Shown here: positions 1 to 64,000 of the stretch, one piece after another
How the letters are laid out: every line of letters starts with the position of its first letter
Numbering within the stretch: position 1 is the first letter of the stretch
Assembly: GCA_001045525.1 (NCBI GenBank)
Contig: LDWW01000007.1
Span: 1-64,000 of the forward strand
DNA from: Chitinispirillum alkaliphilum
GTDB taxonomy: Bacteria > Fibrobacterota > Chitinivibrionia > Chitinivibrionales > Chitinispirillaceae
Direction of reading: 5' to 3'
DNA length: 64,000 nucleotides
Position numbers and translations under genes: made by a program
Notes under the pieces: model-generated
Database searches by the model: none
The model's input: only the letters and a program-made list of their open reading frames with translations
What the model was told of the DNA's origin: nothing

Positions 1-1189
1 TTTTATTAACAAGTGTCCGTCCGTTAAGGCCCATAATTCTGAGGCTGTACAGGTCGTCGTTTGCAGAATCAAAAGTCAGCGACTGAGATGTCAGGCTTTT
101 TATATTTAAAGCAGTGCCTGGTTTCTGCTCTTTTCTGACAACAGAAACAAATTCTGCTCCCAGAGGAACAGGATCTCTCATCCATTCGATAACCTGCACT
201 GCGGTAACAATGCGTACTTCAGGTTTGGTTAGTGCGTATTCGATAATATTGCGCAGCGCGGCACGTCTCTCCTGCAAGTTGAGTGCATGATCATAATTTT
301 CACCTGAGCGATTCTCCTCTGCGTAGGTGTCGCTGTGAAGTCCAATGGTCAGAGGGGCCCTGTTGCCGTCGGGGCCGAGTCTGTAATCGATTGCATTTTT
401 AAACATCTGTTCAAACTTGCTTCCGTTTGCCAGAGTAAGGATAGAAGAATCAAATCCGGTTAATGGGGGCCACATAGGTACTGGCCCCTCGAGACTTTCT
501 CCAACAGTATATACCGGCATGATCCATAATCCGGGAATTTTGAGTGCCCCTTCCCACCCATCGACTACATGATCAGCAAAACCTTTGTCAAGGGTGTAAG
601 GCCAGGTAAACTGCCTTAAATAGATATTCTGATGATGAGTCATTGTGGTCTCGTAGAGAAGGCCCAGGTCTGCAACCGCCTGAAAAGTCTCTGCGTTGAA
701 ATCAAGATAAGGAGTTCTGAAACCGGCAATTTCTGATGCGGGAATACCCAGTGCATTTGAAAGAGCTTCTGCGCAGCCGGAGATTTCATCTTTCCATTGC
801 TGGAGGGTTAAAGCGCTGGTAGTGTTATGGGTTACAGTGTGATTGCCCACACCGTGTCCGCTCTCATAAGCTCTTCTCCATGTCTCTAAAAGTTCTTGAC
901 CACCCCGGTCGAGAGCGCCTGAGGTATGATAGAATACCGCCCTGATAGGTTCGCCATCAAAGGTGGCAGGATTGCCTGTACCAGAGGGATTGTACTTTCC
1001 GTCCAGAAGATCAAGCGTCCACTCCATTCCATCCACATACCGGTTATCATCAAAACCGAGTACGATAAAAAGGGGTACACTGTCGACTGGAAGACCTCCG
1101 GGGGGATCGTATGAGGGGAGGAAGAAATCTGAGGAGTAAGCGTGTGCAACCAGCACAAGCAAGGAAATAATTAAGCGATTAAAATCCAT
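1..1189 (-). CDS. Secreted polysaccharide deacetylase (NodB-like), C-terminus cut by window edge
   Basis: I translated this frame by hand; it runs open from an ATG at 1189 to the window edge, about 396 codons, with AGGAG 7 nt before the ATG. An N-terminal hydrophobic stretch (residues about 4-18, ending HAYSS) looks like a signal peptide. NodB-type landmarks appear in order: GFDDNR (metal/catalytic Asp pair, near residue 45), GNHTVTHN (HxxxH metal ligands, near 115), FRTPYL (motif 3 Arg) and a late LHSDTY (motif 5). Family knowledge: such enzymes remove N- or O-acetyl groups from chitin, peptidoglycan or xylan; the substrate here cannot be told. The visible end (DLYSLRIMGLNGRTLV) is the start of a beta-sandwich tail like type IX sorting domains. 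A damaged paralogue lies at 55766-56823. No partner gene is visible; downstream sequence is outside the window. Confidence 0.85.
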   Translation of the reverse strand, partial: MDFNRLIISLLVLVAHAYSSDFFLPSYDPPGGLPVDSVPLFIVLGFDDNRYVDGMEWTLDLLDGKYNPSGTGNPATFDGEPIRAVFYHTSGALDRGGQELLETWRRAYESGHGVGNHTVTHNTTSALTLQQWKDEISGCAEALSNALGIPASEIAGFRTPYLDFNAETFQAVADLGLLYETTMTHHQNIYLRQFTWPYTLDKGFADHVVDGWEGALKIPGLWIMPVYTVGESLEGPVPMWPPLTGFDSSILTLANGSKFEQMFKNAIDYRLGPDGNRAPLTIGLHSDTYAEENRSGENYDHALNLQERRAALRNIIEYALTKPEVRIVTAVQVIEWMRDPVPLGAEFVSVVRKEQKPGTALNIKSLTSQSLTFDSANDDLYSLRIMGLNGRTLVNK

Positions 1190-1514
1190 GGGTATGCTCC
1201 TGTTTCTGTTTATGGGCATGGAAGTATACTCTTTAATATAAACATAATTGCAGAAATTGGCAGGTGATTTTGTTCCGTTAATTGGAATGGGGTGCTCCGA
1301 TCCAATTTAGCTTCTATGAAACCAAAACGCACTTTTTTCCCTTTCTTCAGCTTCTCCCAAGTTTATCAACATAAATTATGACAGCCGTGATCTGTAATTG
1401 ATTGATAGAAATTTTGATCGAAGAAACTGTAATCCAGGGATGGTTCTTCGGCAACCGTCAACGGAGAGGTGGTACTTGGGATGGGTGGTGATCGTGCAAT
1501 ACCCACCTTCCACC

Positions 1515-1920
1515 TTGCCGCAATGTTTGAGGATTCGCTCAATCACGGCATCTTCTTCTATGAAACTGATAATCTTCATGGTACCGCCGCATGGTTCGAC
1601 AAACTCACCACAGGCTTAGGAACTGCAGCGGGTCGACTTCACATACGGCCTTTATCAACGCTGCCTATGTCATTGGGCATTTTCGGCGGTACGGGGTGTC
1701 CGGTTCCGGTATGCCGGAAACTGCGCGGGAGTTTTTTTCTCACGCATTCCCCTTTTTTATTTGAGTAATGACCGTAGTAACGGACTTGGTGTTCGCCCTT
1801 ATTTGGGATATGCTGTGTGACTTCAGCCAAAAAGTATAGCGGGTTGTATAGCTCATAGTTGCGTGGTCTACCTTTCATTAGCGTTTTATCACCCGACAGC
1901 GGAAATGGTATACACTGAGC
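1515..1920 (-). pseudogene. IS91-family (Y2) transposase C-terminal remnant
   Basis: Two minus-strand fragments in different frames together resemble the C-terminus of IS91/IS801-type transposases. The first (about 1920-1640) contains HIPNKGEHQVRYYGHYSNKK, matching the family's 'HIPxKGxxxxRYYGxYSNxxRG' block. The second (about 1620-1515) contains PCGGTMKIISFIEEDAVIER, matching the terminal 'CGGxMKIIAFIExxxVIxxIL' block. The Cys-rich linker expected between them is largely deleted and a frameshift separates them. The catalytic N-terminal half with the two tyrosines is absent. This is a dead relic of a rolling-circle insertion sequence. No oriIS/terIS end could be recognised by eye. Confidence 0.7.
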
Positions 1921-1977
1921 GTTATAAGTTTACAGATTTTTAAGCAGATAAAAGCAGTCCGTCCCCTCGTACCCGCC

Positions 1978-2213
1978 CTACTGCTCAACAGACGGGTCCA
2001 GCACCCTGCCCATAAACAGTATAGTCCCTGTTAAGGTATCCCTAATTAGATAGAATGGTCTGTTAGCAATAAACTCTAAGACCTCTCATTATTTCCCATT
2101 CCTGTGGTTTCCATGATACCAGCCGTAGCAGTCGCCGGTTCGGTACCCTCTTCGTTAACGGTGATGAAAGCCTTGTGGACCATATTTGGGTCGGACCAAC
2201 ACAAATGCAGTTT
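1978..2213 (-). pseudogene. Serpin (serine protease inhibitor) C-terminal remnant, frameshifted
   Basis: On the minus strand, about 2180-2090 reads VHKAFITVNEEGTEPATATA, the serpin breach and reactive-centre-loop hinge signature (family: VHKAFIEVNEEGTEAAAATA). A frameshift near 2080-2085 then switches to a frame reading FIANRPFYLIRDTLTGTILF followed by MGRVLDPSVEQ and a stop at 1978. That is the classic serpin C-terminus (FxxDRPFLFxIRDxxTGxILFMGRVxxP). Only about 75 of some 370 residues remain; the N-terminal 80 percent is missing and an in-frame stop closes the fragment at about 2213. The hinge residues are those of inhibitory serpins, so the ancestor was probably an active protease inhibitor. 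It lies next to the IS91 relic, suggesting an acquired and then lost accessory gene. Confidence 0.8.
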
Positions 2214-2307
2214 TCAGCCTCCAATCGCTATTTCTCATGCCAATTCACCTGTTTTTAGCTCCTTAGAGCTTGTGAGTACTGTAGGGGGAGAGTCAAGCAG
2301 GTTTATC

Positions 2308-2348
2308 AAAAAAAATGGAAACGGCAAAATTTTACCGTTTCCATTTTT
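2308..2348 (-). terminator. Rho-independent terminator of the V-ATPase operon
   Basis: Perfect 14-bp inverted repeat: arms 2311-2324 and 2335-2348 (AAAAATGGAAACGG and its complement) around a 10-nt loop. Read on the minus strand it ends in a T-run, 22 nt past the stop of the rotor-subunit gene. Confidence 0.9.
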
Positions 2349-2369
2349 CCTGATAATTCAAGAACAGAT

Positions 2370-2816
2370 CTATTGCATCAGACCCTGCAGGAGAATAGCA
2401 GCAACGAGTGCAAGAATCGCATAGAATTCAGGAAACGCAGCCAGAATCATAGTATTGGCAAACACGTTATGCCCCTGTCCAATTGCCGCAATACCGTTTG
2501 CGCACACTCTTCCCTGAAAAACAGCAGATATAAAAGCCGCCAGTGCGATGGCAATACCAGCGCCAAGCACCACAGAACCCTGAAAGAGTGTAAGGTCAGG
2601 AGAGATCAACCCCTGATACATGATAAACCCTACAAACCCGTAAAGTCCCTGAGTAGCAGGGAGCCCGGAGAGTACCAGACCGCTTCCGAATGCTTCCGGT
2701 TTTTTCTTAAGCATTCCCACTGTTGCAGATCCGCCAGCGACCAATCCAATCGCAGACCCGGCTCCAGCCATTCCCACCATGAGTCCCATTCCAATCAATG
2801 CAAGTACATAGCCCAT
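2370..2816 (-). CDS. atpK: V-type ATPase subunit K (proteolipid rotor ring), Na+-type
   Basis: Membrane rotor subunit of a V-type ATPase, a double-hairpin c-subunit of 148 residues with four hydrophobic segments. I start it at the ATG at 2816, seven nt after a GGAGG, rather than at the in-frame TTG three bases upstream. From that ATG, L52, T55, Q56, Q101 and E130 line up with the Na+ ligands of Enterococcus hirae NtpK (L61, T64, Q65, Q110, E139) with a constant offset of 9. They lie in GLPATQGLYGF, VFQGRV and FPEFYAI. The full ligand set predicts Na+ rather than H+ coupling (inference from known structures). It is the last gene of the operon, 35 nt after subunit I and just before the terminator. 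Confidence 0.95.
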   Translation of the reverse strand: MGYVLALIGMGLMVGMAGAGSAIGLVAGGSATVGMLKKKPEAFGSGLVLSGLPATQGLYGFVGFIMYQGLISPDLTLFQGSVVLGAGIAIALAAFISAVFQGRVCANGIAAIGQGHNVFANTMILAAFPEFYAILALVAAILLQGLMQ

Positions 2817-2851
2817 CAATCAACCTCCTGGAATTATTGTGATTAAGAATC

Positions 2852-4768
2852 CTACCGTTCAACTTTAGCAAAAGGAATATATGGTTTACTGCCACCCCTG
2901 AATCCGATCGCTCCGTAGAACTCTACAAATGTCAAACGAAGCGGGTGAACAAATGCACTGATGGCAGACAATATAAGATTCAGTGAATGTCCAAGTACAA
3001 GAATTAAAACTGTGCCTATAAGACCCCACGAGAAATAATTGATCTCACCATTGGTTTCAATAAACATAAATGCAATCTGATTGAATGCACCTCCCAGAAG
3101 ACCGCTTGCCAGACCGAGTGCGAAAAGTCGCAGATACGAAAGCAGTGTCTGAAGAATGCCTGTGAGAAAGTTGTAAAAGTCCCATAAACCGGTAAGAGGC
3201 CTGATATAGATTTTCTTATCGATATTATTGAAAAGAAACAGTGTTACAAGCCCCAGAATTGTTACTCCCATCCCGATAGCTTCCGGGATAGCCAGAAGCA
3301 TTGCTCCGATTCCTACCGGCCCGACCGTAAACTCTCCGATACCCAGCTCGAGAAGATCAACATGCGCAGCCCACACAAAACCACCCATAATCATCAGCAT
3401 CGTGCTTACTGGCTGGAGACCGGCAAGGAATCCAGATGTTCTCATTCTGTTTCGGGATTGCATTGCGATCCCCACAAGCATCTGAATTACACCAAGGAGC
3501 AGTGCCAGGTTCATGGCCGGGAAGACCTGACCAGCAGGACCTACCTGAGCGGAAAGAGGCGCAAAAATCTGAACACCAACAGGGAATATTGCATGTTCCT
3601 CTATCCCCGGACCTCCGAATATGGTCTGTCCGAAAAAGGTATTTAGCAAAAACCCACTTACTATTGTTGCGATTCCAAGAAAAATTCCAAGTGACATTAC
3701 AGGCCTCAGCTTGGCGCTTACTTTTGCCCGACCGATGATAGCACCAATCAGAAGGATAAGACCATAGCCCACGTCCCCCAGACAAAGTCCAAAGAACAGT
3801 GCGAAAAACGGAGCCATAAACGGAGTGACATCCAGCTCGTTATAAGATGGCAAGCTGTACATTCCTGTAATCGGTTCAAACAGAGTGGGAAAATTTCTGT
3901 TTTTCAGCTTAACAGGTACATCCTCATCCACCAAAGGATCCCTGAAGGAATACCATGCAGGGAATTTGTTCAGAAACTGGGAAAGGCTCTTTTCATTTGC
4001 GTCCGGAAACCAGCCGGAGAGTGATAGGAGTTTTCCTTCCGCTTCACTTTTAAGGGAATGGCGTGCCTTCTCATACTTGAGCTGATTGAGGCGCTGGGCG
4101 TGGAAGGCCTCCAGCTGACTGATGCAGGCAACCATTTTTCTCAGAGATTTCTCTGTCTTTGAGAGCTTAGTTTTCAGGTCAGAAATTTTCTGATCCAATT
4201 CACTCAGGGAATATTCCGGTATTCTCTGTTCTTCAGCTTCCGGCACGTCTGATTTCTCACCACGTTCCAGCACTACAAAGTGCACTGAAGCTTCCCCTCT
4301 GTTGACAACTTCAAGGATGTATTCTGACCAGTTTACAGTATCGAACTTTTTTGCAGGCATAACAAACAGGCGCATGGTTATCCCGGCCTCCTCAAGAAGC
4401 CTGAGTCGTTTGGGATCGAAATCCCCCCAGGGCTCAAGAGCCTGCCTGTCTTTTTGAAGAACTGCTATATCCTGTTCGAGTTTGTCTTTTTTCGATTCAA
4501 GGTCATCAAAGCGATGGAGCAGCTCCATCGGGTCGCCAAGATCCCTGCTTTCTGGAGCAATCTTTTCCTCCGCCTGAATCTTCTTCAGACTGGTGATTAC
4601 CCGTTCGGTAAGATGCACCACACCGGCCAGATCCTGCACAAGATGGGATTCTTTTGCAGCTTCGCTCTCTGTAATGTGTACCACACCAAGATCACGAAGT
4701 TTTTCCAGAAAAGCCTCCTTTTCCCGGTGATAGAGAAGGAGATCCATTTTTTTCATCTGAACTATCAT
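2852..4768 (-). CDS. atpI: V-type ATPase subunit I (a-subunit, stator and ion half-channels)
   Basis: 638 residues, the usual length for bacterial NtpI/a-subunits. The N-terminal half (about 1-310) is hydrophilic with coiled-coil-rich stretches, forming the peripheral stalk attachment. The C-terminal half holds about seven to eight membrane helices. The conserved channel arginine that faces the rotor carboxylate is R547 in LLSYLRLFALGLAS. The ATG shares one base with the stop of subunit D (TAATG), indicating translational coupling. Works with subunit K for ion translocation. Confidence 0.95.
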   Translation of the reverse strand: MIVQMKKMDLLLYHREKEAFLEKLRDLGVVHITESEAAKESHLVQDLAGVVHLTERVITSLKKIQAEEKIAPESRDLGDPMELLHRFDDLESKKDKLEQDIAVLQKDRQALEPWGDFDPKRLRLLEEAGITMRLFVMPAKKFDTVNWSEYILEVVNRGEASVHFVVLERGEKSDVPEAEEQRIPEYSLSELDQKISDLKTKLSKTEKSLRKMVACISQLEAFHAQRLNQLKYEKARHSLKSEAEGKLLSLSGWFPDANEKSLSQFLNKFPAWYSFRDPLVDEDVPVKLKNRNFPTLFEPITGMYSLPSYNELDVTPFMAPFFALFFGLCLGDVGYGLILLIGAIIGRAKVSAKLRPVMSLGIFLGIATIVSGFLLNTFFGQTIFGGPGIEEHAIFPVGVQIFAPLSAQVGPAGQVFPAMNLALLLGVIQMLVGIAMQSRNRMRTSGFLAGLQPVSTMLMIMGGFVWAAHVDLLELGIGEFTVGPVGIGAMLLAIPEAIGMGVTILGLVTLFLFNNIDKKIYIRPLTGLWDFYNFLTGILQTLLSYLRLFALGLASGLLGGAFNQIAFMFIETNGEINYFSWGLIGTVLILVLGHSLNLILSAISAFVHPLRLTFVEFYGAIGFRGGSKPYIPFAKVER

Positions 4769-5367
4769 TACGCAGCCTCCGCAGCGGCAATCTTCACCTT
4801 AAGGATTTTCTGTGAGGATTTGGAAAGGTTCTCTTCATCCTCAAGAAAACGCTTTATTTTTTGTATAGCTTCATTGAACTCTGGAATCTGCACCTTTTCA
4901 TACAGGTTTACTTTCTGTGTGGTCTTTTTCCGGGCATATTCCAGAATATCTACTTTCTTCAGCGCCAGTTCCATACTTATCTTCAGTTCAGAAATACTTT
5001 TAAGTATCTCCACACCCTCAGGAATCCACGCTGGTTCACTCATAAGACTGTATCTGACAACTTCAAAATCCACATTCTTCAGTACAGGTGTTTTTACTCC
5101 CGCGATCTTTTTTATATCGATATCTACATTTTTTATAGTGATAAGATCTCCGGGAATCTCGCTCCACAGTCTATAGGTCTGCTGAATAGAATCATGCTTT
5201 TCCCTGATTTTTTTTTCCAGCTCCCCCACCTGCTCTTTTGCCTTCTTTACTTCGAGACGAAGTGCACTCTCTTTAGCCACAAGAGTTGGCAGGGCGTTTT
5301 CCCGGATCTTCAGATCACGGTTAAGCTGCTGAAGATAGGTCTTGTTGTATTGAAATTTAATAGGCAT
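4768..5367 (-). CDS. atpD: V-type ATPase subunit D (central rotor shaft)
   Basis: 199 residues from the ATG at 5367 (MPIKFQYNKTYLQQL), which has AAGGAG about 7 nt upstream; the frame extends 10 codons further up without a ribosome binding site, so the longer form is rejected. The two long helical ends (about 5-75 and 130-195) and a short middle part fit the antiparallel coiled-coil shaft of V-ATPase D. It couples the A/B catalytic head to the K ring. Lies between subunits B and I in the operon. No separate subunit F gene, its usual partner, is present. Confidence 0.9.
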   Translation of the reverse strand: MPIKFQYNKTYLQQLNRDLKIRENALPTLVAKESALRLEVKKAKEQVGELEKKIREKHDSIQQTYRLWSEIPGDLITIKNVDIDIKKIAGVKTPVLKNVDFEVVRYSLMSEPAWIPEGVEILKSISELKISMELALKKVDILEYARKKTTQKVNLYEKVQIPEFNEAIQKIKRFLEDEENLSKSSQKILKVKIAAAEAA

Positions 5368-5421
5368 TCTTTTCTCCTTAAAAAATGCGCAGAGCAATGC
5401 TCAAAGGGCTTTGATACATCA

Positions 5422-6750
5422 TCAGCTTGTTGATCCGGCCCAATACTTGTCCATAACTTCTGCCTTTATACCCACTTCATCCTTTGAGAAGTACTTGCCG
5501 AAAAGATGCCAGGCAGTATCAAGCATTGCATCCACTTCAATATTGATATCGATAGCAAGGAGTTCCCGTGAATACTGTTTTGCAAAGTCAAGAGTACGGC
5601 TGTCATATTCTGTAAGATCGAATCCGTTTTCCAGTTTGGTTTTCGCATTCGCTGCATCGGCATAAAGACGAATCGCAGCATTCATCACCTGGGGATGATC
5701 CTCGCGGGTCTTTTTACCAATCACAAGCTGTTTGAGACGCGAAAGACTTCTGAACGGATCAATAATCACCTTGGCAATATCGGTATCTCTGCGAAGGTAA
5801 AGCTGTCCCTCAGTGATGTACCCGGTGTTATCGGGAATCGCATGAGTGATATCTCCGCCCGAAAGAGTAGTTACAGCAATAATGGTTATGGAACCCCCGT
5901 CTGGGTACTGAGCAGCCTTTTCATAAATTCTGGCCAAATCACTGTAAAGCGATCCGGGCATACTGTCTTTTGAGGGGATCTGGTCCATTCGGTTTGACAC
6001 GATGGAAAGAGCATCCGCATAAAGGGTCATGTCCGTAAGAAGCACAAGGACATTAGCCTGCTGAGTGGTTGCAAAATGCTCAGCAGCGCTCAGGCACATG
6101 TCAGGCACCAATAGACGTTCCACTGGCGGGTTTTCTGTAGTATTGACAAAGGCAGTGATGCGATCGAGCGCACCGGCACTGTCAAAAAGTGTCTTGTAGT
6201 AAAGGTAATCATCATTTGACATCCCCATCCCGCCCAGAATGATCATATCAGCCTTTGCACGGAGCGCCACGTCTGCCATAACCTGGTTGAAGGGCTGGTC
6301 GGGATCTGCAAAGAAGGGGATTTTCTGTCCTGAAACAAGAGTATTGTTAAGGTCGATACCGGCAATACCTGTTGCTATCAGCTCTGAAGGCTGTTTGCGC
6401 TGCACCGGATTCACCGATGGTCCGCCCACTTCTACTTCAACTCCTTCGATGTCCGGCCCCCCGTCGATAGGCTGCCCGTAAGCGTTGAAGAATCTGCCCT
6501 TGAGTTCATCGGAAACTTTCAGTGTAGGGGGCTTGCCCAAAAATACCACTTCGGCATCAGTTGCAATACCCTGTGTACCGGGAAATATCTGAAGGGTTAT
6601 TTTACTTCCATTAATTTTCACAACCTGTGCAGGACGCCCGTCTACAAGGGCCATCTCTTCATTGGCCACCCCTTCAGCATCGATTGTGCACGTTGCTTTT
6701 GTTACATTTTCAATATGAGTATAAATTTTCTGAAATGCTTTTGTTTTCAT
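5422..6750 (-). CDS. atpB: V-type ATPase subunit B (non-catalytic head subunit)
   Basis: 442 residues. Has the beta-barrel N-terminus (about 1-75) and a RecA-like core without a working Walker A: where catalytic subunits have GxxxxGKT this protein reads KIPFFADPDQPFNQ, the variant seen in Bacteroidota/Chlamydia B subunits. LVLLTDMTLYADALS and SNRMDQIPSKDSMPGSLYSD are standard B-subunit blocks. It forms the A3B3 hexamer with the product of the upstream gene, 24 nt away, with AGGAAG before the ATG. Confidence 0.95.
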   Translation of the reverse strand: MKTKAFQKIYTHIENVTKATCTIDAEGVANEEMALVDGRPAQVVKINGSKITLQIFPGTQGIATDAEVVFLGKPPTLKVSDELKGRFFNAYGQPIDGGPDIEGVEVEVGGPSVNPVQRKQPSELIATGIAGIDLNNTLVSGQKIPFFADPDQPFNQVMADVALRAKADMIILGGMGMSNDDYLYYKTLFDSAGALDRITAFVNTTENPPVERLLVPDMCLSAAEHFATTQQANVLVLLTDMTLYADALSIVSNRMDQIPSKDSMPGSLYSDLARIYEKAAQYPDGGSITIIAVTTLSGGDITHAIPDNTGYITEGQLYLRRDTDIAKVIIDPFRSLSRLKQLVIGKKTREDHPQVMNAAIRLYADAANAKTKLENGFDLTEYDSRTLDFAKQYSRELLAIDINIEVDAMLDTAWHLFGKYFSKDEVGIKAEVMDKYWAGSTS

Positions 6751-6774
6751 CAGTTCTTCCTCTCCCCGTTTTCC

Positions 6775-8556
6775 TTAAGCGTTGGCAGCCTGTGATGTGG
6801 TTTTGGATACCCTTTCGGCCAGCAGATCATCGAGCTGCTTTTCGAGGTTGTTGAAAGTTTCATTCCTGAATTCCTGATAGTTCATCTGACGCATAATGTT
6901 TATGATTCTCTTGAAATAAATTCCGATCTCTTCAAAACTTTCAAATTCAAATTCAGCTTCGCAGATATCCAGCACCTTATTTAACGTAACCTGCTGTCTT
7001 TTTATCGGTGTGGAAGAATCAACCTTATCGAAAGCATCCTGCTGCAGAATTACAAAATCGATTATCTCTGATTTGTTAAAAATGATATGGTACTCAAGCG
7101 GTACCCCATCATCACCAAGAATATTGATCTGATCCCTGGCCTCTTTACCTCTAAGAAGAGTGTCTTTTACTTTTGTTACTTTGTCCACCCATCCCGGTTC
7201 AATTGTTTTATCAAGATACTCGATCACCTCACTGTATTCGAGGTATTTTGAGTAACTTTCGATCGGATCAACTGCCGGATAGCGTTTACTGTCAGCTCTG
7301 TTCTGGGAGAGAGCGTAGAAACAACGTGCGGCCTTCTTTGTCGACTCGGTAACAGGCTCCTTAAGATTACCACCCGCCGGACTCACCGTTCCGATAAATG
7401 TAATTGATCCGCTCTGCCCGTTATTAAGGTAGACAAATCCTGCTCTGGAATAGAATGAGGCAATGATTGCAGGAAGGTCCATGGGGAATGCATCAGGTCC
7501 GGGAAGTTCTTCCATTCTGTTTGACATCTCACGGAGAGCCTGAGCCCAGCGTGATGTGGAATCAGCAAGAAGAAGCACCTTAAGACCCATCATGCGGTAG
7601 TATTCTGCGATTGTCATACCTGTATACACACTGGCTTCACGTGCTGCGACGGGCATATTCGATGTATTACAGATGATAATTGTTCTTTCTATGAGTTTTC
7701 TGCCTGTTCTGGGGTCATCAAGCTCGGGGAACTCGGTGAAAATCTCCACCACCTCATTTGCACGTTCCCCGCAGGCAACAACAATGATGAGGTCCGCTTC
7801 AGCATATTTGGAAAGCGAGTGCTGAAGAACAGTTTTTCCGCAGCCGAAAGGACCGGGAATAAATCCTGTTCCACCCTCAGTCACAGGATTAAGTGTGTCA
7901 ATGGTTCGGATACCTGTTTCCATAATTTTGAAAGGACGGGGCTTGTTTTTAAACCCTTTCACTTCAACCTTTACAGGCCAGTTCATGGTCATGTTCAGAT
8001 TGTGCTGATTTCCCTGCGAATCGGTTATAACCGCGATATTATCACTTACAGTGTAATCTCCTTCAGAAACTATCGACTTAACCGTGCAGGTTCCTTCAAT
8101 ATTGAATGGCACCATAATCTTATGATCGATCCAGCCCTCTTTTACATTACCGATCCAGTCGGCAGCCTGGACTGTATCGCCCTCTTTCACCAGAGGTGTA
8201 AAATGCCATTTTGTTTCTGCATTGAGAGCAGGAGTGTATTCCCCTCTTTTAAGAAAAACCCCGCTCATGGCATCAAGGTCGTTCTGAAGACCGTCATAGT
8301 TTCTGGACAGCATACCAGGTCCCAGTGTAACTTCGAGCATACGGCCGGTGAATTCAGCAACACAGCCAACAAAGAGACCTCGAGTACTCTCAAACACCTG
8401 TACATAGGCATTTTTTCCGGTGATTTTGATCACCTCAGCCATCAGTCTGGTACCTTTAAGATCTATGTAACAGATCTCATTCTGGGCTACAGGGCCGTCT
8501 ACTTCTATAGTAACCAGGTTGGAAACAATACCGGTTACTTTTCCCTTGGTGCTCAT
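6775..8556 (-). CDS. atpA: V-type ATPase subunit A (catalytic head subunit)
   Basis: 593 residues. The N-terminal barrel (1-70) is followed by the non-homologous region typical of A subunits (about 115-190). Then comes the Walker A GPFGCGKT at residues 235-242, and the Walker B/arginine block LLLADSTSRWAQALREMSNR. This is the ATP-hydrolysing subunit of the V1 head. GGAGG lies 6 nt before the ATG. A 97-nt gap separates it from the DUF2764 gene upstream, the largest gap in the operon. No sign of damage. Confidence 0.97.
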   Translation of the reverse strand: MSTKGKVTGIVSNLVTIEVDGPVAQNEICYIDLKGTRLMAEVIKITGKNAYVQVFESTRGLFVGCVAEFTGRMLEVTLGPGMLSRNYDGLQNDLDAMSGVFLKRGEYTPALNAETKWHFTPLVKEGDTVQAADWIGNVKEGWIDHKIMVPFNIEGTCTVKSIVSEGDYTVSDNIAVITDSQGNQHNLNMTMNWPVKVEVKGFKNKPRPFKIMETGIRTIDTLNPVTEGGTGFIPGPFGCGKTVLQHSLSKYAEADLIIVVACGERANEVVEIFTEFPELDDPRTGRKLIERTIIICNTSNMPVAAREASVYTGMTIAEYYRMMGLKVLLLADSTSRWAQALREMSNRMEELPGPDAFPMDLPAIIASFYSRAGFVYLNNGQSGSITFIGTVSPAGGNLKEPVTESTKKAARCFYALSQNRADSKRYPAVDPIESYSKYLEYSEVIEYLDKTIEPGWVDKVTKVKDTLLRGKEARDQINILGDDGVPLEYHIIFNKSEIIDFVILQQDAFDKVDSSTPIKRQQVTLNKVLDICEAEFEFESFEEIGIYFKRIINIMRQMNYQEFRNETFNNLEKQLDDLLAERVSKTTSQAANA

Positions 8557-8653
8557 CGTTATCCTCCACGATATATGATATAAAGAAAATTGTACTTTGT
8601 TATTTCAAGCAACTCCAAGCCTTCACTCAGCGAAAAACCCCTCCCCGCTCTGC

Positions 8654-9502
8654 TTAAAACCCTTCGGGAACGGAATAGCTGTTTTTGAGATCCTCTACAA
8701 GCCTGTCAAGTTTTGCCTTTCCGGTTTCGGGATCCAGCTTCAGCCACCTCTCGACTATCATCAGCTTTATGGTGAACGCTGCAATTGTTTCAATCTGGAA
8801 ATAGGAAAAGGTTGTCAATTCATCGACAGTCTCCCACCTGAGCTGATCGATCCCTTTTTCCATATCGGTAAGATTCCCCTTACTGAGACTCAGAACCCGT
8901 TCCAGCCAGGGGAGAGTTGATGAGAGACCGAAATCGGGAGCTGAACTGCGAAGAATCGCTTCTGTCACCTCATTTTGTCCGATTACTGTAAATACCGCAG
9001 CCCGATCACGATCGGTTGCCAGGGCGTCTATGTGTTCGAGATTTTTTCGGCAATTAACCGCAGTAAGAATATTGCTGAGGTTCAGTTCGAAAGTAAACCA
9101 CTCCCTGAGAAACTTGTTTTTATGAGCCGTTACCCAGTCGAAAAAGAGCTGGTTCAGCTGATCTTCAGGGATAAGACCCGCAAACAGATCCCGGTTTTCA
9201 CTATGAGCCGCAAGGAACTGCTGCATGTAGTGGGGAAGCGGTTGTGGGTTGCGAATTGAGGACATCAGCTCCTCTTGGGAAAAATTGCCGCGGGGGTCAA
9301 ATTTTTCATGCCTGGACTCGACAATCCTGATAAGATTGGCATTGTCCACAGGAAGACGCAATGCCCTGATTATTTCGATATCCTTTATATGGAGCTCTTC
9401 CTGAGCTTCTTCCATAAAAAATTCAAAAGGGACAAGGTTTTTGTTTTCATCAAGGATTAGATCGGGCAGTCCTGAGACGAAATAGTAATAATTTCTGGCC
9501 AT
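8654..9502 (-). CDS. DUF2764 family protein of the V-ATPase operon
   Basis: 282 residues, soluble, no membrane segment or known catalytic motif. It starts MARNYYYFVSGLPDL, which matches the DUF2764 family found between subunits E and A in Bacteroidota, Spirochaetes and Chlamydia V-ATPase operons. It sits in the slot where other operons encode subunit C (the rotor-to-ring adaptor), and no C, F or G subunit is otherwise visible. Acting as an analogue of subunit C is therefore a reasonable inference from position, not shown by the sequence. It starts 5 nt after subunit E. Confidence 0.85.
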   Translation of the reverse strand: MARNYYYFVSGLPDLILDENKNLVPFEFFMEEAQEELHIKDIEIIRALRLPVDNANLIRIVESRHEKFDPRGNFSQEELMSSIRNPQPLPHYMQQFLAAHSENRDLFAGLIPEDQLNQLFFDWVTAHKNKFLREWFTFELNLSNILTAVNCRKNLEHIDALATDRDRAAVFTVIGQNEVTEAILRSSAPDFGLSSTLPWLERVLSLSKGNLTDMEKGIDQLRWETVDELTTFSYFQIETIAAFTIKLMIVERWLKLDPETGKAKLDRLVEDLKNSYSVPEGF

Positions 9503-9507
9503 ATAGC

Positions 9508-10122
9508 TTACTCACCAAACAGAAAACTGCGTGTTTTTGGTCTAAGATATTCTTTAAAAAACTCCTTGAAATCTTCATCTGTAAGACTGATCTTGAATGA
9601 TCCGTCAGCAGGGCCGATACGAAAACCTGATTTTATGTTTTTGCTGAATTTCACCTCCAGGCCAGTTGAGAGAAGATCTGAGGCGCCCTTTTTAAAACTT
9701 TCCTGAAGCTCCTTTTGTTTCTGCTCCGGAAGAAGCACTTCAAGGTTGGGTACTTCGCCCTGGGAAACTTTCCAGTTGCCGATAACCTGTGCAATGTACT
9801 CTTTCACTACAGCGGGATCAGACAGTGTCTGGGTTGTTGCATTATCCAGAACTTTGGCCGATACCAGGTTCACAATACTGTTTTTAATTGAAGCGACAGC
9901 CTGTGATCCTGACAATTTAAGCTCTGATTCAGTATTGCGTCTGAGCTCTTCAGCTTTCTTCCTGGAGTTTTCGATTATTCTCTCTGCTTCCTTTTTTGCC
10001 TCTGAGATGATATCGGAAGCCTTTTCTTCGCTTTCCTTGATAATTTGCTCAGCTTTGTGCTTACCCTGCTCGACACCTTCCTGATAGATTTTCTCAGTCA
10101 GTTCCTGGATTTTCTGTTCCAT
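9508..10122 (-). CDS. atpE: V-type ATPase subunit E (peripheral stalk)
   Basis: 204 residues. Residues about 1-75 are a long charged helix rich in Glu, Lys and Ala (EQIIKESEEKASDIISEAKK), as expected for the stalk; the rest is the globular domain that docks on the A3B3 head. First gene of the seven-gene operon. The ATG is preceded by AGAGG with 7 nt spacing. The partner stalk subunit G/H is not encoded here. Confidence 0.9.
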   Translation of the reverse strand: MEQKIQELTEKIYQEGVEQGKHKAEQIIKESEEKASDIISEAKKEAERIIENSRKKAEELRRNTESELKLSGSQAVASIKNSIVNLVSAKVLDNATTQTLSDPAVVKEYIAQVIGNWKVSQGEVPNLEVLLPEQKQKELQESFKKGASDLLSTGLEVKFSKNIKSGFRIGPADGSFKISLTDEDFKEFFKEYLRPKTRSFLFGE

Positions 10123-10683
10123 TGAAATACCTCTGACAAATGTATAGGTGAAATACGAATAGTGTTAATCTAACCGTTAAAACTGCCGGACTCCCGAACT
10201 AAAAGATTCTTATTACGATCTGTAAAAACCCTTTATTGCTCTTTTTAGCATTATGTTTAAAAAATATAAACGTTTAAACGCTTCACCGCAAGCAAATCCC
10301 ATCCATTTCGCTGCTATTGTTTCAAACAAAATACTGTCCGGCCCACTAATAATGAAAAACTGTTCTTTTTACCAATTCAGCGCTGAAAAGGATGGTGGTG
10401 ATTGATTCAGAAAAAAACTACTCCAATTCAGCAGATCTATAGTATATCAGTCCGGAATACTGTTTTCAACCAAAATAAATCTCCTCTTTCAACCCCTTCA
10501 GAGACCCTACCCAATCAGGCAGATCTTTCCCTCTGTTCACCGTTGGATAATAAAAAAATTTTTCTTTTTCTCTGCAAATCCCTTTATTAATTTCATACTC
10601 GCTCTCTTTAGTTTGGTATTCCCTTTCCCAACTTTCCCATCCTGAAAAAAACTACACTTCTAAAGGCAAAAAAAGGAGATCCT
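10123..10683. other. Divergent intergenic region, V-ATPase operon and lipoprotein gene
   Basis: AT-rich spacer that must carry the promoter of the V-ATPase operon (minus) and of the lamin-tail lipoprotein gene (plus). A 10-bp palindrome CGTTTAAACG lies at 10271-10280. The short frame at 10402-10590 has no convincing start or composition and is not called. I could not fix a -35/-10 pair with confidence. Confidence 0.5.
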
Positions 10684-11943
10684 ATGCGTAACCTCTCCCT
10701 CTTTTTCGCTTCGCCGGTAATACTCTTATTGCCTCTTTTGTTCCTGGTGTGCGGCCACGACATTGTCACCCATGATAATCTCACAGGTGGTTCAATTGAA
10801 TTTAGGATTATAGTTCAGCAAACTCCGCTGGCAAAAACAGCGGCCCCTAACAAGAGTTTTTTTGACAGTCTTATAGTTGAGATTTCAGGAGATTTCGGGC
10901 AGATGAGGGAGGCAAGAAGGATTGATCTTCTGCGTCCCACCATTATCGATACCATAGGCGGAATACCTCCCGGCACGACAAGGCAGGTAAGAGTATGGAC
11001 TGTAAACCAAAGCGGGGACACCGTACACATAGACACAGAAGAATACAGGACTGTTCGCATAGAAAGAGGATTGGTATCACAGGTCGATGTTGAACTGATT
11101 CCCGCCCTTGGCTCTATCTACATTCAGCTTACCACTATCCCAAACAGTATTGATTCGATTTTTGCTTCCTTTACATCCTTTAAAGACCAGAGAGTGTGGG
11201 AGAAGCGGGTGGAAAGAATTCCGAGGGTTTTCATTGCACTGGACAATATTCCCCACAACACAAAAGGAATGCTTTCGCTTATCGCCACAGGTAAAGAAAA
11301 AGCAGATACACTTTTCTTTGCTGAGGAGGAATTGACGGTAAGTGCACGATCTTTAAGCGAGTCATCGATCCAGTTCTTTTCAGCAAAAGGTTACATTATG
11401 GTGAGCGCCGAACTTATTCTTCCAGGAGTCACCCTGATCTCTTCATCCCTCAATTCAAATGCGTTTCTCAGGGAAGAAACCGGGGAGGTCATTATAACCG
11501 AAATCATGTACGCAGCCACCAACTCGGAGTATATTGAAATTTACAACCCCGGAGAAAGCGAGGTCTATTTTGACACACTTTTTGTGGAGCTTGACGGAAC
11601 GGCCTGGGTCCATACAGAGATTTCCATTCCACCCCACTCCTATTTCGTTATAGGCAGAAAAGAAATGCCCTGGGCCGATACCTGGCACTCGAATACTGCC
11701 GCAGTTAATCTGGTGGGTACTGGCGGGGAGATCATTATCATGAATAAAGATAGCACAGTTCTTGACAGAGTGGTTTACAGTCCAGGTTCTGCAGGGCTGG
11801 AATGGCCTGTAATATCGGGCAGGCGCTCACTTGAGCTTAACAGAGAGTATTACAGTGCCAGAGCGAACAATTTCGGCAGGCACTGGTTTGCATCAGTTAC
11901 AGAAATTGAAAACAGCGGGATGTTCGGTACACCGGGTTATTAG
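10684..11943 (+). CDS. Lipoprotein with lamin-tail domain
   Basis: 419 residues. A lipoprotein signal peptide ends in LFLVC, making C23 the likely lipidated residue, so the protein is probably at the outer or inner membrane. The middle (about 30-255) is unrecognised beta-rich sequence. Residues about 265-395 (EVIITEIMYAATNSEYIEIY onward, with GRKEMP and NREYYS blocks) match the lamin-tail domain, an Ig-like fold common in secreted bacterial nucleases and surface proteins; no nuclease domain accompanies it here. AAGGAG stands 6 nt before the ATG. An ECF sigma factor and anti-sigma factor follow on the same strand, which may be a functional link. Confidence 0.75.
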   Translation: MRNLSLFFASPVILLLPLLFLVCGHDIVTHDNLTGGSIEFRIIVQQTPLAKTAAPNKSFFDSLIVEISGDFGQMREARRIDLLRPTIIDTIGGIPPGTTRQVRVWTVNQSGDTVHIDTEEYRTVRIERGLVSQVDVELIPALGSIYIQLTTIPNSIDSIFASFTSFKDQRVWEKRVERIPRVFIALDNIPHNTKGMLSLIATGKEKADTLFFAEEELTVSARSLSESSIQFFSAKGYIMVSAELILPGVTLISSSLNSNAFLREETGEVIITEIMYAATNSEYIEIYNPGESEVYFDTLFVELDGTAWVHTEISIPPHSYFVIGRKEMPWADTWHSNTAAVNLVGTGGEIIIMNKDSTVLDRVVYSPGSAGLEWPVISGRRSLELNREYYSARANNFGRHWFASVTEIENSGMFGTPGY

Positions 11944-12108
11944 GAGAGCTACCCTATGTCAGACTTTGCTTACTTGTAAATATCACATGTGGTTATTTGC
12001 GGTCAATCGGGTACATTGTCTTTTTTTATGGTAACATTTTTCCGGCAACAAACGTTTATATTACTGAAAAGTTATAAACCAATCAACTTAACCTGTTTGA
12101 GGTTCAAC

Positions 12109-12591
12109 TTGTTGGACAGAGGATTCAGAGAATTTTACAATAATCATGCAAATAAGGTGTACACCTTTATCTTGTGGCTTACACAAAACAGATCCTCTGC
12201 CGATGACATACTTCAGGAGGTCTTTGTCAAGGCCTGGAAATCGGAAAAAATCCCCTCAGAACAGGGGGAGCAGCTGCCCTGGCTTTACAGAGTGGCACGC
12301 AACGCTGCAATCGACCATTACCGGAAAACCAGACGGTTTACCGACCTGAAGAGAGATTACACCCTTGAGCAGAAATCCTGTTGTGGTTTGCCCACAGAGG
12401 ATAAGGGGATCTGGGCCTGGCTGGAAAAGCTTGCGTACACGGAAAAATCGATACTGTATCTCCACCTTCGGGACGGATACAGTTACAGAGAAATAGGTGA
12501 AATAATGGGTATGACAGAGAATAATGTCAGAGTAAAAGCGTTCAGGGCTTTGAAAAAACTTAAAGAAAACTCATCAAAGAAGGCTCTATGA
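12109..12591 (+). CDS. ECF RNA polymerase sigma factor (sigma-70 family)
   Basis: 160 residues from the TTG at 12109, which has GAGG 6 nt upstream. The frame is open further up, but the 40 extra N-terminal residues do not resemble sigma factors and earlier ATGs lack a ribosome binding site. Region 2: REFYNNHANKVYTFILWL through DDILQEVFVKAWKS and WLYRVARNAAIDHYRK. Region 4: ILYLHLRDGYSYREIGEIMG with the helix-turn-helix and VRVKAFRALKKLKE. Regions 1 and 3 are missing, as in ECF factors. It overlaps the anti-sigma gene by ATGA, so the two are co-translated. It likely drives an extracytoplasmic stress response. Confidence 0.9.
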   Translation: MLDRGFREFYNNHANKVYTFILWLTQNRSSADDILQEVFVKAWKSEKIPSEQGEQLPWLYRVARNAAIDHYRKTRRFTDLKRDYTLEQKSCCGLPTEDKGIWAWLEKLAYTEKSILYLHLRDGYSYREIGEIMGMTENNVRVKAFRALKKLKENSSKKAL

Positions 12592-12914
12592 TAGACACGA
12601 TGAAGGATCATCCGACAGAAGAGATGCTTCTTGAATATGCACTGGGGGAGGGATCTGCTGAAATCAAAGAGCATGTAAGAAACTGCAGCGACTGTATGGA
12701 GTATGTCCGGGAAATTGCAAGAGTTAAAAATGTGATCAGCAGTATCGGGGAGGAGGATGTTCCCCCCAGGGTTCGGGAGAGAATTTTCAGAAAAAGTAAA
12801 GGCGGGCTTAGGCAAACTGCTCAGTTAAAACACCCCTTGCGCTTTCCATTCGTTATCGGAATGCTGACCATGTTTGTGGTACTTCTGCTGTACTATCTCT
12901 ACATTTATTTGTGA
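12588..12914 (+). CDS. Anti-sigma factor with zinc-binding (ZAS-type) motif
   Basis: 108 residues. HVRNCSDC gives an H29-x3-C33-x2-C36 motif, the signature of zinc-binding anti-sigma domains that clamp ECF sigma factors. A single membrane helix at about 86-107 (FPFVIGMLTMFVVLLLYYLY) anchors it with almost no periplasmic part, so a sensing domain must come from another protein or the thiols themselves may sense redox stress (inference). It overlaps the sigma gene by 4 nt and is followed by a terminator. Confidence 0.85.
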   Translation: MIDTMKDHPTEEMLLEYALGEGSAEIKEHVRNCSDCMEYVREIARVKNVISSIGEEDVPPRVRERIFRKSKGGLRQTAQLKHPLRFPFVIGMLTMFVVLLLYYLYIYL

Positions 12915-12963
12915 TGCGGTTTCGGGACAAAGTAGTCGGCAGAACAGTTGGAGGTGTTTAGTG

Positions 12964-12997
12964 AAGGAGGAGACACACCAGCTCTCCTCCTTTTTTT
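12964..12997 (+). terminator. Rho-independent terminator after sigma/anti-sigma operon
   Basis: AAGGAGGAG at 12964-12972 pairs with its complement at 12984-12992 around an 11-nt loop, running into seven Ts at 12991-12997. It lies 50 nt after the anti-sigma stop and just before the convergent leuD stop. Confidence 0.75.
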
Positions 12998-13020
12998 CGA
13001 TAACCAAAGTGAGGGAATTT

Positions 13021-13548
13021 TCAATATTTCGCATCCGCAAATTCGACCCAGCCACCCGCTTTCACAAGCGCCTCATCGAAACCTGAAAGTGCGAAAGGAG
13101 ATTCAATCTTCTTGTCCGCAGATGAGAAGAGAAGTTTCTTGTTATCGAGATCTATTTCACAGGTGACCTGCTCTGAGTCCGCAAGCGTGAATATCTTCTC
13201 TATCTCTTCCTGTGGCAGTTCGATTGCCATCATACCGCAATTGAAGACGTTCTGTCTGAAAATACGTGCGTAGCTTGAAGCGATAACGCAGGTTATATCA
13301 TTCACCTCAAGAGCCCACGGGGCATGTTCTCTGGATGATCCGCAGCCGAAATTATCTCTTGTTACCACCACTCTGGCTTTTCCGCGCCACTTGCCGGCAG
13401 GATCAAATCCCTCAAGATTCAGATCCTCAAGAAGATATGGTGCGAGGGCTTCCTTTTTCACTTCTGTAAGATACTTTGCAGGAATGATCTCATCCGTGTT
13501 TATATCTGATCTGTCGAGAAACAGAACTTCTCCGCCGAACTTTTTCAT
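13021..13548 (-). CDS. leuD: 3-isopropylmalate dehydratase, small subunit
   Basis: 175 residues, the swivel domain of the aconitase superfamily. DRSDINTDEIIPAKYL and DNFGCGSSREHAPWAL (substrate-binding GCGSSREHA) are diagnostic. With LeuC it isomerises 2-isopropylmalate to 3-isopropylmalate in leucine synthesis. It lies 29 nt after leuC on the same strand and is of the short archaeal/bacterial type also related to homoaconitase small subunits; leucine function is the simplest reading. Confidence 0.93.
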   Translation of the reverse strand: MKKFGGEVLFLDRSDINTDEIIPAKYLTEVKKEALAPYLLEDLNLEGFDPAGKWRGKARVVVTRDNFGCGSSREHAPWALEVNDITCVIASSYARIFRQNVFNCGMMAIELPQEEIEKIFTLADSEQVTCEIDLDNKKLLFSSADKKIESPFALSGFDEALVKAGGWVEFADAKY

Positions 13549-13577
13549 CTTTATATCCTTTTCTGTGAATTTCAGTT

Positions 13578-14864
13578 TTAAACTACATCTCTGGGATCAG
13601 TCAGGTGTCCCTTTATGCCGCTTGCTGCAGCAGTGGAGGGGCTGGCAAGATGTACCATTCCGCCCTTACCCATTCTTCCGTTGAAATTACGGTTAGTGGT
13701 TGAAACGCACACTTCCCCCTCAGCGAGCACGCCGGTTGACATTCCAAGACACGCTCCGCATGTTGGATTTGCTACACAGTAACCCGCTTCCATAAATATA
13801 TCGATCAATCCCTCTTTCATCGCCTGGCGATATATGTCAGGGGTTGCAGGACTCACTATACCGCGTACACCGAAGGCAAGCTTTTTACCCTTGGTTACGG
13901 CAGCGGCTTCCCGCAGATCGCTGATTCTGCCGTTTGTACAACTGCCTATGTAAACCTGGTCGATCTTCTGATCAGAAATTTCCTTTACATTTTTAACCTG
14001 GTCGGGCTTGTAGCCAACTGTTACCACCGGCTGAAGCTCAGAAACATCTATTGTCAGCTCTTTTGTATACTGGGCATCGGGATCAGAGTGCCACTTTTTG
14101 AAATCCTCTACCGCAGATTCTATATCATTATCGTAGTCTTCTGAAATAAAGGGCCACAGGTATTGGGCGGTTACACGGTCGGGCATGCAAAGACCGGAGG
14201 TTCCACCTGCCTCGATAGCCATATTACACAGTGTCATTCGCTGCTCCATATCAAAGCTCTCCACCACAGGACCACTGAATTCTATAACATGATCCGTTGC
14301 CCCGTTAACAGTAAGCTGATTTATAATATGAAGAATAATATCCTTGGCATAAACCGACTCCGGCACTGTGCCCTCAATTGTAACCTTTATGCTTTTGGGC
14401 TGTCTGAAAGCACACACACCCTTGAGAATACCCACTTCCAGATCTGTTGTCCCCACTCCTGCAGCAAAGGCACCAAACGCTCCGTGAGTGCAGGTGTGAC
14501 TGTCACCCATAATTACGGTATATCCCGGCCTGATAAATCCTTTTTCAGGGAAAAGAGCATGACAAACACCATTGGCTCCAACATCAAAAAAGTCCTTAAT
14601 AGAGTGTCTGTGAGCCCAGTCTCTTATAATTTTGGCCTGCATCGCACTTTTTGAATCTTTTGACGGAGTTACATGGTCTATAACTGCTTTGATTTTTTTT
14701 GGATCAAAAACCCTGTCTTTTTTACGCCATTCAAGATCTGCAATTGCAATCGGTGTAGTGATTTCATGACACATCACCACATCGAGCGAAAGAACATTGG
14801 TTCCCTCAAAAGGCTGGTCAACAAGATGAGCAGCAAAAATTTTTTCTGTGATAGTTTTACCCAT
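13578..14864 (-). CDS. leuC: 3-isopropylmalate dehydratase, large subunit
   Basis: 428 residues, the shorter LeuC type shared with homoaconitase-like enzymes. The [4Fe-4S] ligands are C309 (GSCTNGR) and C369/C372 (PTCGAC). MGDSHTCTHGAFGAFAAGVG is the conserved substrate-side block. AAAGG stands upstream of the ATG. Cytoplasmic leucine-pathway enzyme, complex with LeuD encoded next. No leuA or leuB is adjacent. Substrate choice between isopropylmalate and homoaconitate cannot be settled from sequence by eye. Confidence 0.93.
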   Translation of the reverse strand: MGKTITEKIFAAHLVDQPFEGTNVLSLDVVMCHEITTPIAIADLEWRKKDRVFDPKKIKAVIDHVTPSKDSKSAMQAKIIRDWAHRHSIKDFFDVGANGVCHALFPEKGFIRPGYTVIMGDSHTCTHGAFGAFAAGVGTTDLEVGILKGVCAFRQPKSIKVTIEGTVPESVYAKDIILHIINQLTVNGATDHVIEFSGPVVESFDMEQRMTLCNMAIEAGGTSGLCMPDRVTAQYLWPFISEDYDNDIESAVEDFKKWHSDPDAQYTKELTIDVSELQPVVTVGYKPDQVKNVKEISDQKIDQVYIGSCTNGRISDLREAAAVTKGKKLAFGVRGIVSPATPDIYRQAMKEGLIDIFMEAGYCVANPTCGACLGMSTGVLAEGEVCVSTTNRNFNGRMGKGGMVHLASPSTAAASGIKGHLTDPRDVV

Positions 14865-15194
14865 GAGATTTATCCTTTGGAATTGAGTGTCTTTCTCGAA
14901 AATTGGCCTTATGTATTAAGTTTTTCCACTCCCGGATTATTTTATTTCGTTTATGCTGTTCAAAAATAACTATTAACCTTGTTTAAAACACGACTTTTTG
15001 TGCAATTTATCTCTTCAGACCTGTGTAATTCAGATGTTTAATATATAGCTCTGAGAAAAATATTTTTGCTTTTGCTTAAGACTTCAAACTCGCCGGAATA
15101 CTAAATTACTGCTTGCCTTACATTTTTTCGCTCCTGAGCGCTAATTGGTCATTTTGATAAATTAATGCGAGAGAGTATCTCCCGATTAAAAAGT
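14865..15194. other. Intergenic region upstream of leuC
   Basis: About 330 nt between leuC and the upstream lipoprotein gene, both on the minus strand. AT-rich; it should hold the leuC promoter. I see no T-box, leucine-rich leader peptide or clear terminator. Confidence 0.5.
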
Positions 15195-15629
15195 TCACCT
15201 TTTTTGACAGGATTTGTTTATTTCATACTCAGGCCTGACCAAAAACCCTACAGGTGCTTTTGGGTCGTTGTAAGTGTACATATCGATATAGATTATTACA
15301 GATTTCCCCAATCCGTCATACGAAACTTCATATCCATCAACAGGAACAGAAAATCCTCCGAAACTCCCAATCCTGGCGAAATGAAGCTCTTGTTCCTGTA
15401 AACCCATAAGCATGCTCAGGTACTTTCTCTGATTGACTGGACCTCCGCCAACCTGAACCGGGTTGGAAGGTGTGTAACCGTATGTTGAATCACTGGACAA
15501 ACCACTAATTCCTTTTGCAAGCTCACTGCCATTTTCGATCCCTGGTATGGAATCCATACCCCAACGATATTTGGATGAAGTGCATCCTATAAGGAAAAAA
15601 ACTACAAGTAAAAGCATACTGCATTTCAT
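15195..15629 (-). CDS. Uncharacterised lipoprotein
   Basis: 144 residues, family not recognised. The signal peptide ends in FFLIGC, making C16 the lipidation site. The mature part is soluble with SVPVDGYEVSYDGLGKSVII suggesting a small beta fold. AAAGGAG stands 6 nt before the ATG. It stands alone between leuC and a long non-coding stretch. Function unknown. Confidence 0.75.
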   Translation of the reverse strand: MKCSMLLLVVFFLIGCTSSKYRWGMDSIPGIENGSELAKGISGLSSDSTYGYTPSNPVQVGGGPVNQRKYLSMLMGLQEQELHFARIGSFGGFSVPVDGYEVSYDGLGKSVIIYIDMYTYNDPKAPVGFLVRPEYEINKSCQKR

Positions 15630-16187
15630 AAAATGCTCCTTTTAAAAAACGTGCTTTTCGCACACGTCTATATTTATCGGGTGAAGCTATCCGGATTTGA
15701 ACAACAAGTCTGTAAAAAACCAGTTATACCAGCTCTCAAGTCAATTAGATTAATATAGTAACATTCTCCGGCTGTAAGCTCACAATTATCAAAAAGTTTA
15801 GTGACGATGAACCGGACTAATTCAGGAGAGGGGAGGTGATAAGAATCAATACACAAGCGAAATGGACTTTTATCCCGATCAAGGGTATAATAAAGTACCG
15901 ATATGAATTAAGGAGTAAATGAGATTCTCATCCTTAAACATTCAGCGTATAAAGCTTGATTCCTGAAAGCTAATTTTCACAAATCAGCATGCAGATTTTA
16001 ATTGCCCGTTTACTATAAAAGGAGAAAGCATGCCGTTGAGAACATTAAAGGATTTTTCTGACCCGCAGAAAAAGGTCCCGTTCCTATCCGTGATTTATCG
16101 GGAAGCGGGAGAACACCCCCAAGGGGTGTCCGTACGGGATGATTCCCGCAAGATACTCCATACACAGAACCGACGGAAGCATTCTTT
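15630..16187. other. Non-coding stretch with clustered hairpins
   Basis: An open frame at 15674-15856 (minus, 60 codons) has no ribosome binding site and is not called. Between 16070 and 16150 there are several short hairpins: ACACCCC/GGGGTGT around CAA, and CGGGA/TCCCG around TGAT, next to other CCCG/CGGG pairs. These produce open frames on both strands at 16013-16249 that look artificial. Best read as a palindromic repeat cluster of unknown role. Confidence 0.5.
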
Positions 16188-16685
16188 CTATCTGACATTC
16201 TTTTTTTTTGACTTTTTTCTTTCAAGCCAGCTGTAGAAATAAGTGGCACTTAGGGAAAATATCACATGGAAAAGACCATCCGTCGCTATTCCTTTTGCGC
16301 CCCACTTCCATGGAGGTGAGGATGCTTTAAGGGAGGGAAGAATAATCATCCCCGTAATCCACATCGATAAAAAATGTAATAGAGCTGCAATTACTTTTCT
16401 AATATTCAGCAGTGACATTATTCCCACAACTGTACCCCAGACTGTCCCATAAAAGAAATGGACCATGTAATTGAACCGATTCTTTTTCTCTTCAACCGGT
16501 GTTACGCCCAAAACAGTGGCTCCTGCCCGGGCAGGGGTATCGCTTCCGCTTCTGCCGGTTAAATTCATTTCAATTTGCTGAGCCAGGGTCATTACTGCTG
16601 TTGCGAAAAACCCGCAAAACAACCCCTTCCCAATAACACAGCCAAGGGCTCCCAAAGGGTTCTCTTCTGATTTTCTTTTCGTCAT
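16188..16685 (-). CDS. Uncharacterised small integral membrane protein
   Basis: 165 residues starting MTKRKSEENPLGALG at 16685, with GGAGG 6-7 nt upstream; the frame extends 49 codons further but those lack coding character. Hydrophobic segments at about 14-36, 80-97, 101-120 and 135-155 suggest four membrane helices with a basic C-terminus (ERKKSKKKNVR). No known family recognised; the general layout recalls YagU/DUF1440-like proteins, a weak guess. A sigma-54-type -24/-12 element sits about 43 nt upstream, so it may belong to the same regulon as the hsp20 gene at 27539. Confidence 0.7.
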   Translation of the reverse strand: MTKRKSEENPLGALGCVIGKGLFCGFFATAVMTLAQQIEMNLTGRSGSDTPARAGATVLGVTPVEEKKNRFNYMVHFFYGTVWGTVVGIMSLLNIRKVIAALLHFLSMWITGMIILPSLKASSPPWKWGAKGIATDGLFHVIFSLSATYFYSWLERKKSKKKNVR

Positions 16686-16726
16686 TTTCACCTCCAATAT
16701 ATATGTGTGTTGATGTAAATTATGGA

Positions 16727-16742
16727 GGCAAATAAAGGGCCA
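16727..16742 (-). promoter_or_regulatory. Candidate sigma-54 (-24/-12) promoter for the membrane protein gene
   Basis: On the minus strand TGGCCCTTTATTTGCC: GG, exactly 10 nt, then GC, against the consensus TGGCACG-N4-TTGCW. Predicted start of transcription near 16716, about 30 nt before the ATG at 16685. Confidence 0.6.
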
Positions 16743-17039
16743 CCTTTGAATAGATGATATGGTATGAGGAATTCGGGCTTGGGGACATAAACCTTTCGGG
16801 AGATTGTAAGGCTGCTGGTTTTTTCTTTTCATATGAGTAAGGGCAGATTGATCTATGCCTGATGAATGCTAAGGTTATGGCAAGTTAGCGATTCTCAGTT
16901 TCAGGGTTAATACCCAGCGCAGCACATGATTGCAGTACAAATTGAATTGAACGGATGCGGGTTATTTTTTTTGAGGTTATTACTCCGGCAATTAAACTTG
17001 CATAAAAATTTTCTCCATCTTTTTCACAGGGCGAACGGC

Positions 17040-17300
17040 AGTAAGGTCCTAAAAAAAACTATCGGGTACAAATCCGCCCCAATCACTGACGAATGAGCGC
17101 TTTCGCCGGTCCTTTCCCGGGGCCAATTGTTCGAGTCCTCGAGTTTTTGCCCTTCCCCGGCGAAAGCGCGAATATTGGAGCCAGTGTGGGGCTCCCCCAA
17201 GGCGTTCTTTGCCTACTTTCTTTGGCCTTGGAAAGAAAGTAGGTCGGGGTTTGGGGCTGAAGGCCCCAGTTGTTTTTGAAACAGCGCTTCTTAGCGCTGG
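17040..17300. repeat. Large palindromic repeat element
   Basis: Two inverted repeats in tandem. A 13-bp arm GCGCTTTCGCCGG at 17097-17109 pairs with 17157-17169 around 47 nt; a 12-bp arm CCTACTTTCTTT at 17212-17223 pairs with 17232-17243 around GGCCTTGG. GC-rich compared with neighbours. The 118-codon frame across it (17049-17405, minus) is an artefact of the repeat. The second hairpin resembles intergenic palindromes (CCTACTTTCTTTGG type) seen in many bacterial genomes. Confidence 0.7.
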
Positions 17301-17439
17301 ACTCTTAAAAAAAGTAATGAAACTCAAACACTCTCTTATACATATATAATTGCCGGAGTGATAGTTCTGTTTGAAATGGAATTTTGTTTCTGATCTTACT
17401 GTCAAGAAGCTCAGCTCTTTCCTTTTGAATAGTTAACAC

Positions 17440-17538
17440 ACACACCCCCACCCAATTCGCCAGCATTATGGCTATTGCCCTGCCGATACCGGAACTTGCC
17501 CCGGTAACAATAGCTTTTTGCCCACTTAAGAGTATTGT
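17440..17538 (-). pseudogene. Short-chain dehydrogenase N-terminal fragment
   Basis: On the minus strand this reads LSGQKAIVTGASSGIGRAIA, the beta1/TGxxxGIG cofactor-binding start of short-chain dehydrogenases. An in-frame stop precedes it and homology fades after about 28 residues, so only a truncated relic remains. A complete but divergent short-chain dehydrogenase gene lies 230 nt away on the other strand; the fragment is not a copy of it, since its glycine motif is TGASSGIG rather than TGGTSGIG. Confidence 0.65.
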
Positions 17539-17768
17539 TTGTCAGGTGGTTTTCGACTTTCCCTGTTTTTATTTTTGTCTTTATTATTCATCTTTAATAA
17601 CTACTCCGCCTTTTTAAAATATCAAATATTGATCGTTCCTTAAATTCAAGGTATTATGTGCCGGTATGCTTATTGCATTTATTTAACATTTTAGAGTTTA
17701 ACAAAAAGACTAAGCATTTTTCTTTAATGTAAAATTGGAACTTCTAAACTCAATTTTGGAATTCTTTT

Positions 17769-18491
17769 ATGAAATTTAAAAACAAGAGGGTTCTCATTAC
17801 CGGAGGGACTTCTGGTATTGGTAAAGCACTTGCCTCGGTTTTATACAAAAAAGGGGCTAAAGTGGCAATCTGTGCAAGAAAAAAGGATGCTCTTAAAGAA
17901 GTAAGTTTACTTCTGCCCGGGATAGTAACCATAGCAGCCGATTTGTCAGTTAAAGAGAACCTTCTAAACATAAAAAAAACTCTCGATAAAGAGATGAATG
18001 GAATCGATATCCTTATAAACAATGCCGGTAAGATGACTCAGTTTGATATTCGTGATGGATTCCCCAATGGTTATGAGACTGAACTTGCTCTCAATCTGGG
18101 CGCTCCGGTAGAACTTACCAGGCTCTTTTTACCCCAGCTGCTTAAGCTCGATCAGGCTGCAATCATAAATGTGACATCAGGGTATGCACTATGGCCCAAC
18201 AAAACTGCCCCCTTGTACTGTGCATCAAAATCAGCGCTTCACTTCTTTACCAAATCTATCAGATGGCAACTTGAAAACAGCAAAGTTAAAGTGATCGAAA
18301 TACTGCCGCCACTTGTAAAAACTCCTTCTGCCACAAAGAAAGGCGGTATGGATCCCCTTGTTTTTGCATCAAAAGCTATCTCACAGATAGAAAAGGGATA
18401 TACAGAGATAAAAATTGCAGAAGTAAAAAAGCTCTCCCTTTTTATGCATCTGACTCCTCCCCTAATAGACCAGATATTAAAAAGAAGATGA
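17769..18491 (+). CDS. Short-chain dehydrogenase/reductase (DltE-like)
   Basis: 240 residues. Rossmann cofactor motif TGGTSGIG at residues 11-18, NNAG at 84-87, catalytic S137, Y150 and K154 (YCASK). R37 in CARKK after beta2 suggests NADP(H) preference. It is closest in layout to the DltE-type oxidoreductases often annotated beside lipid or cell-envelope genes. Substrate unknown. No clear ribosome binding site before the ATG. It precedes the debranching-enzyme-like gene by about 40 nt and may be co-transcribed. Confidence 0.88.
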   Translation: MKFKNKRVLITGGTSGIGKALASVLYKKGAKVAICARKKDALKEVSLLLPGIVTIAADLSVKENLLNIKKTLDKEMNGIDILINNAGKMTQFDIRDGFPNGYETELALNLGAPVELTRLFLPQLLKLDQAAIINVTSGYALWPNKTAPLYCASKSALHFFTKSIRWQLENSKVKVIEILPPLVKTPSATKKGGMDPLVFASKAISQIEKGYTEIKIAEVKKLSLFMHLTPPLIDQILKRR

Positions 18492-18531
18492 TTGTAGTAG
18501 AGAAAAACCATTTATTGACAAATAGGTGCAT

Positions 18532-20784
18532 ATGGACTCTGTTTCTCACCTTTTCTCAATACCTGATGCAGCCGTTATGTCCTCAACCTATCTCGCCTGG
18601 CGGGGTCAGTCGATGCTTGCTCTTGGCGCTCAGGGAGACATTAAGGGAGAGGGAATTTGCGGCTATTTTTTCAGAGGCGCCCGTTTCCTCTCTTATTTCT
18701 CCTTTACAATAAACGGTCATAACCTCCACTTGTGCTCTTCAGCTAAAACGGCATTTAACAGTTTGGAATTTTTTTATATCTATCCGCCCGTACAAAACGC
18801 AGGAACCGGCGGCAGTGGTTCCGGTATGATAGAGAAAAGTGAGGGTATATCACAGCGCGGGCTTGACATAAGACTTGTTTATCATGTAAAACCTTCCGGC
18901 CTTTCACTACAGCTGCGGATAACAAACCGCTGGGATAAAGAGGCTCGGTTCAGGCTCGAAGCGAGCGCACAAACAGATTTTCTGTCTTTGGATGAGGCTT
19001 ACAGCAGTGGAGCCAAAAAGAATATTGTCCAATCAAAATATACCCCTTCAGAAGATGGCTTAAGCTGTACTCACTCAGATCCGCAATTTCCTCTGCGTAC
19101 AAATATAAGACTGAATGAAATCAACCAGTGGACTATAACTGAAAATCAGTTCTCAAGAACTGTTTCACTTTCTCTGGGGGAAACATTTTGTACCACCCTG
19201 GAACTTGAGCCTTTCGATCCGGCCCTTCCCCTAACTTTTGTGCAGTGGCAAAAGCGTGAAGCACGCATGGTGAGCTGGAGTGAATCCCTTACAAGACTAA
19301 AAGACAGTCCGGAGTCTCTTTTCTCTGAAACTGTCAATGGTCTCATAGATTATCTGTGCAGTGCAGCACTTCTTGAAGGAGAAAGTGATCAGTGGCTTGT
19401 CCCCGCTGCAGGATACCCCTATTACCCCTTTCTTTTTGGCAGAGATGCCCTTACAAGCAGCTGGATGATGGCTATGTTTGACAGGGGGCAGAGTATTGCC
19501 GATACACTGAGCAGACTCGGAAAGTTACAGGGTAAAAAAGAGGATCGGTTCAGAGATGAGCAGCCCGGAAGAATAGTTCAGCAGGCACGAAATGATTTGC
19601 CATCCAGAAAGGGAGATAATCCCTTTGACCGTTACTATGGCGATTACGCCTCCCCATTTATGTATATCATAGCTTTGGCGCATCTCTATGCCTGGAGCGG
19701 CAGTGTTTCAGATGTAAAAAAGTACTGGAACAGCTGTAAAATGATTCTTAAGTGGGCAGAAAAATATGGTGATATGGATGGAGACGGGTTCCTTGAATAT
19801 TCTACCCTCTCTCCCTTAGGGCCACGACATCAGGGATGGAAAGACAGTCAGAATGCAGTGGTTGATGAATATGGTGAGCTGGTAGATTCTCCTGTAGCCA
19901 CATGTGAAGTGCAGGGGTATTATTATGCAGCTCTTCAGGCCGCCTCTGTGTTTGCTTCTCTTAACAGGTCATACAGAGAAGCAGTGCAGTATGCACGGAG
20001 GGCCAAAAAGCTAAAATATCAGTTTAATAAAGCTTTTTGGGTTGAGGATGGAGGGTACATAGCATTTGGTCTCGATTCACAAAAAAGGCAGATCCGTTCA
20101 AAAACCTCCAATATGGGACACTGCCTTGCCTCAGGAATAATAGACAGCAGATATATAGAAAGAGTTGTTTCCACGCTGTTTTCATCAGATATGTTTAGCG
20201 GATGGGGTATAAGGACTCTTTCCGCCAGTAATCCATCATACAACCCTCTCAGCTATCATCTGGGGAGTATATGGCCGGTTGAAAATGCAACAATCGCTTT
20301 GGGACTTCGAAGATATGGTTTCGATAATGAAGCATTGAAATTGGTGGAGGTAAATTATGATCTGGCAAGGATGTGGAAAAAGGGACATATACCTGAATGT
20401 ATCGGAGGGTACGACCGTAAGAGTGTAGGTCACCCCGGTGCTTTTCCCCGTGCCAATATGCTCCAGACCTGGAACGCTGCGGCTTTTGGGCTCTTTACCC
20501 ATGTGTTGCTTGGATTACAACCGCTTGCACCTGTTAATACACTATTTATAGATCCGATTCTTCCCCACTGGCTTCCTTCTCTTACCGTAGAAAATCTTCA
20601 TATTGCAGGAGCCTCCGTAAGCTTACAGTGCATACGGAGGAAAAACGGCAAAACTTCGACTAAAGTTTTACAAAAAAAGGGCAGCGTAAAGGTTTTATTT
20701 CAGCCCCCGGTCAACGCTTTTAACGTCTCTGTTTATAAGCGGCTGCTATCTCTTCTTGGAGGCAGATTTTTGGGTCATTCGTAA
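18532..20784 (+). CDS. Amylo-alpha-1,6-glucosidase-like glycoside hydrolase (glycogen debranching type)
   Basis: About 750 residues from the ATG at 18532 (a GTG two codons upstream is also possible). The N-terminal third (about 1-230) is a beta-sandwich like GDE-N domains; the rest is an (alpha/alpha)6 barrel of the MGH1/GDE-C type. Landmarks are FLFGRDALTSSWMM, GDMDGDGFLEY, GWGIRTLSAS and YHLGSIWPVENATIALGL. No signal peptide, so it acts in the cytoplasm, probably on alpha-1,6 branches of glycogen or related oligosaccharides. The exact substrate is not proven, since related barrels act on trehalose or sucrose-type substrates. Confidence 0.8.
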   Translation: MDSVSHLFSIPDAAVMSSTYLAWRGQSMLALGAQGDIKGEGICGYFFRGARFLSYFSFTINGHNLHLCSSAKTAFNSLEFFYIYPPVQNAGTGGSGSGMIEKSEGISQRGLDIRLVYHVKPSGLSLQLRITNRWDKEARFRLEASAQTDFLSLDEAYSSGAKKNIVQSKYTPSEDGLSCTHSDPQFPLRTNIRLNEINQWTITENQFSRTVSLSLGETFCTTLELEPFDPALPLTFVQWQKREARMVSWSESLTRLKDSPESLFSETVNGLIDYLCSAALLEGESDQWLVPAAGYPYYPFLFGRDALTSSWMMAMFDRGQSIADTLSRLGKLQGKKEDRFRDEQPGRIVQQARNDLPSRKGDNPFDRYYGDYASPFMYIIALAHLYAWSGSVSDVKKYWNSCKMILKWAEKYGDMDGDGFLEYSTLSPLGPRHQGWKDSQNAVVDEYGELVDSPVATCEVQGYYYAALQAASVFASLNRSYREAVQYARRAKKLKYQFNKAFWVEDGGYIAFGLDSQKRQIRSKTSNMGHCLASGIIDSRYIERVVSTLFSSDMFSGWGIRTLSASNPSYNPLSYHLGSIWPVENATIALGLRRYGFDNEALKLVEVNYDLARMWKKGHIPECIGGYDRKSVGHPGAFPRANMLQTWNAAAFGLFTHVLLGLQPLAPVNTLFIDPILPHWLPSLTVENLHIAGASVSLQCIRRKNGKTSTKVLQKKGSVKVLFQPPVNAFNVSVYKRLLSLLGGRFLGHS

Positions 20785-20942
20785 AGTTAACCTAAGATAA
20801 TCCGGATGAGAACAGTATTCCCCCGCTGCATCCCGCCCAGCGGGATTCCGATACACATTCAATAGTTCCGGGACCCCGCTAAAGTTGCACACCTGCAGAT
20901 TCGCCTTAATTCAAGCTCAAGGCGGCAGTGTCAGCACATCTT

Positions 20943-23072
20943 TCACAGCAATTTTTCCCTGAGCCTTGAATACCTCCTCAGAGCCTGATCATTTCTGACC
21001 GCCATACCCATTGCCTTTGGTTTACCCACAAAAACGCAGATCTCCCGGGAGCGGGTCAGAGCGGTGTAGATAAGATTGCGCTGGAGCATAATGAAGTGCT
21101 GAGTTGTAAGGGGGATAATCACTGCTCTGAATTCACACCCCTGGCTTTTGTGAATACTTATACAGTAGGCGGGTATAAGCTCGCTGAGGTCCTTGTGTTC
21201 ATAGAAAACGGGGGTGTTGTCAAATGTAACAGAGACTGCATCATCGGAAACAGAGCTGATATAGCCTATATCCCCATTGAATACACCAAGATCATAGTTG
21301 TTTTTTATTTGCATCACCTTGTCACCGAGTATAAAATCTATCTGGCCGAAAGTGGTTTTTTGAATATTCTTATTCAGTGCTTTCTGCAGCACATTATTAA
21401 TATTCTGTGTCCCAAGATCCCCCCTGTGCATGGGGGAGAGTACCTGAATATCATTTACCGAATCAAATCCGTAGCGGGCAGGCAGACGCCTTGCCACAAG
21501 ATCCACAATCTTCTCCAGACAGCCCTGTGGATTTTCCTCCGGGAGGAAAAAACAGTTATCGGTTTTTGAATTGCTGAAAAGTGGCACTGCTCCATCGATA
21601 ATTTCATGTGCCGCTGTTACAATTCTGCTTTGTGCGGCTTGTCTGAAAATTCGGGTAAGATGCACATGGGGGAGTGTTCTGCTTTCTATCAGATCATTGA
21701 GTACATTTCCCGCCCCCACCGAAGGGAGCTGATTGTCATCACCCAGAAAAATGAGATGGGTATTTTTGGATACCGCATTCAAAAAAGATTTCATAAGCAG
21801 TATATCCACCATCGAAACCTCATCGAGGATAATTACCTCTGCATCTATTGGATTTTCCTCATTTCTGGAAAAGGCTTCCCTCGGCTTATACTCCAGGAGA
21901 CGGTGAATCGTTTTGGCCTCAAACCCCGAGACAGTACCCATTCTCTGGGCAGCTCTGCCCGTAGGTGCCGCAAGCGCAATTTTACATTTCAGCTTTTGGA
22001 AAAACGCCACTATCACCTGCATCACTGTTGTTTTCCCTGTGCCCGGTCCACCGGTGAGCAGAAGAATTTGGTTTGCAGCGGCACTTTTTACTGCTTCAAT
22101 CTGTTCGGGAGCCCCTTTCCATCCCTTATCTATCTGATAGCGGCTAAGCCAGGAATCCACAGCTTCGGGCGGAAGCTTCTGTTTAACCGAGGCAAGCTGA
22201 CTTATTCGAAGCTTAAGATCCGTTGCCACTTTCTGCTCTGCGTTGTAAAACAGAGGCAGATACACCGCATCATCCTCTTTTATGAAAATTTTTGCATTCA
22301 CCGCATGATCAAGAGAGAAGGTTATCAGCTCCTTATCTACATTGAGGATCTCTTCTGCCCGGCAACAGAGCTCTTCTGCAGGAAGAAACAGGTGTCCCTC
22401 ATTTGATGCCTCCTGAAGTACAAATGTCAGTCCTGCCCGGATCCTTTTGTAAGAATCGTGTGCAAAGTTTAACTTTCCGGCTATCGCATCTGCCTTTTTA
22501 AACCCCACACCCCACACCGCATCAATCAGCGCATACGGATTCTCACAAATCCTCTTCTGTGATTCTGCCCCCCATGCCTTATAAATCTTGCTTATCATGT
22601 TCAGCGACACATCAAACTCCTGAAGAAAAATCATCAGCTCTCGCATCCGCCTCTGTCCCTCCCAGCCGCTTCTGATCTTTTCAAGAGTTTTTGGCCCTAT
22701 ACCCTGAACTTCTACAAGGCGTTCCGGATGGTTATCCAGAATATCCATTGTTTCGAGACCAAAAGTATCAATGATCATTTTCGCCCTGACTTCACCAATA
22801 TTACTGATAAATCCTGAGCTTAGAAGCTTTTTAAGTCCCTCAATGGTGGTGGGTTTTACTATGCTGAAACCGCTTACAGAAAGCTGGTGGCCAAATTTTT
22901 TGTGCCTTTGCCACTTACCCTCACAGCATATCGTCTCACCCTTGCGTATGGTGGGTAGATTCCCTACACAGGTTACAGTTCCATTCGATTTTGTGTGAAG
23001 CTGAATGACGGTGAAACCATTATCCTCGTTCTGATAGGTTATGGTTCCAACGGTTCCCTCGATTCTTTCCAT
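20943..23072 (-). CDS. recD2: RecD2-type SF1B DNA helicase
   Basis: 709 residues. The N-terminal domain has OB-like sequence (TITYQNEDNGFTVIQL) and tandem helix-hairpin-helix motifs (LVEVQGIGPKTLEKI). The SF1 core follows: Walker A GGPGTGKT at 341-348, Walker B IILDEVSM, and the C-terminal motif VI YTALTRSREICVFVGK. RecD2 proteins are 5'-3' helicases found in bacteria without RecBC partners, implicated in repair and replication-fork maintenance. Length is typical. It is transcribed divergently from the queuosine cluster. Confidence 0.93.
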   Translation of the reverse strand: MERIEGTVGTITYQNEDNGFTVIQLHTKSNGTVTCVGNLPTIRKGETICCEGKWQRHKKFGHQLSVSGFSIVKPTTIEGLKKLLSSGFISNIGEVRAKMIIDTFGLETMDILDNHPERLVEVQGIGPKTLEKIRSGWEGQRRMRELMIFLQEFDVSLNMISKIYKAWGAESQKRICENPYALIDAVWGVGFKKADAIAGKLNFAHDSYKRIRAGLTFVLQEASNEGHLFLPAEELCCRAEEILNVDKELITFSLDHAVNAKIFIKEDDAVYLPLFYNAEQKVATDLKLRISQLASVKQKLPPEAVDSWLSRYQIDKGWKGAPEQIEAVKSAAANQILLLTGGPGTGKTTVMQVIVAFFQKLKCKIALAAPTGRAAQRMGTVSGFEAKTIHRLLEYKPREAFSRNEENPIDAEVIILDEVSMVDILLMKSFLNAVSKNTHLIFLGDDNQLPSVGAGNVLNDLIESRTLPHVHLTRIFRQAAQSRIVTAAHEIIDGAVPLFSNSKTDNCFFLPEENPQGCLEKIVDLVARRLPARYGFDSVNDIQVLSPMHRGDLGTQNINNVLQKALNKNIQKTTFGQIDFILGDKVMQIKNNYDLGVFNGDIGYISSVSDDAVSVTFDNTPVFYEHKDLSELIPAYCISIHKSQGCEFRAVIIPLTTQHFIMLQRNLIYTALTRSREICVFVGKPKAMGMAVRNDQALRRYSRLREKLL

Positions 23073-23170
23073 ATGTATAAAATAGTTTCGGGTAGATAGG
23101 ATTTAAATTTCCCTCACTGGTGTCTGATGATCTATTTTTAGAAGTCACAGATCACAAAAGAGGTATATAT

Positions 23171-23539
23171 ATGTATGAAGTCACCACAGAAAGTCATTTC
23201 TCCGCTGCCCACCGTCTGAGAAATTACAGCGGCCCATGCGAAAATATCCACGGTCACAACTGGCTTGTAAGAGTTACAGTACGCTGCTCCACACTCGATG
23301 ATTGCGGGATAGGGATAGATTTCAAACTGCTCAGGAAAAAACTCAAGGATGTTCTCGATGAGTTTGATCACAAGGATCTGAATCTGGTATTTGGAGAAAC
23401 GGGCCTCAATCCCTCATCTGAAAATATCGCCCGATACATCTACGAATTACTCGATAAATCTCTGGGCGATTCCAATGCATCCATGGCAAGGGTGGAGGTG
23501 CACGAAACCCCGGGAAACTACGCCACCTACTACGTGTGA
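23171..23539 (+). CDS. queD: 6-carboxy-5,6,7,8-tetrahydropterin synthase
   Basis: 122 residues from the ATG at 23171, which has AGAGG 7-8 nt upstream; the frame extends 17 codons further without support. Zn ligands H14, H27 and H29 (FSAAHRL, IHGHNW), catalytic C23 (GPCENIHGH) and the C-terminal HETP block are all present. Converts dihydroneopterin triphosphate to carboxytetrahydropterin, the second step to preQ0/queuosine. First of three overlapping genes. Confidence 0.93.
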   Translation: MYEVTTESHFSAAHRLRNYSGPCENIHGHNWLVRVTVRCSTLDDCGIGIDFKLLRKKLKDVLDEFDHKDLNLVFGETGLNPSSENIARYIYELLDKSLGDSNASMARVEVHETPGNYATYYV

Positions 23540-24180
23540 AAAATATGGAAGTAATCGAGATTTTCAAAAGCATCCAGGGAGAATCCTCTTACTCAGGCAG
23601 GCTCTGTTCATTTGTGCGCCTGAAAGGGTGCAACCTCAACTGCGTGTGGTGCGATACAGAGTATGCGGTGAATGAGAATGGTACGGTTCTGGATGTGGGG
23701 GAAATTGTTTCTTTGGTGAAGCAGCATCACACAAAGCTGGTCGAGATCACAGGCGGAGAACCACTTCTTCAGGACAGTACACCACGGCTCTGCTCAGAAT
23801 TTCTGGACAGGGGATACACTGTTTTGGTTGAAACAAACGGAAGCCTTGACATCGGCAAACTACCATCAGGGGTTCTGCGCATCATCGATATCAAGTGCCC
23901 CGACAGCGGAGAAGGTTTGAGTTTCCGGATGGATAACCTTGATCTTCTGACCAAACAGGATGAATGTAAATTCGTGGTGGCATCGGTTAAAGATCTCAAC
24001 TGGGCCTCATCATTTATCAAGAAACATGATCTCACCTCCCGCTGTACTCTGTTTTTATCCCCTGCAGGTGGTCTTATAGGGAGCTGTGAAGTGGCAGATT
24101 TTATCGTTGAAAACTCTATGGATGTCAGGCTTGGAGTGCAGCTCCATAAGCTGATCTGGGGTGAGAGGAGGGGTGTATGA
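23536..24180 (+). CDS. queE: 7-carboxy-7-deazaguanine synthase (radical SAM)
   Basis: 214 residues if started at the GTG overlapping the queD stop (GTGA); an ATG at 23545 is an alternative and gives the family-typical start [14 protein letters not shown]. Radical SAM cluster C32-x3-C36-x2-C39 ([10 protein letters not shown]), and GGEPLLQ for SAM binding. Makes the 7-deazaguanine ring from carboxytetrahydropterin. Overlaps queC by ATGA. Confidence 0.93.
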
Positions 24181-24869
24181 GCAACAAAAAAGCAGTTATA
24201 CTGCTCAGCGGCGGAATAGACAGTGCAACCTGCGCAGCCATTGCCAAAGATGAAGGGTATCAGTTGTATGGAATGAGTTTCTCATACGGGCAGAGGCACG
24301 CTGTGGAGCTTGAAGCAGCCAAAAGAACCGGGAAGTTTTTCTCGATACATGAACATCGCATTATTTCTCTTGATCCGGCTGCATTCAGTTCAAACGCCCT
24401 TACTGATGATATCGAAGTGCCCAAAAACGGAAACGATAAGGATTCCATACCGGTCACTTATGTGCCTGCAAGAAATACCATTTTTCTCTCCCTTGCACTG
24501 GGGTGGGCTGAGGTACTTGAGGTTAATGATATTTTCATCGGAGTCAATGCGGTGGATTATTCAGGATATCCCGACTGTAGGCCTGAATTCATCTCCTCCT
24601 TTGAGGCAATGGCAAACCTGGCCACCAAAGCAGCTGTAAACGGGAGAAAAATTCACATCCGCACACCGCTAATGAATTTAAGTAAAGCACAGATTATTCA
24701 AACAGGTACAAAGCTTGGATTCGATTACTCTCTTACACACAGCTGTTACGATCCCTCGTCAGACGGAGCGGCATGCGGAGAGTGTGACAGTTGTCTAATC
24801 AGAAAAGCCGGATTCAAAAAGGCCGGTGTTAAAGATCCCACAAGGTATATCACCCTCAACGCTGTTTGA
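24177..24869 (+). CDS. queC: 7-cyano-7-deazaguanine (preQ0) synthase
   Basis: 230 residues. PP-loop SGGIDS at 11-16, and a C-terminal zinc site C190, C200, C203 and C206. ATP-dependent conversion of carboxydeazaguanine to preQ0. Last gene of the queDEC unit; queF, tgt and folE are not in the window, so whether the product feeds queuosine in tRNA or another deazaguanine use cannot be seen here. No DNA-modification (dpd) genes are nearby. Confidence 0.95.
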
Positions 24870-25256
24870 CGAGGAGATAATCTGGATGGGAAAAGCTGAA
24901 ACTGTCTCAAAACTAAAAGAATAGGTTTGACGGCTCCCGCGGAGTGTTCGTGTAAACTTACCGATTCCCTTACAAATGCATCCCCGCACTCCATCATGCG
25001 AAGTTATCCCGGACACACTTCTGGCCAGAAATACCACGGTGCGGGTGGACAAATTCCGATTGTCCAGTCCCGCGTACGCTGTGCCTATCCCAAACCTGCC
25101 TAACATTTCTGAAATTTTAGATTTGTGGAAATCCTGTATTTATATTAATACACCCAAATTATCAATGCTTCCTGATCACTTACGGGTATTATTCCGGAAG
25201 TCAAAAAAAAAGTTTGTCTATTAACCTTTAGCTCTTTCGGGGAAATTGGGAAAACA
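24870..25256. other. Intergenic region before the ABC exporter
   Basis: Holds direct repeat copy A and then about 300 nt with no recognised gene. It must contain the promoter of the ABC operon; I see no clear -35/-10 pair. Confidence 0.5.
24875..24940 (+). repeat. Direct repeat, copy A, upstream of ABC exporter
   Basis: 66 nt from AGATAATCTGGATGGG to CGGCTCCCGC. It matches copy B at 27079-27143 at roughly 57 of 66 positions by eye, same orientation. The two copies bracket the ABC genes at 25257-27043. Confidence 0.8.
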
Positions 25257-26246
25257 ATGGATTCTTCATCGGACACACAGTACGCAATCAACATAAAAGG
25301 GCTTCACAAATCTTTTGGAAAGCTTAAGGTTCTCGAAGGAGTAGATTTTGGAGTTAAAAGGGGAGAAGTTGTTGCACTTCTTGGCCCCAACGGCTCTGGG
25401 AAAACAACAATAGTACGGATCCTTTCCACTTTGCTTAAAGCCGATAGAGGAGATATCAGCGTAGGCGGCTATGATGTTGTCAGAGAGGGTGAGAAAGTAC
25501 GATCTGTAATCGGTCTCACAGGGCAATACGCAGCAGTTGACGAATATCTTACCGCCAGAGAGAACCTGAGAATGATGGGTCGTCTGTATCATCTTAACAG
25601 AAAGCTTACCGATTCCCGCACCGAGCAATTACTCAAACAGTTTGACCTGATGGATGCAGCCAACCGGTATGTAAAGACCTACTCGGGAGGTATGCGCAGG
25701 CGGCTTGATCTGGCCGTAAGCCTTATAGCCACCCCGCCCATACTGTTTCTTGACGAACCAACGACTGCACTTGACCCGCGCAGCAGAGTTGAGATGTGGA
25801 ATATTGTCGAAGAGCTGGTCAGAGGAGGAACCACAATTCTGCTTACCACACAACATCTGGAGGAAGCTGACAGGCTGGCTGACAGAATTATCGTGATAAA
25901 TAAGGGCCGGGTGATAGCACAGGGAACAGCAGACCAACTCAAAAGATCGGTAGGTACGGAAAAAATCCATTTCACCTTTGCCCATATAAATGACCTCAGA
26001 AAAGCCTCCATGCTTATTGAAAAAACTGAACACACCACCGATGAGAAACAGAAAAGTTTATTGGTCAGCAACAAACAGGGTATCAGGATGCTCAAGGATC
26101 TGCTACAGAAATTTGAGCATGAACAAATAAATGTCACAGGGCTGGCCTGCAGTAAACCAACTCTGGATGATGTATTCATAAAATTGACAGGGCAAAAAGC
26201 TGCCCAAGAAAAAAACGACAACTCCAATTTTCATTCACAGGAATAA
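25257..26246 (+). CDS. ABC exporter ATP-binding protein (DrrA-like)
   Basis: 329 residues. Walker A GPNGSGKT at 43-50, signature YSGGM at 142-146, Walker B LFLDEP at 163-168, H-loop in TTQHLEEAD. The extra C-terminal 90 residues are typical of the DrrA/CcmA drug-exporter subfamily and probably contact the permease. Works with the permease encoded 2 nt downstream to expel a drug, lipid or polysaccharide; the substrate cannot be predicted. Confidence 0.9.
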   Translation: MDSSSDTQYAINIKGLHKSFGKLKVLEGVDFGVKRGEVVALLGPNGSGKTTIVRILSTLLKADRGDISVGGYDVVREGEKVRSVIGLTGQYAAVDEYLTARENLRMMGRLYHLNRKLTDSRTEQLLKQFDLMDAANRYVKTYSGGMRRRLDLAVSLIATPPILFLDEPTTALDPRSRVEMWNIVEELVRGGTTILLTTQHLEEADRLADRIIVINKGRVIAQGTADQLKRSVGTEKIHFTFAHINDLRKASMLIEKTEHTTDEKQKSLLVSNKQGIRMLKDLLQKFEHEQINVTGLACSKPTLDDVFIKLTGQKAAQEKNDNSNFHSQE

Positions 26247-26248
26247 AA

Positions 26249-27043
26249 ATGTCTGAACAATCGATACAGAACAAATTCTACTGGTTAATGAGTGACTTTG
26301 CCGTGCTCACCAAACGAAGTGCTGTCTATATACTCAGGAATTTGGATCAGGCACTGTCGACACTGTTTACCCCAATTATGTTTCTTCTCCTTTTCCGATA
26401 CGTATTTGGTGAAGCAATAGAAACTCCGGGAATCCCCTATGTGGATTTTCTTTTTGCGGGAATACTGGTCCAGACAATCGCTTTTGGCTCCACTTATACA
26501 GCTATAGGAGTCACTACAGATATCCGAAGAGGCATAGTAGACAGATTTAAAAGCCTGCCAATGGCAAATTCTGCTCTGCTTGTGGGACACACCGTTACAG
26601 ATCTTATTCGAAACACTATTTCAACTGTTATCATGATACTTGCGGGACTCGTGGTAGGGTTCAGACCTACTGCCAATGTGTATGAATGGATATTGACCTT
26701 TGCAATTCTTATGCTTTTTACCTTCGCAATGTCATGGCTCTCTGCAATCATGGGGCTTGTGTCAAAATCAATTGAAGGTGTGCAGTGGATAACCTTTGTG
26801 GTGGTTTTCCCTATTACCTTCATAAGCAGCGCCTTTGTTCCTACTGAAACCATGGTCCCGGGGCTTAGAGCCTTTGCCGAAAATCAGCCAATTACCCATG
26901 TGATAGAAGCGGTAAGGGCGCTAACAATCGGCACACCCTTAAGAAATCACGGATGGCTTGCAATACTGTGGTCAGTGGGAATTCTGATCTCTTCCTACAT
27001 TGTGGCTGTGTACCTCTTTAACCGAAAGACAACAGCCATATAA
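26249..27043 (+). CDS. ABC-2 type exporter permease (DrrB-like)
   Basis: 264 residues, six hydrophobic segments, with the ABC-2 motif region FKSLPMANSALLVGHTVTDL between helices 2 and 3 and a conserved F-x-SSAFVP stretch (TFISSAFVPTETM). Matches the daunorubicin-resistance permease family. Starts 2 nt after the ATPase gene, forming a two-gene operon without a regulator. Confidence 0.88.
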   Translation: MSEQSIQNKFYWLMSDFAVLTKRSAVYILRNLDQALSTLFTPIMFLLLFRYVFGEAIETPGIPYVDFLFAGILVQTIAFGSTYTAIGVTTDIRRGIVDRFKSLPMANSALLVGHTVTDLIRNTISTVIMILAGLVVGFRPTANVYEWILTFAILMLFTFAMSWLSAIMGLVSKSIEGVQWITFVVVFPITFISSAFVPTETMVPGLRAFAENQPITHVIEAVRALTIGTPLRNHGWLAILWSVGILISSYIVAVYLFNRKTTAI

Positions 27044-27470
27044 AATTGTTACCCACTCAGGGATTTTAAAATAACCAAAGATAATCTGGAGAGGAAAAGC
27101 TGAGACTGTCTCAAATTAAAAGGATGGTTTTGACGGCTTCCGCTCAGAATTCATTACTCCTTTTTAAAACAAAGAACACTTCGACTCTCGATTAGAAATC
27201 GGGACGCTCCGTGCGAGCGGAAAAAAAACCGGACCCAAAGTCCGAATTTCCCTACCGGGGTTAGAGACCTTACCAATATTAATAAAGACAGAAAAAATTG
27301 CATGGAAAACAGGATGATCTGGATGGTCGAGGTAATTTGCAGATTACAACTGTCTACGCCCCCCTGCTGTTTCACCTTAAAACAGAGTGAAACGCCTTTT
27401 TGTTTCAAAACTAAACAAGGCTAACTCCTTACCCCGCAAAGAATTAGCCTAAGGGCGCAATTTTTCCTTT
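27044..27470. other. Intergenic region between ABC exporter and hsp20
   Basis: Contains direct repeat copy B. The remaining sequence to 27470 shows no supported gene; short open frames on the minus strand lack ribosome binding sites. Confidence 0.5.
27079..27143 (+). repeat. Direct repeat, copy B, downstream of ABC exporter
   Basis: 65 nt from AGATAATCTGGAGAGG to CGGCTTCCGC, partner of copy A at 24875-24940. It contains the palindrome GAGACTGTCTC, which copy A has with one change. A shorter related string, AGATAATCCGGATGAG, occurs after the debranching-enzyme gene near 20795. Confidence 0.8.
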
Positions 27471-27486
27471 TGGCACACCCCTTGCA
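27471..27486 (+). promoter_or_regulatory. Sigma-54 (-24/-12) promoter of hsp20
   Basis: TGGCACACCCCTTGCA fits the consensus TGGCACG-N4-TTGCW at all but the one G, with GG and GC separated by exactly 10 nt. Predicted transcription start about 27497, giving a 41-nt leader to the ATG at 27539. Confidence 0.8.
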
Positions 27487-27538
27487 TATAATAGCGATTG
27501 AAAAAACATCACACAAAAACCTAAAAAGGAGGTTCACT

Positions 27539-27976
27539 ATGAACGGAATCATCAGATACTCAGCCCCCGTTAACACACTTTCTGACTGGATCGACAACTT
27601 CTTTGCAGACACAGGGTTTGAATCTCCAAATCGTCAGCTTGCAAAGGGAACATGGCCTAGGGTAGATGTCTCCGAAGATGAGGAAAATTACAGGCTTCAC
27701 GCCGATCTGCCCGGTATGGACAAAAAGGATATAAACATCAGAATCGAAAACGGAGTACTCTATATGGAAGGAGAAAAGAAGGAGGAGGTTAAAAGAGAAA
27801 AAGGCCGGTATACTCATCTGGAAAGAAACTTCGGAAAATTCTCAAGATCTTTCACACTTCCGGAAGAAATCGATCAGGAGCGGATTGAGGGAAAAATGGA
27901 AAACGGAGTTCTGGAGCTTGTATTGCCAAAGAATGAAAAAGCCAAACCAAAGAAACTCCAGATCAAGATAAACTAA
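27539..27976 (+). CDS. Small heat-shock protein (Hsp20/alpha-crystallin family)
   Basis: 145 residues from the ATG at 27539, with AAAGGAGG 6 nt upstream; the longer open frame (from 27470) runs through the promoter and is rejected. The alpha-crystallin domain covers about 38-135 (PRVDVSEDEENYRLHADLPG to GVLELVLPKNE), ending in a KKLQIKI tail for oligomer contacts. ATP-independent chaperone that holds unfolding proteins. Preceded by a sigma-54-type promoter, unlike most hsp20 genes. Three further hsp20 genes lie at 60422-61768. Confidence 0.93.
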   Translation: MNGIIRYSAPVNTLSDWIDNFFADTGFESPNRQLAKGTWPRVDVSEDEENYRLHADLPGMDKKDINIRIENGVLYMEGEKKEEVKREKGRYTHLERNFGKFSRSFTLPEEIDQERIEGKMENGVLELVLPKNEKAKPKKLQIKIN

Positions 27977-27991
27977 AAACCACCCGAACAG

Positions 27992-28017
27992 GGGAGTCCC
28001 GCAAAAAGGGGACTCCC
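27992..28017. terminator. Hairpin between convergent hsp20 and yjbQ
   Basis: GGGAGTCCC (27992-28000) pairs with GGGACTCCC (28009-28017) around GCAAAAAG. Placed between two convergent stops. It lacks a strong T-run on either side, so termination is likely but may be inefficient. Confidence 0.55.
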
Positions 28018-28022
28018 TGCCA

Positions 28023-28439
28023 CTATTCTCCGGTTACCTGCACCCGGACTTTTCTGTTTCTTGCCCTGTTATCATGATCGATAATCACTATCTGCTGCCA
28101 GGTCCCAAGTGTCATTGACCCATTTACCACAGGCACCGTGATCCCCGGCCCCATAAGTGTTGCTCTCATGTGGGAAAATCCATTGTCATCACCCCAGGTT
28201 TCTGAGTGATGAGAGTGAATTTTGCTCGATATCAGCTCTTCCAGCTTCTCCTGCACATCCCTGACAAGAGCAGGCTCATATTCCATGGTTGAAACAGATG
28301 CAGTAGAACCGATAACAAAAACCGCCACGGTTCCGTTTTGCACTTCACTTCTGCTCACTATCTGCTCTACTTTGGAGGTGATATCCTTTATGTCTGAAAA
28401 ACCTTTCATCGAAAGCTCGATATATTCACCGATTACCAT
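28023..28439 (-). CDS. yjbQ: YjbQ family protein (UPF0047)
   Basis: 138 residues, full length for the family. Conserved blocks: VFVIGSTASVSTMEYEP, HSETWGDDNGFSHMRA and LGTWQQIVIIDHD. Family members show weak thiamine-phosphate synthase activity in vitro; the physiological role is unsettled. AGGAGG precedes the ATG. Single gene, convergent with hsp20. Confidence 0.9.
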   Translation of the reverse strand: MVIGEYIELSMKGFSDIKDITSKVEQIVSRSEVQNGTVAVFVIGSTASVSTMEYEPALVRDVQEKLEELISSKIHSHHSETWGDDNGFSHMRATLMGPGITVPVVNGSMTLGTWQQIVIIDHDNRARNRKVRVQVTGE

Positions 28440-28576
28440 ATTCTGTCCTCCTCCTGAAAAGTTTTTGAGGTTTTTTGATATAGAAAGGGGGAGACCGTCG
28501 GGTAACCGGCGGTGCTATGGAACTCTTCTGGGGGATATCGTGAGGGTTGCCGGAACTACATCCGCATGGAATTCAC

Positions 28577-28786
28577 TTACCCCTGAATTCCTTTATCCTG
28601 CTTTTTGCCTCTTCCAAACAAACTCAGGATTTTCTTCCAGTAGAGTTTCACCGCATAGAGAGAACCGAGAACAGAAGCAATTACGATTTGAAGTACATAG
28701 CTTCCGGTACCCATGTCAATATAACAGTATGCGGGGCTGGTTAATCCCAGTACAAACAGCATTGAAAAAATCAGTTTTACAATCAT
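28577..28786 (-). CDS. Small membrane protein, YIDxGTGSY type
   Basis: 69 residues. N-terminal signal/anchor (3-22), then YIDMGTGSYVLQIVIASVLG leading into a second membrane helix and a basic tail (KLYWKKILSLFGRGKK). I recognise the pattern 'IDPGTGSYxxQxxIAxxLG' as a widespread small protein often beside glycosyltransferases and sulfatases, without known function. AAGGAG is 6-7 nt before the ATG. Lies downstream of the orphan ParA gene on the same strand. Confidence 0.7.
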   Translation of the reverse strand: MIVKLIFSMLFVLGLTSPAYCYIDMGTGSYVLQIVIASVLGSLYAVKLYWKKILSLFGRGKKQDKGIQG

Positions 28787-28816
28787 AAAAATTTTCTCCT
28801 TAGGTAGAGAAAATAG

Positions 28817-29722
28817 TTATGTACCCTGAGACACACCAGTTATTTTGCAACTTTGGAGAATATTTGAAGAACCATTTTCGCTTCGGGGTGAATCCTTTTG
28901 CATCTTGAAGAAACGTTCTCTGGCCTCTGAGCGCAGTTTTTTGTTTCTCTTATATCTCACCTGATCCCAGGTTTGGTTTACATCGAGCCCGAAAAGTTCA
29001 TGGATCAGCTTCAGATAGTAAGCAGCTGCTTTGGAGTAGAGCCGGTGAATAAAAAGCGTTTTCCCCTCTTTTATGCAAAAGTCAAATACCGGATCATACG
29101 GTATAAGGGTATCGGTTACTTTGTCCGGATATTTTTTAGTAAGGTCCTTAAGATACTGTTTCTGACGATTGGTGTTTTTAAAGTTATTGGGGATGATTTT
29201 TGTTACAGAACACTCGTTTCTGAATTTTTCCCTCAGTACCCGATGCATCTCCTCTATTCCGTTAAGTGCAAAGTAGGACAGTTCTGTGGGGATGAATATC
29301 TCATCAGCAGCATGCACAGAAGCTTCCTGAACGATATCTATTCCCGGAGAGTTATCGATCAGTATAAAATCATAAAACCGGTGCAGGGAACTGAACACGA
29401 TCGCTTTTTGAAGTATGTAAGGGTCTTTTATATCTCCGCTTGACAAGAGTGGGTGTGATGTTATCACGTGGAAATTCTCTATCCCTGTCTCATGTATCGC
29501 ACCAAGAAGATTCTTACCCGCCATACCCACTGAGCAGCGGTAAACATCACGGATATTCGGATACACCACATCATTATCAAACAGCAATGAAAGATTGTGC
29601 TGGCTGTCATTATCTATCGCAAGAACCCTGAACCCTACAAGAGCCAAAGCCTGGGAAACATTGATCGTAAAAGTGGTTTTCCCTACTCCGCCCTTGTAGT
29701 TTAATACGGATAATATTTTCAT
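28817..29722 (-). CDS. ParA/Soj-family ATPase (orphan)
   Basis: About 301 residues if started at the ATG at 29722 (MKILSVLNYKGGVGKTT), which puts the deviant Walker A KGGVGKTT at the normal N-terminal position 10-17; 26 more codons are open upstream to an ATG at 29800. ParA-like: DNDSQHNLS (Walker A') and FILIDNSPG (Walker B). The usual Asp of 'DPQ' is S here (DNDSQ), a modest change. The C-terminal 60 residues are basic. No parB or parS-like repeat is nearby, so plasmid or chromosome partition is not implied; it could position another cargo. Confidence 0.75.
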   Translation of the reverse strand: MKILSVLNYKGGVGKTTFTINVSQALALVGFRVLAIDNDSQHNLSLLFDNDVVYPNIRDVYRCSVGMAGKNLLGAIHETGIENFHVITSHPLLSSGDIKDPYILQKAIVFSSLHRFYDFILIDNSPGIDIVQEASVHAADEIFIPTELSYFALNGIEEMHRVLREKFRNECSVTKIIPNNFKNTNRQKQYLKDLTKKYPDKVTDTLIPYDPVFDFCIKEGKTLFIHRLYSKAAAYYLKLIHELFGLDVNQTWDQVRYKRNKKLRSEARERFFKMQKDSPRSENGSSNILQSCKITGVSQGT

Positions 29723-29825
29723 TTTAAAATATCCCGTTCTTAACCAATGAGGTGTCTTTTTATCATACCACCTTTTCATCCTTTGTGCTACAGAAATCAT
29801 CCTCCCGCTTTTTCGTCACAATTCA

Positions 29826-30389
29826 ATGCTTTTTCCTCCTGAGACAGTATATTTAAAAGAGTGCCAACGAAGAATCTTACCCGAAAAGGAGTTTGTTCTG
29901 CTGAAGAAAGAGAGAAATATTGAATCGGAAAATGTATTTACGCTCATATGTCTTTCTGCAATGACCCTGGGCCTGTATATACCTTTATGGTTTATTTTCA
30001 GAAAAAATGAACTTAACCGGATGCAGTCTGAAGAAAAGATCAGTTCCGAGATAATTATCTGCGCTCTGATTCTGGCCGGATGCAGTCTCACTGTTTGGGG
30101 GTTGTCATTTACTCCATTCCTTGGACAGAGTACTCTATACCGGCCATTGAGGAACCTTATGTATCTTTTTGATGTCTCGCTTTTTGTGATAATAACAATC
30201 CAGAGCTTTAAGGCAAAGCGGATCCTCAGCAACCATTTCGATCAACGATTTTCAAAAAAACAGCCTTTTTCAGATATTTACACCCTCGTTTTTCAGATTT
30301 TTTACCTTCAATACAAAATAAACAGGTATAACGAATTTAAATCTTTAGAAAATACCTTTAATAAGTTTAGGGAACAGATCGTAGATTAA
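29826..30389 (+). CDS. DUF4234-like membrane protein
   Basis: 187 residues. Two to three membrane helices: about 38-58 (LICLSAMTLGLYIPLWFIFR), 75-95 and 105-125. The first matches the 'xTLGLYxxxWFxRxxxxLN' pattern of DUF4234-type proteins. The C-terminal 60 residues are soluble and charged. No ribosome binding site is evident at the ATG. Divergent from the ParA gene with about 100 nt between them. Function unknown. Confidence 0.6.
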   Translation: MLFPPETVYLKECQRRILPEKEFVLLKKERNIESENVFTLICLSAMTLGLYIPLWFIFRKNELNRMQSEEKISSEIIICALILAGCSLTVWGLSFTPFLGQSTLYRPLRNLMYLFDVSLFVIITIQSFKAKRILSNHFDQRFSKKQPFSDIYTLVFQIFYLQYKINRYNEFKSLENTFNKFREQIVD

Positions 30390-30585
30390 TATCTGTTACA
30401 CCGTGGTATCACTGATCAGTTGCCAGAAAAGTTACACTGATGATTCGAGTTAAACTATTTTTAAGCAGTTCAGAGCAGTGCACAACCGAATCTCGCTCAG
30501 TTAAACCATTTTTTTTCTCTGTCCTCCCCAAAACAAAGCAGACAGAACACAACAGTAACTTTATCTATACAAAGAAGAGAGTACA

Positions 30586-33507
30586 ATGCCCAGATTATTT
30601 GATTTAATACCGGACAATTCACGCAAAGAGCTCATAACAGAGGCAAGGAAAACCAAACGGAGAGCAAAAGCTCCGGGCAAAACCAAGGCTTCAGCTGAAA
30701 AAATCAAAGAGAAGGCAGCGACTCTCAATGTACCCGATTTCGTGGCGTTTGATGTTGAAACAACTGGGCTGGATTTCAAGAATGACCGCATTATAGAGAT
30801 CGGTGCTGTCAGATTTATCAACGGAAAGCCTGAAGAGGAGTTCAGCACCTTTATCAATGCAGGTGTACCGATTCCAGAGCATATCACCCGTCTTACCAGC
30901 ATAACCGAAGAACAGATGCGCACCGGCCCCACATTTTCAGAAACCGCAGTTAAACTGCTTGAATTCATAGGCGACCTTCCGCTTTGCGGCCATCAGGTAG
31001 AATTTGATGCCACTTTTATAAACGAAGAGCTTAAGAGAGCAAGCTTTCCCTCTGTATCGATGAAGCTGCTCGATACCGCACTGCTATCCCGCATTCTTCT
31101 TCAGGAAACAGGGCGATTCTCTCTTAAACATGTGTGCGCAACACTCTCCGTTACTCTTGATAACGCGCACCGGGCTCTCCATGATGCAAGGGCCTCCGGA
31201 GAAGTCGCAGCCAAGCTTGTACCCCGGCTTGCAACCCTTCCCCTGAATATTCGACAGACACTTGCAGTCTGTGCTCCCGGTTCGCTGTTTAAAACCTTAA
31301 TGCTTCGCACCCTTGGCAAGACCAGGGCAGCGGTTTCGCTTAACAGTGGCATTATTTATAAATCGGCTCAAAAAATGGAAGTTCCTGAGTGGCATCTTGA
31401 AATTGACAGAGAGGAGATCTCCAGTCTTTTTTCCGAAGGAAGCGAACTGAGCAGTACAGTCAAACAGTTCCTCCCCCGTGAATCACAGCGTCAGATGGCC
31501 CTTTATGTTACCGATACCCTCAACAGCAACCAGATCCTTGTGGCAGAAGCCGGGACCGGAACAGGCAAATCACTGGCATATCTTGTACCCGCAGCACGCC
31601 ACGCGGTAAAAAACAACAGCAGAGTGATTATATCCACACGCACCCGCAATCTTCAGGATCAGCTTATAAGCAAGGACCTACCCATAGCTGCCTCCCTGAG
31701 CGGGGGAGAGCTGAAATATTGTACTCTCAAGGGTCGCTCAAATTATCTGTGCCGAAACCGGTGGGTGAAACTTCTAACGGGTGAACTTGGCAATCTTTCC
31801 CCAAGAGAACGTTTTGCAATACTGCCGCTGATAAACTGGTCCGAGACAACTGTCACCGGTGATATCGAAGAGCAAAATCAGTTCAGTCCCAGATGGTTTG
31901 CAAAAATCTGGAACCTTATCAATGCAGAAGGTCACGAGTGCACAGGGCGACGCTGCACCTATTACTCGAGCTGTTTTCTGAACAAAGCGCGCCATCAGGC
32001 ACAAAGTTCCCATATCGTTGTTATCAACCATGCTCTTTTCTATTCAGATATCTGCTCTGAGAGCTCTTTTCTTGGTCCTGTGGGATCAATAATTTTCGAT
32101 GAAGCTCATCATCTTGAATCGAGCGGTCACACCCATCTCAGAACCGAGCTTGACACTAACAGAATAAAGCTTTTTCTGGACCGGATTCAGAATACATTCC
32201 AAAGTGCAGGCGAATATAAACAGGATCCCACAATTAGCGGATTGGGTAAAAATCTCAAAACCCATCTCAAACATCTTCGGAAAAGATCAAAGGAGATGTT
32301 GCAGGAACTCGCAGTATGGGCAAAAGAGGAGCATCCCGACTCCGAGCGGGAATATCAGATCGGATATTATGAGAACTCACTGAGCCGCCTTGTGGAACTA
32401 TCTGCATTCGATATAATCCTCTCTCAGCTTCAGGACACACTTTCAAATATCAAACAGGCTGCCGGGGCTCTTCCTGAGAGCAGTGAAAAGAAAGATGATT
32501 TCATCTCTGAAGTCCAAAGCAGTATGGAGCGCACTTCTCAGCTTCGTGCAGACCTTCAGTACCTGAGCGCGGCCAAAACAGAGGATCATGTTTTCTGGAT
32601 CGAGGGTAATCACGAGAAGAACTGGACAAAGCTGTGCGGTGTTCCTCTTGATATAAGCAGCATCCTTTCTGAAATCTGGGAAAGGTGCAAAGGGGGAGTT
32701 GTTTTCACATCCGCTACCCTTGCAACTTTTGGCAATACAGATTATTTCAGAAAAAACACCGGACTGTTTGTGCACGAAAAACGTACCACTTCTGTTGTTT
32801 TCCCTGGTCCCTACAGCCCAGATCAAATGATTGCAGGAGGAATCAGAAATGCTCCCGATCCGGACAACCCCGATTTCCCACCATATGCTGCAGATGCCAT
32901 TACCACCATACATAAGGAAACAGGGAAAAACATTCTCGTACTGTTTACATCAAACAACATGCTTAAATCAGTGTACAACAGTTTGAAGGGAAGAAGCGAA
33001 ATCGGTAACAACAGCCTTCTGGCACAAGGGTACAGCGGAACACGCCACGCCATGCTCGAACAGTTCAAGCAGAGCGAGAACATGATTCTTCTTGGAACCG
33101 ACAGTTTCTGGGAGGGGATCGATGTTCCGGGTGAAAGCTGCGAGATCGTCATCATGCCACGCCTGCCCTTCCCGGTTCCCTCACACCCTCTTACAAGAGC
33201 GGTTTCAAGAAAGGTCGAAAGAGAGAGCGGGGATTCCTTTTTCTCCTTCTCGGTACCGGAAGCACTGATCAAATATCGACAGGGTGCAGGCAGACTTATC
33301 CGTTCATCAAACGATAGGGGAGTCCTTCTGGTTCTCGATAACAGGATTCTCTCAAAAGGGTATGGAAAACAGTTCACCCGATCGCTCAAGACAGATTTTC
33401 AGGATTTTAATTCAGTTGAAGGAACTGTTAGCGCCATGAAGAATTTCTTCTCGGGCGAACCCGGTGAAGAATGTCGTATAAGATATGAACCGCTGGAGGA
33501 TATGTGA
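30586..33507 (+). CDS. dinG: DinG-type helicase with N-terminal DEDD exonuclease domain
   Basis: 973 residues. A basic leader (1-48) precedes a DnaQ-like 3'-5' exonuclease (about 50-215): FDVETTG with D56, GHQVEFDATFINEEL, and HRALHDARA. The XPD-like helicase follows: Walker A EAGTGTGKS near 320, cysteines in YLCRNRW, CTGRRC and YSSC that fit the [4Fe-4S] cluster, DEAHHLE near 505, GTDSFWEGIDVPGES and QGAGRLIRS. This exonuclease-helicase layout is that of Gram-positive DinG/YpvA. It would act on DNA damage or R-loop intermediates. First of a run of co-directional genes; lptE overlaps its stop. Confidence 0.93.
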   Translation: MPRLFDLIPDNSRKELITEARKTKRRAKAPGKTKASAEKIKEKAATLNVPDFVAFDVETTGLDFKNDRIIEIGAVRFINGKPEEEFSTFINAGVPIPEHITRLTSITEEQMRTGPTFSETAVKLLEFIGDLPLCGHQVEFDATFINEELKRASFPSVSMKLLDTALLSRILLQETGRFSLKHVCATLSVTLDNAHRALHDARASGEVAAKLVPRLATLPLNIRQTLAVCAPGSLFKTLMLRTLGKTRAAVSLNSGIIYKSAQKMEVPEWHLEIDREEISSLFSEGSELSSTVKQFLPRESQRQMALYVTDTLNSNQILVAEAGTGTGKSLAYLVPAARHAVKNNSRVIISTRTRNLQDQLISKDLPIAASLSGGELKYCTLKGRSNYLCRNRWVKLLTGELGNLSPRERFAILPLINWSETTVTGDIEEQNQFSPRWFAKIWNLINAEGHECTGRRCTYYSSCFLNKARHQAQSSHIVVINHALFYSDICSESSFLGPVGSIIFDEAHHLESSGHTHLRTELDTNRIKLFLDRIQNTFQSAGEYKQDPTISGLGKNLKTHLKHLRKRSKEMLQELAVWAKEEHPDSEREYQIGYYENSLSRLVELSAFDIILSQLQDTLSNIKQAAGALPESSEKKDDFISEVQSSMERTSQLRADLQYLSAAKTEDHVFWIEGNHEKNWTKLCGVPLDISSILSEIWERCKGGVVFTSATLATFGNTDYFRKNTGLFVHEKRTTSVVFPGPYSPDQMIAGGIRNAPDPDNPDFPPYAADAITTIHKETGKNILVLFTSNNMLKSVYNSLKGRSEIGNNSLLAQGYSGTRHAMLEQFKQSENMILLGTDSFWEGIDVPGESCEIVIMPRLPFPVPSHPLTRAVSRKVERESGDSFFSFSVPEALIKYRQGAGRLIRSSNDRGVLLVLDNRILSKGYGKQFTRSLKTDFQDFNSVEGTVSAMKNFFSGEPGEECRIRYEPLEDM

Positions 33508-34007
33508 AACGGAAAATATCACTTATAACAGCTCTTTTTTTAAGCACCTTAATTATTGGCTGCGGTGTCTACTCTTTCAGTGGGTCGACTCTGCCGGGCC
33601 ATCTCAAAAGTGTTAACATACCGCTTTTTGCCAATTCTACCCTTGAACCTGGTATAGCCGAGATATTAACCCAGGAACTTGACCGGGATATCTTAAGATC
33701 CAATCTTCTGAGAATCGTAAACGACAACGGCGATGCGACCATAACAGGAACCATAACGTCCTACAGTAACAGACCTTACACCTACACTTCACCTGAAGAG
33801 CGTCAGGTCGATGTCGAGCAGTACAGAGTAGTTATCTCAGCCGATGTGAAGTTCTATGACAACATCCGTCAACAAGCGCTGTTCGAAGGTGTAGTAAATG
33901 GTGAAGGAGTGTATGACTTCTCAAAAGAAACAGAAGAGCTGGGGAAGCAGCGCGCAATTGAAGAGATGGTCGAGAAAATCATGCAAAACTCAGTACAAAG
34001 CTGGTAA
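33504..34007 (+). CDS. lptE: LPS-assembly lipoprotein LptE family
   Basis: 167 residues. GTG start overlapping the dinG stop (GTGA). Lipobox LIIGC gives lipidated C20, followed by GVYSFSGSTLPGHLKSVNIP, the typical start of LptE/RlpB proteins in non-proteobacterial diderms, and a repeated beta/alpha pattern ending in an amphipathic helix. It would plug LptD at the outer membrane for lipopolysaccharide insertion. Strong indicator that the organism has an outer membrane with LPS. Confidence 0.85.
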   Translation: MKRKISLITALFLSTLIIGCGVYSFSGSTLPGHLKSVNIPLFANSTLEPGIAEILTQELDRDILRSNLLRIVNDNGDATITGTITSYSNRPYTYTSPEERQVDVEQYRVVISADVKFYDNIRQQALFEGVVNGEGVYDFSKETEELGKQRAIEEMVEKIMQNSVQSW

Positions 34008-34019
34008 GGAGATATAGGG

Positions 34020-34874
34020 ATGTCCAAAACATTATCATTTCATAAGATGGAAGGCCTCGGTAACGATTTTATAGTTACCGGAGATGTCTCTGCAGAAGAA
34101 ACAGAACAGATCAGAGGATCTTTTGAGGCATTATGCCACCGTAGAACAGGTATCGGTGCAGACGGGGTTATTTTGGTACTTCCATCCCAAACAGCCGATT
34201 TCACCATGAGAATCTTCAACTCAGATGGCTCTGAAGCTGAAATGTGTGGTAATGGAATACGATGCTTTGCCAAATATCTTCAAATGCATAACCTCACACC
34301 TCTGCAAGAGGTTAAAATTCAAACACTTGCAGGAACCATCATGGTTAGCCCAACCAGTAACGACTGCTACAGGGTAAATATGGGAAAACCTGTGCTTGAC
34401 CCCTCTCTCATACCACTGAACACAGAGCTGATCGGGCAAACCAAAGATCCTTTCATGATGAGAGAGGTAAAATGCGACGATAAGACATTTAAAATCAGTG
34501 CTTTATCAATGGGTAACCCCCATGCGGTCCTCTATACAGAAAATCTTACAGACCAGTTGGTTAATCATTACGGGCCTATCCTTGAAAGCCACGGGATATT
34601 TCCGCGCAAAACCAATGTGGAGTTCATTAAGGTGCTGTCAGACAACGAGATACAGATGCGGGTATATGAAAGAGGGTGCGGGGAGACCCAGGCATGCGGC
34701 ACTGGAGCCTGCGCTGCAGCTGTCAGCGGTGTGATAAACAAAATGCATGGGAAAAAGGTTACTGTTCATCTTCTCGGGGGTGATCTTCATATCGAATGGC
34801 AGGGTGAAGAAACAGATCCTGTTTTCATGACCGGTCCGGCAAAAGAAGTTTTCAGGGGAAGTGTGAAGATATGA
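34020..34874 (+). CDS. dapF: Diaminopimelate epimerase
   Basis: 284 residues. Catalytic cysteine pair C76 (EMCGNGIRC) and C226 (QACGTGAC). Interconverts LL- and meso-diaminopimelate for lysine and peptidoglycan. Ribosome site AAGGAG lies 7 nt before the ATG. Next gene overlaps its stop by ATGA. Confidence 0.96.
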   Translation: MSKTLSFHKMEGLGNDFIVTGDVSAEETEQIRGSFEALCHRRTGIGADGVILVLPSQTADFTMRIFNSDGSEAEMCGNGIRCFAKYLQMHNLTPLQEVKIQTLAGTIMVSPTSNDCYRVNMGKPVLDPSLIPLNTELIGQTKDPFMMREVKCDDKTFKISALSMGNPHAVLYTENLTDQLVNHYGPILESHGIFPRKTNVEFIKVLSDNEIQMRVYERGCGETQACGTGACAAAVSGVINKMHGKKVTVHLLGGDLHIEWQGEETDPVFMTGPAKEVFRGSVKI

Positions 34875-35131
34875 GTGTTTTCGAGGCGCTGATGCTTATC
34901 TGTTTTGGTGTAGGTTGGCCAATATCAATAACTAAGAGTTTAAAAACCAAAAAAGTGATCGGGAAAAGTCCTCTTTTCATGAGTATTATAATAACAGGCT
35001 ATGCTAGTGGCATTGTTCATAAAATTTTCTTCCTGTTTGACTGGCTGATCATACTTTATGCCCTTAACTTGATATTCGTTGCCACTGATCTGTTTCTATA
35101 TTATCGTTACAGTTCTTTGAAAAGTAATTAA
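34871..35131 (+). CDS. Small membrane protein, SemiSWEET/PQ-loop-like
   Basis: 86 residues with three hydrophobic segments. The first helix ends in GWPISITKSLKTKKVIGKSP, which resembles the PQ-loop of SemiSWEET proteins ('PxxxKxxKTKSxxGxS') and is followed by an SGIxHKxxF block. A homodimeric sugar or metabolite transporter is possible; I cannot name a substrate. Overlaps the dapF stop by 4 nt. Confidence 0.65.
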   Translation: MSVFEALMLICFGVGWPISITKSLKTKKVIGKSPLFMSIIITGYASGIVHKIFFLFDWLIILYALNLIFVATDLFLYYRYSSLKSN

Positions 35132-35336
35132 CAACTTATCCACAAATCAACAGGGGTTATCCACATTTCAACATTCAACCGCCAACAACCCCTGTTAAAA
35201 AGAGAACAGGTCTCTGGTGTGGAAAAAAACATTTCTGCAAACGTCTCTCTTTACGCTCGACAAACCCCAGCAAATTGATTAATTTATCTCTAACCAGCTT
35301 CCTGCACACAGCCACTTTAACCGGGGAGGATATAAA
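35132..35336. promoter_or_regulatory. Intergenic region with two perfect DnaA boxes
   Basis: TTATCCACA occurs at 35136-35144 and 35157-35165, same orientation, 21 bp apart (two helical turns). A near-match, TGTGGAAAA, lies on the opposite strand at about 35218-35226. AACAGGGGTT (35149-35158) and its complement (35187-35196) form an inverted repeat around the second box, and an AT-rich run follows at 35276-35300. It is either a DnaA-regulated promoter for the Bax-inhibitor gene or part of a replication origin. Confidence 0.65.
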
Positions 35337-36065
35337 GTGAAATCGTCAAATCCGGCATTAACAGCAAAAGCATTCGAAAATTACACTCTCGAATCAGCTC
35401 AACAGGATGTCATGACACTGAGCGGCACAATCAACAAAACCGGGATCTTGTTTGCTCTTGCAGTTTCTGCAGCAACCATTTCATGGAGAAATCCCCAAAT
35501 TTCCATGCTTTTGATCCTGATTGGTTTTTTGGGCGGATTCGCAATGGCTATAATTACCAGTCTGAAAAAAAACTGGTCACCAGTAACTACCCCCATATAT
35601 GCCCTGCTCCAGGGTGCTGCACTGGGGGGAATCTCGCTGATCTTTGAACAAATGTTTGATGGTATTGTGATGAATGCGCTTTTGCTGACCTTTGGTGTCA
35701 TGCTGATAATGCTTACCGCCTATAAAACGGGAGTGATAAATCCAACCGAGAAGTTCAAAGCGGGCGTAGTAAGTGCAACCGGTGCTATAGCCCTTGCCTA
35801 TCTGGCATCGATGGCTTTACGGTTATTTGGTGTTCAAACAAGCTTTTTTTCCGGTAATTCAATGATGTCTATAGCTATAAGTGGTGTTATAGTGGTTGTA
35901 GCAGCCCTTAATCTTGTGCTGGATTTCGATTTTATCGAAAACGCTTCAGGTAAAGGACTTCCAAAGCATATGGAGTGGTATGCAGCATTTGGACTAATGG
36001 TGACTCTTATCTGGCTCTATCTTGAGATTCTCAGATTGCTTGCTAAACTGAACAGCAGAAGGTAA
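35337..36065 (+). CDS. Bax inhibitor-1/YccA family membrane protein
   Basis: 242 residues starting at GTG with GGGGAGG upstream. Seven hydrophobic segments. The YccA-type extension and conserved DFDFIENA near residue 200, followed by PKHMEWYAAFGLMVTLIWLY, identify the family. Bacterial members are pH-sensitive Ca2+ leak channels or modulators of FtsH; which applies here is unknown. Confidence 0.9.
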   Translation: MKSSNPALTAKAFENYTLESAQQDVMTLSGTINKTGILFALAVSAATISWRNPQISMLLILIGFLGGFAMAIITSLKKNWSPVTTPIYALLQGAALGGISLIFEQMFDGIVMNALLLTFGVMLIMLTAYKTGVINPTEKFKAGVVSATGAIALAYLASMALRLFGVQTSFFSGNSMMSIAISGVIVVVAALNLVLDFDFIENASGKGLPKHMEWYAAFGLMVTLIWLYLEILRLLAKLNSRR

Positions 36066-36084
36066 TCCCGGCATTAAAGCCTGT

Positions 36085-36534
36085 TCAGTTAATTTTCTCT
36101 ATTTCCCTGAAAACCCTGCGGCTCATAAAAAGCTCTGCATACTGTTTAAGAATGGGGATGTCTGCAGGAGCCCATTCCAGGGCTGCAGCCTGTAGGGGAG
36201 TTACCCAGAAGATCTCCTCATGTTCATGAGGAATGGGGACCCCTTCAGATATACCGCAGATGTAGGGTATTAAAAAAATGGTAAAGGTGGGGTAGTGATG
36301 ACAGTAAGGTTCAAGCCTTGACCCCACCTTAACTTTTATTCCAAGCTCCTCTTCCAGTTCTCTTTCCAGTGCCTTGATTTCCTGCTCTTTTTCATCAATT
36401 TTTCCTCCCGGAAATTCCCACAACCCACACTGATCCTGACAGATTCCCCTTTTAGCAGCCAGAACACGGCCACGCTTGTCAAGAATAAGGGCACACACTA
36501 CCGGAATCGGTTTGCTGCTTTGACCGGTGCTCAC
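36085..36534 (-). CDS. mutT: NUDIX hydrolase, MutT type
   Basis: 149 residues. Starts at a GTG overlapping the stop of the upstream nuclease gene (GTGA). NUDIX box GGKIDEKEQEIKALERELEE (about 43-62) followed by ELGI. The N-terminus (VCALILDKRGRVLAAKR) and LWEFPGG are MutT-like, so it probably hydrolyses 8-oxo-dGTP to cleanse the nucleotide pool. Confidence 0.85.
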   Translation of the reverse strand: MSTGQSSKPIPVVCALILDKRGRVLAAKRGICQDQCGLWEFPGGKIDEKEQEIKALERELEEELGIKVKVGSRLEPYCHHYPTFTIFLIPYICGISEGVPIPHEHEEIFWVTPLQAAALEWAPADIPILKQYAELFMSRRVFREIEKIN

Positions 36535-37949
36535 GATGCCTTTGCACCCTTTCCGAAGGTAAACACCTGTCCAATGTTTGGATAGTGCACGTTCTCGTAA
36601 CCCTTTGATCTCAGACCATCTATCAGGGGGATGGCCTGCTCTGGCTCACCGTGGAAAAGAAAAATGTCTTTGAGCCTGTCGGGTGAGTTTATCGACACGT
36701 AGTCGAGAAGTTCTCTCCTGTCTGCATGCGCACTGAATGTATCAAGCATTTTTACTTTACACCTTACCCTGTGCTCTTCGCCAAATATTCTTACCACCTC
36801 CTCACCATCCATTATCTTCCTGGCTAGAGTGTCTTTTGCTGCATATCCCACAAACAGCACCAGATTTCTTGGGTTGTGGATATTATTTCTGAGGTGATGA
36901 AGAACCCTTCCCCCTTCGGCCATTCCCGAAGCTGAGATAATTATGTGGGGAAAGGACATCCCGTTAAGTTTTTTTGATTCCTCGGCATCCCGGACATAAG
37001 TAAGTCTGCGATATCCGAAGGGATCCTCTTTGTCTGTCAGGAATATCCTTTTTGTTTCTCTATCAAGGTAATTGAGATAGGATCTGAATACCTCTGTTGC
37101 ATGACAGGCCAGAGGACTGTCCACATAAACCGGAATATCGGGGATGCGGTTTTGGTTGAACAGTTTGTGAAGCACATACACCAGCTGCTGTGTTCTGCCT
37201 ACTGCAAACGAGGGGATAATCATTTTGCCGCCATTTGCAGCGGTTTCCCTGACCATGGTGGCGAGCTCCTCCTCCACATCATCAATAGCTCCATGGTGAC
37301 GATTACCATAGGTACACTCCATAATAAGAATATCGAGATCCCGCAGAACATTGGGATCATTCGTAAGCATCATGCCCGGCCTTCCGATATCCCCTGTGAA
37401 ACCGATTCTGTAGCTCTTGTTGTCTTCTGTGATTTCAAGGTGTATCCCTGCTGAGCCAAGTATATGACCCGCATCCCTGAACATTGCATCTACTCCCGGA
37501 GCGATGGAAAATGACTTATTAAACTCGATACCTACAAACATATCCAAGGCCGCCTCAACATCACGGATAGAATATAGCGCAACCATTTCCGGCTGATGCT
37601 GGCGGCGACGGATTTTGTTTACCCACTCGATATCTTTCTCCTGGAGGTAGGCGGAATCCCTTAACATTATTTTGCACAGTTCCACTGTTGCGGGAGTGGC
37701 GTAAATAGAGCCTCTGAACCCCTGTTTCACGAGATTGGGGATATTACCGCTGTGATCTATGTGAGCATGACTTAGAATCAGAACATCGACTTCCGATGGG
37801 TTGAAAAGGAAGTTGTGGTTTTTTTCGTAAGTCTCATGGCGTCTGCCCTGAAACATTCCACACTCCAGAAGAATCTTCTTCCCGTTGACAGAAAATAGCA
37901 CCTGTGATCCGGTTACCGTCTGAGCTGCCCCGCAGAATTGAATTTGCAT
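36531..37949 (-). CDS. Beta-CASP metallo-beta-lactamase nuclease (YSH1-like)
   Basis: 472 residues. Metal motif HAHIDH at 61-66, DAGHILGSAGIHLEI, GFTGDIGR and the beta-CASP blocks IIPSFAVGRTQQLVY, ISASGMAEGGRVLHHL and DTFSAHADR. Similar to CPSF73-like RNases of bacteria and archaea, thus a probable RNA 5'-processing or exonuclease enzyme. No KH domain. Co-transcribed with the NUDIX gene. Confidence 0.9.
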   Translation of the reverse strand: MQIQFCGAAQTVTGSQVLFSVNGKKILLECGMFQGRRHETYEKNHNFLFNPSEVDVLILSHAHIDHSGNIPNLVKQGFRGSIYATPATVELCKIMLRDSAYLQEKDIEWVNKIRRRQHQPEMVALYSIRDVEAALDMFVGIEFNKSFSIAPGVDAMFRDAGHILGSAGIHLEITEDNKSYRIGFTGDIGRPGMMLTNDPNVLRDLDILIMECTYGNRHHGAIDDVEEELATMVRETAANGGKMIIPSFAVGRTQQLVYVLHKLFNQNRIPDIPVYVDSPLACHATEVFRSYLNYLDRETKRIFLTDKEDPFGYRRLTYVRDAEESKKLNGMSFPHIIISASGMAEGGRVLHHLRNNIHNPRNLVLFVGYAAKDTLARKIMDGEEVVRIFGEEHRVRCKVKMLDTFSAHADRRELLDYVSINSPDRLKDIFLFHGEPEQAIPLIDGLRSKGYENVHYPNIGQVFTFGKGAKAS

Positions 37950-38043
37950 AATTTCCGACCTTTCTTATACGTTACCACCGGGTGGGATAGCGGAAATAGT
38001 ACCTCTACTATAATTGTATTACCTTTTCATGAAAACTACAACC

Positions 38044-38077
38044 AAAAAAGGCTCCTGATCTTTCAGGAGCCTTTTTT
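38044..38077. terminator. Bidirectional Rho-independent terminator
   Basis: Perfect 15-bp stem, AAAAAAGGCTCCTGA (38044-38058) with 38063-38077, four-base loop, T-run on either strand. Ends transcription of the exported-protein gene before the nuclease operon. Confidence 0.9.
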
Positions 38078-38110
38078 CCGTAACCAAATATGTATAGAGA
38101 AGAAGCGATT

Positions 38111-38695
38111 TTACTCCAGAGGTTCTTTCATTGCACGGTTTATTCCTTCACGGCTGAAAGATATCGAATGTACAAAAACCTCTTCTGCGGTGTTGGTGAG
38201 GATCTCCTCTCCGTAGTACTCTCTCAGCTTGAATTTTCTCAGTATGAAACGATTGGGTTCCAGAAGAGTACCTTCTGCGTTAAGCATGAATTTCCCTTTC
38301 TCACCACTGTGAAGAGTCACTTTGGAGCCGAAATCATAGATATAATCGATACTGTCCAGAGTGATCCTTTTTTCCCCGTTTTCATTCACTATCATCATAT
38401 GAGGATAGCAGTCGACTCTTCCCAATCTCGAATAACCGCTTCCAGCAACATAGCCGCTTGACATGATCTGAACATCCATACTGGTCTTAACTGTCACCTC
38501 ACCTTCCCCGGGAAATCTTCGGTCGAGATCCACTTCATGAAATCCCAGGTAAAGTGTCCAGAACCGTGCCTCTCCTGTGGTATTTTCAACTGTACCATAC
38601 CACATTTTTCTCTCGATTATGGAACGTGCAGGAGTTGAAACTGCTGCTAAAACCAAAAAAGTTAAAACCGATGCCAAAAATGCTTTCCTGTTCAT
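38111..38695 (-). CDS. Uncharacterised exported protein
   Basis: 194 residues. Signal peptide with cleavage near ARS (residues 22-25). The remainder is soluble and beta-rich (WYGTVENTTGEARFWTLYLG). No family recognised. It is a single-gene unit: terminator 34 nt after the stop and a 160-nt gap to the kinase gene upstream. Confidence 0.7.
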   Translation of the reverse strand: MNRKAFLASVLTFLVLAAVSTPARSIIERKMWYGTVENTTGEARFWTLYLGFHEVDLDRRFPGEGEVTVKTSMDVQIMSSGYVAGSGYSRLGRVDCYPHMMIVNENGEKRITLDSIDYIYDFGSKVTLHSGEKGKFMLNAEGTLLEPNRFILRKFKLREYYGEEILTNTAEEVFVHSISFSREGINRAMKEPLE

Positions 38696-38856
38696 CTCTC
38701 CTCCTAAATCTTATAACACTTTTGTTTCTCAATGACTCTACCTCTTGCAGTTTCCCTGCAACACCCGTTATACCTTAATAATACTGTGGTTTTTTCTACT
38801 TTGCTGAAAGTTTTGCACAATACAGTGTCTTTTCCCTGAAGCAGCCTTTTCTGTAT

Positions 38857-41157
38857 TTACTCTTCAAAATTCTTCTCCCTTTCCCCTGCGTCCTCCTCTT
38901 CTTTCTCTTTAATGAGCGCGGGGAAATACAGTTGGATCGATGTTCCACTGCCCGGCTCTGAGTCTATGGTGATCTGTCCCCCATGATTGCGAATGGTGGA
39001 ATATGCCATTGTAAGCCCCAGCCCTACATTGTTCTCCCTGGTGGTAAAATATGGATCAAATATTCTGGTCAAGATATCAGAGGGGATTCCCGGTCCGTTA
39101 TCACTTATGATTACCTTTACCCAGGGGGGGCCAGCAGTTCCCTGAAGGAGCGGGTTAGTTTCATCGTTATAATTAGAGGCGGAAATTGTCACCGTCCCTC
39201 CCAGGGGCATAGCCTGATCGGCATTCAGTATTATATTGTTTAACACCTGATCGATCTGTCCTCTGTCTACCTCAACTTCATACAGATCATCATCGATCTG
39301 GAGATTATACTCAGAATCGAGGCCATTCATATAATATCCAACAGAATTCTCGATTAGCTCTTTAAGTGAGGTGATTTCTCTTTCTGGCATTCCACTCCTG
39401 GCAAACGTTAAGAGCTGATTGATAAGACCCGAGGCATTGAAGGCCGCCTTCTCAGCAGCAGTTATCAGCTGGCTTGTTTCAGAAGAGATATCGAGCCCGA
39501 TCTTGGCCATGAAAAGATTGGTGATTATACCCGACAAAAGAGTACTGAACTCATTTGCAATACCACTTGCCAGTATGCTCAGAGATTCCAGTTTTCGTGA
39601 TTTGAATAACTCCTCTTCTATTTTTTTCCTGTCTGTTATATCACTGAAAACTATCACACTGCCATAGTATTCACCCGTTGGGTCGTTTATGGGAGAACTG
39701 GTTTCAGAGATCGTTTTGACCATACCAGCCTGTTTGGAATGAATTTCATACGACTTGAAGATGAAATCTGTAGAATCTGATTTGTTTTCAGGATAATGCC
39801 TGACCCTCTCTCCTTTTGTGATCTCATACACCTCATACACTTCCCGCAGATGCCTTCCGCACGCCTCAGAGATCTCAACCCCGGTCATTTCTGCCGCTGC
39901 ATCGTTAAAAAGCATAATCATTCCATCTTTATCGGTCGCTATAACCCCATCTCTTATCGAGCGAAGCGTGACAGAGAGTTTATCCTGTTCAGCTTTAAGA
40001 TGACGCTCAGCCCGAATCCGTTCATGATTTTCAAGCCTTAACTTACTGTTAACTTCGGTCAGTTCTGCGGTACGCTCCTCTACTTTCTGTTCAAGCTCCT
40101 CCCTTGCACTCTGAAGAGAAATGTTGGCACTTTCAATCTCTGTAATGTCTCTTATCACAAAGGCACAGCCGCGTGGTTTACCCCTATTATCGAGCAATAC
40201 AGACCAGGACACAAGTGCCGGAAACAGTTTGCCGTCCGATTTCTTTAACCTGGTCTTCATCTCCACACAGCTTTTGTGGCCATGATTCTCAATTGAGTCG
40301 ATATCATGAAGGAAATCAAGCACAGCTGAGCCATGTTTTCCCAAAAGATCTGCTTTGCACATTTCCACCATCGACATAAGCATAGGGTTAATGATCTCAA
40401 TTTTCATGCGTTTGTTTAAAACCATGACTCCCTCGGACATAGTTTCAATCACTGCTGAGGCAACCAGGCCGGGGCTGATGGAGAAAAGCTTTTCGCTGTT
40501 GACTGCATGCCCGATTATCACAGCCATCACTGCAAATGAGATGTTTATAAGCTCAGGTATTCTGATTGAAAAAAGCGGTATCAGCAGCTCACTAAAAAAT
40601 CCCAGAATAAAGGGGATTGATACGGCTATAAGCACATACCCGACACGTCTCTTTTCTTCAGGGACCTTTTGAGACCGATAATAGATTGTAAGCATTACAA
40701 TTACAAGAATGCTTACCGCAGCTCCAAGAAAAGTGATAATATCTATGACAACATTATCAGCACGCGCATAGGTCCATCCCCAATAGCTTGCTACGAGAAC
40801 AGGAGTGTGGAAAAACTGCTTTGCCAAAATGATTAACAGTGCGGGGAAATAAACTAACCAGCCCAGTAATTTTGGTTTTCGGGACAGAGAGTTTTTAGTG
40901 TAAGCGAGTGTAAAATGAAGAAGCAATGCGATCGAAAGGGGCCACACGACTCTGAATGAATAGTAAAAATATGCTCTTTCAATGCTTTCTGACTGCCTGA
41001 GCAGAAATTCGATAAACGACCAGTAGGCAAAGGAAATGCACAGCAAAGAGAATATCCGGTTAAGTTTTTCTTTGCTGTTTCTGTGGAACACCAAGCATGC
41101 CACAGCGGTACACAAAACAGAGGAGAATAAAGACAATAAAGCAAAAACGCTTACCAT
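38857..41157 (-). CDS. Multi-PAS sensor kinase with Asn in place of the phosphoacceptor His
   Basis: 766 residues. Residues 1-215 hold about seven membrane helices (7TM histidine-kinase sensor type). Then PAS (about 240-350), coiled coil (355-400), PAS (about 400-520) and an HATPase domain (about 630-750). N box NNIILNADQAM, G1 DNGPGIP, F FDPYFTT and G2 GLGLTMAYS are intact. The H box, normally LAxGIAHDFNNLL, reads LASGIANEFSTLL: residue 535 is Asn (codon at 39555-39553). So ATP binding looks normal but autophosphorylation at the usual site is not possible. No response regulator is adjacent. It may be a pseudokinase partner of another kinase. Confidence 0.88.
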   Translation of the reverse strand: MVSVFALLSLFSSVLCTAVACLVFHRNSKEKLNRIFSLLCISFAYWSFIEFLLRQSESIERAYFYYSFRVVWPLSIALLLHFTLAYTKNSLSRKPKLLGWLVYFPALLIILAKQFFHTPVLVASYWGWTYARADNVVIDIITFLGAAVSILVIVMLTIYYRSQKVPEEKRRVGYVLIAVSIPFILGFFSELLIPLFSIRIPELINISFAVMAVIIGHAVNSEKLFSISPGLVASAVIETMSEGVMVLNKRMKIEIINPMLMSMVEMCKADLLGKHGSAVLDFLHDIDSIENHGHKSCVEMKTRLKKSDGKLFPALVSWSVLLDNRGKPRGCAFVIRDITEIESANISLQSAREELEQKVEERTAELTEVNSKLRLENHERIRAERHLKAEQDKLSVTLRSIRDGVIATDKDGMIMLFNDAAAEMTGVEISEACGRHLREVYEVYEITKGERVRHYPENKSDSTDFIFKSYEIHSKQAGMVKTISETSSPINDPTGEYYGSVIVFSDITDRKKIEEELFKSRKLESLSILASGIANEFSTLLSGIITNLFMAKIGLDISSETSQLITAAEKAAFNASGLINQLLTFARSGMPEREITSLKELIENSVGYYMNGLDSEYNLQIDDDLYEVEVDRGQIDQVLNNIILNADQAMPLGGTVTISASNYNDETNPLLQGTAGPPWVKVIISDNGPGIPSDILTRIFDPYFTTRENNVGLGLTMAYSTIRNHGGQITIDSEPGSGTSIQLYFPALIKEKEEEDAGEREKNFEE

Positions 41158-41439
41158 TTTCGAAGCATATACCTTTACATTTTAAGTGAATTGATGACGG
41201 TAGAAACAGCGGACGGCAATCGGCGGCTGTTTAAATTCATTTAAGAATACCATTCATTCCATTGTTTTTTCAATCTCTTTTCAATTCCGGAGATATTTTT
41301 CCCTCAAACCGATTACCGCAGAAAGGATAATGTAACAAATAAATTTCTGTTTTAATCGAAGACTTTACCTGAGTGACTTGCCAAAGTTATATTTCCGAGA
41401 TATTTTTTATCTCAGATATAAACAATTTCAGGAAAAAAG

Positions 41440-42174
41440 ATGGATCTCTCCAAAGCACTGATAATTATCCCAACATACAATGAGCGGGAAAATATCGCTC
41501 TTCTGATTCCGGAAATAAAGAAGATTGTCCCTGACGCTCACATTTTGGTTGTCGACGATTCTTCACCGGACAAGACTTCCGATTGTGTGAAAGAGCTCTC
41601 AAAAGCTATCCCCGGGGTTCATATTCTCGACAGACCGCGCAAAGAAGGTTTGGGCAAAGCATATATAAGCGGTTTTAAATGGGCTCTTGAGAGAGATTAT
41701 GAACTTATCTTTGAGATGGATGCAGATTTTTCCCACAACCCTCAGTACCTGCCCAGCTTCATAGAAAGCGCCAAAGAAAATGATCTTATCATCGGCTCCA
41801 GGTATATCTGCGGGGTGAATGTTGTCAATTGGCCCATGAACCGTCTTTTACTCAGCTATTTTGCCAACCTTTTTGCCAGAAAACTTACAGGCATACCGGT
41901 AAAAGACTGCACCGGCGGTTTTAAATGTTTCAGACGAAAAGTTCTTGAATCCCTGAATCTGGATTCCATTGCTTCGTCCGGGTACTCCTTCCAGATCGAA
42001 TTGAACTTTTTTGCCTGGAAAAAAGGATTTAAACTTAAAGAGATTCCTATTATTTTCGCAGACCGCCAGCGCGGAGTTTCGAAAATGTCGACTAAAATTA
42101 TAAGAGAAGCCCTGTTTCTTACATGGAAACTCCGTCTTTCATCACGTTTTAAAACCGGAAAAAAAGCTAATTGA
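41440..42174 (+). CDS. Polyprenol monophosphomannose synthase-type glycosyltransferase (GT2)
   Basis: 244 residues. GT-A fold: IIIPTYNERENI, VVDDSSPDKT, and the metal-binding FEMDADFSHNP (DxD). The C-terminal block DCTGGFKCFRR and ADRQRGVSKMS are standard for DPM1-like synthases. No membrane helices, so it is the short soluble form. It would load a sugar from a nucleotide donor onto polyprenyl phosphate for envelope glycans. The next glycosyltransferase gene starts 1 nt later. Confidence 0.88.
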   Translation: MDLSKALIIIPTYNERENIALLIPEIKKIVPDAHILVVDDSSPDKTSDCVKELSKAIPGVHILDRPRKEGLGKAYISGFKWALERDYELIFEMDADFSHNPQYLPSFIESAKENDLIIGSRYICGVNVVNWPMNRLLLSYFANLFARKLTGIPVKDCTGGFKCFRRKVLESLNLDSIASSGYSFQIELNFFAWKKGFKLKEIPIIFADRQRGVSKMSTKIIREALFLTWKLRLSSRFKTGKKAN

Positions 42175-42175
42175 T

Positions 42176-43798
42176 ATGACAGATCAGTTTAAACCTACTA
42201 TCTCTGTAATCATTGTTAATTATAAGGTTCCCGAAAGTCTTTGCGAAGCACTCAAATCACTTCGGGAAACTCAGCTTTACGATCAATGCGAAATAATTGT
42301 CGTTGATAATGCCTCTAAAGACAACTCCCGGTCTCTTATTACCGAAACATTTCCCGAAGTACAGTGGATTCAGCTTAAAAACAATATCGGGTTTGGGAAA
42401 GCCTGCAATGCAGGAGCGCGTCAGGCCAGGGGAGAATTTCTCCTGCTGCTTAACCCCGATACAATGGTTTCGAAAAACATCCTTGTCAGATGTATTGATT
42501 TCATACGCAAAAAACCCAATGTCGGCATGATCGGACCCAAAATCCTCAATCCCGACGGATCTCTTCAGGCAAGCTGCAGAAGATCCTTTCCTACTCCTTC
42601 GGCGGCATTGTTTTATTTCAGCGGACTGAGCAGACTTTTTCCCAAAAGCAGAAGACTGGGGCAGTACAATCTCACCTATATGAATGATAATGAGTCAGCG
42701 GAAGTTGATGCCATTTCCGGCTCTTTTATGTTTATGCCACTTTCTGTATTCCGGGAGGTGGAAGGGTTTGATGAACGATTTTTCATGTATGGTGAAGATA
42801 TTGATCTTTGCTGGCGCATAAGAAAAAAAGGGTACACTATCTGGTACCATCCCGATATCCAAATCATCCACACAAAAGGGAAAAGTTCCACCAAAAGAAT
42901 TATCAGATCCCGTATCGCATTCTATGAAGCCATGATTATCTTCACCAAGAAATACCGGGCACATCACGAAGGATTTTTTCCTAAATGGTTTATCTTTTTC
43001 GGTATCGTTTTGCAGGCTTCATTCAATATTGGCGCAATCCTTCTTAAAACTGCAACTGCAGCCATAACTGATACAATCCTCGCAAACAGCGCTCTATTTG
43101 CAGTAATCACAGCAACAAGCATGATTAATAATGAGCCATCCCCTTATATAGGGGATTCACTGCTAAAACTGGTTGTCGCTCACCTTATGCTGACAAGCTG
43201 TTTTATATTCTCATTTCTGTACAATGGTATCTATTCACGGAAACACTACACTCCGAAAAACGGACTGCTCTCTGGAGTCCTGGCCTCCGCTCTTTTTCTC
43301 TCCCTGGTTTTTGGGGCACGGATAAATGTCATTCCTTATCAGAGATATGGTATCACGCTGCTTTTTACCTCTTTGCTTATGGTGGGATGGAGAGAGACTC
43401 TTCCCAGGTTTCTTAGCCGGCTTAAAAGAATGATTTTCACTCCGTCCAAGATAATTATTATCGGGGATGGACCAGTGACATCAAAACTAATCACAAATTT
43501 CGAGCAAAAAAAAGAGTACACAATACTTGGTATCGTACACGATCTCCATGAAAAGAATGACGCCTCGGTCGATGGATATCCGATTCTTGGATCGGTTCAC
43601 AATCTAAAGAGCATTTTGGAACAACACAACATAGACACCATAATTGTTGCCACCCAACACCCCTGGTATTCACACATCATAGAAAATATCGCGGGAACAA
43701 ACAGGAGAAATTTCGACATTCGCTGGGTACCCCAACATATCTTCCCACAGAATGGTGAAAACATTCCCCAGACAATCCCCCTGTACAGTTTTTCCTGA
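42176..43798 (+). CDS. GT2 glycosyltransferase fused to a membrane/nucleotide-binding module
   Basis: 540 residues. Residues 1-275 are a rhamnosyltransferase-like GT2 domain (VIIVNYKVPESL, LLNPDTMVS as the DxD equivalent, FFMYGEDIDLCWR). Then four hydrophobic segments (about 285-400) and a Rossmann-like part (IIIIGDGPVTSKLI to the end) resembling the N-terminal half of WbaP/WcaJ-type initiating phosphotransferases. The catalytic phosphotransferase domain that normally follows is absent. Probably acts in O-antigen or capsule assembly. Confidence 0.78.
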   Translation: MTDQFKPTISVIIVNYKVPESLCEALKSLRETQLYDQCEIIVVDNASKDNSRSLITETFPEVQWIQLKNNIGFGKACNAGARQARGEFLLLLNPDTMVSKNILVRCIDFIRKKPNVGMIGPKILNPDGSLQASCRRSFPTPSAALFYFSGLSRLFPKSRRLGQYNLTYMNDNESAEVDAISGSFMFMPLSVFREVEGFDERFFMYGEDIDLCWRIRKKGYTIWYHPDIQIIHTKGKSSTKRIIRSRIAFYEAMIIFTKKYRAHHEGFFPKWFIFFGIVLQASFNIGAILLKTATAAITDTILANSALFAVITATSMINNEPSPYIGDSLLKLVVAHLMLTSCFIFSFLYNGIYSRKHYTPKNGLLSGVLASALFLSLVFGARINVIPYQRYGITLLFTSLLMVGWRETLPRFLSRLKRMIFTPSKIIIIGDGPVTSKLITNFEQKKEYTILGIVHDLHEKNDASVDGYPILGSVHNLKSILEQHNIDTIIVATQHPWYSHIIENIAGTNRRNFDIRWVPQHIFPQNGENIPQTIPLYSFS

Positions 43799-43938
43799 TC
43801 AAAACAAAGAGCAAAGAAAAAGTGAAGGAACTGTGGCAGAAAACATTTTCCGATTCTATTTTCTTTGTGCCAAATATGCAGAACATAACCTAAAAACAAT
43901 ACGCTTCAACCTACATATCCCAAGGAGATCTTTTCAGA

Positions 43939-46227
43939 ATGCCTTTAGATATTACCCAACAGATCGCAGAGGATTTTTCACTTAACCTTACACAAACCCA
44001 AAACACATTGTCTCTTTTTGATGAAGGTGGCACAGTCCCTTTCATAGCCCGATACCGCAAAGAGATGACCGGTTCACTTGACGAAATACAGATCAGGGAT
44101 ATACAGCATCGCTACACTTACTACAAAGAACTTGAAGAGCGCAAAGAGAGCATCCTTGAGAGTATCAAATCCCAGGGAAAGCTTACCCCTGAACTGCAGA
44201 AGAAAATAATCGACACACTCAATAAAACTGAGCTTGAAGACCTCTACCTTCCCTACAAACCGAAACGCACCACAAGAGCAACCAAAGCAAAAGAGGCAGG
44301 ACTTGAGCCTCTCGCCCTGTGGCTTTTTGAGCTCAACTCAGCAGATGCCGATATCACAGAAAAAGCAAATGAGTTTCTCAATCCGGAAAAAGAGATCGAC
44401 ACTCCCCAGAAAGCACTCCAGGGAGCAAGCGACATCCTCGCAGAGCAGCTTTCTGATGATGCAGAGATAAGAAAAACTCTCAGAGAGCTTGCAATCGAAT
44501 CGGGAAATATCAAAAGCAGTGTTAAAAAAGAGTTTGAGAAGCAGAAAAGCAAATTTGAAATGTATTATGATTTCAGCGAAAAAGTCAGCACTCTTCCTGC
44601 TCACCGAATTTTGGCGATGCTCCGCGGAGAACGGGAAAAGGTGCTTCGCCTATCACTTGAAATGCCCCAGGAATCCGCACTCCATCAGCTTAGAAAGGCA
44701 CTGATCCGATTCCCTGAAAGTTCTGCGGCACAACTGCTCGAATCAACCGTACAGGACAGCTATGAACGCCTGCTTCTTCCCGCCACTGAAACAGAGATCA
44801 GAAAAGAGATCAGAGACAGGGCAGAGGCTGAATCCTTCAAAGTGTTTGGAAAGAACCTTGAAGCACTTCTGCTTTCCCCACCGGCAGGAAGAAAATCTGT
44901 TATCGGAATCGACCCGGGATTCAGGACTGGCTGCAAGGTTGTGGTCGTTGATGACACCGGGAAGTTTATTGAAAACTGTACAATCTATCCACACGAACCA
45001 CAAAACAAAAAAGATGAAGCCAAAGCTGTTATTCTTGCACTTGTACAGAAACACAAAACAGATCTCATAGCCATCGGAAACGGAACAGCCGGAAGAGAAA
45101 CAGAAGAGTTTATACGTGCTGTTTTAAAGGATGCCCCGAAAGAATCAAGACCTCTCAGTCTCATTGTCAATGAGTCTGGAGCAAGTATCTACAGCGCTTC
45201 CGATACAGCGATCAAGGAGTTTCCAGATCTGGACCTTACAGTCAGAGGAGCAATCTCTATAGCACGCAGACTTCAGGACCCTTTGTCCGAGCTGGTAAAA
45301 ATTGATCCCAAGTCAATAGGAGTTGGTCAGTATCAGCACGACGTGAACCAGAATAAACTCAAGGATGAACTCGATGAAGTTGTGGAGAGCTGTGTAAACA
45401 GGGTAGGGGTGGATATAAACCTGGCTTCCGAAGAGTTATTAAAATTCGTTTCGGGCCTCAACCGTCTTACAGCTTCGAATATCGTGAAGCACAGAAATAA
45501 AAATGGTGCATTCAGCAGCCGTGATGAACTGATGAATGTTTCCGGTATGGGGGATAAAAAATTCCAGCTCTCTGCCGGGTTTTTAAGAATAGCCGGTGCG
45601 AAGAACATTTTGGACAATTCATCTGTTCATCCTGAAAGATATGGGTTAGTCGAGAAAATGTCCCAGGAGCTTAAGACTTCGGTTCGTGAGCTTATAGGGA
45701 ATTCCGTTTTGATAAGAAGTATAAAAAAGGAACAGTTTGTAAGCGATGAAGTAGGGCTTCCTACAATAGAGGACATATTGAAGGAGTTGGAGCGTCCAGG
45801 AAGAGATCCCAGGGAAGAGTTCCATTATGCCCGCTTCAATGAGGATATAAATGAAATTTCAGACCTTAAAGAGGGAATGATTCTCGAGGGAACTGTGACA
45901 AACGTTACCAATTTCGGAGCATTCGTTGATATCGGAGTGCACCAGGATGGCCTTGTTCACATCTCACAGCTATCAAACAGTTTTGTTTCCGATCCCGCCC
46001 AGGTTGTCAAAGTTGGTCAGGTCGTAAAGGTGAGAGTTATAAGCGCCGATGCAGAGCTGAAAAGAATTTCCCTTTCCATGAAACTTGAGCCTGAGCAGGG
46101 TGAGAGTGCAAGAAAAGGACCTTCATCTTTTAAGGATAAAGGTAACAGGAGAAAAGAAGAGGGAAAAAAGAGTACCAAACTTAAGACAATTAAACCAAAA
46201 ATAAATATTAAGCGTCTTTTACCCTGA
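43939..46227 (+). CDS. tex: Tex family RNA-binding transcriptional accessory protein
   Basis: 762 residues, typical length. Ordered landmarks: N-terminal helical part with GGTVPFIARYRKEMTGSLDE, YqgF-like nuclease fold (IGIDPGFRTGCKVVVVD), ERGA-type motif NESGASIYSAS, helix-hairpin-helix (VSGLNRLTASNIVKHRN), and C-terminal S1 domain from about 645 (GTVTNVTNFGAFVDIGVHQD). The tail is Lys-rich. AAGGAG precedes the ATG by 11 nt. Acts on nucleic acids in transcription and toxin/competence control in studied species; the exact role is unclear. Confidence 0.95.
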   Translation: MPLDITQQIAEDFSLNLTQTQNTLSLFDEGGTVPFIARYRKEMTGSLDEIQIRDIQHRYTYYKELEERKESILESIKSQGKLTPELQKKIIDTLNKTELEDLYLPYKPKRTTRATKAKEAGLEPLALWLFELNSADADITEKANEFLNPEKEIDTPQKALQGASDILAEQLSDDAEIRKTLRELAIESGNIKSSVKKEFEKQKSKFEMYYDFSEKVSTLPAHRILAMLRGEREKVLRLSLEMPQESALHQLRKALIRFPESSAAQLLESTVQDSYERLLLPATETEIRKEIRDRAEAESFKVFGKNLEALLLSPPAGRKSVIGIDPGFRTGCKVVVVDDTGKFIENCTIYPHEPQNKKDEAKAVILALVQKHKTDLIAIGNGTAGRETEEFIRAVLKDAPKESRPLSLIVNESGASIYSASDTAIKEFPDLDLTVRGAISIARRLQDPLSELVKIDPKSIGVGQYQHDVNQNKLKDELDEVVESCVNRVGVDINLASEELLKFVSGLNRLTASNIVKHRNKNGAFSSRDELMNVSGMGDKKFQLSAGFLRIAGAKNILDNSSVHPERYGLVEKMSQELKTSVRELIGNSVLIRSIKKEQFVSDEVGLPTIEDILKELERPGRDPREEFHYARFNEDINEISDLKEGMILEGTVTNVTNFGAFVDIGVHQDGLVHISQLSNSFVSDPAQVVKVGQVVKVRVISADAELKRISLSMKLEPEQGESARKGPSSFKDKGNRRKEEGKKSTKLKTIKPKINIKRLLP

Positions 46228-46271
46228 TTTAGCTTACGGTAAACGAGCGTTTTGTAAGGGCAGGCAGCAGC

Positions 46272-46287
46272 TGGAAGAGAATTTGCT
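46272..46287 (+). promoter_or_regulatory. Candidate sigma-54 (-24/-12) promoter for the 46332 gene
   Basis: TGGAAGAGAATTTGCT keeps TGG, TTGCT and GG-N10-GC spacing but departs at the CAC of the -24 box. The -12 GC lies 46 nt before the ATG at 46332, the same geometry as at hsp20. Confidence 0.45.
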
Positions 46288-46331
46288 TTAGATATGGGTC
46301 ATAGGGAATCACTTTTTAGGAGAAAGGCTTT

Positions 46332-46658
46332 ATGACCCCTGAAAAACTCAAAAAACAGCAGCTGCTTGATTTTCTTGACAGTAAGATTTTCGATCCGGTA
46401 TTGGAAGCTCTTCCCGAGCAGTATTCAACCGAACGTGAGAAGAAGATGCTCATTGATGTTCAGGAAATTGCCCGTTATGAAAAAGACCACTACCACTTCC
46501 AGTTAATGTCAGCCAAAGAGATTAAAGAGGAGTATCTAAAAGAGGTTTCCAGAGATGGTGGCGGAAGAATCTCACGGGAACTTGAAGATCTTGAACTGCC
46601 CAAATTGCACCTTTTCAGAGAGCAATTTCTCGACCTTTGCAGAGAACTTCAAATCTAA
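46332..46658 (+). CDS. Uncharacterised small soluble protein
   Basis: 108 residues, highly charged, mostly helical (EKLKKQQLLDFLDSKIFDPV). No known family recognised. AGGAG stands 8-9 nt before the ATG. It is followed 48 nt later by another small charged protein, likely in one operon under the candidate sigma-54 promoter. Confidence 0.65.
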   Translation: MTPEKLKKQQLLDFLDSKIFDPVLEALPEQYSTEREKKMLIDVQEIARYEKDHYHFQLMSAKEIKEEYLKEVSRDGGGRISRELEDLELPKLHLFREQFLDLCRELQI

Positions 46659-46706
46659 GCAGATGCAAAACCGAATCAATTTCCTCACTGTGGAGGTAAC
46701 TAAAAT

Positions 46707-46895
46707 ATGGCATCTATTGATCTGAACAAAGAAGAACGTGACGTTTTGGCTGAAATTCTCGAAAATACTCTCTCTGATCTTAGAATGGAAATTCCCCATA
46801 CAGACAGCCCGTTCTATAAAGACAGTTTGAGGAGCAAAAAAGCAGTCGTCTTGTCGATAATACAAAAACTTAAAGAGGCGATGACAGACTCATAA
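46707..46895 (+). CDS. Uncharacterised small helical protein
   Basis: 62 residues (MASIDLNKEERDVLAEILEN onward), two predicted helices around a proline-containing turn, acidic. GGAGG lies 9 nt before the ATG. Family not recognised. Probably co-transcribed with the preceding gene. Confidence 0.65.
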   Translation: MASIDLNKEERDVLAEILENTLSDLRMEIPHTDSPFYKDSLRSKKAVVLSIIQKLKEAMTDS

Positions 46896-46971
46896 CCATT
46901 TTTTTCCCCACTCTTATCTAATAATCTGGACTTCTTCATGTACAATGTACTATTTTAAAAATCTTAATTCA

Positions 46972-47057
46972 GGAGGACTAGGATAATTGGTAATCCAGCG
47001 GTCTTGAAAACCGCCGACCTTGCGGTCTTGGGGGTTCGAGTCCCTCGTCCTCCGCCA
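46972..47057 (+). tRNA. tRNA-Ser (anticodon UGA)
   Basis: 86 nt including an encoded CCA. Acceptor stem GGAGGAC/GTCCTCC (46972-46978 with 47047-47053), D arm GGAT/ATCC, anticodon stem GCGGT/ACCGC around CTTGAAA (anticodon TGA), a long variable arm GACC-TTGC-GGTC, and a T arm with GGTTCGAGTCC. The long variable arm and anticodon identify serine. Confidence 0.95.
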
Positions 47058-47066
47058 TCAAGTTTC

Positions 47067-47105
47067 AAAGCCGCTTCGCCCTGAAGGCAAAGCGGCTTTC
47101 TTTTT
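47067..47105 (+). terminator. Terminator after tRNA-Ser
   Basis: AAAGCCGCTT (47067-47076) pairs with AAGCGGCTTT (47090-47099), followed by CTTTTT. It lies 10 nt past the tRNA and overlaps the end of the convergent transporter gene. Confidence 0.8.
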
Positions 47106-49467
47106 ATGATAGCAGATCCGCTTCACCTGTTGAATAGATGAACAGAGTGGTGGGTAATTTTTCCAATAATGCCCCGACTGAACTTTGAAACTGCCCCGCA
47201 TACTGCTCTTCCGGTAAACTCAGCCCCAGAAACACTACAGTAGCATCTGAGGAGTACTCGTATAATAAATCGCTGAATTTTTTCCCCGAGAAAACTATCT
47301 CAATATCTGCATCTATTCTGGCCGCATCTATAAGCCTTTTCATCTCGCTGTAGGATTCACTTTTTTGAGAGATCTCTGTTACCACACGCAATATCCTTAT
47401 CTGTGCCCCAGACCATTCAGGATTCAACGTTAAAAGATAGGCCAGAATGACCATAAGGGAACCGTTTTGCTCACCTCTCCACCATATATCAATGCGCTTT
47501 CTTCCTTTATCAGGCAATCCGTTGTCGTGAACCAACACAACACTCATATCAAGCATTGCTGCAGTTTTAAGAGAACGCAGATAACCTGCGGCTCGGGAAG
47601 GATCCCCCGACCAGCCAAACAGTGCCAGGTTGGGTTTGATAGGACCAATCGAGGTTGATTGTAAAAACATGTTCAGGCCCTGATCAAAATCCCGCGTTAT
47701 CAGCACTTCAGGAAAAGCCCTTATTTTGTGTTCTTTAACAAAAGTGTCAAGTTTTGAGATTGTTGCGGTACGCTCTTCAAGCATGTTATCAAGCTTTCCC
47801 TGCTGAAGCAAAGCCATGGTCACTATACCTCTTCCGCTGCTGAGCCAGTCTGCATATTTTACCAGAGTGAGTCTGCGCTTGGGGTTACCCGAGAGCACAA
47901 CAATCGTGGGTCGCCAGTTCTTGGAGTGAACGGGAAGCTGTGAGAGCCTGAAAAGATGATCCCTTGTTCTGCTGTATACAAAGCCACGTCTGGCATCCCC
48001 AAATGATGCTTCCATGATAAATCTTTTTACATAGAGAAAAATAGAGAAAACAAGAAATGTGGCTGCAACAGCGACCGGTGCATCTACAAGAAATGAAACC
48101 GCAAAGCTTGCCCCTGCTCCTATAAGTGCAGGAAACCAGTGGAAAAACTTGAACCTTGGTCTGAATGAAGGGTTTTTGGTAAATGACTCCACAAATGCCG
48201 CGAGATTGGTTATACCGTACGTCCAAAGAAAAAGCATAGTTACCAAAGATGCAACTATATTGAATGCTTCCCCGTCACCTCCGTTCCTTGCAAGATAGAT
48301 CACCAGAAAGCTTATGGCAAAAGTCAGATAAAGCGCTCTTCTTGGTTCTCCGTTTTTTCCAAGGTGGGAAAATGGTGAAGCGGGTTTAAGGATTTTGTCC
48401 TGACCCAGGGACTGCAGGACCCTCGGAGCTCCAAGCAGTGACCCGATTGCACTTGAAATTGTGGCACAAAAAACCCCGCCAATAACTAAGAATCCGCTAA
48501 AAAGGGGAGCTATGGACACAAGGCTATGAAAGGGGGAATTTATCAGATCATTTCTTGAAATGGCTCCTCCTACCAAAATAACCTGAGCCGCATATATGAA
48601 AAATCCTGCTCCTATTGCGAACAGTGTCCCCATCGGAATAGATCTGGAGGGGTTTTTGAGATCCCCTGACATATTGACTCCGGCCATTATTCCTGTCACT
48701 GCAGGAAAATATATGGCAAACAGCGCCCAGAATGAGAACTGGATCTCCTGTGGAGCACGTAAATTATTTCTTAACAGAGTTATATCGAAATTAAGAGCAG
48801 CTCCCCCAATAAATGCAAGGATAGCGAGCCCGAGAATGGCCATAATTGCATACTGAGCCTTTATCGCCCAACCTGCACCGATATACGCTATACTAAACAG
48901 AAATAGCAGTGTTACAATTGCGATCAGTCCGAAATAGGGCTGAAGCGGTGGGATAAAGGCAAAACTGTCTGCAGTGAAAATAAGGGCTTCGGTGAAACCA
49001 AGAATATAAAACGGAACAGAGAGGGTTTGAGCAAGATACAGGGTGAGCCCGATGGTGCCCCCGAATTCAGGTCCCATAGTTCTTGAGATGAGATAGTAGG
49101 CTCCCCCTCCCTTTACCTCGGTGTTGGTTGCAATTGCTGAGATGGATAATCCTGTGAGCGCACTGATTGTTTTGGAAAGGATAAGAATAAGAAGTGTTGC
49201 GATAATGCCGGCATGCCCAATCACAAATCCGGCACGCATGAACATGATCACACCAAGGATGGTAAGTATGGAAGGGGTAAATACCCCACCAAAGGTGGAG
49301 AACTTATTCAGACCAGACTCTGCAATGGGGTCTGCTGTCTTGGCAGATTTTTCTTTGACTGGTGCTAAAGAGGATCTGCTGAGCTGATTTTGATTTCGAG
49401 TGGTAATTTGCCCTTCTCCATCAAGGTATGTTTTTCTCCTGCACCTGAATTCTTTTATCCAACTCAA
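47104..49467 (-). CDS. SLC12-like cation-chloride cotransporter (APC superfamily)
   Basis: 787 residues. Twelve hydrophobic helices between about 60 and 480, opening with KFSTFGGVFTPSILTILGVI and MFMRAGFVIG, the signature start of SLC12/NKCC-KCC transporters; TGIMAGVNMSGDLKNPSRSIP is the diagnostic family block. The C-terminal 300 residues are a soluble domain with SLC12-type pattern. Likely couples K+ and/or Na+ with Cl- transport. The start is uncertain: the only early candidate is a TTG at 49467, overlapping the citrate synthase gene by 47 nt, with no clear ribosome site. Confidence 0.85.
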   Translation of the reverse strand: MSWIKEFRCRRKTYLDGEGQITTRNQNQLSRSSLAPVKEKSAKTADPIAESGLNKFSTFGGVFTPSILTILGVIMFMRAGFVIGHAGIIATLLILILSKTISALTGLSISAIATNTEVKGGGAYYLISRTMGPEFGGTIGLTLYLAQTLSVPFYILGFTEALIFTADSFAFIPPLQPYFGLIAIVTLLFLFSIAYIGAGWAIKAQYAIMAILGLAILAFIGGAALNFDITLLRNNLRAPQEIQFSFWALFAIYFPAVTGIMAGVNMSGDLKNPSRSIPMGTLFAIGAGFFIYAAQVILVGGAISRNDLINSPFHSLVSIAPLFSGFLVIGGVFCATISSAIGSLLGAPRVLQSLGQDKILKPASPFSHLGKNGEPRRALYLTFAISFLVIYLARNGGDGEAFNIVASLVTMLFLWTYGITNLAAFVESFTKNPSFRPRFKFFHWFPALIGAGASFAVSFLVDAPVAVAATFLVFSIFLYVKRFIMEASFGDARRGFVYSRTRDHLFRLSQLPVHSKNWRPTIVVLSGNPKRRLTLVKYADWLSSGRGIVTMALLQQGKLDNMLEERTATISKLDTFVKEHKIRAFPEVLITRDFDQGLNMFLQSTSIGPIKPNLALFGWSGDPSRAAGYLRSLKTAAMLDMSVVLVHDNGLPDKGRKRIDIWWRGEQNGSLMVILAYLLTLNPEWSGAQIRILRVVTEISQKSESYSEMKRLIDAARIDADIEIVFSGKKFSDLLYEYSSDATVVFLGLSLPEEQYAGQFQSSVGALLEKLPTTLFIYSTGEADLLS

Positions 49468-50818
49468 GGTAAGCCCGTTTTTGTTCTGTGCATTTGTAAG
49501 CAGGCCGGATAATTTTGCCTCTGTTTACAAGTTCCTCCATCCGGTGTGCACACCAGCCAGTGATTCTTGAAACCGCAAAAATGGGAGTAAACAGCTCCTG
49601 TGGTATACCAAGCATGCTATATACAAATCCTGAATAAAAGTCTACATTTGCACTGACACCCTTGTACATTTTACTTACATTTGAGATTGCTTTTGGAGCA
49701 AGTTTTTCAACCAGACTATAAAGGGCAAACTCTTTTTCCAATCCTTTGGACTTAGCCAGTTCTTCAACATGCTGTTTGAATACAACAGCCCTTGGATCAG
49801 AAACGGAGTAAACGGCATGTCCTATTCCATATATCAGGCCCGAGTTGTCGAAAGCTTCTTTTTTCAGGATTTTATCAAGAAACCCCGACACCTCCTCTTC
49901 ATCCTGCCAGTCAGATATCTCATTTTTTATACACTCAAACATCTGTACGACCTTGGCATTTGCCCCGCCATGTCGCGGGCCTTTAAGCGAACCAAGCGCA
50001 GCAGCTATTACAGAGTAGGTATCAGCTCCGGAAGAAGTCACTACATGGGCTGTAAAGGAGGAATTGTTTCCTCCTCCATGCTCTGCATGAAGCACCAGTG
50101 CCAAATCAAGCAGTTCTGCCTCCAGGCGTGTATAGCTGCTGTCATGTCTGAGCATATGCAGTATATTTTCCGCTGTGGAAAGCTCAGGATTTGGGGGATG
50201 GATCACAAGTGAATTATTCCCGTGGAAATGGGAGTACGCCTGATAGCCATAAACAGCTAAAAGGGGGAAGGTGGTTATGAGCTGAAGACTTTGTCGCAAA
50301 ACATTGGGGATAGAAATATCATCAGCACTCTCATCATAGCTGTACAGAGCAAGTACAGTCCTTGCAAGCACATTCATCATATCCCTGCTTGGGGCTTTCA
50401 TGATCATATCCCGTACAAAGCCACGTGGCAGAGTTCTGAATTCAGTAAGTATGTTCTCAAACTCTTCCAGCTGTTCACCTGTAGGCAGATTTCCAAACAA
50501 AAGCAGGTAACAGGTTTCCTCAAACCCAAAACGGCCATCTTTCCGGAAACCATTTACCAGGTCGATAATGTTGACCCCTCTGTAACTCAATCGACCAGGC
50601 ACCGGAACCATCTCCCCTTCATCAAGAACGTAGGAGTGCACCTCCCCGATGCGTGTCAACCCGGCTAAAACACCTCTTCCACTTATATCCCGAAGCCCTC
50701 TCTTTACTTCATATTTCTTATATAATTCAGCTTCAACAGTATTACATTTGTTGACAGAATCGCTCCATTCATTAACTACCTGAGAAAAACTTCTGCAGTT
50801 ATTTAACGTTTCTTCCAT
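49421..50818 (-). CDS. gltA: Citrate synthase
   Basis: 465 residues from the ATG at 50818, with AGGAG 5 nt upstream; 13 upstream codons are rejected. Active-site blocks: HAEHGGGNNSSFTAHVVTSS, GPRHGGANAKVV and GIGHAVYSVSDPR, with the catalytic His residues present. Length and the eukaryote-like blocks put it in the longer citrate synthase group; 2-methylcitrate synthase is less likely. Condenses acetyl-CoA with oxaloacetate. Other TCA genes are not nearby. Confidence 0.92.
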   Translation of the reverse strand: MEETLNNCRSFSQVVNEWSDSVNKCNTVEAELYKKYEVKRGLRDISGRGVLAGLTRIGEVHSYVLDEGEMVPVPGRLSYRGVNIIDLVNGFRKDGRFGFEETCYLLLFGNLPTGEQLEEFENILTEFRTLPRGFVRDMIMKAPSRDMMNVLARTVLALYSYDESADDISIPNVLRQSLQLITTFPLLAVYGYQAYSHFHGNNSLVIHPPNPELSTAENILHMLRHDSSYTRLEAELLDLALVLHAEHGGGNNSSFTAHVVTSSGADTYSVIAAALGSLKGPRHGGANAKVVQMFECIKNEISDWQDEEEVSGFLDKILKKEAFDNSGLIYGIGHAVYSVSDPRAVVFKQHVEELAKSKGLEKEFALYSLVEKLAPKAISNVSKMYKGVSANVDFYSGFVYSMLGIPQELFTPIFAVSRITGWCAHRMEELVNRGKIIRPAYKCTEQKRAYLELDKRIQVQEKNIP

Positions 50819-50879
50819 GCCTGCTCCTGTAAATGCGTTCTGTGAATCAGAAAACATTCAGATTATCGAACCCCTGAGC

Positions 50880-51149
50880 TTAACGAGGATTCCAGCTTTG
50901 GGCAGATGAAATGATCAGTGCCAGAAAAGCCATCATCCCTACCGCAAGCCACACCTGCCTTTTGTGGTCATATTCCCTGCGAACAATCGAAATGCGATCC
51001 TGCTCCAGAGAATCAGGTATTTCACCTATGTTTTGCAATGAATCGACATATATCGATTCTGCCTGAGTCTCATCGGTATTTGCGGTTTCATGCGCCTCTG
51101 TTAAGAAAACCCCTATGAGAATCAATGGTACAATCAGAAAAATTTTCAT
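50880..51149 (-). CDS. Uncharacterised small exported/membrane protein
   Basis: 89 residues. N-terminal signal (1-19), an acidic middle (about 22-60) and a C-terminal membrane helix (about 66-84, VWLAVGMMAFLALIISSAQS). Family not recognised. Starts one base after the gatB stop, so probably co-transcribed. Confidence 0.65.
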   Translation of the reverse strand: MKIFLIVPLILIGVFLTEAHETANTDETQAESIYVDSLQNIGEIPDSLEQDRISIVRREYDHKRQVWLAVGMMAFLALIISSAQSWNPR

Positions 51150-51150
51150 A

Positions 51151-52581
51151 CTACTGTTCCAACAGATTCCGTAAAATGGCTCCAGCTTCTTTTGGGTTTG
51201 CAGCCCCCTTTGTGGCTTTCATGATCTGCCCCATAAAATAAGACATGAGCTTTTTGTCTCCCTGTCTGTACCGTTCTGCTTCCGGAGCGTTTGAAGCCAC
51301 AACAGATTCAATAACAGACTGAAGAGCCCCGCTGTCAGATACCTGCTTCAGACCCTGTTCCTCAATAATGACCTGAGGATCCTTATCCTCTTTTTCCATC
51401 AAATCAATTACTTTTCTGGCAGCTTTAGAAGATACACTTCCTTTTTCAATCAGAGATATCAGTGTCCCAAGCCTTTGATGTGTAACATTAAGCTGATCGG
51501 GAGATTGCACCTTCTTCTCATTTATAAGCCGCATTATATCACCCATGATCCAGTTAGCTGCAGATTTAGGATCCTTACACACTGATGCGGTATTTTCAAA
51601 ATACTGAGCCAAGCCGATTGTTGATGTAAGCACTTCTGCAGCATAAGGAGAAAGCGAATACTGCTCAACAAAGCGATGACGACGCACTGCAGGCAATTCC
51701 GGAAGAGTTTCCTTCATCCGTTCAATCCACGAATCCTCTATTATAAGCGGCATCAGATCCGGATCCGGAAAGTATCGATAATCATGAGCATTCTCTTTTG
51801 TTCTCATAGCCACAGATCTGGCATTCACAGGATCCCAAAGAAAGGTCTGCTGAATTATTTTTCCTCCGCTGCTCAGGATCTCTTTCTGGCGAGTGTACTC
51901 ATACTCCAGCGCTTTTTCGAGATTTCTGAAACTGTTCATATTCTTTATTTCTGTTTTTGTGCCCAGTTTCTTTTCACCCCTGGGCCTGAGAGAAATATTC
52001 GCATCACAACGCAGGCTGCCCTGTTCCATATTACAGTCACAAATCTGGAGATATTCCAGGATCTGCTTTATGCCTGTGAGATATGCATATGCCTCCCCGG
52101 GACTCCTGAGATCTGGCTCGGATACAATCTCAATCAATGGAGTGCCACACCGGTTAACATCGAAAAGTGAATCCCGGTCCTGATCGTGGATCAATTTTCC
52201 GGCATCTTCCTCCAAATGTATGCGGGTAATGCCAATCTCCCTTTCTTCCCCATCAACAGAAATACACAGTTTACCGGGACCACATACCGGTATTTCGTAC
52301 TGAGAGATCTGATATCCTTTAGGGAGATCGGGGTAGAAGTAGTTTTTTCTGGCGAAAATTGATTTGTTATTGATAGAGCAGTCTACTGCCAATCCCATTC
52401 TGATTGCCATCTCCACTGCTTTTCGGTTTAAAACAGGAAGAGAACCCGGAAGTCCGGTACATACGGGACACCCATGAGTGTTGGGCGGATCACCAAAGGC
52501 AGTTTTACAACCACAGAACAGCTTTGTGTTAGTCAGAAGCTGTGCATGAACTTCAAGCCCTATAACTATTTCATACTCCAA
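51151..52581 (-). CDS. gatB: Aspartyl/glutamyl-tRNA(Asn/Gln) amidotransferase subunit B
   Basis: 476 residues. I start it at the TTG at 52581, eight nt after GGGAGG, giving the family-typical MEYEIVIGLEVHAQL; the open frame runs six codons further up into that ribosome site. Zinc cysteines in FCGC and GCPVCTGLPG, and the C-terminal tail domain (ANWIMGDIMRLIN) are present. Forms Gln- and/or Asn-tRNA by transamidation together with GatA and GatC, which are not adjacent. Confidence 0.95.
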   Translation of the reverse strand: MEYEIVIGLEVHAQLLTNTKLFCGCKTAFGDPPNTHGCPVCTGLPGSLPVLNRKAVEMAIRMGLAVDCSINNKSIFARKNYFYPDLPKGYQISQYEIPVCGPGKLCISVDGEEREIGITRIHLEEDAGKLIHDQDRDSLFDVNRCGTPLIEIVSEPDLRSPGEAYAYLTGIKQILEYLQICDCNMEQGSLRCDANISLRPRGEKKLGTKTEIKNMNSFRNLEKALEYEYTRQKEILSSGGKIIQQTFLWDPVNARSVAMRTKENAHDYRYFPDPDLMPLIIEDSWIERMKETLPELPAVRRHRFVEQYSLSPYAAEVLTSTIGLAQYFENTASVCKDPKSAANWIMGDIMRLINEKKVQSPDQLNVTHQRLGTLISLIEKGSVSSKAARKVIDLMEKEDKDPQVIIEEQGLKQVSDSGALQSVIESVVASNAPEAERYRQGDKKLMSYFMGQIMKATKGAANPKEAGAILRNLLEQ

Positions 52582-52913
52582 ATTAACCGCCTCCCGCAAA
52601 TTTTATGTATAATAGAAATTAGACAAGTATGATTGATTAAAATAGATACGTGTGAGTACCTAATTTATTATTTTCACTCATTTACCATATCTTTTAAGGT
52701 CAAAGCCGGACAAACTACCAGGTTTATTGCAATTTAACCATGAAATAAGGTCGGTTGTTTATATCTCAACACAAAATACAGCATCCCCAATTGTTACGGC
52801 ACAGGACAGAGCGGCATTTTTTAACCTCTCAATTATGCATACGAAGAAAGATATCTGTTTTGTGGAGTTCATGCATAAAGTTTCTTCTCAGAATCAGAAG
52901 AAGGATATGCGAC
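52582..52913. other. Intergenic region upstream of gatB
   Basis: About 330 nt of AT-rich sequence between the SPOR-protein gene and gatB, both on the minus strand. Plus-strand short frames here lack ribosome sites. No repeat or clear terminator was recognised. Confidence 0.5.
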
Positions 52914-53894
52914 TTAATTTATCTGTTTTTCAACCACACGCCCTGTAAAACCGGCATTTGACAGAACCGTTTCGGAATACCTGCCAGCTTCTTCTCTGGA
53001 AAAAAAGGTACCCGTACGTACCCTGTACAATATTTGATCATTGATTTCAGATCTCACAATTGTAACATCGTCATTTATATTCTTAACCTCATTTTTTATC
53101 TTCTCAGCATTCTCCCTCACTCCAAAAGCCCCTATCTGAACAGTGAAAAGTGTATCGTTCAACAGACTTTGGGCAAAGAATTGTGTGTCCTTTCTTTCCA
53201 GAACCGTTTTCTCTTTGAAAATCAATTCTGTTTTTATACTGTCAGCCAACCCTGTGTAACCGAGATTCCTGGCACAAAGATATCGACTGATAATGAAAGG
53301 AACCAGAATGGATGAATCGATTGCTGTATTCACCATTCTTGACAGCATGTGGTCTGCAGACTGGTAGTCACCCTTTTGCAGTTGTATCATAGCCAGATAG
53401 AACAGTGCTATTTTTGAGATGTCATTTTTCTGCCCGAGAGCAAGAGTGTTCCATGTATTGAAAGCCTTTATAGTGTCGCCACTCAGATATGAAGAAAGCG
53501 CAAAGCGATGTTGCACAAAAGGATCGGGAAAAAGTTCAGATGATTCCATATACATCCGCGCAGCTTGTTCCTTATCACCTTTGGAGTATGCATAATCACC
53601 CAAAAGGCAGTAAGCCTTCGCACGAACCGATACCGTTACCGAGGGATCTCTTGAAAGGGAATCGTATATTTTTAATGCTGAACGGGTATCAAGGGTTCTT
53701 GCATAGAGAAAGGAAGCTGTGTCACTGGGATTGTTTCCCACAACACGTGCAAAAACATCCCGCGCCCCGGGTACATCTCCACTTTCAAGCAGCCGTTTTC
53801 CCTGGTCAAGTGTATTGCCTGCCAGGGCATAGAATGAAAATGCAAAGATGAAACCTGCTATTGTAGCACTTTTCCTGAAACTATATCCAGTCAA
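52914..53894 (-). CDS. Exported TPR/SPOR-domain protein
   Basis: 326 residues. Signal peptide (about 1-25, ending ALAG). TPR-like helices from about 30 to 230. A SPOR domain in the last 75 residues (LFTVQIGAFGVRENAEKIKN to GFTGRVVEKQI) would bind denuded peptidoglycan glycan at division sites. Likely a periplasmic cell-wall factor. Gene spacing to the LapA-like gene is 38 nt. Confidence 0.85.
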   Translation of the reverse strand: MTGYSFRKSATIAGFIFAFSFYALAGNTLDQGKRLLESGDVPGARDVFARVVGNNPSDTASFLYARTLDTRSALKIYDSLSRDPSVTVSVRAKAYCLLGDYAYSKGDKEQAARMYMESSELFPDPFVQHRFALSSYLSGDTIKAFNTWNTLALGQKNDISKIALFYLAMIQLQKGDYQSADHMLSRMVNTAIDSSILVPFIISRYLCARNLGYTGLADSIKTELIFKEKTVLERKDTQFFAQSLLNDTLFTVQIGAFGVRENAEKIKNEVKNINDDVTIVRSEINDQILYRVRTGTFFSREEAGRYSETVLSNAGFTGRVVEKQIN

Positions 53895-53932
53895 CCCGAA
53901 AACACCTCTGAGAAAACAGACTTTTGTGATCT

Positions 53933-54361
53933 TTACTCTTTAGACGTATCATTACTTACATCCGAAGCGCCGTTGTTGTCTTCAGACCTTTTGATATTCT
54001 GACTGAAATCATTTCCCGAATCCTCTGCCTTAGAAGAACCTTCTGCAGATTTGAGCACTTCCAGCTCAGATTTCACCTGATAAAGCTCTGCATCGAGTTC
54101 CTTAATCAGTTGATTTTTTCGTCTGAGCCCGAATTGACCTACGAGGTAATAATAGGCACTTGCAGCAAATCCCAACAGCAACCCTACACCAAAAGCAACG
54201 GTTACGTAGATGTAAATTGGGATACCCGGAGTCCAGTACCAGAGGATCCGTGCAGGAACGGGCTGCATAAAAGGTTCCTGAGAAAAAGTAAATATCAAAA
54301 TCCAGGCGAAGACAAAAGCAACAGCAAATATTACGATGAACTTGGCAACTTTCACTTTCAT
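53933..54361 (-). CDS. LapA-domain-like membrane protein
   Basis: 142 residues from the ATG at 54361, which overlaps the miaB stop by ATGA; the longer frame inside miaB is rejected. Two membrane helices (about 5-25 and 49-72) with a cytoplasmic coiled coil (RKNQLIKELDAELYQVKSEL), the layout of LapA/YciS proteins, which help LPS assembly in E. coli. Low-complexity Asp/Ser-rich tail. The function here is inferred from layout only. Confidence 0.7.
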   Translation of the reverse strand: MKVKVAKFIVIFAVAFVFAWILIFTFSQEPFMQPVPARILWYWTPGIPIYIYVTVAFGVGLLLGFAASAYYYLVGQFGLRRKNQLIKELDAELYQVKSELEVLKSAEGSSKAEDSGNDFSQNIKRSEDNNGASDVSNDTSKE

Positions 54362-55617
54362 ATCCTTTCTGCTATTAAGGTCATACCACTGCTTCTTACC
54401 ACTTTGGCCTTTAAAATCATTCCTGCTTGTGCATTTGTGCAAGACAGAAGTACCCGTTTGCACCCATAATCCTGACCCATCCACATTTTATCATGCTTTT
54501 CCTGACGACCGCTGACCAGAACTTCAATCTCTTTTCCCACCATTTCACCATACGCTTTGCGGGTTATTTCTGTTTGCATTGTTATCAGTTCTGTCAACCG
54601 GGCTTTTTTCTCTTCATCACTCAGACACTCTTTCATCGATGCTGCTTTAGTGCCCTCTCTGGGGGAGTATGCAAACATAAATGCAGTGGTAAAGGCTACA
54701 TCTTCCACAAGGGATAATGTCTGTTTGAACTCCTCCTGTGTTTCCGAAGGAAATCCTACGAGTATATCGGTAGTGATATCAGCGTCCGGAATATGTTTAC
54801 GAATCATATCCACAAGCTTTCTGTAATCTTTTCCGGTATAACCCCGGTTCATAAGCGACAAAACCCTGTCTGAGCCAGCCTGAACCGGGAGATGAATATG
54901 ATTGCAAACGTTTTGTAACTGAGCAACTGTCGAGATCAGCTTTTCGCTGCAGTCCCTGGGATGGCTTGTGGTGAACCTAAGCCGCTCAAGTCCCTCAATT
55001 TCAGATATCTTTGAAATCAGATCGGGAAAGTCAAAATTCTCATACCTGTATGAGTTAACATTTTGTCCAAGCAGAGTTATCTCTTTTACCCCCTGATCGA
55101 TTTTCTTTTTCACCTGCTTTTCAACTTCCTCCACAGGAATCGATATCTCATGGCCCCGCACATAAGGCACTATGCAATAGGAGCAGTAGTTATCACAACC
55201 TCTCATCACAGGGACAAAATCAGTTACTGAACTGCTGGTATTGATTACACCACACAGAGTCTGGTCAGGCAGAATCTCATCAATTCTTTGCCTGATATCC
55301 TCCATGTCTTTAGCACCTATCACATGGTCGATACCGGGAATTTCATCAATCAGTTTATCTCCAAGCCTCTCTGCCATACACCCAATTACCCACAATTTCT
55401 GAGATGGATTTTTGCTGGTTCTGGCATACTCCTGGATTCTTGACCTGGCCCGCAGTTCTGCATTTTCCCTGACACTGCAGGTATTTACCACCAGCAAATC
55501 TGCCTCGGAAGAGTTCTTCGCACTCACAAAGCCTCTGTCAGAGAGAATCTGAAATATTATATCGGAATCCGCCACATTCATCTGGCATCCGAATGTCTGA
55601 AAAAACACTGATGGCAT
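54358..55617 (-). CDS. miaB: tRNA-2-methylthio-N6-dimethylallyladenosine synthase
   Basis: 419 residues. UPF0004 cluster cysteines C11, C47 and C80, radical SAM cysteines C141, C145 and C148 (GCDNYCSYC), and a C-terminal TRAM domain (from about 355). Adds the methylthio group at A37 of tRNAs reading UNN codons. Other methylthiotransferases (RimO, MtaB) have similar layout, but VPYVRGHEISIP and QTFGCQMN are MiaB-like. Confidence 0.93.
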   Translation of the reverse strand: MPSVFFQTFGCQMNVADSDIIFQILSDRGFVSAKNSSEADLLVVNTCSVRENAELRARSRIQEYARTSKNPSQKLWVIGCMAERLGDKLIDEIPGIDHVIGAKDMEDIRQRIDEILPDQTLCGVINTSSSVTDFVPVMRGCDNYCSYCIVPYVRGHEISIPVEEVEKQVKKKIDQGVKEITLLGQNVNSYRYENFDFPDLISKISEIEGLERLRFTTSHPRDCSEKLISTVAQLQNVCNHIHLPVQAGSDRVLSLMNRGYTGKDYRKLVDMIRKHIPDADITTDILVGFPSETQEEFKQTLSLVEDVAFTTAFMFAYSPREGTKAASMKECLSDEEKKARLTELITMQTEITRKAYGEMVGKEIEVLVSGRQEKHDKMWMGQDYGCKRVLLSCTNAQAGMILKAKVVRSSGMTLIAERI

Positions 55618-55765
55618 CTGTACTCTGAAGGAAAAGGATGATCAAATAATTAACATAAATTACAACGTGCGAAGATGATCACGCTATATATTAGGTTTAA
55701 TCTGGTAACAGACTACACCTGTCAGTTTTGAATATAAGTATGCGTAATGTGCTAAACAATATTTT

Positions 55766-56823
55766 TTAATTTATAGGCAAAAGAGTAGAGCTTATACCGT
55801 TTCTGCCACTGATCCTTGCCATATACACCCCGTTTGAAAGATTCCTTTCGCGCAGATCAAAGCTATGATTCCCCTGCTGCAAAATACCCTCATGCAACGA
55901 AGTGACTCTACGGCCTGACACTGTATACAGATCAATTATATAATGGTCCGAAACAGAAACGGTTACCGAAATATTTCTGCCCGATACTGTTATTGACGGG
56001 ACTGTTTTGGTTATTTCTGCTGTTTTGGCGATTACCGATGTTTCATCATTACGTCTGGCAATAGTTGGTGCAACGTAAAGATCTGAAGGAACCGGGTCCT
56101 GCATCCATTCGATCATGGTAATAAAAGGAACAACCCTTACGTGTTCACATTGAAAAACATGTTTTGTAAATTCCTCCATCACCCTCCTTCTATCCATATG
56201 GTCTTTTACCTGATAACGTGACGGATCATAATTAACTGAATAGTAATCGGTGTGTGTGTTAACCGTTAACGGCGAGCGGTTCCCATTGTATCTCTGATAA
56301 AATCAAGCTTTAAAGTGTTCAGAAATACTTCCCTTGAGTTTACCATTCCGTCTGCCCACGTATTGTAATCAAAACCAGATGTAGTCGCTTTTACAGGAAA
56401 GTCATCAGGAATATCGTTCCAGTCAAATATCTCCTCTTCGGGTTTATGGGACACATATACCATAACCTGCCAAATAGGGTTTGCCAAAGCACCGCTAATA
56501 GAGGCTGTTGCCCCCGGTGCCACACCATGATCAAGAGTGTAGGGCCACCACAGCCATTTTAAACCCCCGGCAAATCTTGGCGAATAGGTTTTTGCCGGTA
56601 TCCATCCATCATTCGTAGATTGACCAGGTCGTATCTCCAACCAATCAAATCCTGATTCTATGCTGCAGTCATAAAGGAAGTTGTGCTTAGCCAAAGCTTC
56701 AAAAGTACCCGGGCCATAAGAAAGAAATGGTGCCCTGAATCCTTTGATACCATCGGGATCTACCCCAAGAGAATCAATCTTATCATTAGATGCAAAGCAG
56801 GCCTTTTGTCTTTTTGAAATCAT
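55766..56823 (-). pseudogene. Broken polysaccharide deacetylase with sorting-type C-terminal domain
   Basis: Two frames form one damaged gene. The upstream part (56823-56266) matches the middle of the deacetylase at 1-1189 (GIKGFRAPFLSYG versus EIAGFRTPYLDFN) but the NodB motifs 1 and 2 (FDD, HxxxH) are missing, since the gene begins abruptly after them. Near 56270 the frame breaks: MGTARR-stop, while the +1 frame continues NRSPLTVNTHTDYYSVNYDP into the frame of the downstream 143-codon part. One missing base near the GGG at about 56284 explains it. The C-terminus (DLYTVSGRRVTSLHEG, NLSNGVYMARISG) is a type IX-like sorting domain. Likely non-functional. Confidence 0.82.
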
Positions 56824-56874
56824 ATATATTCTGTTTTATATATCTCTTATGGATTTTACGCTTTTCTCTTTTCT

Positions 56875-57423
56875 ATGACAGTAAAAACAGTTTTCACAAA
56901 ACTATCAAAATCTTACCCGGCAATAATTCTTATAATCGGATTGTTTGCAGGAATCTCTATTCTCTCTCCCACAATAACCAATCCTGAACACGATGCTGTT
57001 AGCCTGTTTGATTTTAGTATCCTTCATTTTCTTGGGTATCTTTTTTTCATAATTTCGTTTATAGAAATTCTCTTCGTGCACATGATGCGCACAGAGGCTC
57101 ATCCGGTTATACTTGTGATGTTAAGTGTAGTTACAGCTGCGGCCGCTCTGTGTGTGGACTATTGGATAGGATACAGCGCCAGTAAGCCGGTACTGCTAAG
57201 GATTATCGGAGAGAAAAAATATTCCAAACTAAGGTTTAAATTGGAAAGATACCGTGATCCGGTTCTGTTCACCTTTAACCTTCTGCCTCTTTCATCACCA
57301 CTGCTCACAGCTGTAGCAGGCATTTTACGCTATGATTTTAAGAGAGTTATACTGATTTCTTCTCTTGGATTATTCATTAAATATTCGGTCATTGCTGCAG
57401 CTTTGGCATTTTTCATTTTTTGA
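56875..57423 (+). CDS. VTT/DedA-like membrane protein
   Basis: 182 residues, about five hydrophobic segments. The middle (YWIGYSASKPVLLRIIGEKK through LFTFNLLPLSSPLLTAVAGI) resembles the VTT (SNARE-associated) domain of DedA proteins, which move phospholipids or undecaprenyl phosphate across membranes. It is shorter than classic DedA and no ribosome site is evident. Precedes a glycosyltransferase gene by 51 nt. Confidence 0.6.
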   Translation: MTVKTVFTKLSKSYPAIILIIGLFAGISILSPTITNPEHDAVSLFDFSILHFLGYLFFIISFIEILFVHMMRTEAHPVILVMLSVVTAAAALCVDYWIGYSASKPVLLRIIGEKKYSKLRFKLERYRDPVLFTFNLLPLSSPLLTAVAGILRYDFKRVILISSLGLFIKYSVIAAALAFFIF

Positions 57424-57474
57424 GAAGTATATTTCACTTATTTCCACTTTTCTTTAATAAACTAAACGAACAAT

Positions 57475-58392
57475 ATGGTTCACGAAAAATCCATCGCCAT
57501 TGTAATTGCCTCCTATCTCAGGCCACAGCGAGCACGCTCTGTTGTTAACCAACTCACGAAACTGATTACTCCGGCAGATTCAATTATCGTAGTCTGGCAA
57601 AAAAAGAACTACGATCACCTGCTGCAGAAACACCCCTCACTTAAAACCACTACTTTAAAGCATGCTAATCTGCCAGCCGCCAGAAATACCGGAATAATCA
57701 ATAGTTCTTCAGATATCGTTTTGTTTCTGGATGATGATGTGGAGATCGATAATCTATTGCTTGAAAAACACCGCTGTGCCTACGAGACACCGGATACGGG
57801 AGGTATTGCAGGTTTTGTCCAGGATCCCATTTTTCCCATTTCAGCAAGCGCTCCATCTTACTTCGATATCACCACTGGAGAGTGTGTCCAAAACTTTTCT
57901 CTTCCAGAAAAACAGCTTACTATAAGTATGATGGGTGCGAATATGTCTTTCAAAAGATCTGCTATCGAGATGATTCAAGGATTTGATACAAATTACAAGG
58001 GAAATGCGCTGTGGGAGGAAATTGATGCTGCATTTCGTCTGAGAAATGCAGGCTTTCGGATTATGTACTGTCCCGAAGCCAAAGTAAAACATCTCAGAGA
58101 AAATCAGGGTGGATGCAGGAGTTCGGGAAAACGGATCTACCTCTATCATCAATTTGCAAACACTGCATACTTTGCATGCAGATATATGCCTCTCAAACAT
58201 TGTTTCTCATGGTTGAAATTCTGGAAAAACAGACTTGAGTTCCTAACCAGGAAAGAGCAGTGCGGACATTATAAAACTCACATTTTCTCAGGTATATGCG
58301 GTGCAATCGCCGGAATACTACGTTATTCGTCAGTATCATTCGTTTTAAAATCAAAGAGAATAAATTCTGAAAAGATTTTTCCCAGTCAATGA
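57475..58392 (+). CDS. GT2 family glycosyltransferase
   Basis: 305 residues. VIASYLRPQRA at the start of the GT-A fold, LPAARNTGI, DxD-type FLDDDVEID near 85, and an acceptor-side ALWEEIDAAFRLRN (the ED equivalent) near 180. The C-terminal part is basic and amphipathic. Substrate unknown; probably envelope polysaccharide. It ends 5 nt before the convergent stop of the next gene. Confidence 0.83.
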   Translation: MVHEKSIAIVIASYLRPQRARSVVNQLTKLITPADSIIVVWQKKNYDHLLQKHPSLKTTTLKHANLPAARNTGIINSSSDIVLFLDDDVEIDNLLLEKHRCAYETPDTGGIAGFVQDPIFPISASAPSYFDITTGECVQNFSLPEKQLTISMMGANMSFKRSAIEMIQGFDTNYKGNALWEEIDAAFRLRNAGFRIMYCPEAKVKHLRENQGGCRSSGKRIYLYHQFANTAYFACRYMPLKHCFSWLKFWKNRLEFLTRKEQCGHYKTHIFSGICGAIAGILRYSSVSFVLKSKRINSEKIFPSQ

Positions 58393-58397
58393 GAAAC

Positions 58398-59393
58398 TTA
58401 TTCAGATCTTTGCTGCGCCATCCAACAGAGTGATGCATTATAAACAATATCCGCTTTGCCCTGAAAAAGAGAAAACTTCAGATTATTTCTCTCTTTTTGA
58501 AGCAGTACATCGATTCCCGCATGGTTATACAGAGTATCTTCATGAAATTGGGAAAACCTGTTTTGTTCTCCTTTAAACAGATTTCTGCGCTGGAGTCTTG
58601 TTAAAATTTCTGACCCATATAGTTCTTCAAATATTTGTACTGCATAGACAGCAGAATTACTGCTGTCTTCAATCCCATGGGCTATATATACACCAACCCT
58701 TCCCTCACTAACATTTTTTTTCAACTGTTCAAGACCATTCCCACTATTCAGAGATCGTGACAAGACACTGGTGTCTTCATTGTGTATGATACCTTCGATA
58801 TATTCAGATCCTGTGCTCCAGACACTTACAGCTGTAATTGTTTCTGAAAACAAGCCCGCTGTATGCAGTGCTGCTTTTCCTCCTGACCTAAATCCCGCAA
58901 TGTAAATTCTTGAACAGTCTACATCTGCGTGCCTTTTTGCATACTGAATAATTTGGTGGATATTTTGGGCGATCTGATCGATTGTAGTTCCCTTGCCCTG
59001 TTTACACGAAAAGTATTGTGGATGAATGAATATCCACCTGTTTTTCACAGACCACTGAGCAAATGGCTGAGCCATACTCATAAGGTGGTTTTCGCAAATA
59101 TCATTCAGGACAATCAAAAGTGGCTTTGCTCCCAACCCTTTTGGGTCATACCAAAGAGCAGGAAAAACCGAGTCAGTTTCCAGATCGATAAGAATTTCCT
59201 GAACCTGAGGCAGATTTTCTCTCCAAAGCCTTCTGTCTCCGCCAGGCTGTTTGTTTAAGTCCTGAGAATATACAGGGTTGGTTTTGAGTAAAGAGTAGCT
59301 TTCGTATTTCAGATTTTTGAACACAGAGATCATAACAATCATAATGACAGTAGCAACCAGCCTTAGATACAACAGCCTCTTTTTTGGTGTCAT
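58398..59393 (-). CDS. Alpha/beta-hydrolase-fold protein lacking the catalytic Ser, membrane-anchored
   Basis: 331 residues. N-terminal membrane anchor (9-26). Fold resembles the PHB-depolymerase/feruloyl-esterase-type hydrolases (SRIYIAGFRSGGKAALHTA, VYIAHGIEDSSN). At the nucleophile elbow GxSxG the protein reads G-F-R-S-G, with R169 (codon at 58889-58887) where Ser is expected and S170 next to it. Either a non-catalytic binding protein or one with a shifted nucleophile. No partner gene. Confidence 0.65.
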   Translation of the reverse strand: MTPKKRLLYLRLVATVIMIVMISVFKNLKYESYSLLKTNPVYSQDLNKQPGGDRRLWRENLPQVQEILIDLETDSVFPALWYDPKGLGAKPLLIVLNDICENHLMSMAQPFAQWSVKNRWIFIHPQYFSCKQGKGTTIDQIAQNIHQIIQYAKRHADVDCSRIYIAGFRSGGKAALHTAGLFSETITAVSVWSTGSEYIEGIIHNEDTSVLSRSLNSGNGLEQLKKNVSEGRVGVYIAHGIEDSSNSAVYAVQIFEELYGSEILTRLQRRNLFKGEQNRFSQFHEDTLYNHAGIDVLLQKERNNLKFSLFQGKADIVYNASLCWMAQQRSE

Positions 59394-59532
59394 TTTAGTC
59401 TTTTAATCCGATGATGTGTATGGATAAGGTTACTGAACATTTTTTCCCTTCAGTGAGCAGGATTTTCCTCACGGAGTGTGTTAGAGGATCGAAAGGAGTT
59501 GTTTAAGCCCTCAGGGGGCAATCTTTACTGTT

Positions 59533-59548
59533 TGGCACTGAAGTTGCA
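59533..59548 (+). promoter_or_regulatory. Sigma-54 (-24/-12) promoter
   Basis: TGGCACTGAAGTTGCA has the same TGGCAC-N5-TTGCA core as the hsp20 promoter and GG-N10-GC spacing. Predicted start near 59559, giving a leader of about 41 nt to the ATG at 59600, again as at hsp20. Confidence 0.8.
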
Positions 59549-59599
59549 CTGCATTGCTTTTGGAATTCACTGATGCAGCTTCAAGGAGAGCTTGAGATT

Positions 59600-59791
59600 A
59601 TGGATAAGTTAAAGGAAAAGATGATTCGCAGAGCCGTAAAAAGGTATAAACACATTTATCCCTGTGGTGAGAAAAATCAGCTCTCACAGTGCTTTACCAC
59701 AATGGGTAACACCATTTTGTTCTGGTTCAACACAAAGGATCACACAACTAAGCTTATCACCTCAAAAGACGGCAAAATACAGGTCTCCTGA
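59600..59791 (+). CDS. Uncharacterised small protein under a sigma-54-type promoter
   Basis: 63 residues (MDKLKEKMIRRAVKRYKHIY start) from the ATG at 59600, with AAGGAG 11 nt upstream; an ATG nine codons earlier (59573) has no ribosome site and would leave a 14-nt leader. Basic N-terminal helix, then a small beta-rich part (GNTILFWFNTKDHTTKLIT). Family not recognised. Single gene. Confidence 0.6.
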   Translation: MDKLKEKMIRRAVKRYKHIYPCGEKNQLSQCFTTMGNTILFWFNTKDHTTKLITSKDGKIQVS

Positions 59792-59853
59792 ATCCTGCCC
59801 CGAGAGCCTCTCCTGCAAAACCTCTCAGACGCTTTATAAAATCATACACTTCC

Positions 59854-59871
59854 CTCTCTCTCTCTCTCTCT
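59854..59871. repeat. CT dinucleotide microsatellite
   Basis: About nine CT units in a row between the small gene and the RRM gene. Prone to length change, but not within or close upstream of a coding start. Confidence 0.85.
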
Positions 59872-59967
59872 GCCCTTAAGTACCCCCTCCCCATGCGGGG
59901 AAGAGAGGGAGAAGAGTGTAAACATCAAAGCCCTCTCTCTCCTGATAAAACACCCCTTAACAGCTAT

Positions 59968-60228
59968 TCAGTGCCTCGGACGATCAGAGCGCGGCCTGGC
60001 TTCATTGACTGTGATCTTTCGCCCCTTCACTTCCTGATTGGAAAGAGACTGCACTGCCTGCTGTGCCTGATCGTTATTGGGCATCTCAACAAACCCAAAC
60101 CCCTTGGCACGACCCGTGTACTTATCCGTTATCAAACTCACCGATGAAACCTCTCCGTACTGCCCGAAAAGCTCCCTGATCTCCTCTTCTGTACTGTCGT
60201 ATGAAAGATTTCCAACATAAATATTCAT
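59968..60228 (-). CDS. RRM-domain RNA-binding protein
   Basis: 86 residues from the ATG at 60228, 8 nt after AAGGAG. Single RRM: RNP2 NIYVGNLSY at 2-10 and RNP1 KGFGFVEM near 43-50, with a short basic tail RPRSDRPRH. Bacterial cold-shock/RNA chaperone type as in cyanobacteria and Bacteroidota. Downstream of the hsp20 trio on the same strand, separated by about 190 nt. Confidence 0.92.
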   Translation of the reverse strand: MNIYVGNLSYDSTEEEIRELFGQYGEVSSVSLITDKYTGRAKGFGFVEMPNNDQAQQAVQSLSNQEVKGRKITVNEARPRSDRPRH

Positions 60229-60421
60229 CCCCAACTCTCCTTTTAGGTAATTCCCTTTTCAACCTTTGGTACAGATTCTCTCTTTTGCCTGTTAAAGCCG
60301 TTTACCGTAATTTTATAGAAAGCAATTCTCAAACCATACATACTCTCTTCAGACCACTAACCGCAAAAACACCTCAAAATACTCAATCCGGGTGGAACCC
60401 GGTGTGATATGTTCCCCCCCT

Positions 60422-60820
60422 TTAGGCATTGATACTTATTTTCCTGGGCTGGATATCTTCTTTTCTGGGAATCATTATCTCCAACACCCCGTTATCAAGC
60501 TTTCCCGATATTCTCTCGGTATCAAACTCATTGCTCAGGGTAAAAGACCTGAAAAAATCTCCCGCTTCAAACTCCCTTACAACCGCCTCCCCCTCAGGCT
60601 CGGTCAGTGAAGACTTAGCCCTGATGGTAAGAACGTTATTGGCATCTACCTCAACGTTTACATTGCCCCTGTGTACCCCCGGTATATCGAGACTCAGTAT
60701 AAGGGCCTCTCTGTTATCGTAGATATTTACATCAGGAGAATACGCGTTTTCTGCAGAAACAAGCTGCTCTGCAGTTGAGCTCTGCACTGGAGTTTGCCCC
60801 CTTTTTGGTACTTCCGCCAT
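60422..60820 (-). CDS. Small heat-shock protein (Hsp20), third of trio
   Basis: 132 residues. Alpha-crystallin domain about 27-125 (DVNIYDNREALILSLDIPGV to DNGVLEIMIPRKE), with a C-terminal PRKISI tail. GGGGAGG before the ATG. Shares only the family pattern with its two neighbours, so the trio is not a fresh tandem duplication. Last gene of the hsp20 operon. Confidence 0.9.
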   Translation of the reverse strand: MAEVPKRGQTPVQSSTAEQLVSAENAYSPDVNIYDNREALILSLDIPGVHRGNVNVEVDANNVLTIRAKSSLTEPEGEAVVREFEAGDFFRSFTLSNEFDTERISGKLDNGVLEIMIPRKEDIQPRKISINA

Positions 60821-60863
60821 CTCTTACCTCCCCTTTATGTTTTAAATGCCAGTCTCCTGAAAC

Positions 60864-61283
60864 TCAGCTTTCGATAATTATCTGCCTGGGCCTGAGTTCT
60901 TCGGATTTTGGCATCACCACCTTAAGAACACCATCTTCATAAAATGCACTTACCTCCGAGCTCTTCACCTCAACCGGAATACGCACTCTCTTCTCAAAGC
61001 TCCCCTCAGGCTGCTCCTGCCTCAGTATTTGGGAATTGCCATAGCGGGGCAGTTCCCGTTTCCCCGAAAGCACAAGGGTGTTCCGGTGGAAATTTATATC
61101 TATATTCTCCTTATTTACTCCGGGTATCTCCGCCACAAGCACCAGTTCTTCATGTGTATCGTATATGTTTACCAGAGGAAACTCATACACCGGTGTCCTG
61201 AAACCAGGCACCCGGGAGAATATGTTCTCCATCTCACTTCTCAGTTTCTCGAAATCTTTAAAAGGATCTCTTGGCCAGAGCAT
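60864..61283 (-). CDS. Small heat-shock protein (Hsp20), second of trio
   Basis: 139 residues. N-terminal DPFKDFEKLRSEMENIFSRV, alpha-crystallin domain about 38-132 (PLVNIYDTHEELVLVAEIPG to EDGVLKVVMPKSE), C-terminal RQIIIES. AGAGGGG precedes the ATG. 43 nt before the third gene; ATP-independent chaperone. Confidence 0.9.
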   Translation of the reverse strand: MLWPRDPFKDFEKLRSEMENIFSRVPGFRTPVYEFPLVNIYDTHEELVLVAEIPGVNKENIDINFHRNTLVLSGKRELPRYGNSQILRQEQPEGSFEKRVRIPVEVKSSEVSAFYEDGVLKVVMPKSEELRPRQIIIES

Positions 61284-61318
61284 AACTTTTTACCCCTCTC
61301 TGTAGTGTGGTGGTTTTC

Positions 61319-61768
61319 CTAACCGATCTCTATCTTCTTTCCCTCTTTCTGACTTCTCTCACCCTTGGGAACGGTAACCCTGAGCACACCATTTTTGTAA
61401 TTAGCCTTCGCATCTTCCCACTGTAAGTCCTCTCCCAGTGGTATATCTCTTCGAAAAGAACCATACCGGCTCTCTCTGTAATATGTACCCTTTTGCTTCG
61501 ACCCCTCCTCCCTGCTCTCTTTCTTCTCCCCCTCAATAGTAAGAACCCCTCCTGAGCTGTAGAGCTTTATCTCATCCTGCTCAACTCCCGGAATCTCAGC
61601 CCTCACTTCAAAACTCCTGTCCGTCTCAGAGATATCCACCAAAGGAATCTTCTCCTTTATTCCCTGCCACTCCTCAAACAGATCAAGAAAACGGGAGGAA
61701 GGTCTCTCTATACGATCCAGAACCGTTTCCCGCTCTTTATTCTTTCGACCCAAAACCGGTAACCTCAT
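61319..61768 (-). CDS. Small heat-shock protein (Hsp20), first of trio
   Basis: 149 residues. Basic N-terminus (MRLPVLGRKNKERETVLDRI), alpha-crystallin domain about 45-145 (PLVDISETDRSFEVRAEIPG to NGVLRVTVPKGE), ending KKIEIG. First gene of the minus-strand trio, so its upstream region (61769-62303) should hold the promoter. I see no CIRCE (TTAGCACTC-N9-GAGTGCTAA) and no -24/-12 element there. Confidence 0.9.
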   Translation of the reverse strand: MRLPVLGRKNKERETVLDRIERPSSRFLDLFEEWQGIKEKIPLVDISETDRSFEVRAEIPGVEQDEIKLYSSGGVLTIEGEKKESREEGSKQKGTYYRESRYGSFRRDIPLGEDLQWEDAKANYKNGVLRVTVPKGERSQKEGKKIEIG

Positions 61769-62303
61769 ACTCTACCCCCATCAAAAAACTTTTCATTGCA
61801 ACAACCAGAGATCCATACACCTCACCAGACCCAGGTGTGTCTACTGCTCATATGCGTTCAGATAAAAGAAAACACCTACGTAAACACCAAAAAGCCTGCC
61901 ATAAAAATTCCTCCCATATTTTTCTTCCCATTACCAAATTTTCCCACACCGAAGCCAGGCAGCTGCGTTCTCTGCTATACAGCCCACAACATCTTTAACC
62001 CCTGGGTTTTCTCTATGTGGGAATGATGAGAATGGATAAGAGAAATTTTAACGGGTTAAACATTAACCTAAAATGGGGGAGAAGGCTTACAGTTTCAATC
62101 AGGGGAGGGTAGAAATCGGGAGATCTCCCGAAATCAGCCAGGCAAACCTCCTCACGTTACATCGCCTTAGCAGGTGAGATAGGCGTAGACAAAATGAGAG
62201 ACCCGGGGCGAAACCGACTAAGCTAAAGGGAGACCGGCATATCTTTTTTCAGCCGCCCAAAATATCTCTTTCAGGCAGATGACATCAAATTGATAAATGG
62301 ATC
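61769..62303. other. Non-coding region upstream of the hsp20 trio
   Basis: 535 nt. A perfect 14-bp palindrome CGGGAGATCTCCCG lies at 62117-62130. The stretch 62085-62240 is more GC-rich and G/A-patterned than its surroundings and could be a structured RNA or a dispersed repeat; I could not assign it to a known riboswitch class. No gene supported on either strand. Confidence 0.5.
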
Positions 62304-63764
62304 TCAGTAGTATTTCCCGGCACAATTTAGCAACTGAACCAAAAAAGACCAGAACCTTCCAACCGAAGGAATATGAACAGATTCATCAGGGGAGTGGGGG
62401 AAACGAATCGTGGGTCCGAATGAGACAAGTTCCATTTTGGGATATTTGGATCCTATAATGCCACACTCTAGACCCGCATGCACTACAGAGACCTTCAGTT
62501 CATCATCAAAGAGGGATTTATAGCACCGTTTCATCATATCAACCACTCTGGAACCGAAATCGGGTTGCCACCCGGGATATTCCCCATATAAATACACCTC
62601 TGCACCGATTGCTTTAAAGAGAGTCTGGAGCCTCTGAGCAAGTCTGTCCCTTGAAGAATCATTTGAGCTTCTTAGAAGCAACACTGCTTCAATACACTTT
62701 TCTTCCGTGTGAATCAGGGCTAAGTTAAGAGATGTTTCCACCAGATCAGGATTTTCCGAATTACGGCCTGTCACTCCGTTGGGGCACTCCAATAAGCTGC
62801 GAAGCAATGAGTTCTGAGTCTGAACGGTTAGTGGGGACTGGTCTGTTTTTTCTGTTTCCGTCAGTTCAACAGAAATGTTTGGATCAACCAGTCCGAGCTC
62901 ATTTTTGAATTTTTCCCCAGATCCAAGGCAGAATTGTTTGAATCTCTCCAGATCGTTTTTGGGCAACGCTACAGTGCAAAATGCCTCTCTTGGGATCGCA
63001 TTTGAAACAGTCCCCCCATATAAGTCGTATAGTGCTATATCGAAGTGCTCTGTACTTTCTGCAATTATTTCTGCTAATATCTTCAGCGCATTTCCCCGCC
63101 CAAGATGAATATCCAAACCGGAATGTCCACCTCTGAGACCCCTGAGCGCTATTTTGAGGGCCGTTTTTTCACCACTGAGCGGTTCTCTGCTAACCGGGAT
63201 AACAACTTTTGCTTCAACCCCTCCTGCACAGCCGATAAAAATCTCCCCTTCATGCTCAGAGTCAAGATTCATCAGAATTTTCCCTTTCAGGAAATCCTCT
63301 TTTAGGGAGAGGCTCCCCACCATCCCAGTTTCTTCATCTACGGTGAAAAACATCTCCAGGGGCCCATGCCGAAGAGAACTATCTTCCATTGCCGCAAGTG
63401 AAGCAGCGACTCCTATCCCATTATCTGCTCCCAAAGTTGTGCCCTGGGCCTTTAGCCATTCACCATCCACATACGTCTTAACAGGATCTTTTATAAAATC
63501 ATGCTCTGTGCGGGAGTTTTTCTGAGGTACCATATCGAGGTGTGATTGAAGAGTAATCACCGGCAGATTTTCCCTCCCTTTCGAGGCTGGTTTAGAAACC
63601 AGAATATTTCCCGCCTCATCAGTTTTGATCTGCAGGTTGTTACGCTCTGCAATAAGTTTCACGTATCGTGAAATTCCCTCAAGATGACCAGATGGGTGAG
63701 GTATGGAACAGATAGAAGAAAAATGTTTCCACAAAAGCCCTGGATTCAACTGCTCAGGTTTCAT
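62304..63764 (-). CDS. pepD: Aminoacyl-histidine dipeptidase (peptidase D, M20)
   Basis: 486 residues, typical length. Metal/catalytic blocks: LQSHLDMVPQK, GTTLGADNGIGVA, FTVDEETGMVGS, LNLDSEHEGE, and C-terminal VHAGLECGIIGSKYPKMELV with the last His/Glu ligands. GLRGGHSGLDIHLGRGNA is the dimerisation-domain block of PepD. Cytosolic dipeptidase of broad X-His specificity. Adjacent to aroB on the same strand, 33 nt away. Confidence 0.93.
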   Translation of the reverse strand: MKPEQLNPGLLWKHFSSICSIPHPSGHLEGISRYVKLIAERNNLQIKTDEAGNILVSKPASKGRENLPVITLQSHLDMVPQKNSRTEHDFIKDPVKTYVDGEWLKAQGTTLGADNGIGVAASLAAMEDSSLRHGPLEMFFTVDEETGMVGSLSLKEDFLKGKILMNLDSEHEGEIFIGCAGGVEAKVVIPVSREPLSGEKTALKIALRGLRGGHSGLDIHLGRGNALKILAEIIAESTEHFDIALYDLYGGTVSNAIPREAFCTVALPKNDLERFKQFCLGSGEKFKNELGLVDPNISVELTETEKTDQSPLTVQTQNSLLRSLLECPNGVTGRNSENPDLVETSLNLALIHTEEKCIEAVLLLRSSNDSSRDRLAQRLQTLFKAIGAEVYLYGEYPGWQPDFGSRVVDMMKRCYKSLFDDELKVSVVHAGLECGIIGSKYPKMELVSFGPTIRFPHSPDESVHIPSVGRFWSFLVQLLNCAGKYY

Positions 63765-63797
63765 AGCGGTCTCTCCATAAATTTTTATTGGGGGAGA

Positions 63798-64000
63798 TCA
63801 GTACAGAAAAGGTGAACTGTTATTTATGAGAACAGATTGCAGTGTTTTCAAAACCTGCGCCTCTGTAACGTCTGATACAACGGCTGATCTGCCCGGTTCG
63901 AACGGCAACACGAAATTGATTTTTCCCTCTGTGACTTTTTTATCTGAAGACATTGCTCCGTACAGAGATTGCGGTTTGGGTTGTCCTGGAAGTCTGGGAA
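63798..64000 (-). CDS. aroB: 3-dehydroquinate synthase, C-terminal part (window edge)
   Basis: I translated the edge by hand. The minus strand reads LPGQPKPQSLYGAMSSDKKV, then TEGKINFVLPFEPGRSAVVS and ends SPFLY at the stop at 63800-63798. LxxAMxxDKKVxxGxxxFVLP is the conserved C-terminal block of AroB, including the DKK lysines near the active site. The N-terminal 80 percent lies outside the window. Shikimate-pathway enzyme. Confidence 0.85.
   Translation of the reverse strand, partial: PRLPGQPKPQSLYGAMSSDKKVTEGKINFVLPFEPGRSAVVSDVTEAQVLKTLQSVLINNSSPFLY

Follow-up and report, generated by a model that had tools for sequence, protein, structure and literature searches.

Can a sensor kinase that carries asparagine in place of its phosphoacceptor histidine still serve a function, and from what kind of protein did it descend? 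This question is raised by a gene on the minus strand (38857..41157) of the window, which is the whole stretch of 64,000 nucleotides of Chitinispirillum alkaliphilum DNA analyzed here. Its open reading frame, Pfam matches, and orthologue alignment define a protein of 766 residues with the domain order 7TM-PAS-PAS-DHp-CA and without a receiver. The original prediction described a pseudo-histidine kinase with a retained ATPase domain, which might signal by heterodimerization or by phosphorylating another site. The orthologues and the conserved boxes bear out the first part, and it is highly probable that the 766-residue protein is a fixed pseudo-histidine kinase.

Domain architecture and the phosphoacceptor position

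All Pfam matches of the protein are above the cut-offs, and the 7TM sensor and the two PAS domains are kept as originally described. The HisKA_7TM sensor domain (PF16927, E=6e-15) covers residues 10–229 (40471..41130; all features of this gene are on the minus strand), and the first PAS domain (PF13426) covers residues 242–340 (40138..40434). A coiled-coil signaling helix, recognized from the orthologue alignment, spans residues 341–390 (39988..40137) and is followed by the second PAS domain (PF00989, E=2e-17) at residues 395–507 (39637..39975). The DHp domain, residues 508–598 (39364..39636), was delimited from the sequence and the predicted structure; Pfam gave no HisKA match in this protein. 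The CA domain (HATPase_c, PF02518, E=8e-21) occupies residues 631–747 (38917..39267) with the N (634–650), G1 (684–692), F (699–706), and G2 (710–719) boxes intact and matching those of histidine-bearing orthologues, in agreement with what had been read from the gene itself. The C-terminal end with its short acidic tail (38860..38931) lies where, according to the orthologue alignment and Pfam, the histidine-bearing orthologues run on into a receiver.

The phosphoacceptor position is occupied by Asn535 (codon AAT, 39553..39555), which sits within LASGIANEFSTLLSG in an H-box region reading LESLSILASGIANEFSTLLSGI. Asn535 aligns with the phosphoacceptor histidine of the solved kinases ZraS, CckA, FixL, and ThkA, and in an alignment of 19 sequences (the window protein and 18 relatives from unrelated genomes) its column is histidine in at least 90% of the rows, confirming the predicted substitution. 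The protein thus differs from canonical HisKA sensor and hybrid kinases in having no phosphoacceptor histidine in the H box, and from its hybrid-type histidine-bearing orthologues in having no receiver domain. We searched it for a substitute acceptor and found no histidine between residues 473 and 725, and hence none in DHp, so another histidine nearby does not take over the role. Pseudo-histidine kinases are proteins that have lost at least one function of a histidine kinase, and this one has neither the acceptor nor any other histidine in DHp. A further mark of the class is maintenance as part of a signaling network; of this, the maintenance is shown by domain conservation, the tree, and dN (below), whereas the network partner is a matter of candidates. 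His386 (codon 40000–40002), in the coiled-coil helix, is the only histidine present in all three non-histidine orthologues and in none of the three histidine-bearing ones. Asparagine cannot take the phosphate, and serine is found at this position in one species only. As judged from the sequences, the H box can no longer be autophosphorylated.

An AlphaFold2 model of residues 383–766 (mean pLDDT 76.7) shows DHp with moderate confidence as a helical hairpin with long helices at model residues 126–170 and 178–205, and places Asn535 (model residue 153) within the first DHp helix. Much of the CA domain is modeled near pLDDT 90. Both the DHp hairpin and the CA domain are predicted to be folded. Fold matches of the model in the PDB include HisKA kinases such as ZraS and CckA, as well as DivL and the NifL-NifA complex (9qq6); the overall TM-scores are modest because the orientation of the domains is uncertain.

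Orthologues and the loss of histidine and receiver

The order was sampled with 40 genomes, and full-length relatives were found in five of them: G001 (same genus, 62% identity), G006 (same family, 51%), and G008, G003, and G005 (about 40%). Widening the search to 168 genomes of the phylum gave no further full-length orthologue. In all five orthologue genomes, the kinase gene is adjoined by the divergently oriented glycosyltransferase genes seen in the window, the first of the pair being missing in G003. In the window, the gene at 42176-43798 (+) encodes 540 residues with a family 2 glycosyltransferase fused to a CoA_binding_3 domain; it is found on the diverging side of the kinase gene here and in G001, G006, G003, and G005. 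Elsewhere in the window, a 787-residue transporter (47104-49467, −) with AA_permease and SLC12 (cation-chloride cotransporter-like) C-terminal matches looks unusual for a bacterium.

At position 535, the window protein has asparagine (AAT), G001 serine (AGT), and G006 asparagine (AAC), whereas G008, G003, and G005 all have histidine encoded by CAT. Close orthologues therefore do not carry histidine. A single C-to-A change, as originally proposed, followed by A-to-G in G001 would suffice for these codons. Features that the original prediction had missed extend beyond this residue: the changes at H+1 and H+4 (HDFNN to NEFST), a retained threonine at H+4, and the loss of the C-terminal receiver. 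The histidine-bearing orthologues read HDFNN or HDFND and the three others NEFST or SEFST, so that H+1, H+3, and H+4 have all changed, and the acidic residue at H+1 together with threonine at H+4 (EFST) is fixed across the three non-histidine proteins. The H+4 residue, Thr539 in the window protein (39541..39543), is threonine in 3/3 non-histidine orthologues and asparagine or aspartate in the histidine-bearing ones. One base is enough to turn CAT into AAT, and a sequencing or assembly error might be suspected; however, histidine is absent from three separate assemblies with three different codons, H+1, H+3, and H+4 have changed along with it, and the loss of the receiver is shared, which makes such an error extremely improbable.

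The histidine-bearing orthologues run on for about 140 more residues into a receiver whose aspartate lies in a DLT motif, whereas the three non-histidine proteins end 15–19 residues past CA. Pfam recognized Response_reg in G008 and G028 and did not in the window protein, G001, G006, and G025_N, a kinase of another family described below. The histidine-bearing 7TM-PAS-PAS-HisKA-REC hybrid kinases of G008, G003, and G005 belong to the same family as the window protein and share its locus, domains, docking helix, and CA boxes; they differ from it in the acceptor histidine, aspartate at H+1, and the C-terminal receiver with its aspartate. We looked for a free-standing receiver that might have been split from the ancestral protein and found none. 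No receiver-like match lay near the kinase gene among the matches listed for the window genome, G001, and G006. In the window genome, the receivers most similar to the lost one are within the hybrid kinases C4 (38%) and C1 (40%), which are candidate targets and do not count as evidence.

We built a tree of 40 DHp-CA sequences chosen by similarity to the window protein. The three non-histidine proteins form a clade (support 100/100) with a stem branch of 0.49 followed by ordinary tip lengths, for three species only. This clade is nested in a six-member orthologue clade (100/99), the other members of which all have both the histidine and the receiver, and therefore histidine and receiver were lost from a hybrid kinase in this lineage. 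The simplest history, on these sequences, would be a loss of both on one branch, in an ancestor shared by at least three species.

Within the non-histidine clade, DHp (67–86% identity) and CA (65–73%) are the best-conserved folded domains, ahead of both PAS domains (46–61%) and 7TM (38–48%), a pattern broadly as among the histidine-bearing orthologues. LLxGIITNLFMAK, the docking stretch that follows the site, is almost identical to that of the histidine-bearing orthologues. dN is 0.10–0.25 for DHp and 0.20–0.28 for CA, while third bases of 4-fold sites are largely randomized and synonymous sites are near saturation; proper dN/dS ratios were rejected because the synonymous sites were too saturated for most estimates. 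From these sequence comparisons, DHp and CA of the non-histidine clade are under purifying selection and not in decay, in keeping with the original view that this gene is not simply decaying. One might still think of a relic in which the kinase became useless, histidine and receiver were lost, and the remainder has been drifting; the long stem branch and the fast divergence of the sensor domains would fit such a view. Yet decay is very unlikely: the frame stays open in three genomes at identities down to 51%, with intact boxes in DHp and CA, low dN where synonymous sites are saturated, a fixed EFST motif, and a conserved gene order.

What a kinase-dead sensor might do

A plausible function, which we put forward tentatively and at somewhat less than even chance, is that of a sensor-gated phosphatase acting on a receiver in trans and derived from a hybrid kinase of the 7TM-PAS-PAS-DHp-CA-REC type. 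The ancestral hybrid kinase lost the phosphoacceptor histidine and its own receiver before at least three species diverged, and its descendants retain the DHp dimerization and docking domain and the CA domain with all its ATP-binding boxes. In the proposed scheme, the 7TM and PAS domains would sense a signal and toggle DHp-CA between states, in one of which DHp might dock a phosphorylated receiver belonging to another protein. With ATP on CA as a cofactor and Thr539 at H+4, the phosphate would then be removed from that receiver. A sensor-gated phosphatase would explain the retention of both EFST and the ATP site, and the docking helix, which hardly differs from that of the histidine-bearing orthologues, argues for continued docking of a receiver, now one in trans.

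Threonine or asparagine at H+4 governs phosphatase activity in HisKA kinases (PMC8292422), and the non-histidine proteins stay in this class. Thr539 falls within the phosphatase-competent residues (Thr/Asn/Glu), the activity itself being predicted from the sequence. HisKA phosphatase activity can do without the acceptor histidine, although this residue contributes to it (PMC12632262). A natural precedent is DrBphP of Deinococcus radiodurans, a kinase-dead HisKA-type sensor that removes phosphate from its regulator in a reaction needing ATP and governed by H+4 (PMC8292422), the role predicted for the window protein; an analogous need for ATP would explain why CA is retained here. DrBphP differs from the window protein in that it is a phytochrome, keeps its histidine (H532), has glutamate at H+4, and has a known partner, DrRR. 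Threonine in place of its native H+4 residue abolished the activity of DrBphP (PMC8292422), and given the change from asparagine to threonine in our lineage, the motif alone is no proof of activity. Phosphatase activity has also been argued, from frequencies, to be unlikely as a general function of pseudo-histidine kinases (PMC12632262). Two further observations count against the phosphatase reading, by comparison of sequences and by analogy, respectively: G025_N has valine at H+4, and DivL has neither kinase nor phosphatase activity.

DivL represents another possibility, to which we give appreciable but lesser weight, namely that the non-catalytic DHp-CA core of the window protein serves as an allosteric binder of a receiver, a kinase, or a transcription activator, the sensor domains controlling the binding. 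DivL of Caulobacter crescentus, with tyrosine at the site and without kinase or phosphatase activity, regulates CckA and uses a conserved RR docking face to bind DivK~P (PMC4211667). The window protein keeps a conserved docking face, and DivL and NifL-NifA are among the fold matches of its predicted structure. DivL also consists of PAS, DHp, and CA with the histidine replaced and no receiver; this likeness extends over PAS-DHp-CA and is not a claim of orthology. DivL has tyrosine where the window clade has Asn/Ser/Asn, and its partners DivK and CckA belong to Alphaproteobacteria. DivL binds an ATP analogue weakly (PMC4211667), whereas all CA boxes are intact here, and EFST, fixed in three species, has no obvious need in a pure binder.

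NifL is a PAS-DHp-CA protein that signals by protein contact and not by phosphotransfer. It resembles the window protein in its PAS-DHp-CA arrangement and possibly in mechanism; it differs in being soluble and acting on NifA, and no NifA-like activator was seen beside the window gene.

The retained threonine at H+4 makes a phosphatase or receiver-binding role likelier than phosphorylation of another site, one of the two modes of signaling originally suggested. The other mode, heterodimerization, would require that the intact CA domain phosphorylates the histidine of a canonical kinase or that the pseudo-subunit gates that kinase. The intact CA boxes would suit such a pairing, and there is a precedent in Corynebacterium glutamicum, where native ChrS pairs with its paralogue HrrS and a kinase-dead ChrS variant alters HrrS signaling (PMC9491836). 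However, no second 7TM paralogue was found among the examined kinases of the window genome, and the closest DHp paralogue, the hybrid kinase C1 without a 7TM domain, is 43% identical, compared with 68% for the histidine-bearing orthologue in another genus. Nor was a second kinase gene similar to this one seen in the examined neighborhoods of the six species. Pairing with a close paralogue is thus disfavored, and we regard heterodimerization as unlikely. C1 did not stand out as an obvious clade-specific partner, since its family is large, with many copies across the order.

The downstream gene (38111-38695, −) encodes 194 residues with a signal-like N-terminus and no Pfam match and belongs to an uncharacterized order-wide family. 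As a dedicated partner of the kinase it was rejected, being present as a single copy in 33 of the 40 genomes, mostly on contigs away from this kinase.

Other non-histidine kinases in the order

Phosphorylatable histidine is missing in 722 of 76,471 HisKA domains (about 0.9%), a figure of Collins and Childers as quoted in PMC12632262, and pseudo-histidine kinases are a recognized class of histidine-kinase homologues without this residue. In the 40 genomes of the order, a summed per-genome table gave 260 GIAH[DE]F sites against 9 GIAN[DE]F sites, and four of the latter lie within kinase genes, in the window, G006, G005, and G025, so that the motif is rare and not unique. The matches in G024, G031, G032, and G037 are not kinases and belong to a repeat protein, a diaminopimelate epimerase-like protein, and tiny frames, and a motif match in G052 lies in a frame of 25 residues.

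The kinase from G025 (G025_N; G025:C35, locus L139:10479-13208, −) is of another family with 7TM, three PAS domains, DHp with GIANDFSVIL, CA, and no receiver. It is encoded at a locus different from that of the window kinase and lies outside the window clade in the free tree. Grouping it with that clade was rejected as being against the free tree: forcing it there cost 15.7 log units with p-AU 0.067, which favors separate origins and is not proof. G025_N has probably, as far as these sequences tell, lost its histidine and receiver independently. The kinase from G005 (G005:C341, locus L102:1063-2619, +) is a hybrid kinase of 518 residues with GIANDFNN, which has lost the histidine but kept aspartate at H+1, asparagine at H+4, and the receiver. 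In the tree set, every histidine-bearing row has a receiver-like tail, which is absent from two of the three non-histidine lineages; the probability of this association by chance would be about 0.004 if the lineages are independent, an exploratory value, since similarity to the window protein had determined which sequences entered the set. It might be, although we consider it rather doubtful, that hybrid kinases of this order repeatedly become receiver-less, kinase-dead, sensor-gated phosphatases or binders through the loss of the acceptor histidine and the cis receiver, with the DHp-CA core remaining under selection.

Pseudo-histidine kinases are already established, and what this case adds is a syntenic, tree-placed transition from a hybrid kinase to a receiver-less pseudo-kinase. 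Compared with the class in general, the window protein has orthologues at the same locus that bear both the histidine and the receiver, so that a tree can locate its loss of histidine and link it to the loss of the receiver. Few pseudo-histidine kinases have a known ancestor, and the same locus in the relatives allows a comparison of before and after. It lets one ask whether a bifunctional kinase, on losing its histidine, becomes a pure binder or a dedicated phosphatase, and why the ATP-binding domain persists when the protein can no longer autophosphorylate. Repeated conversion in the order, if true, would provide a traceable evolutionary path to a one-way two-component regulator.
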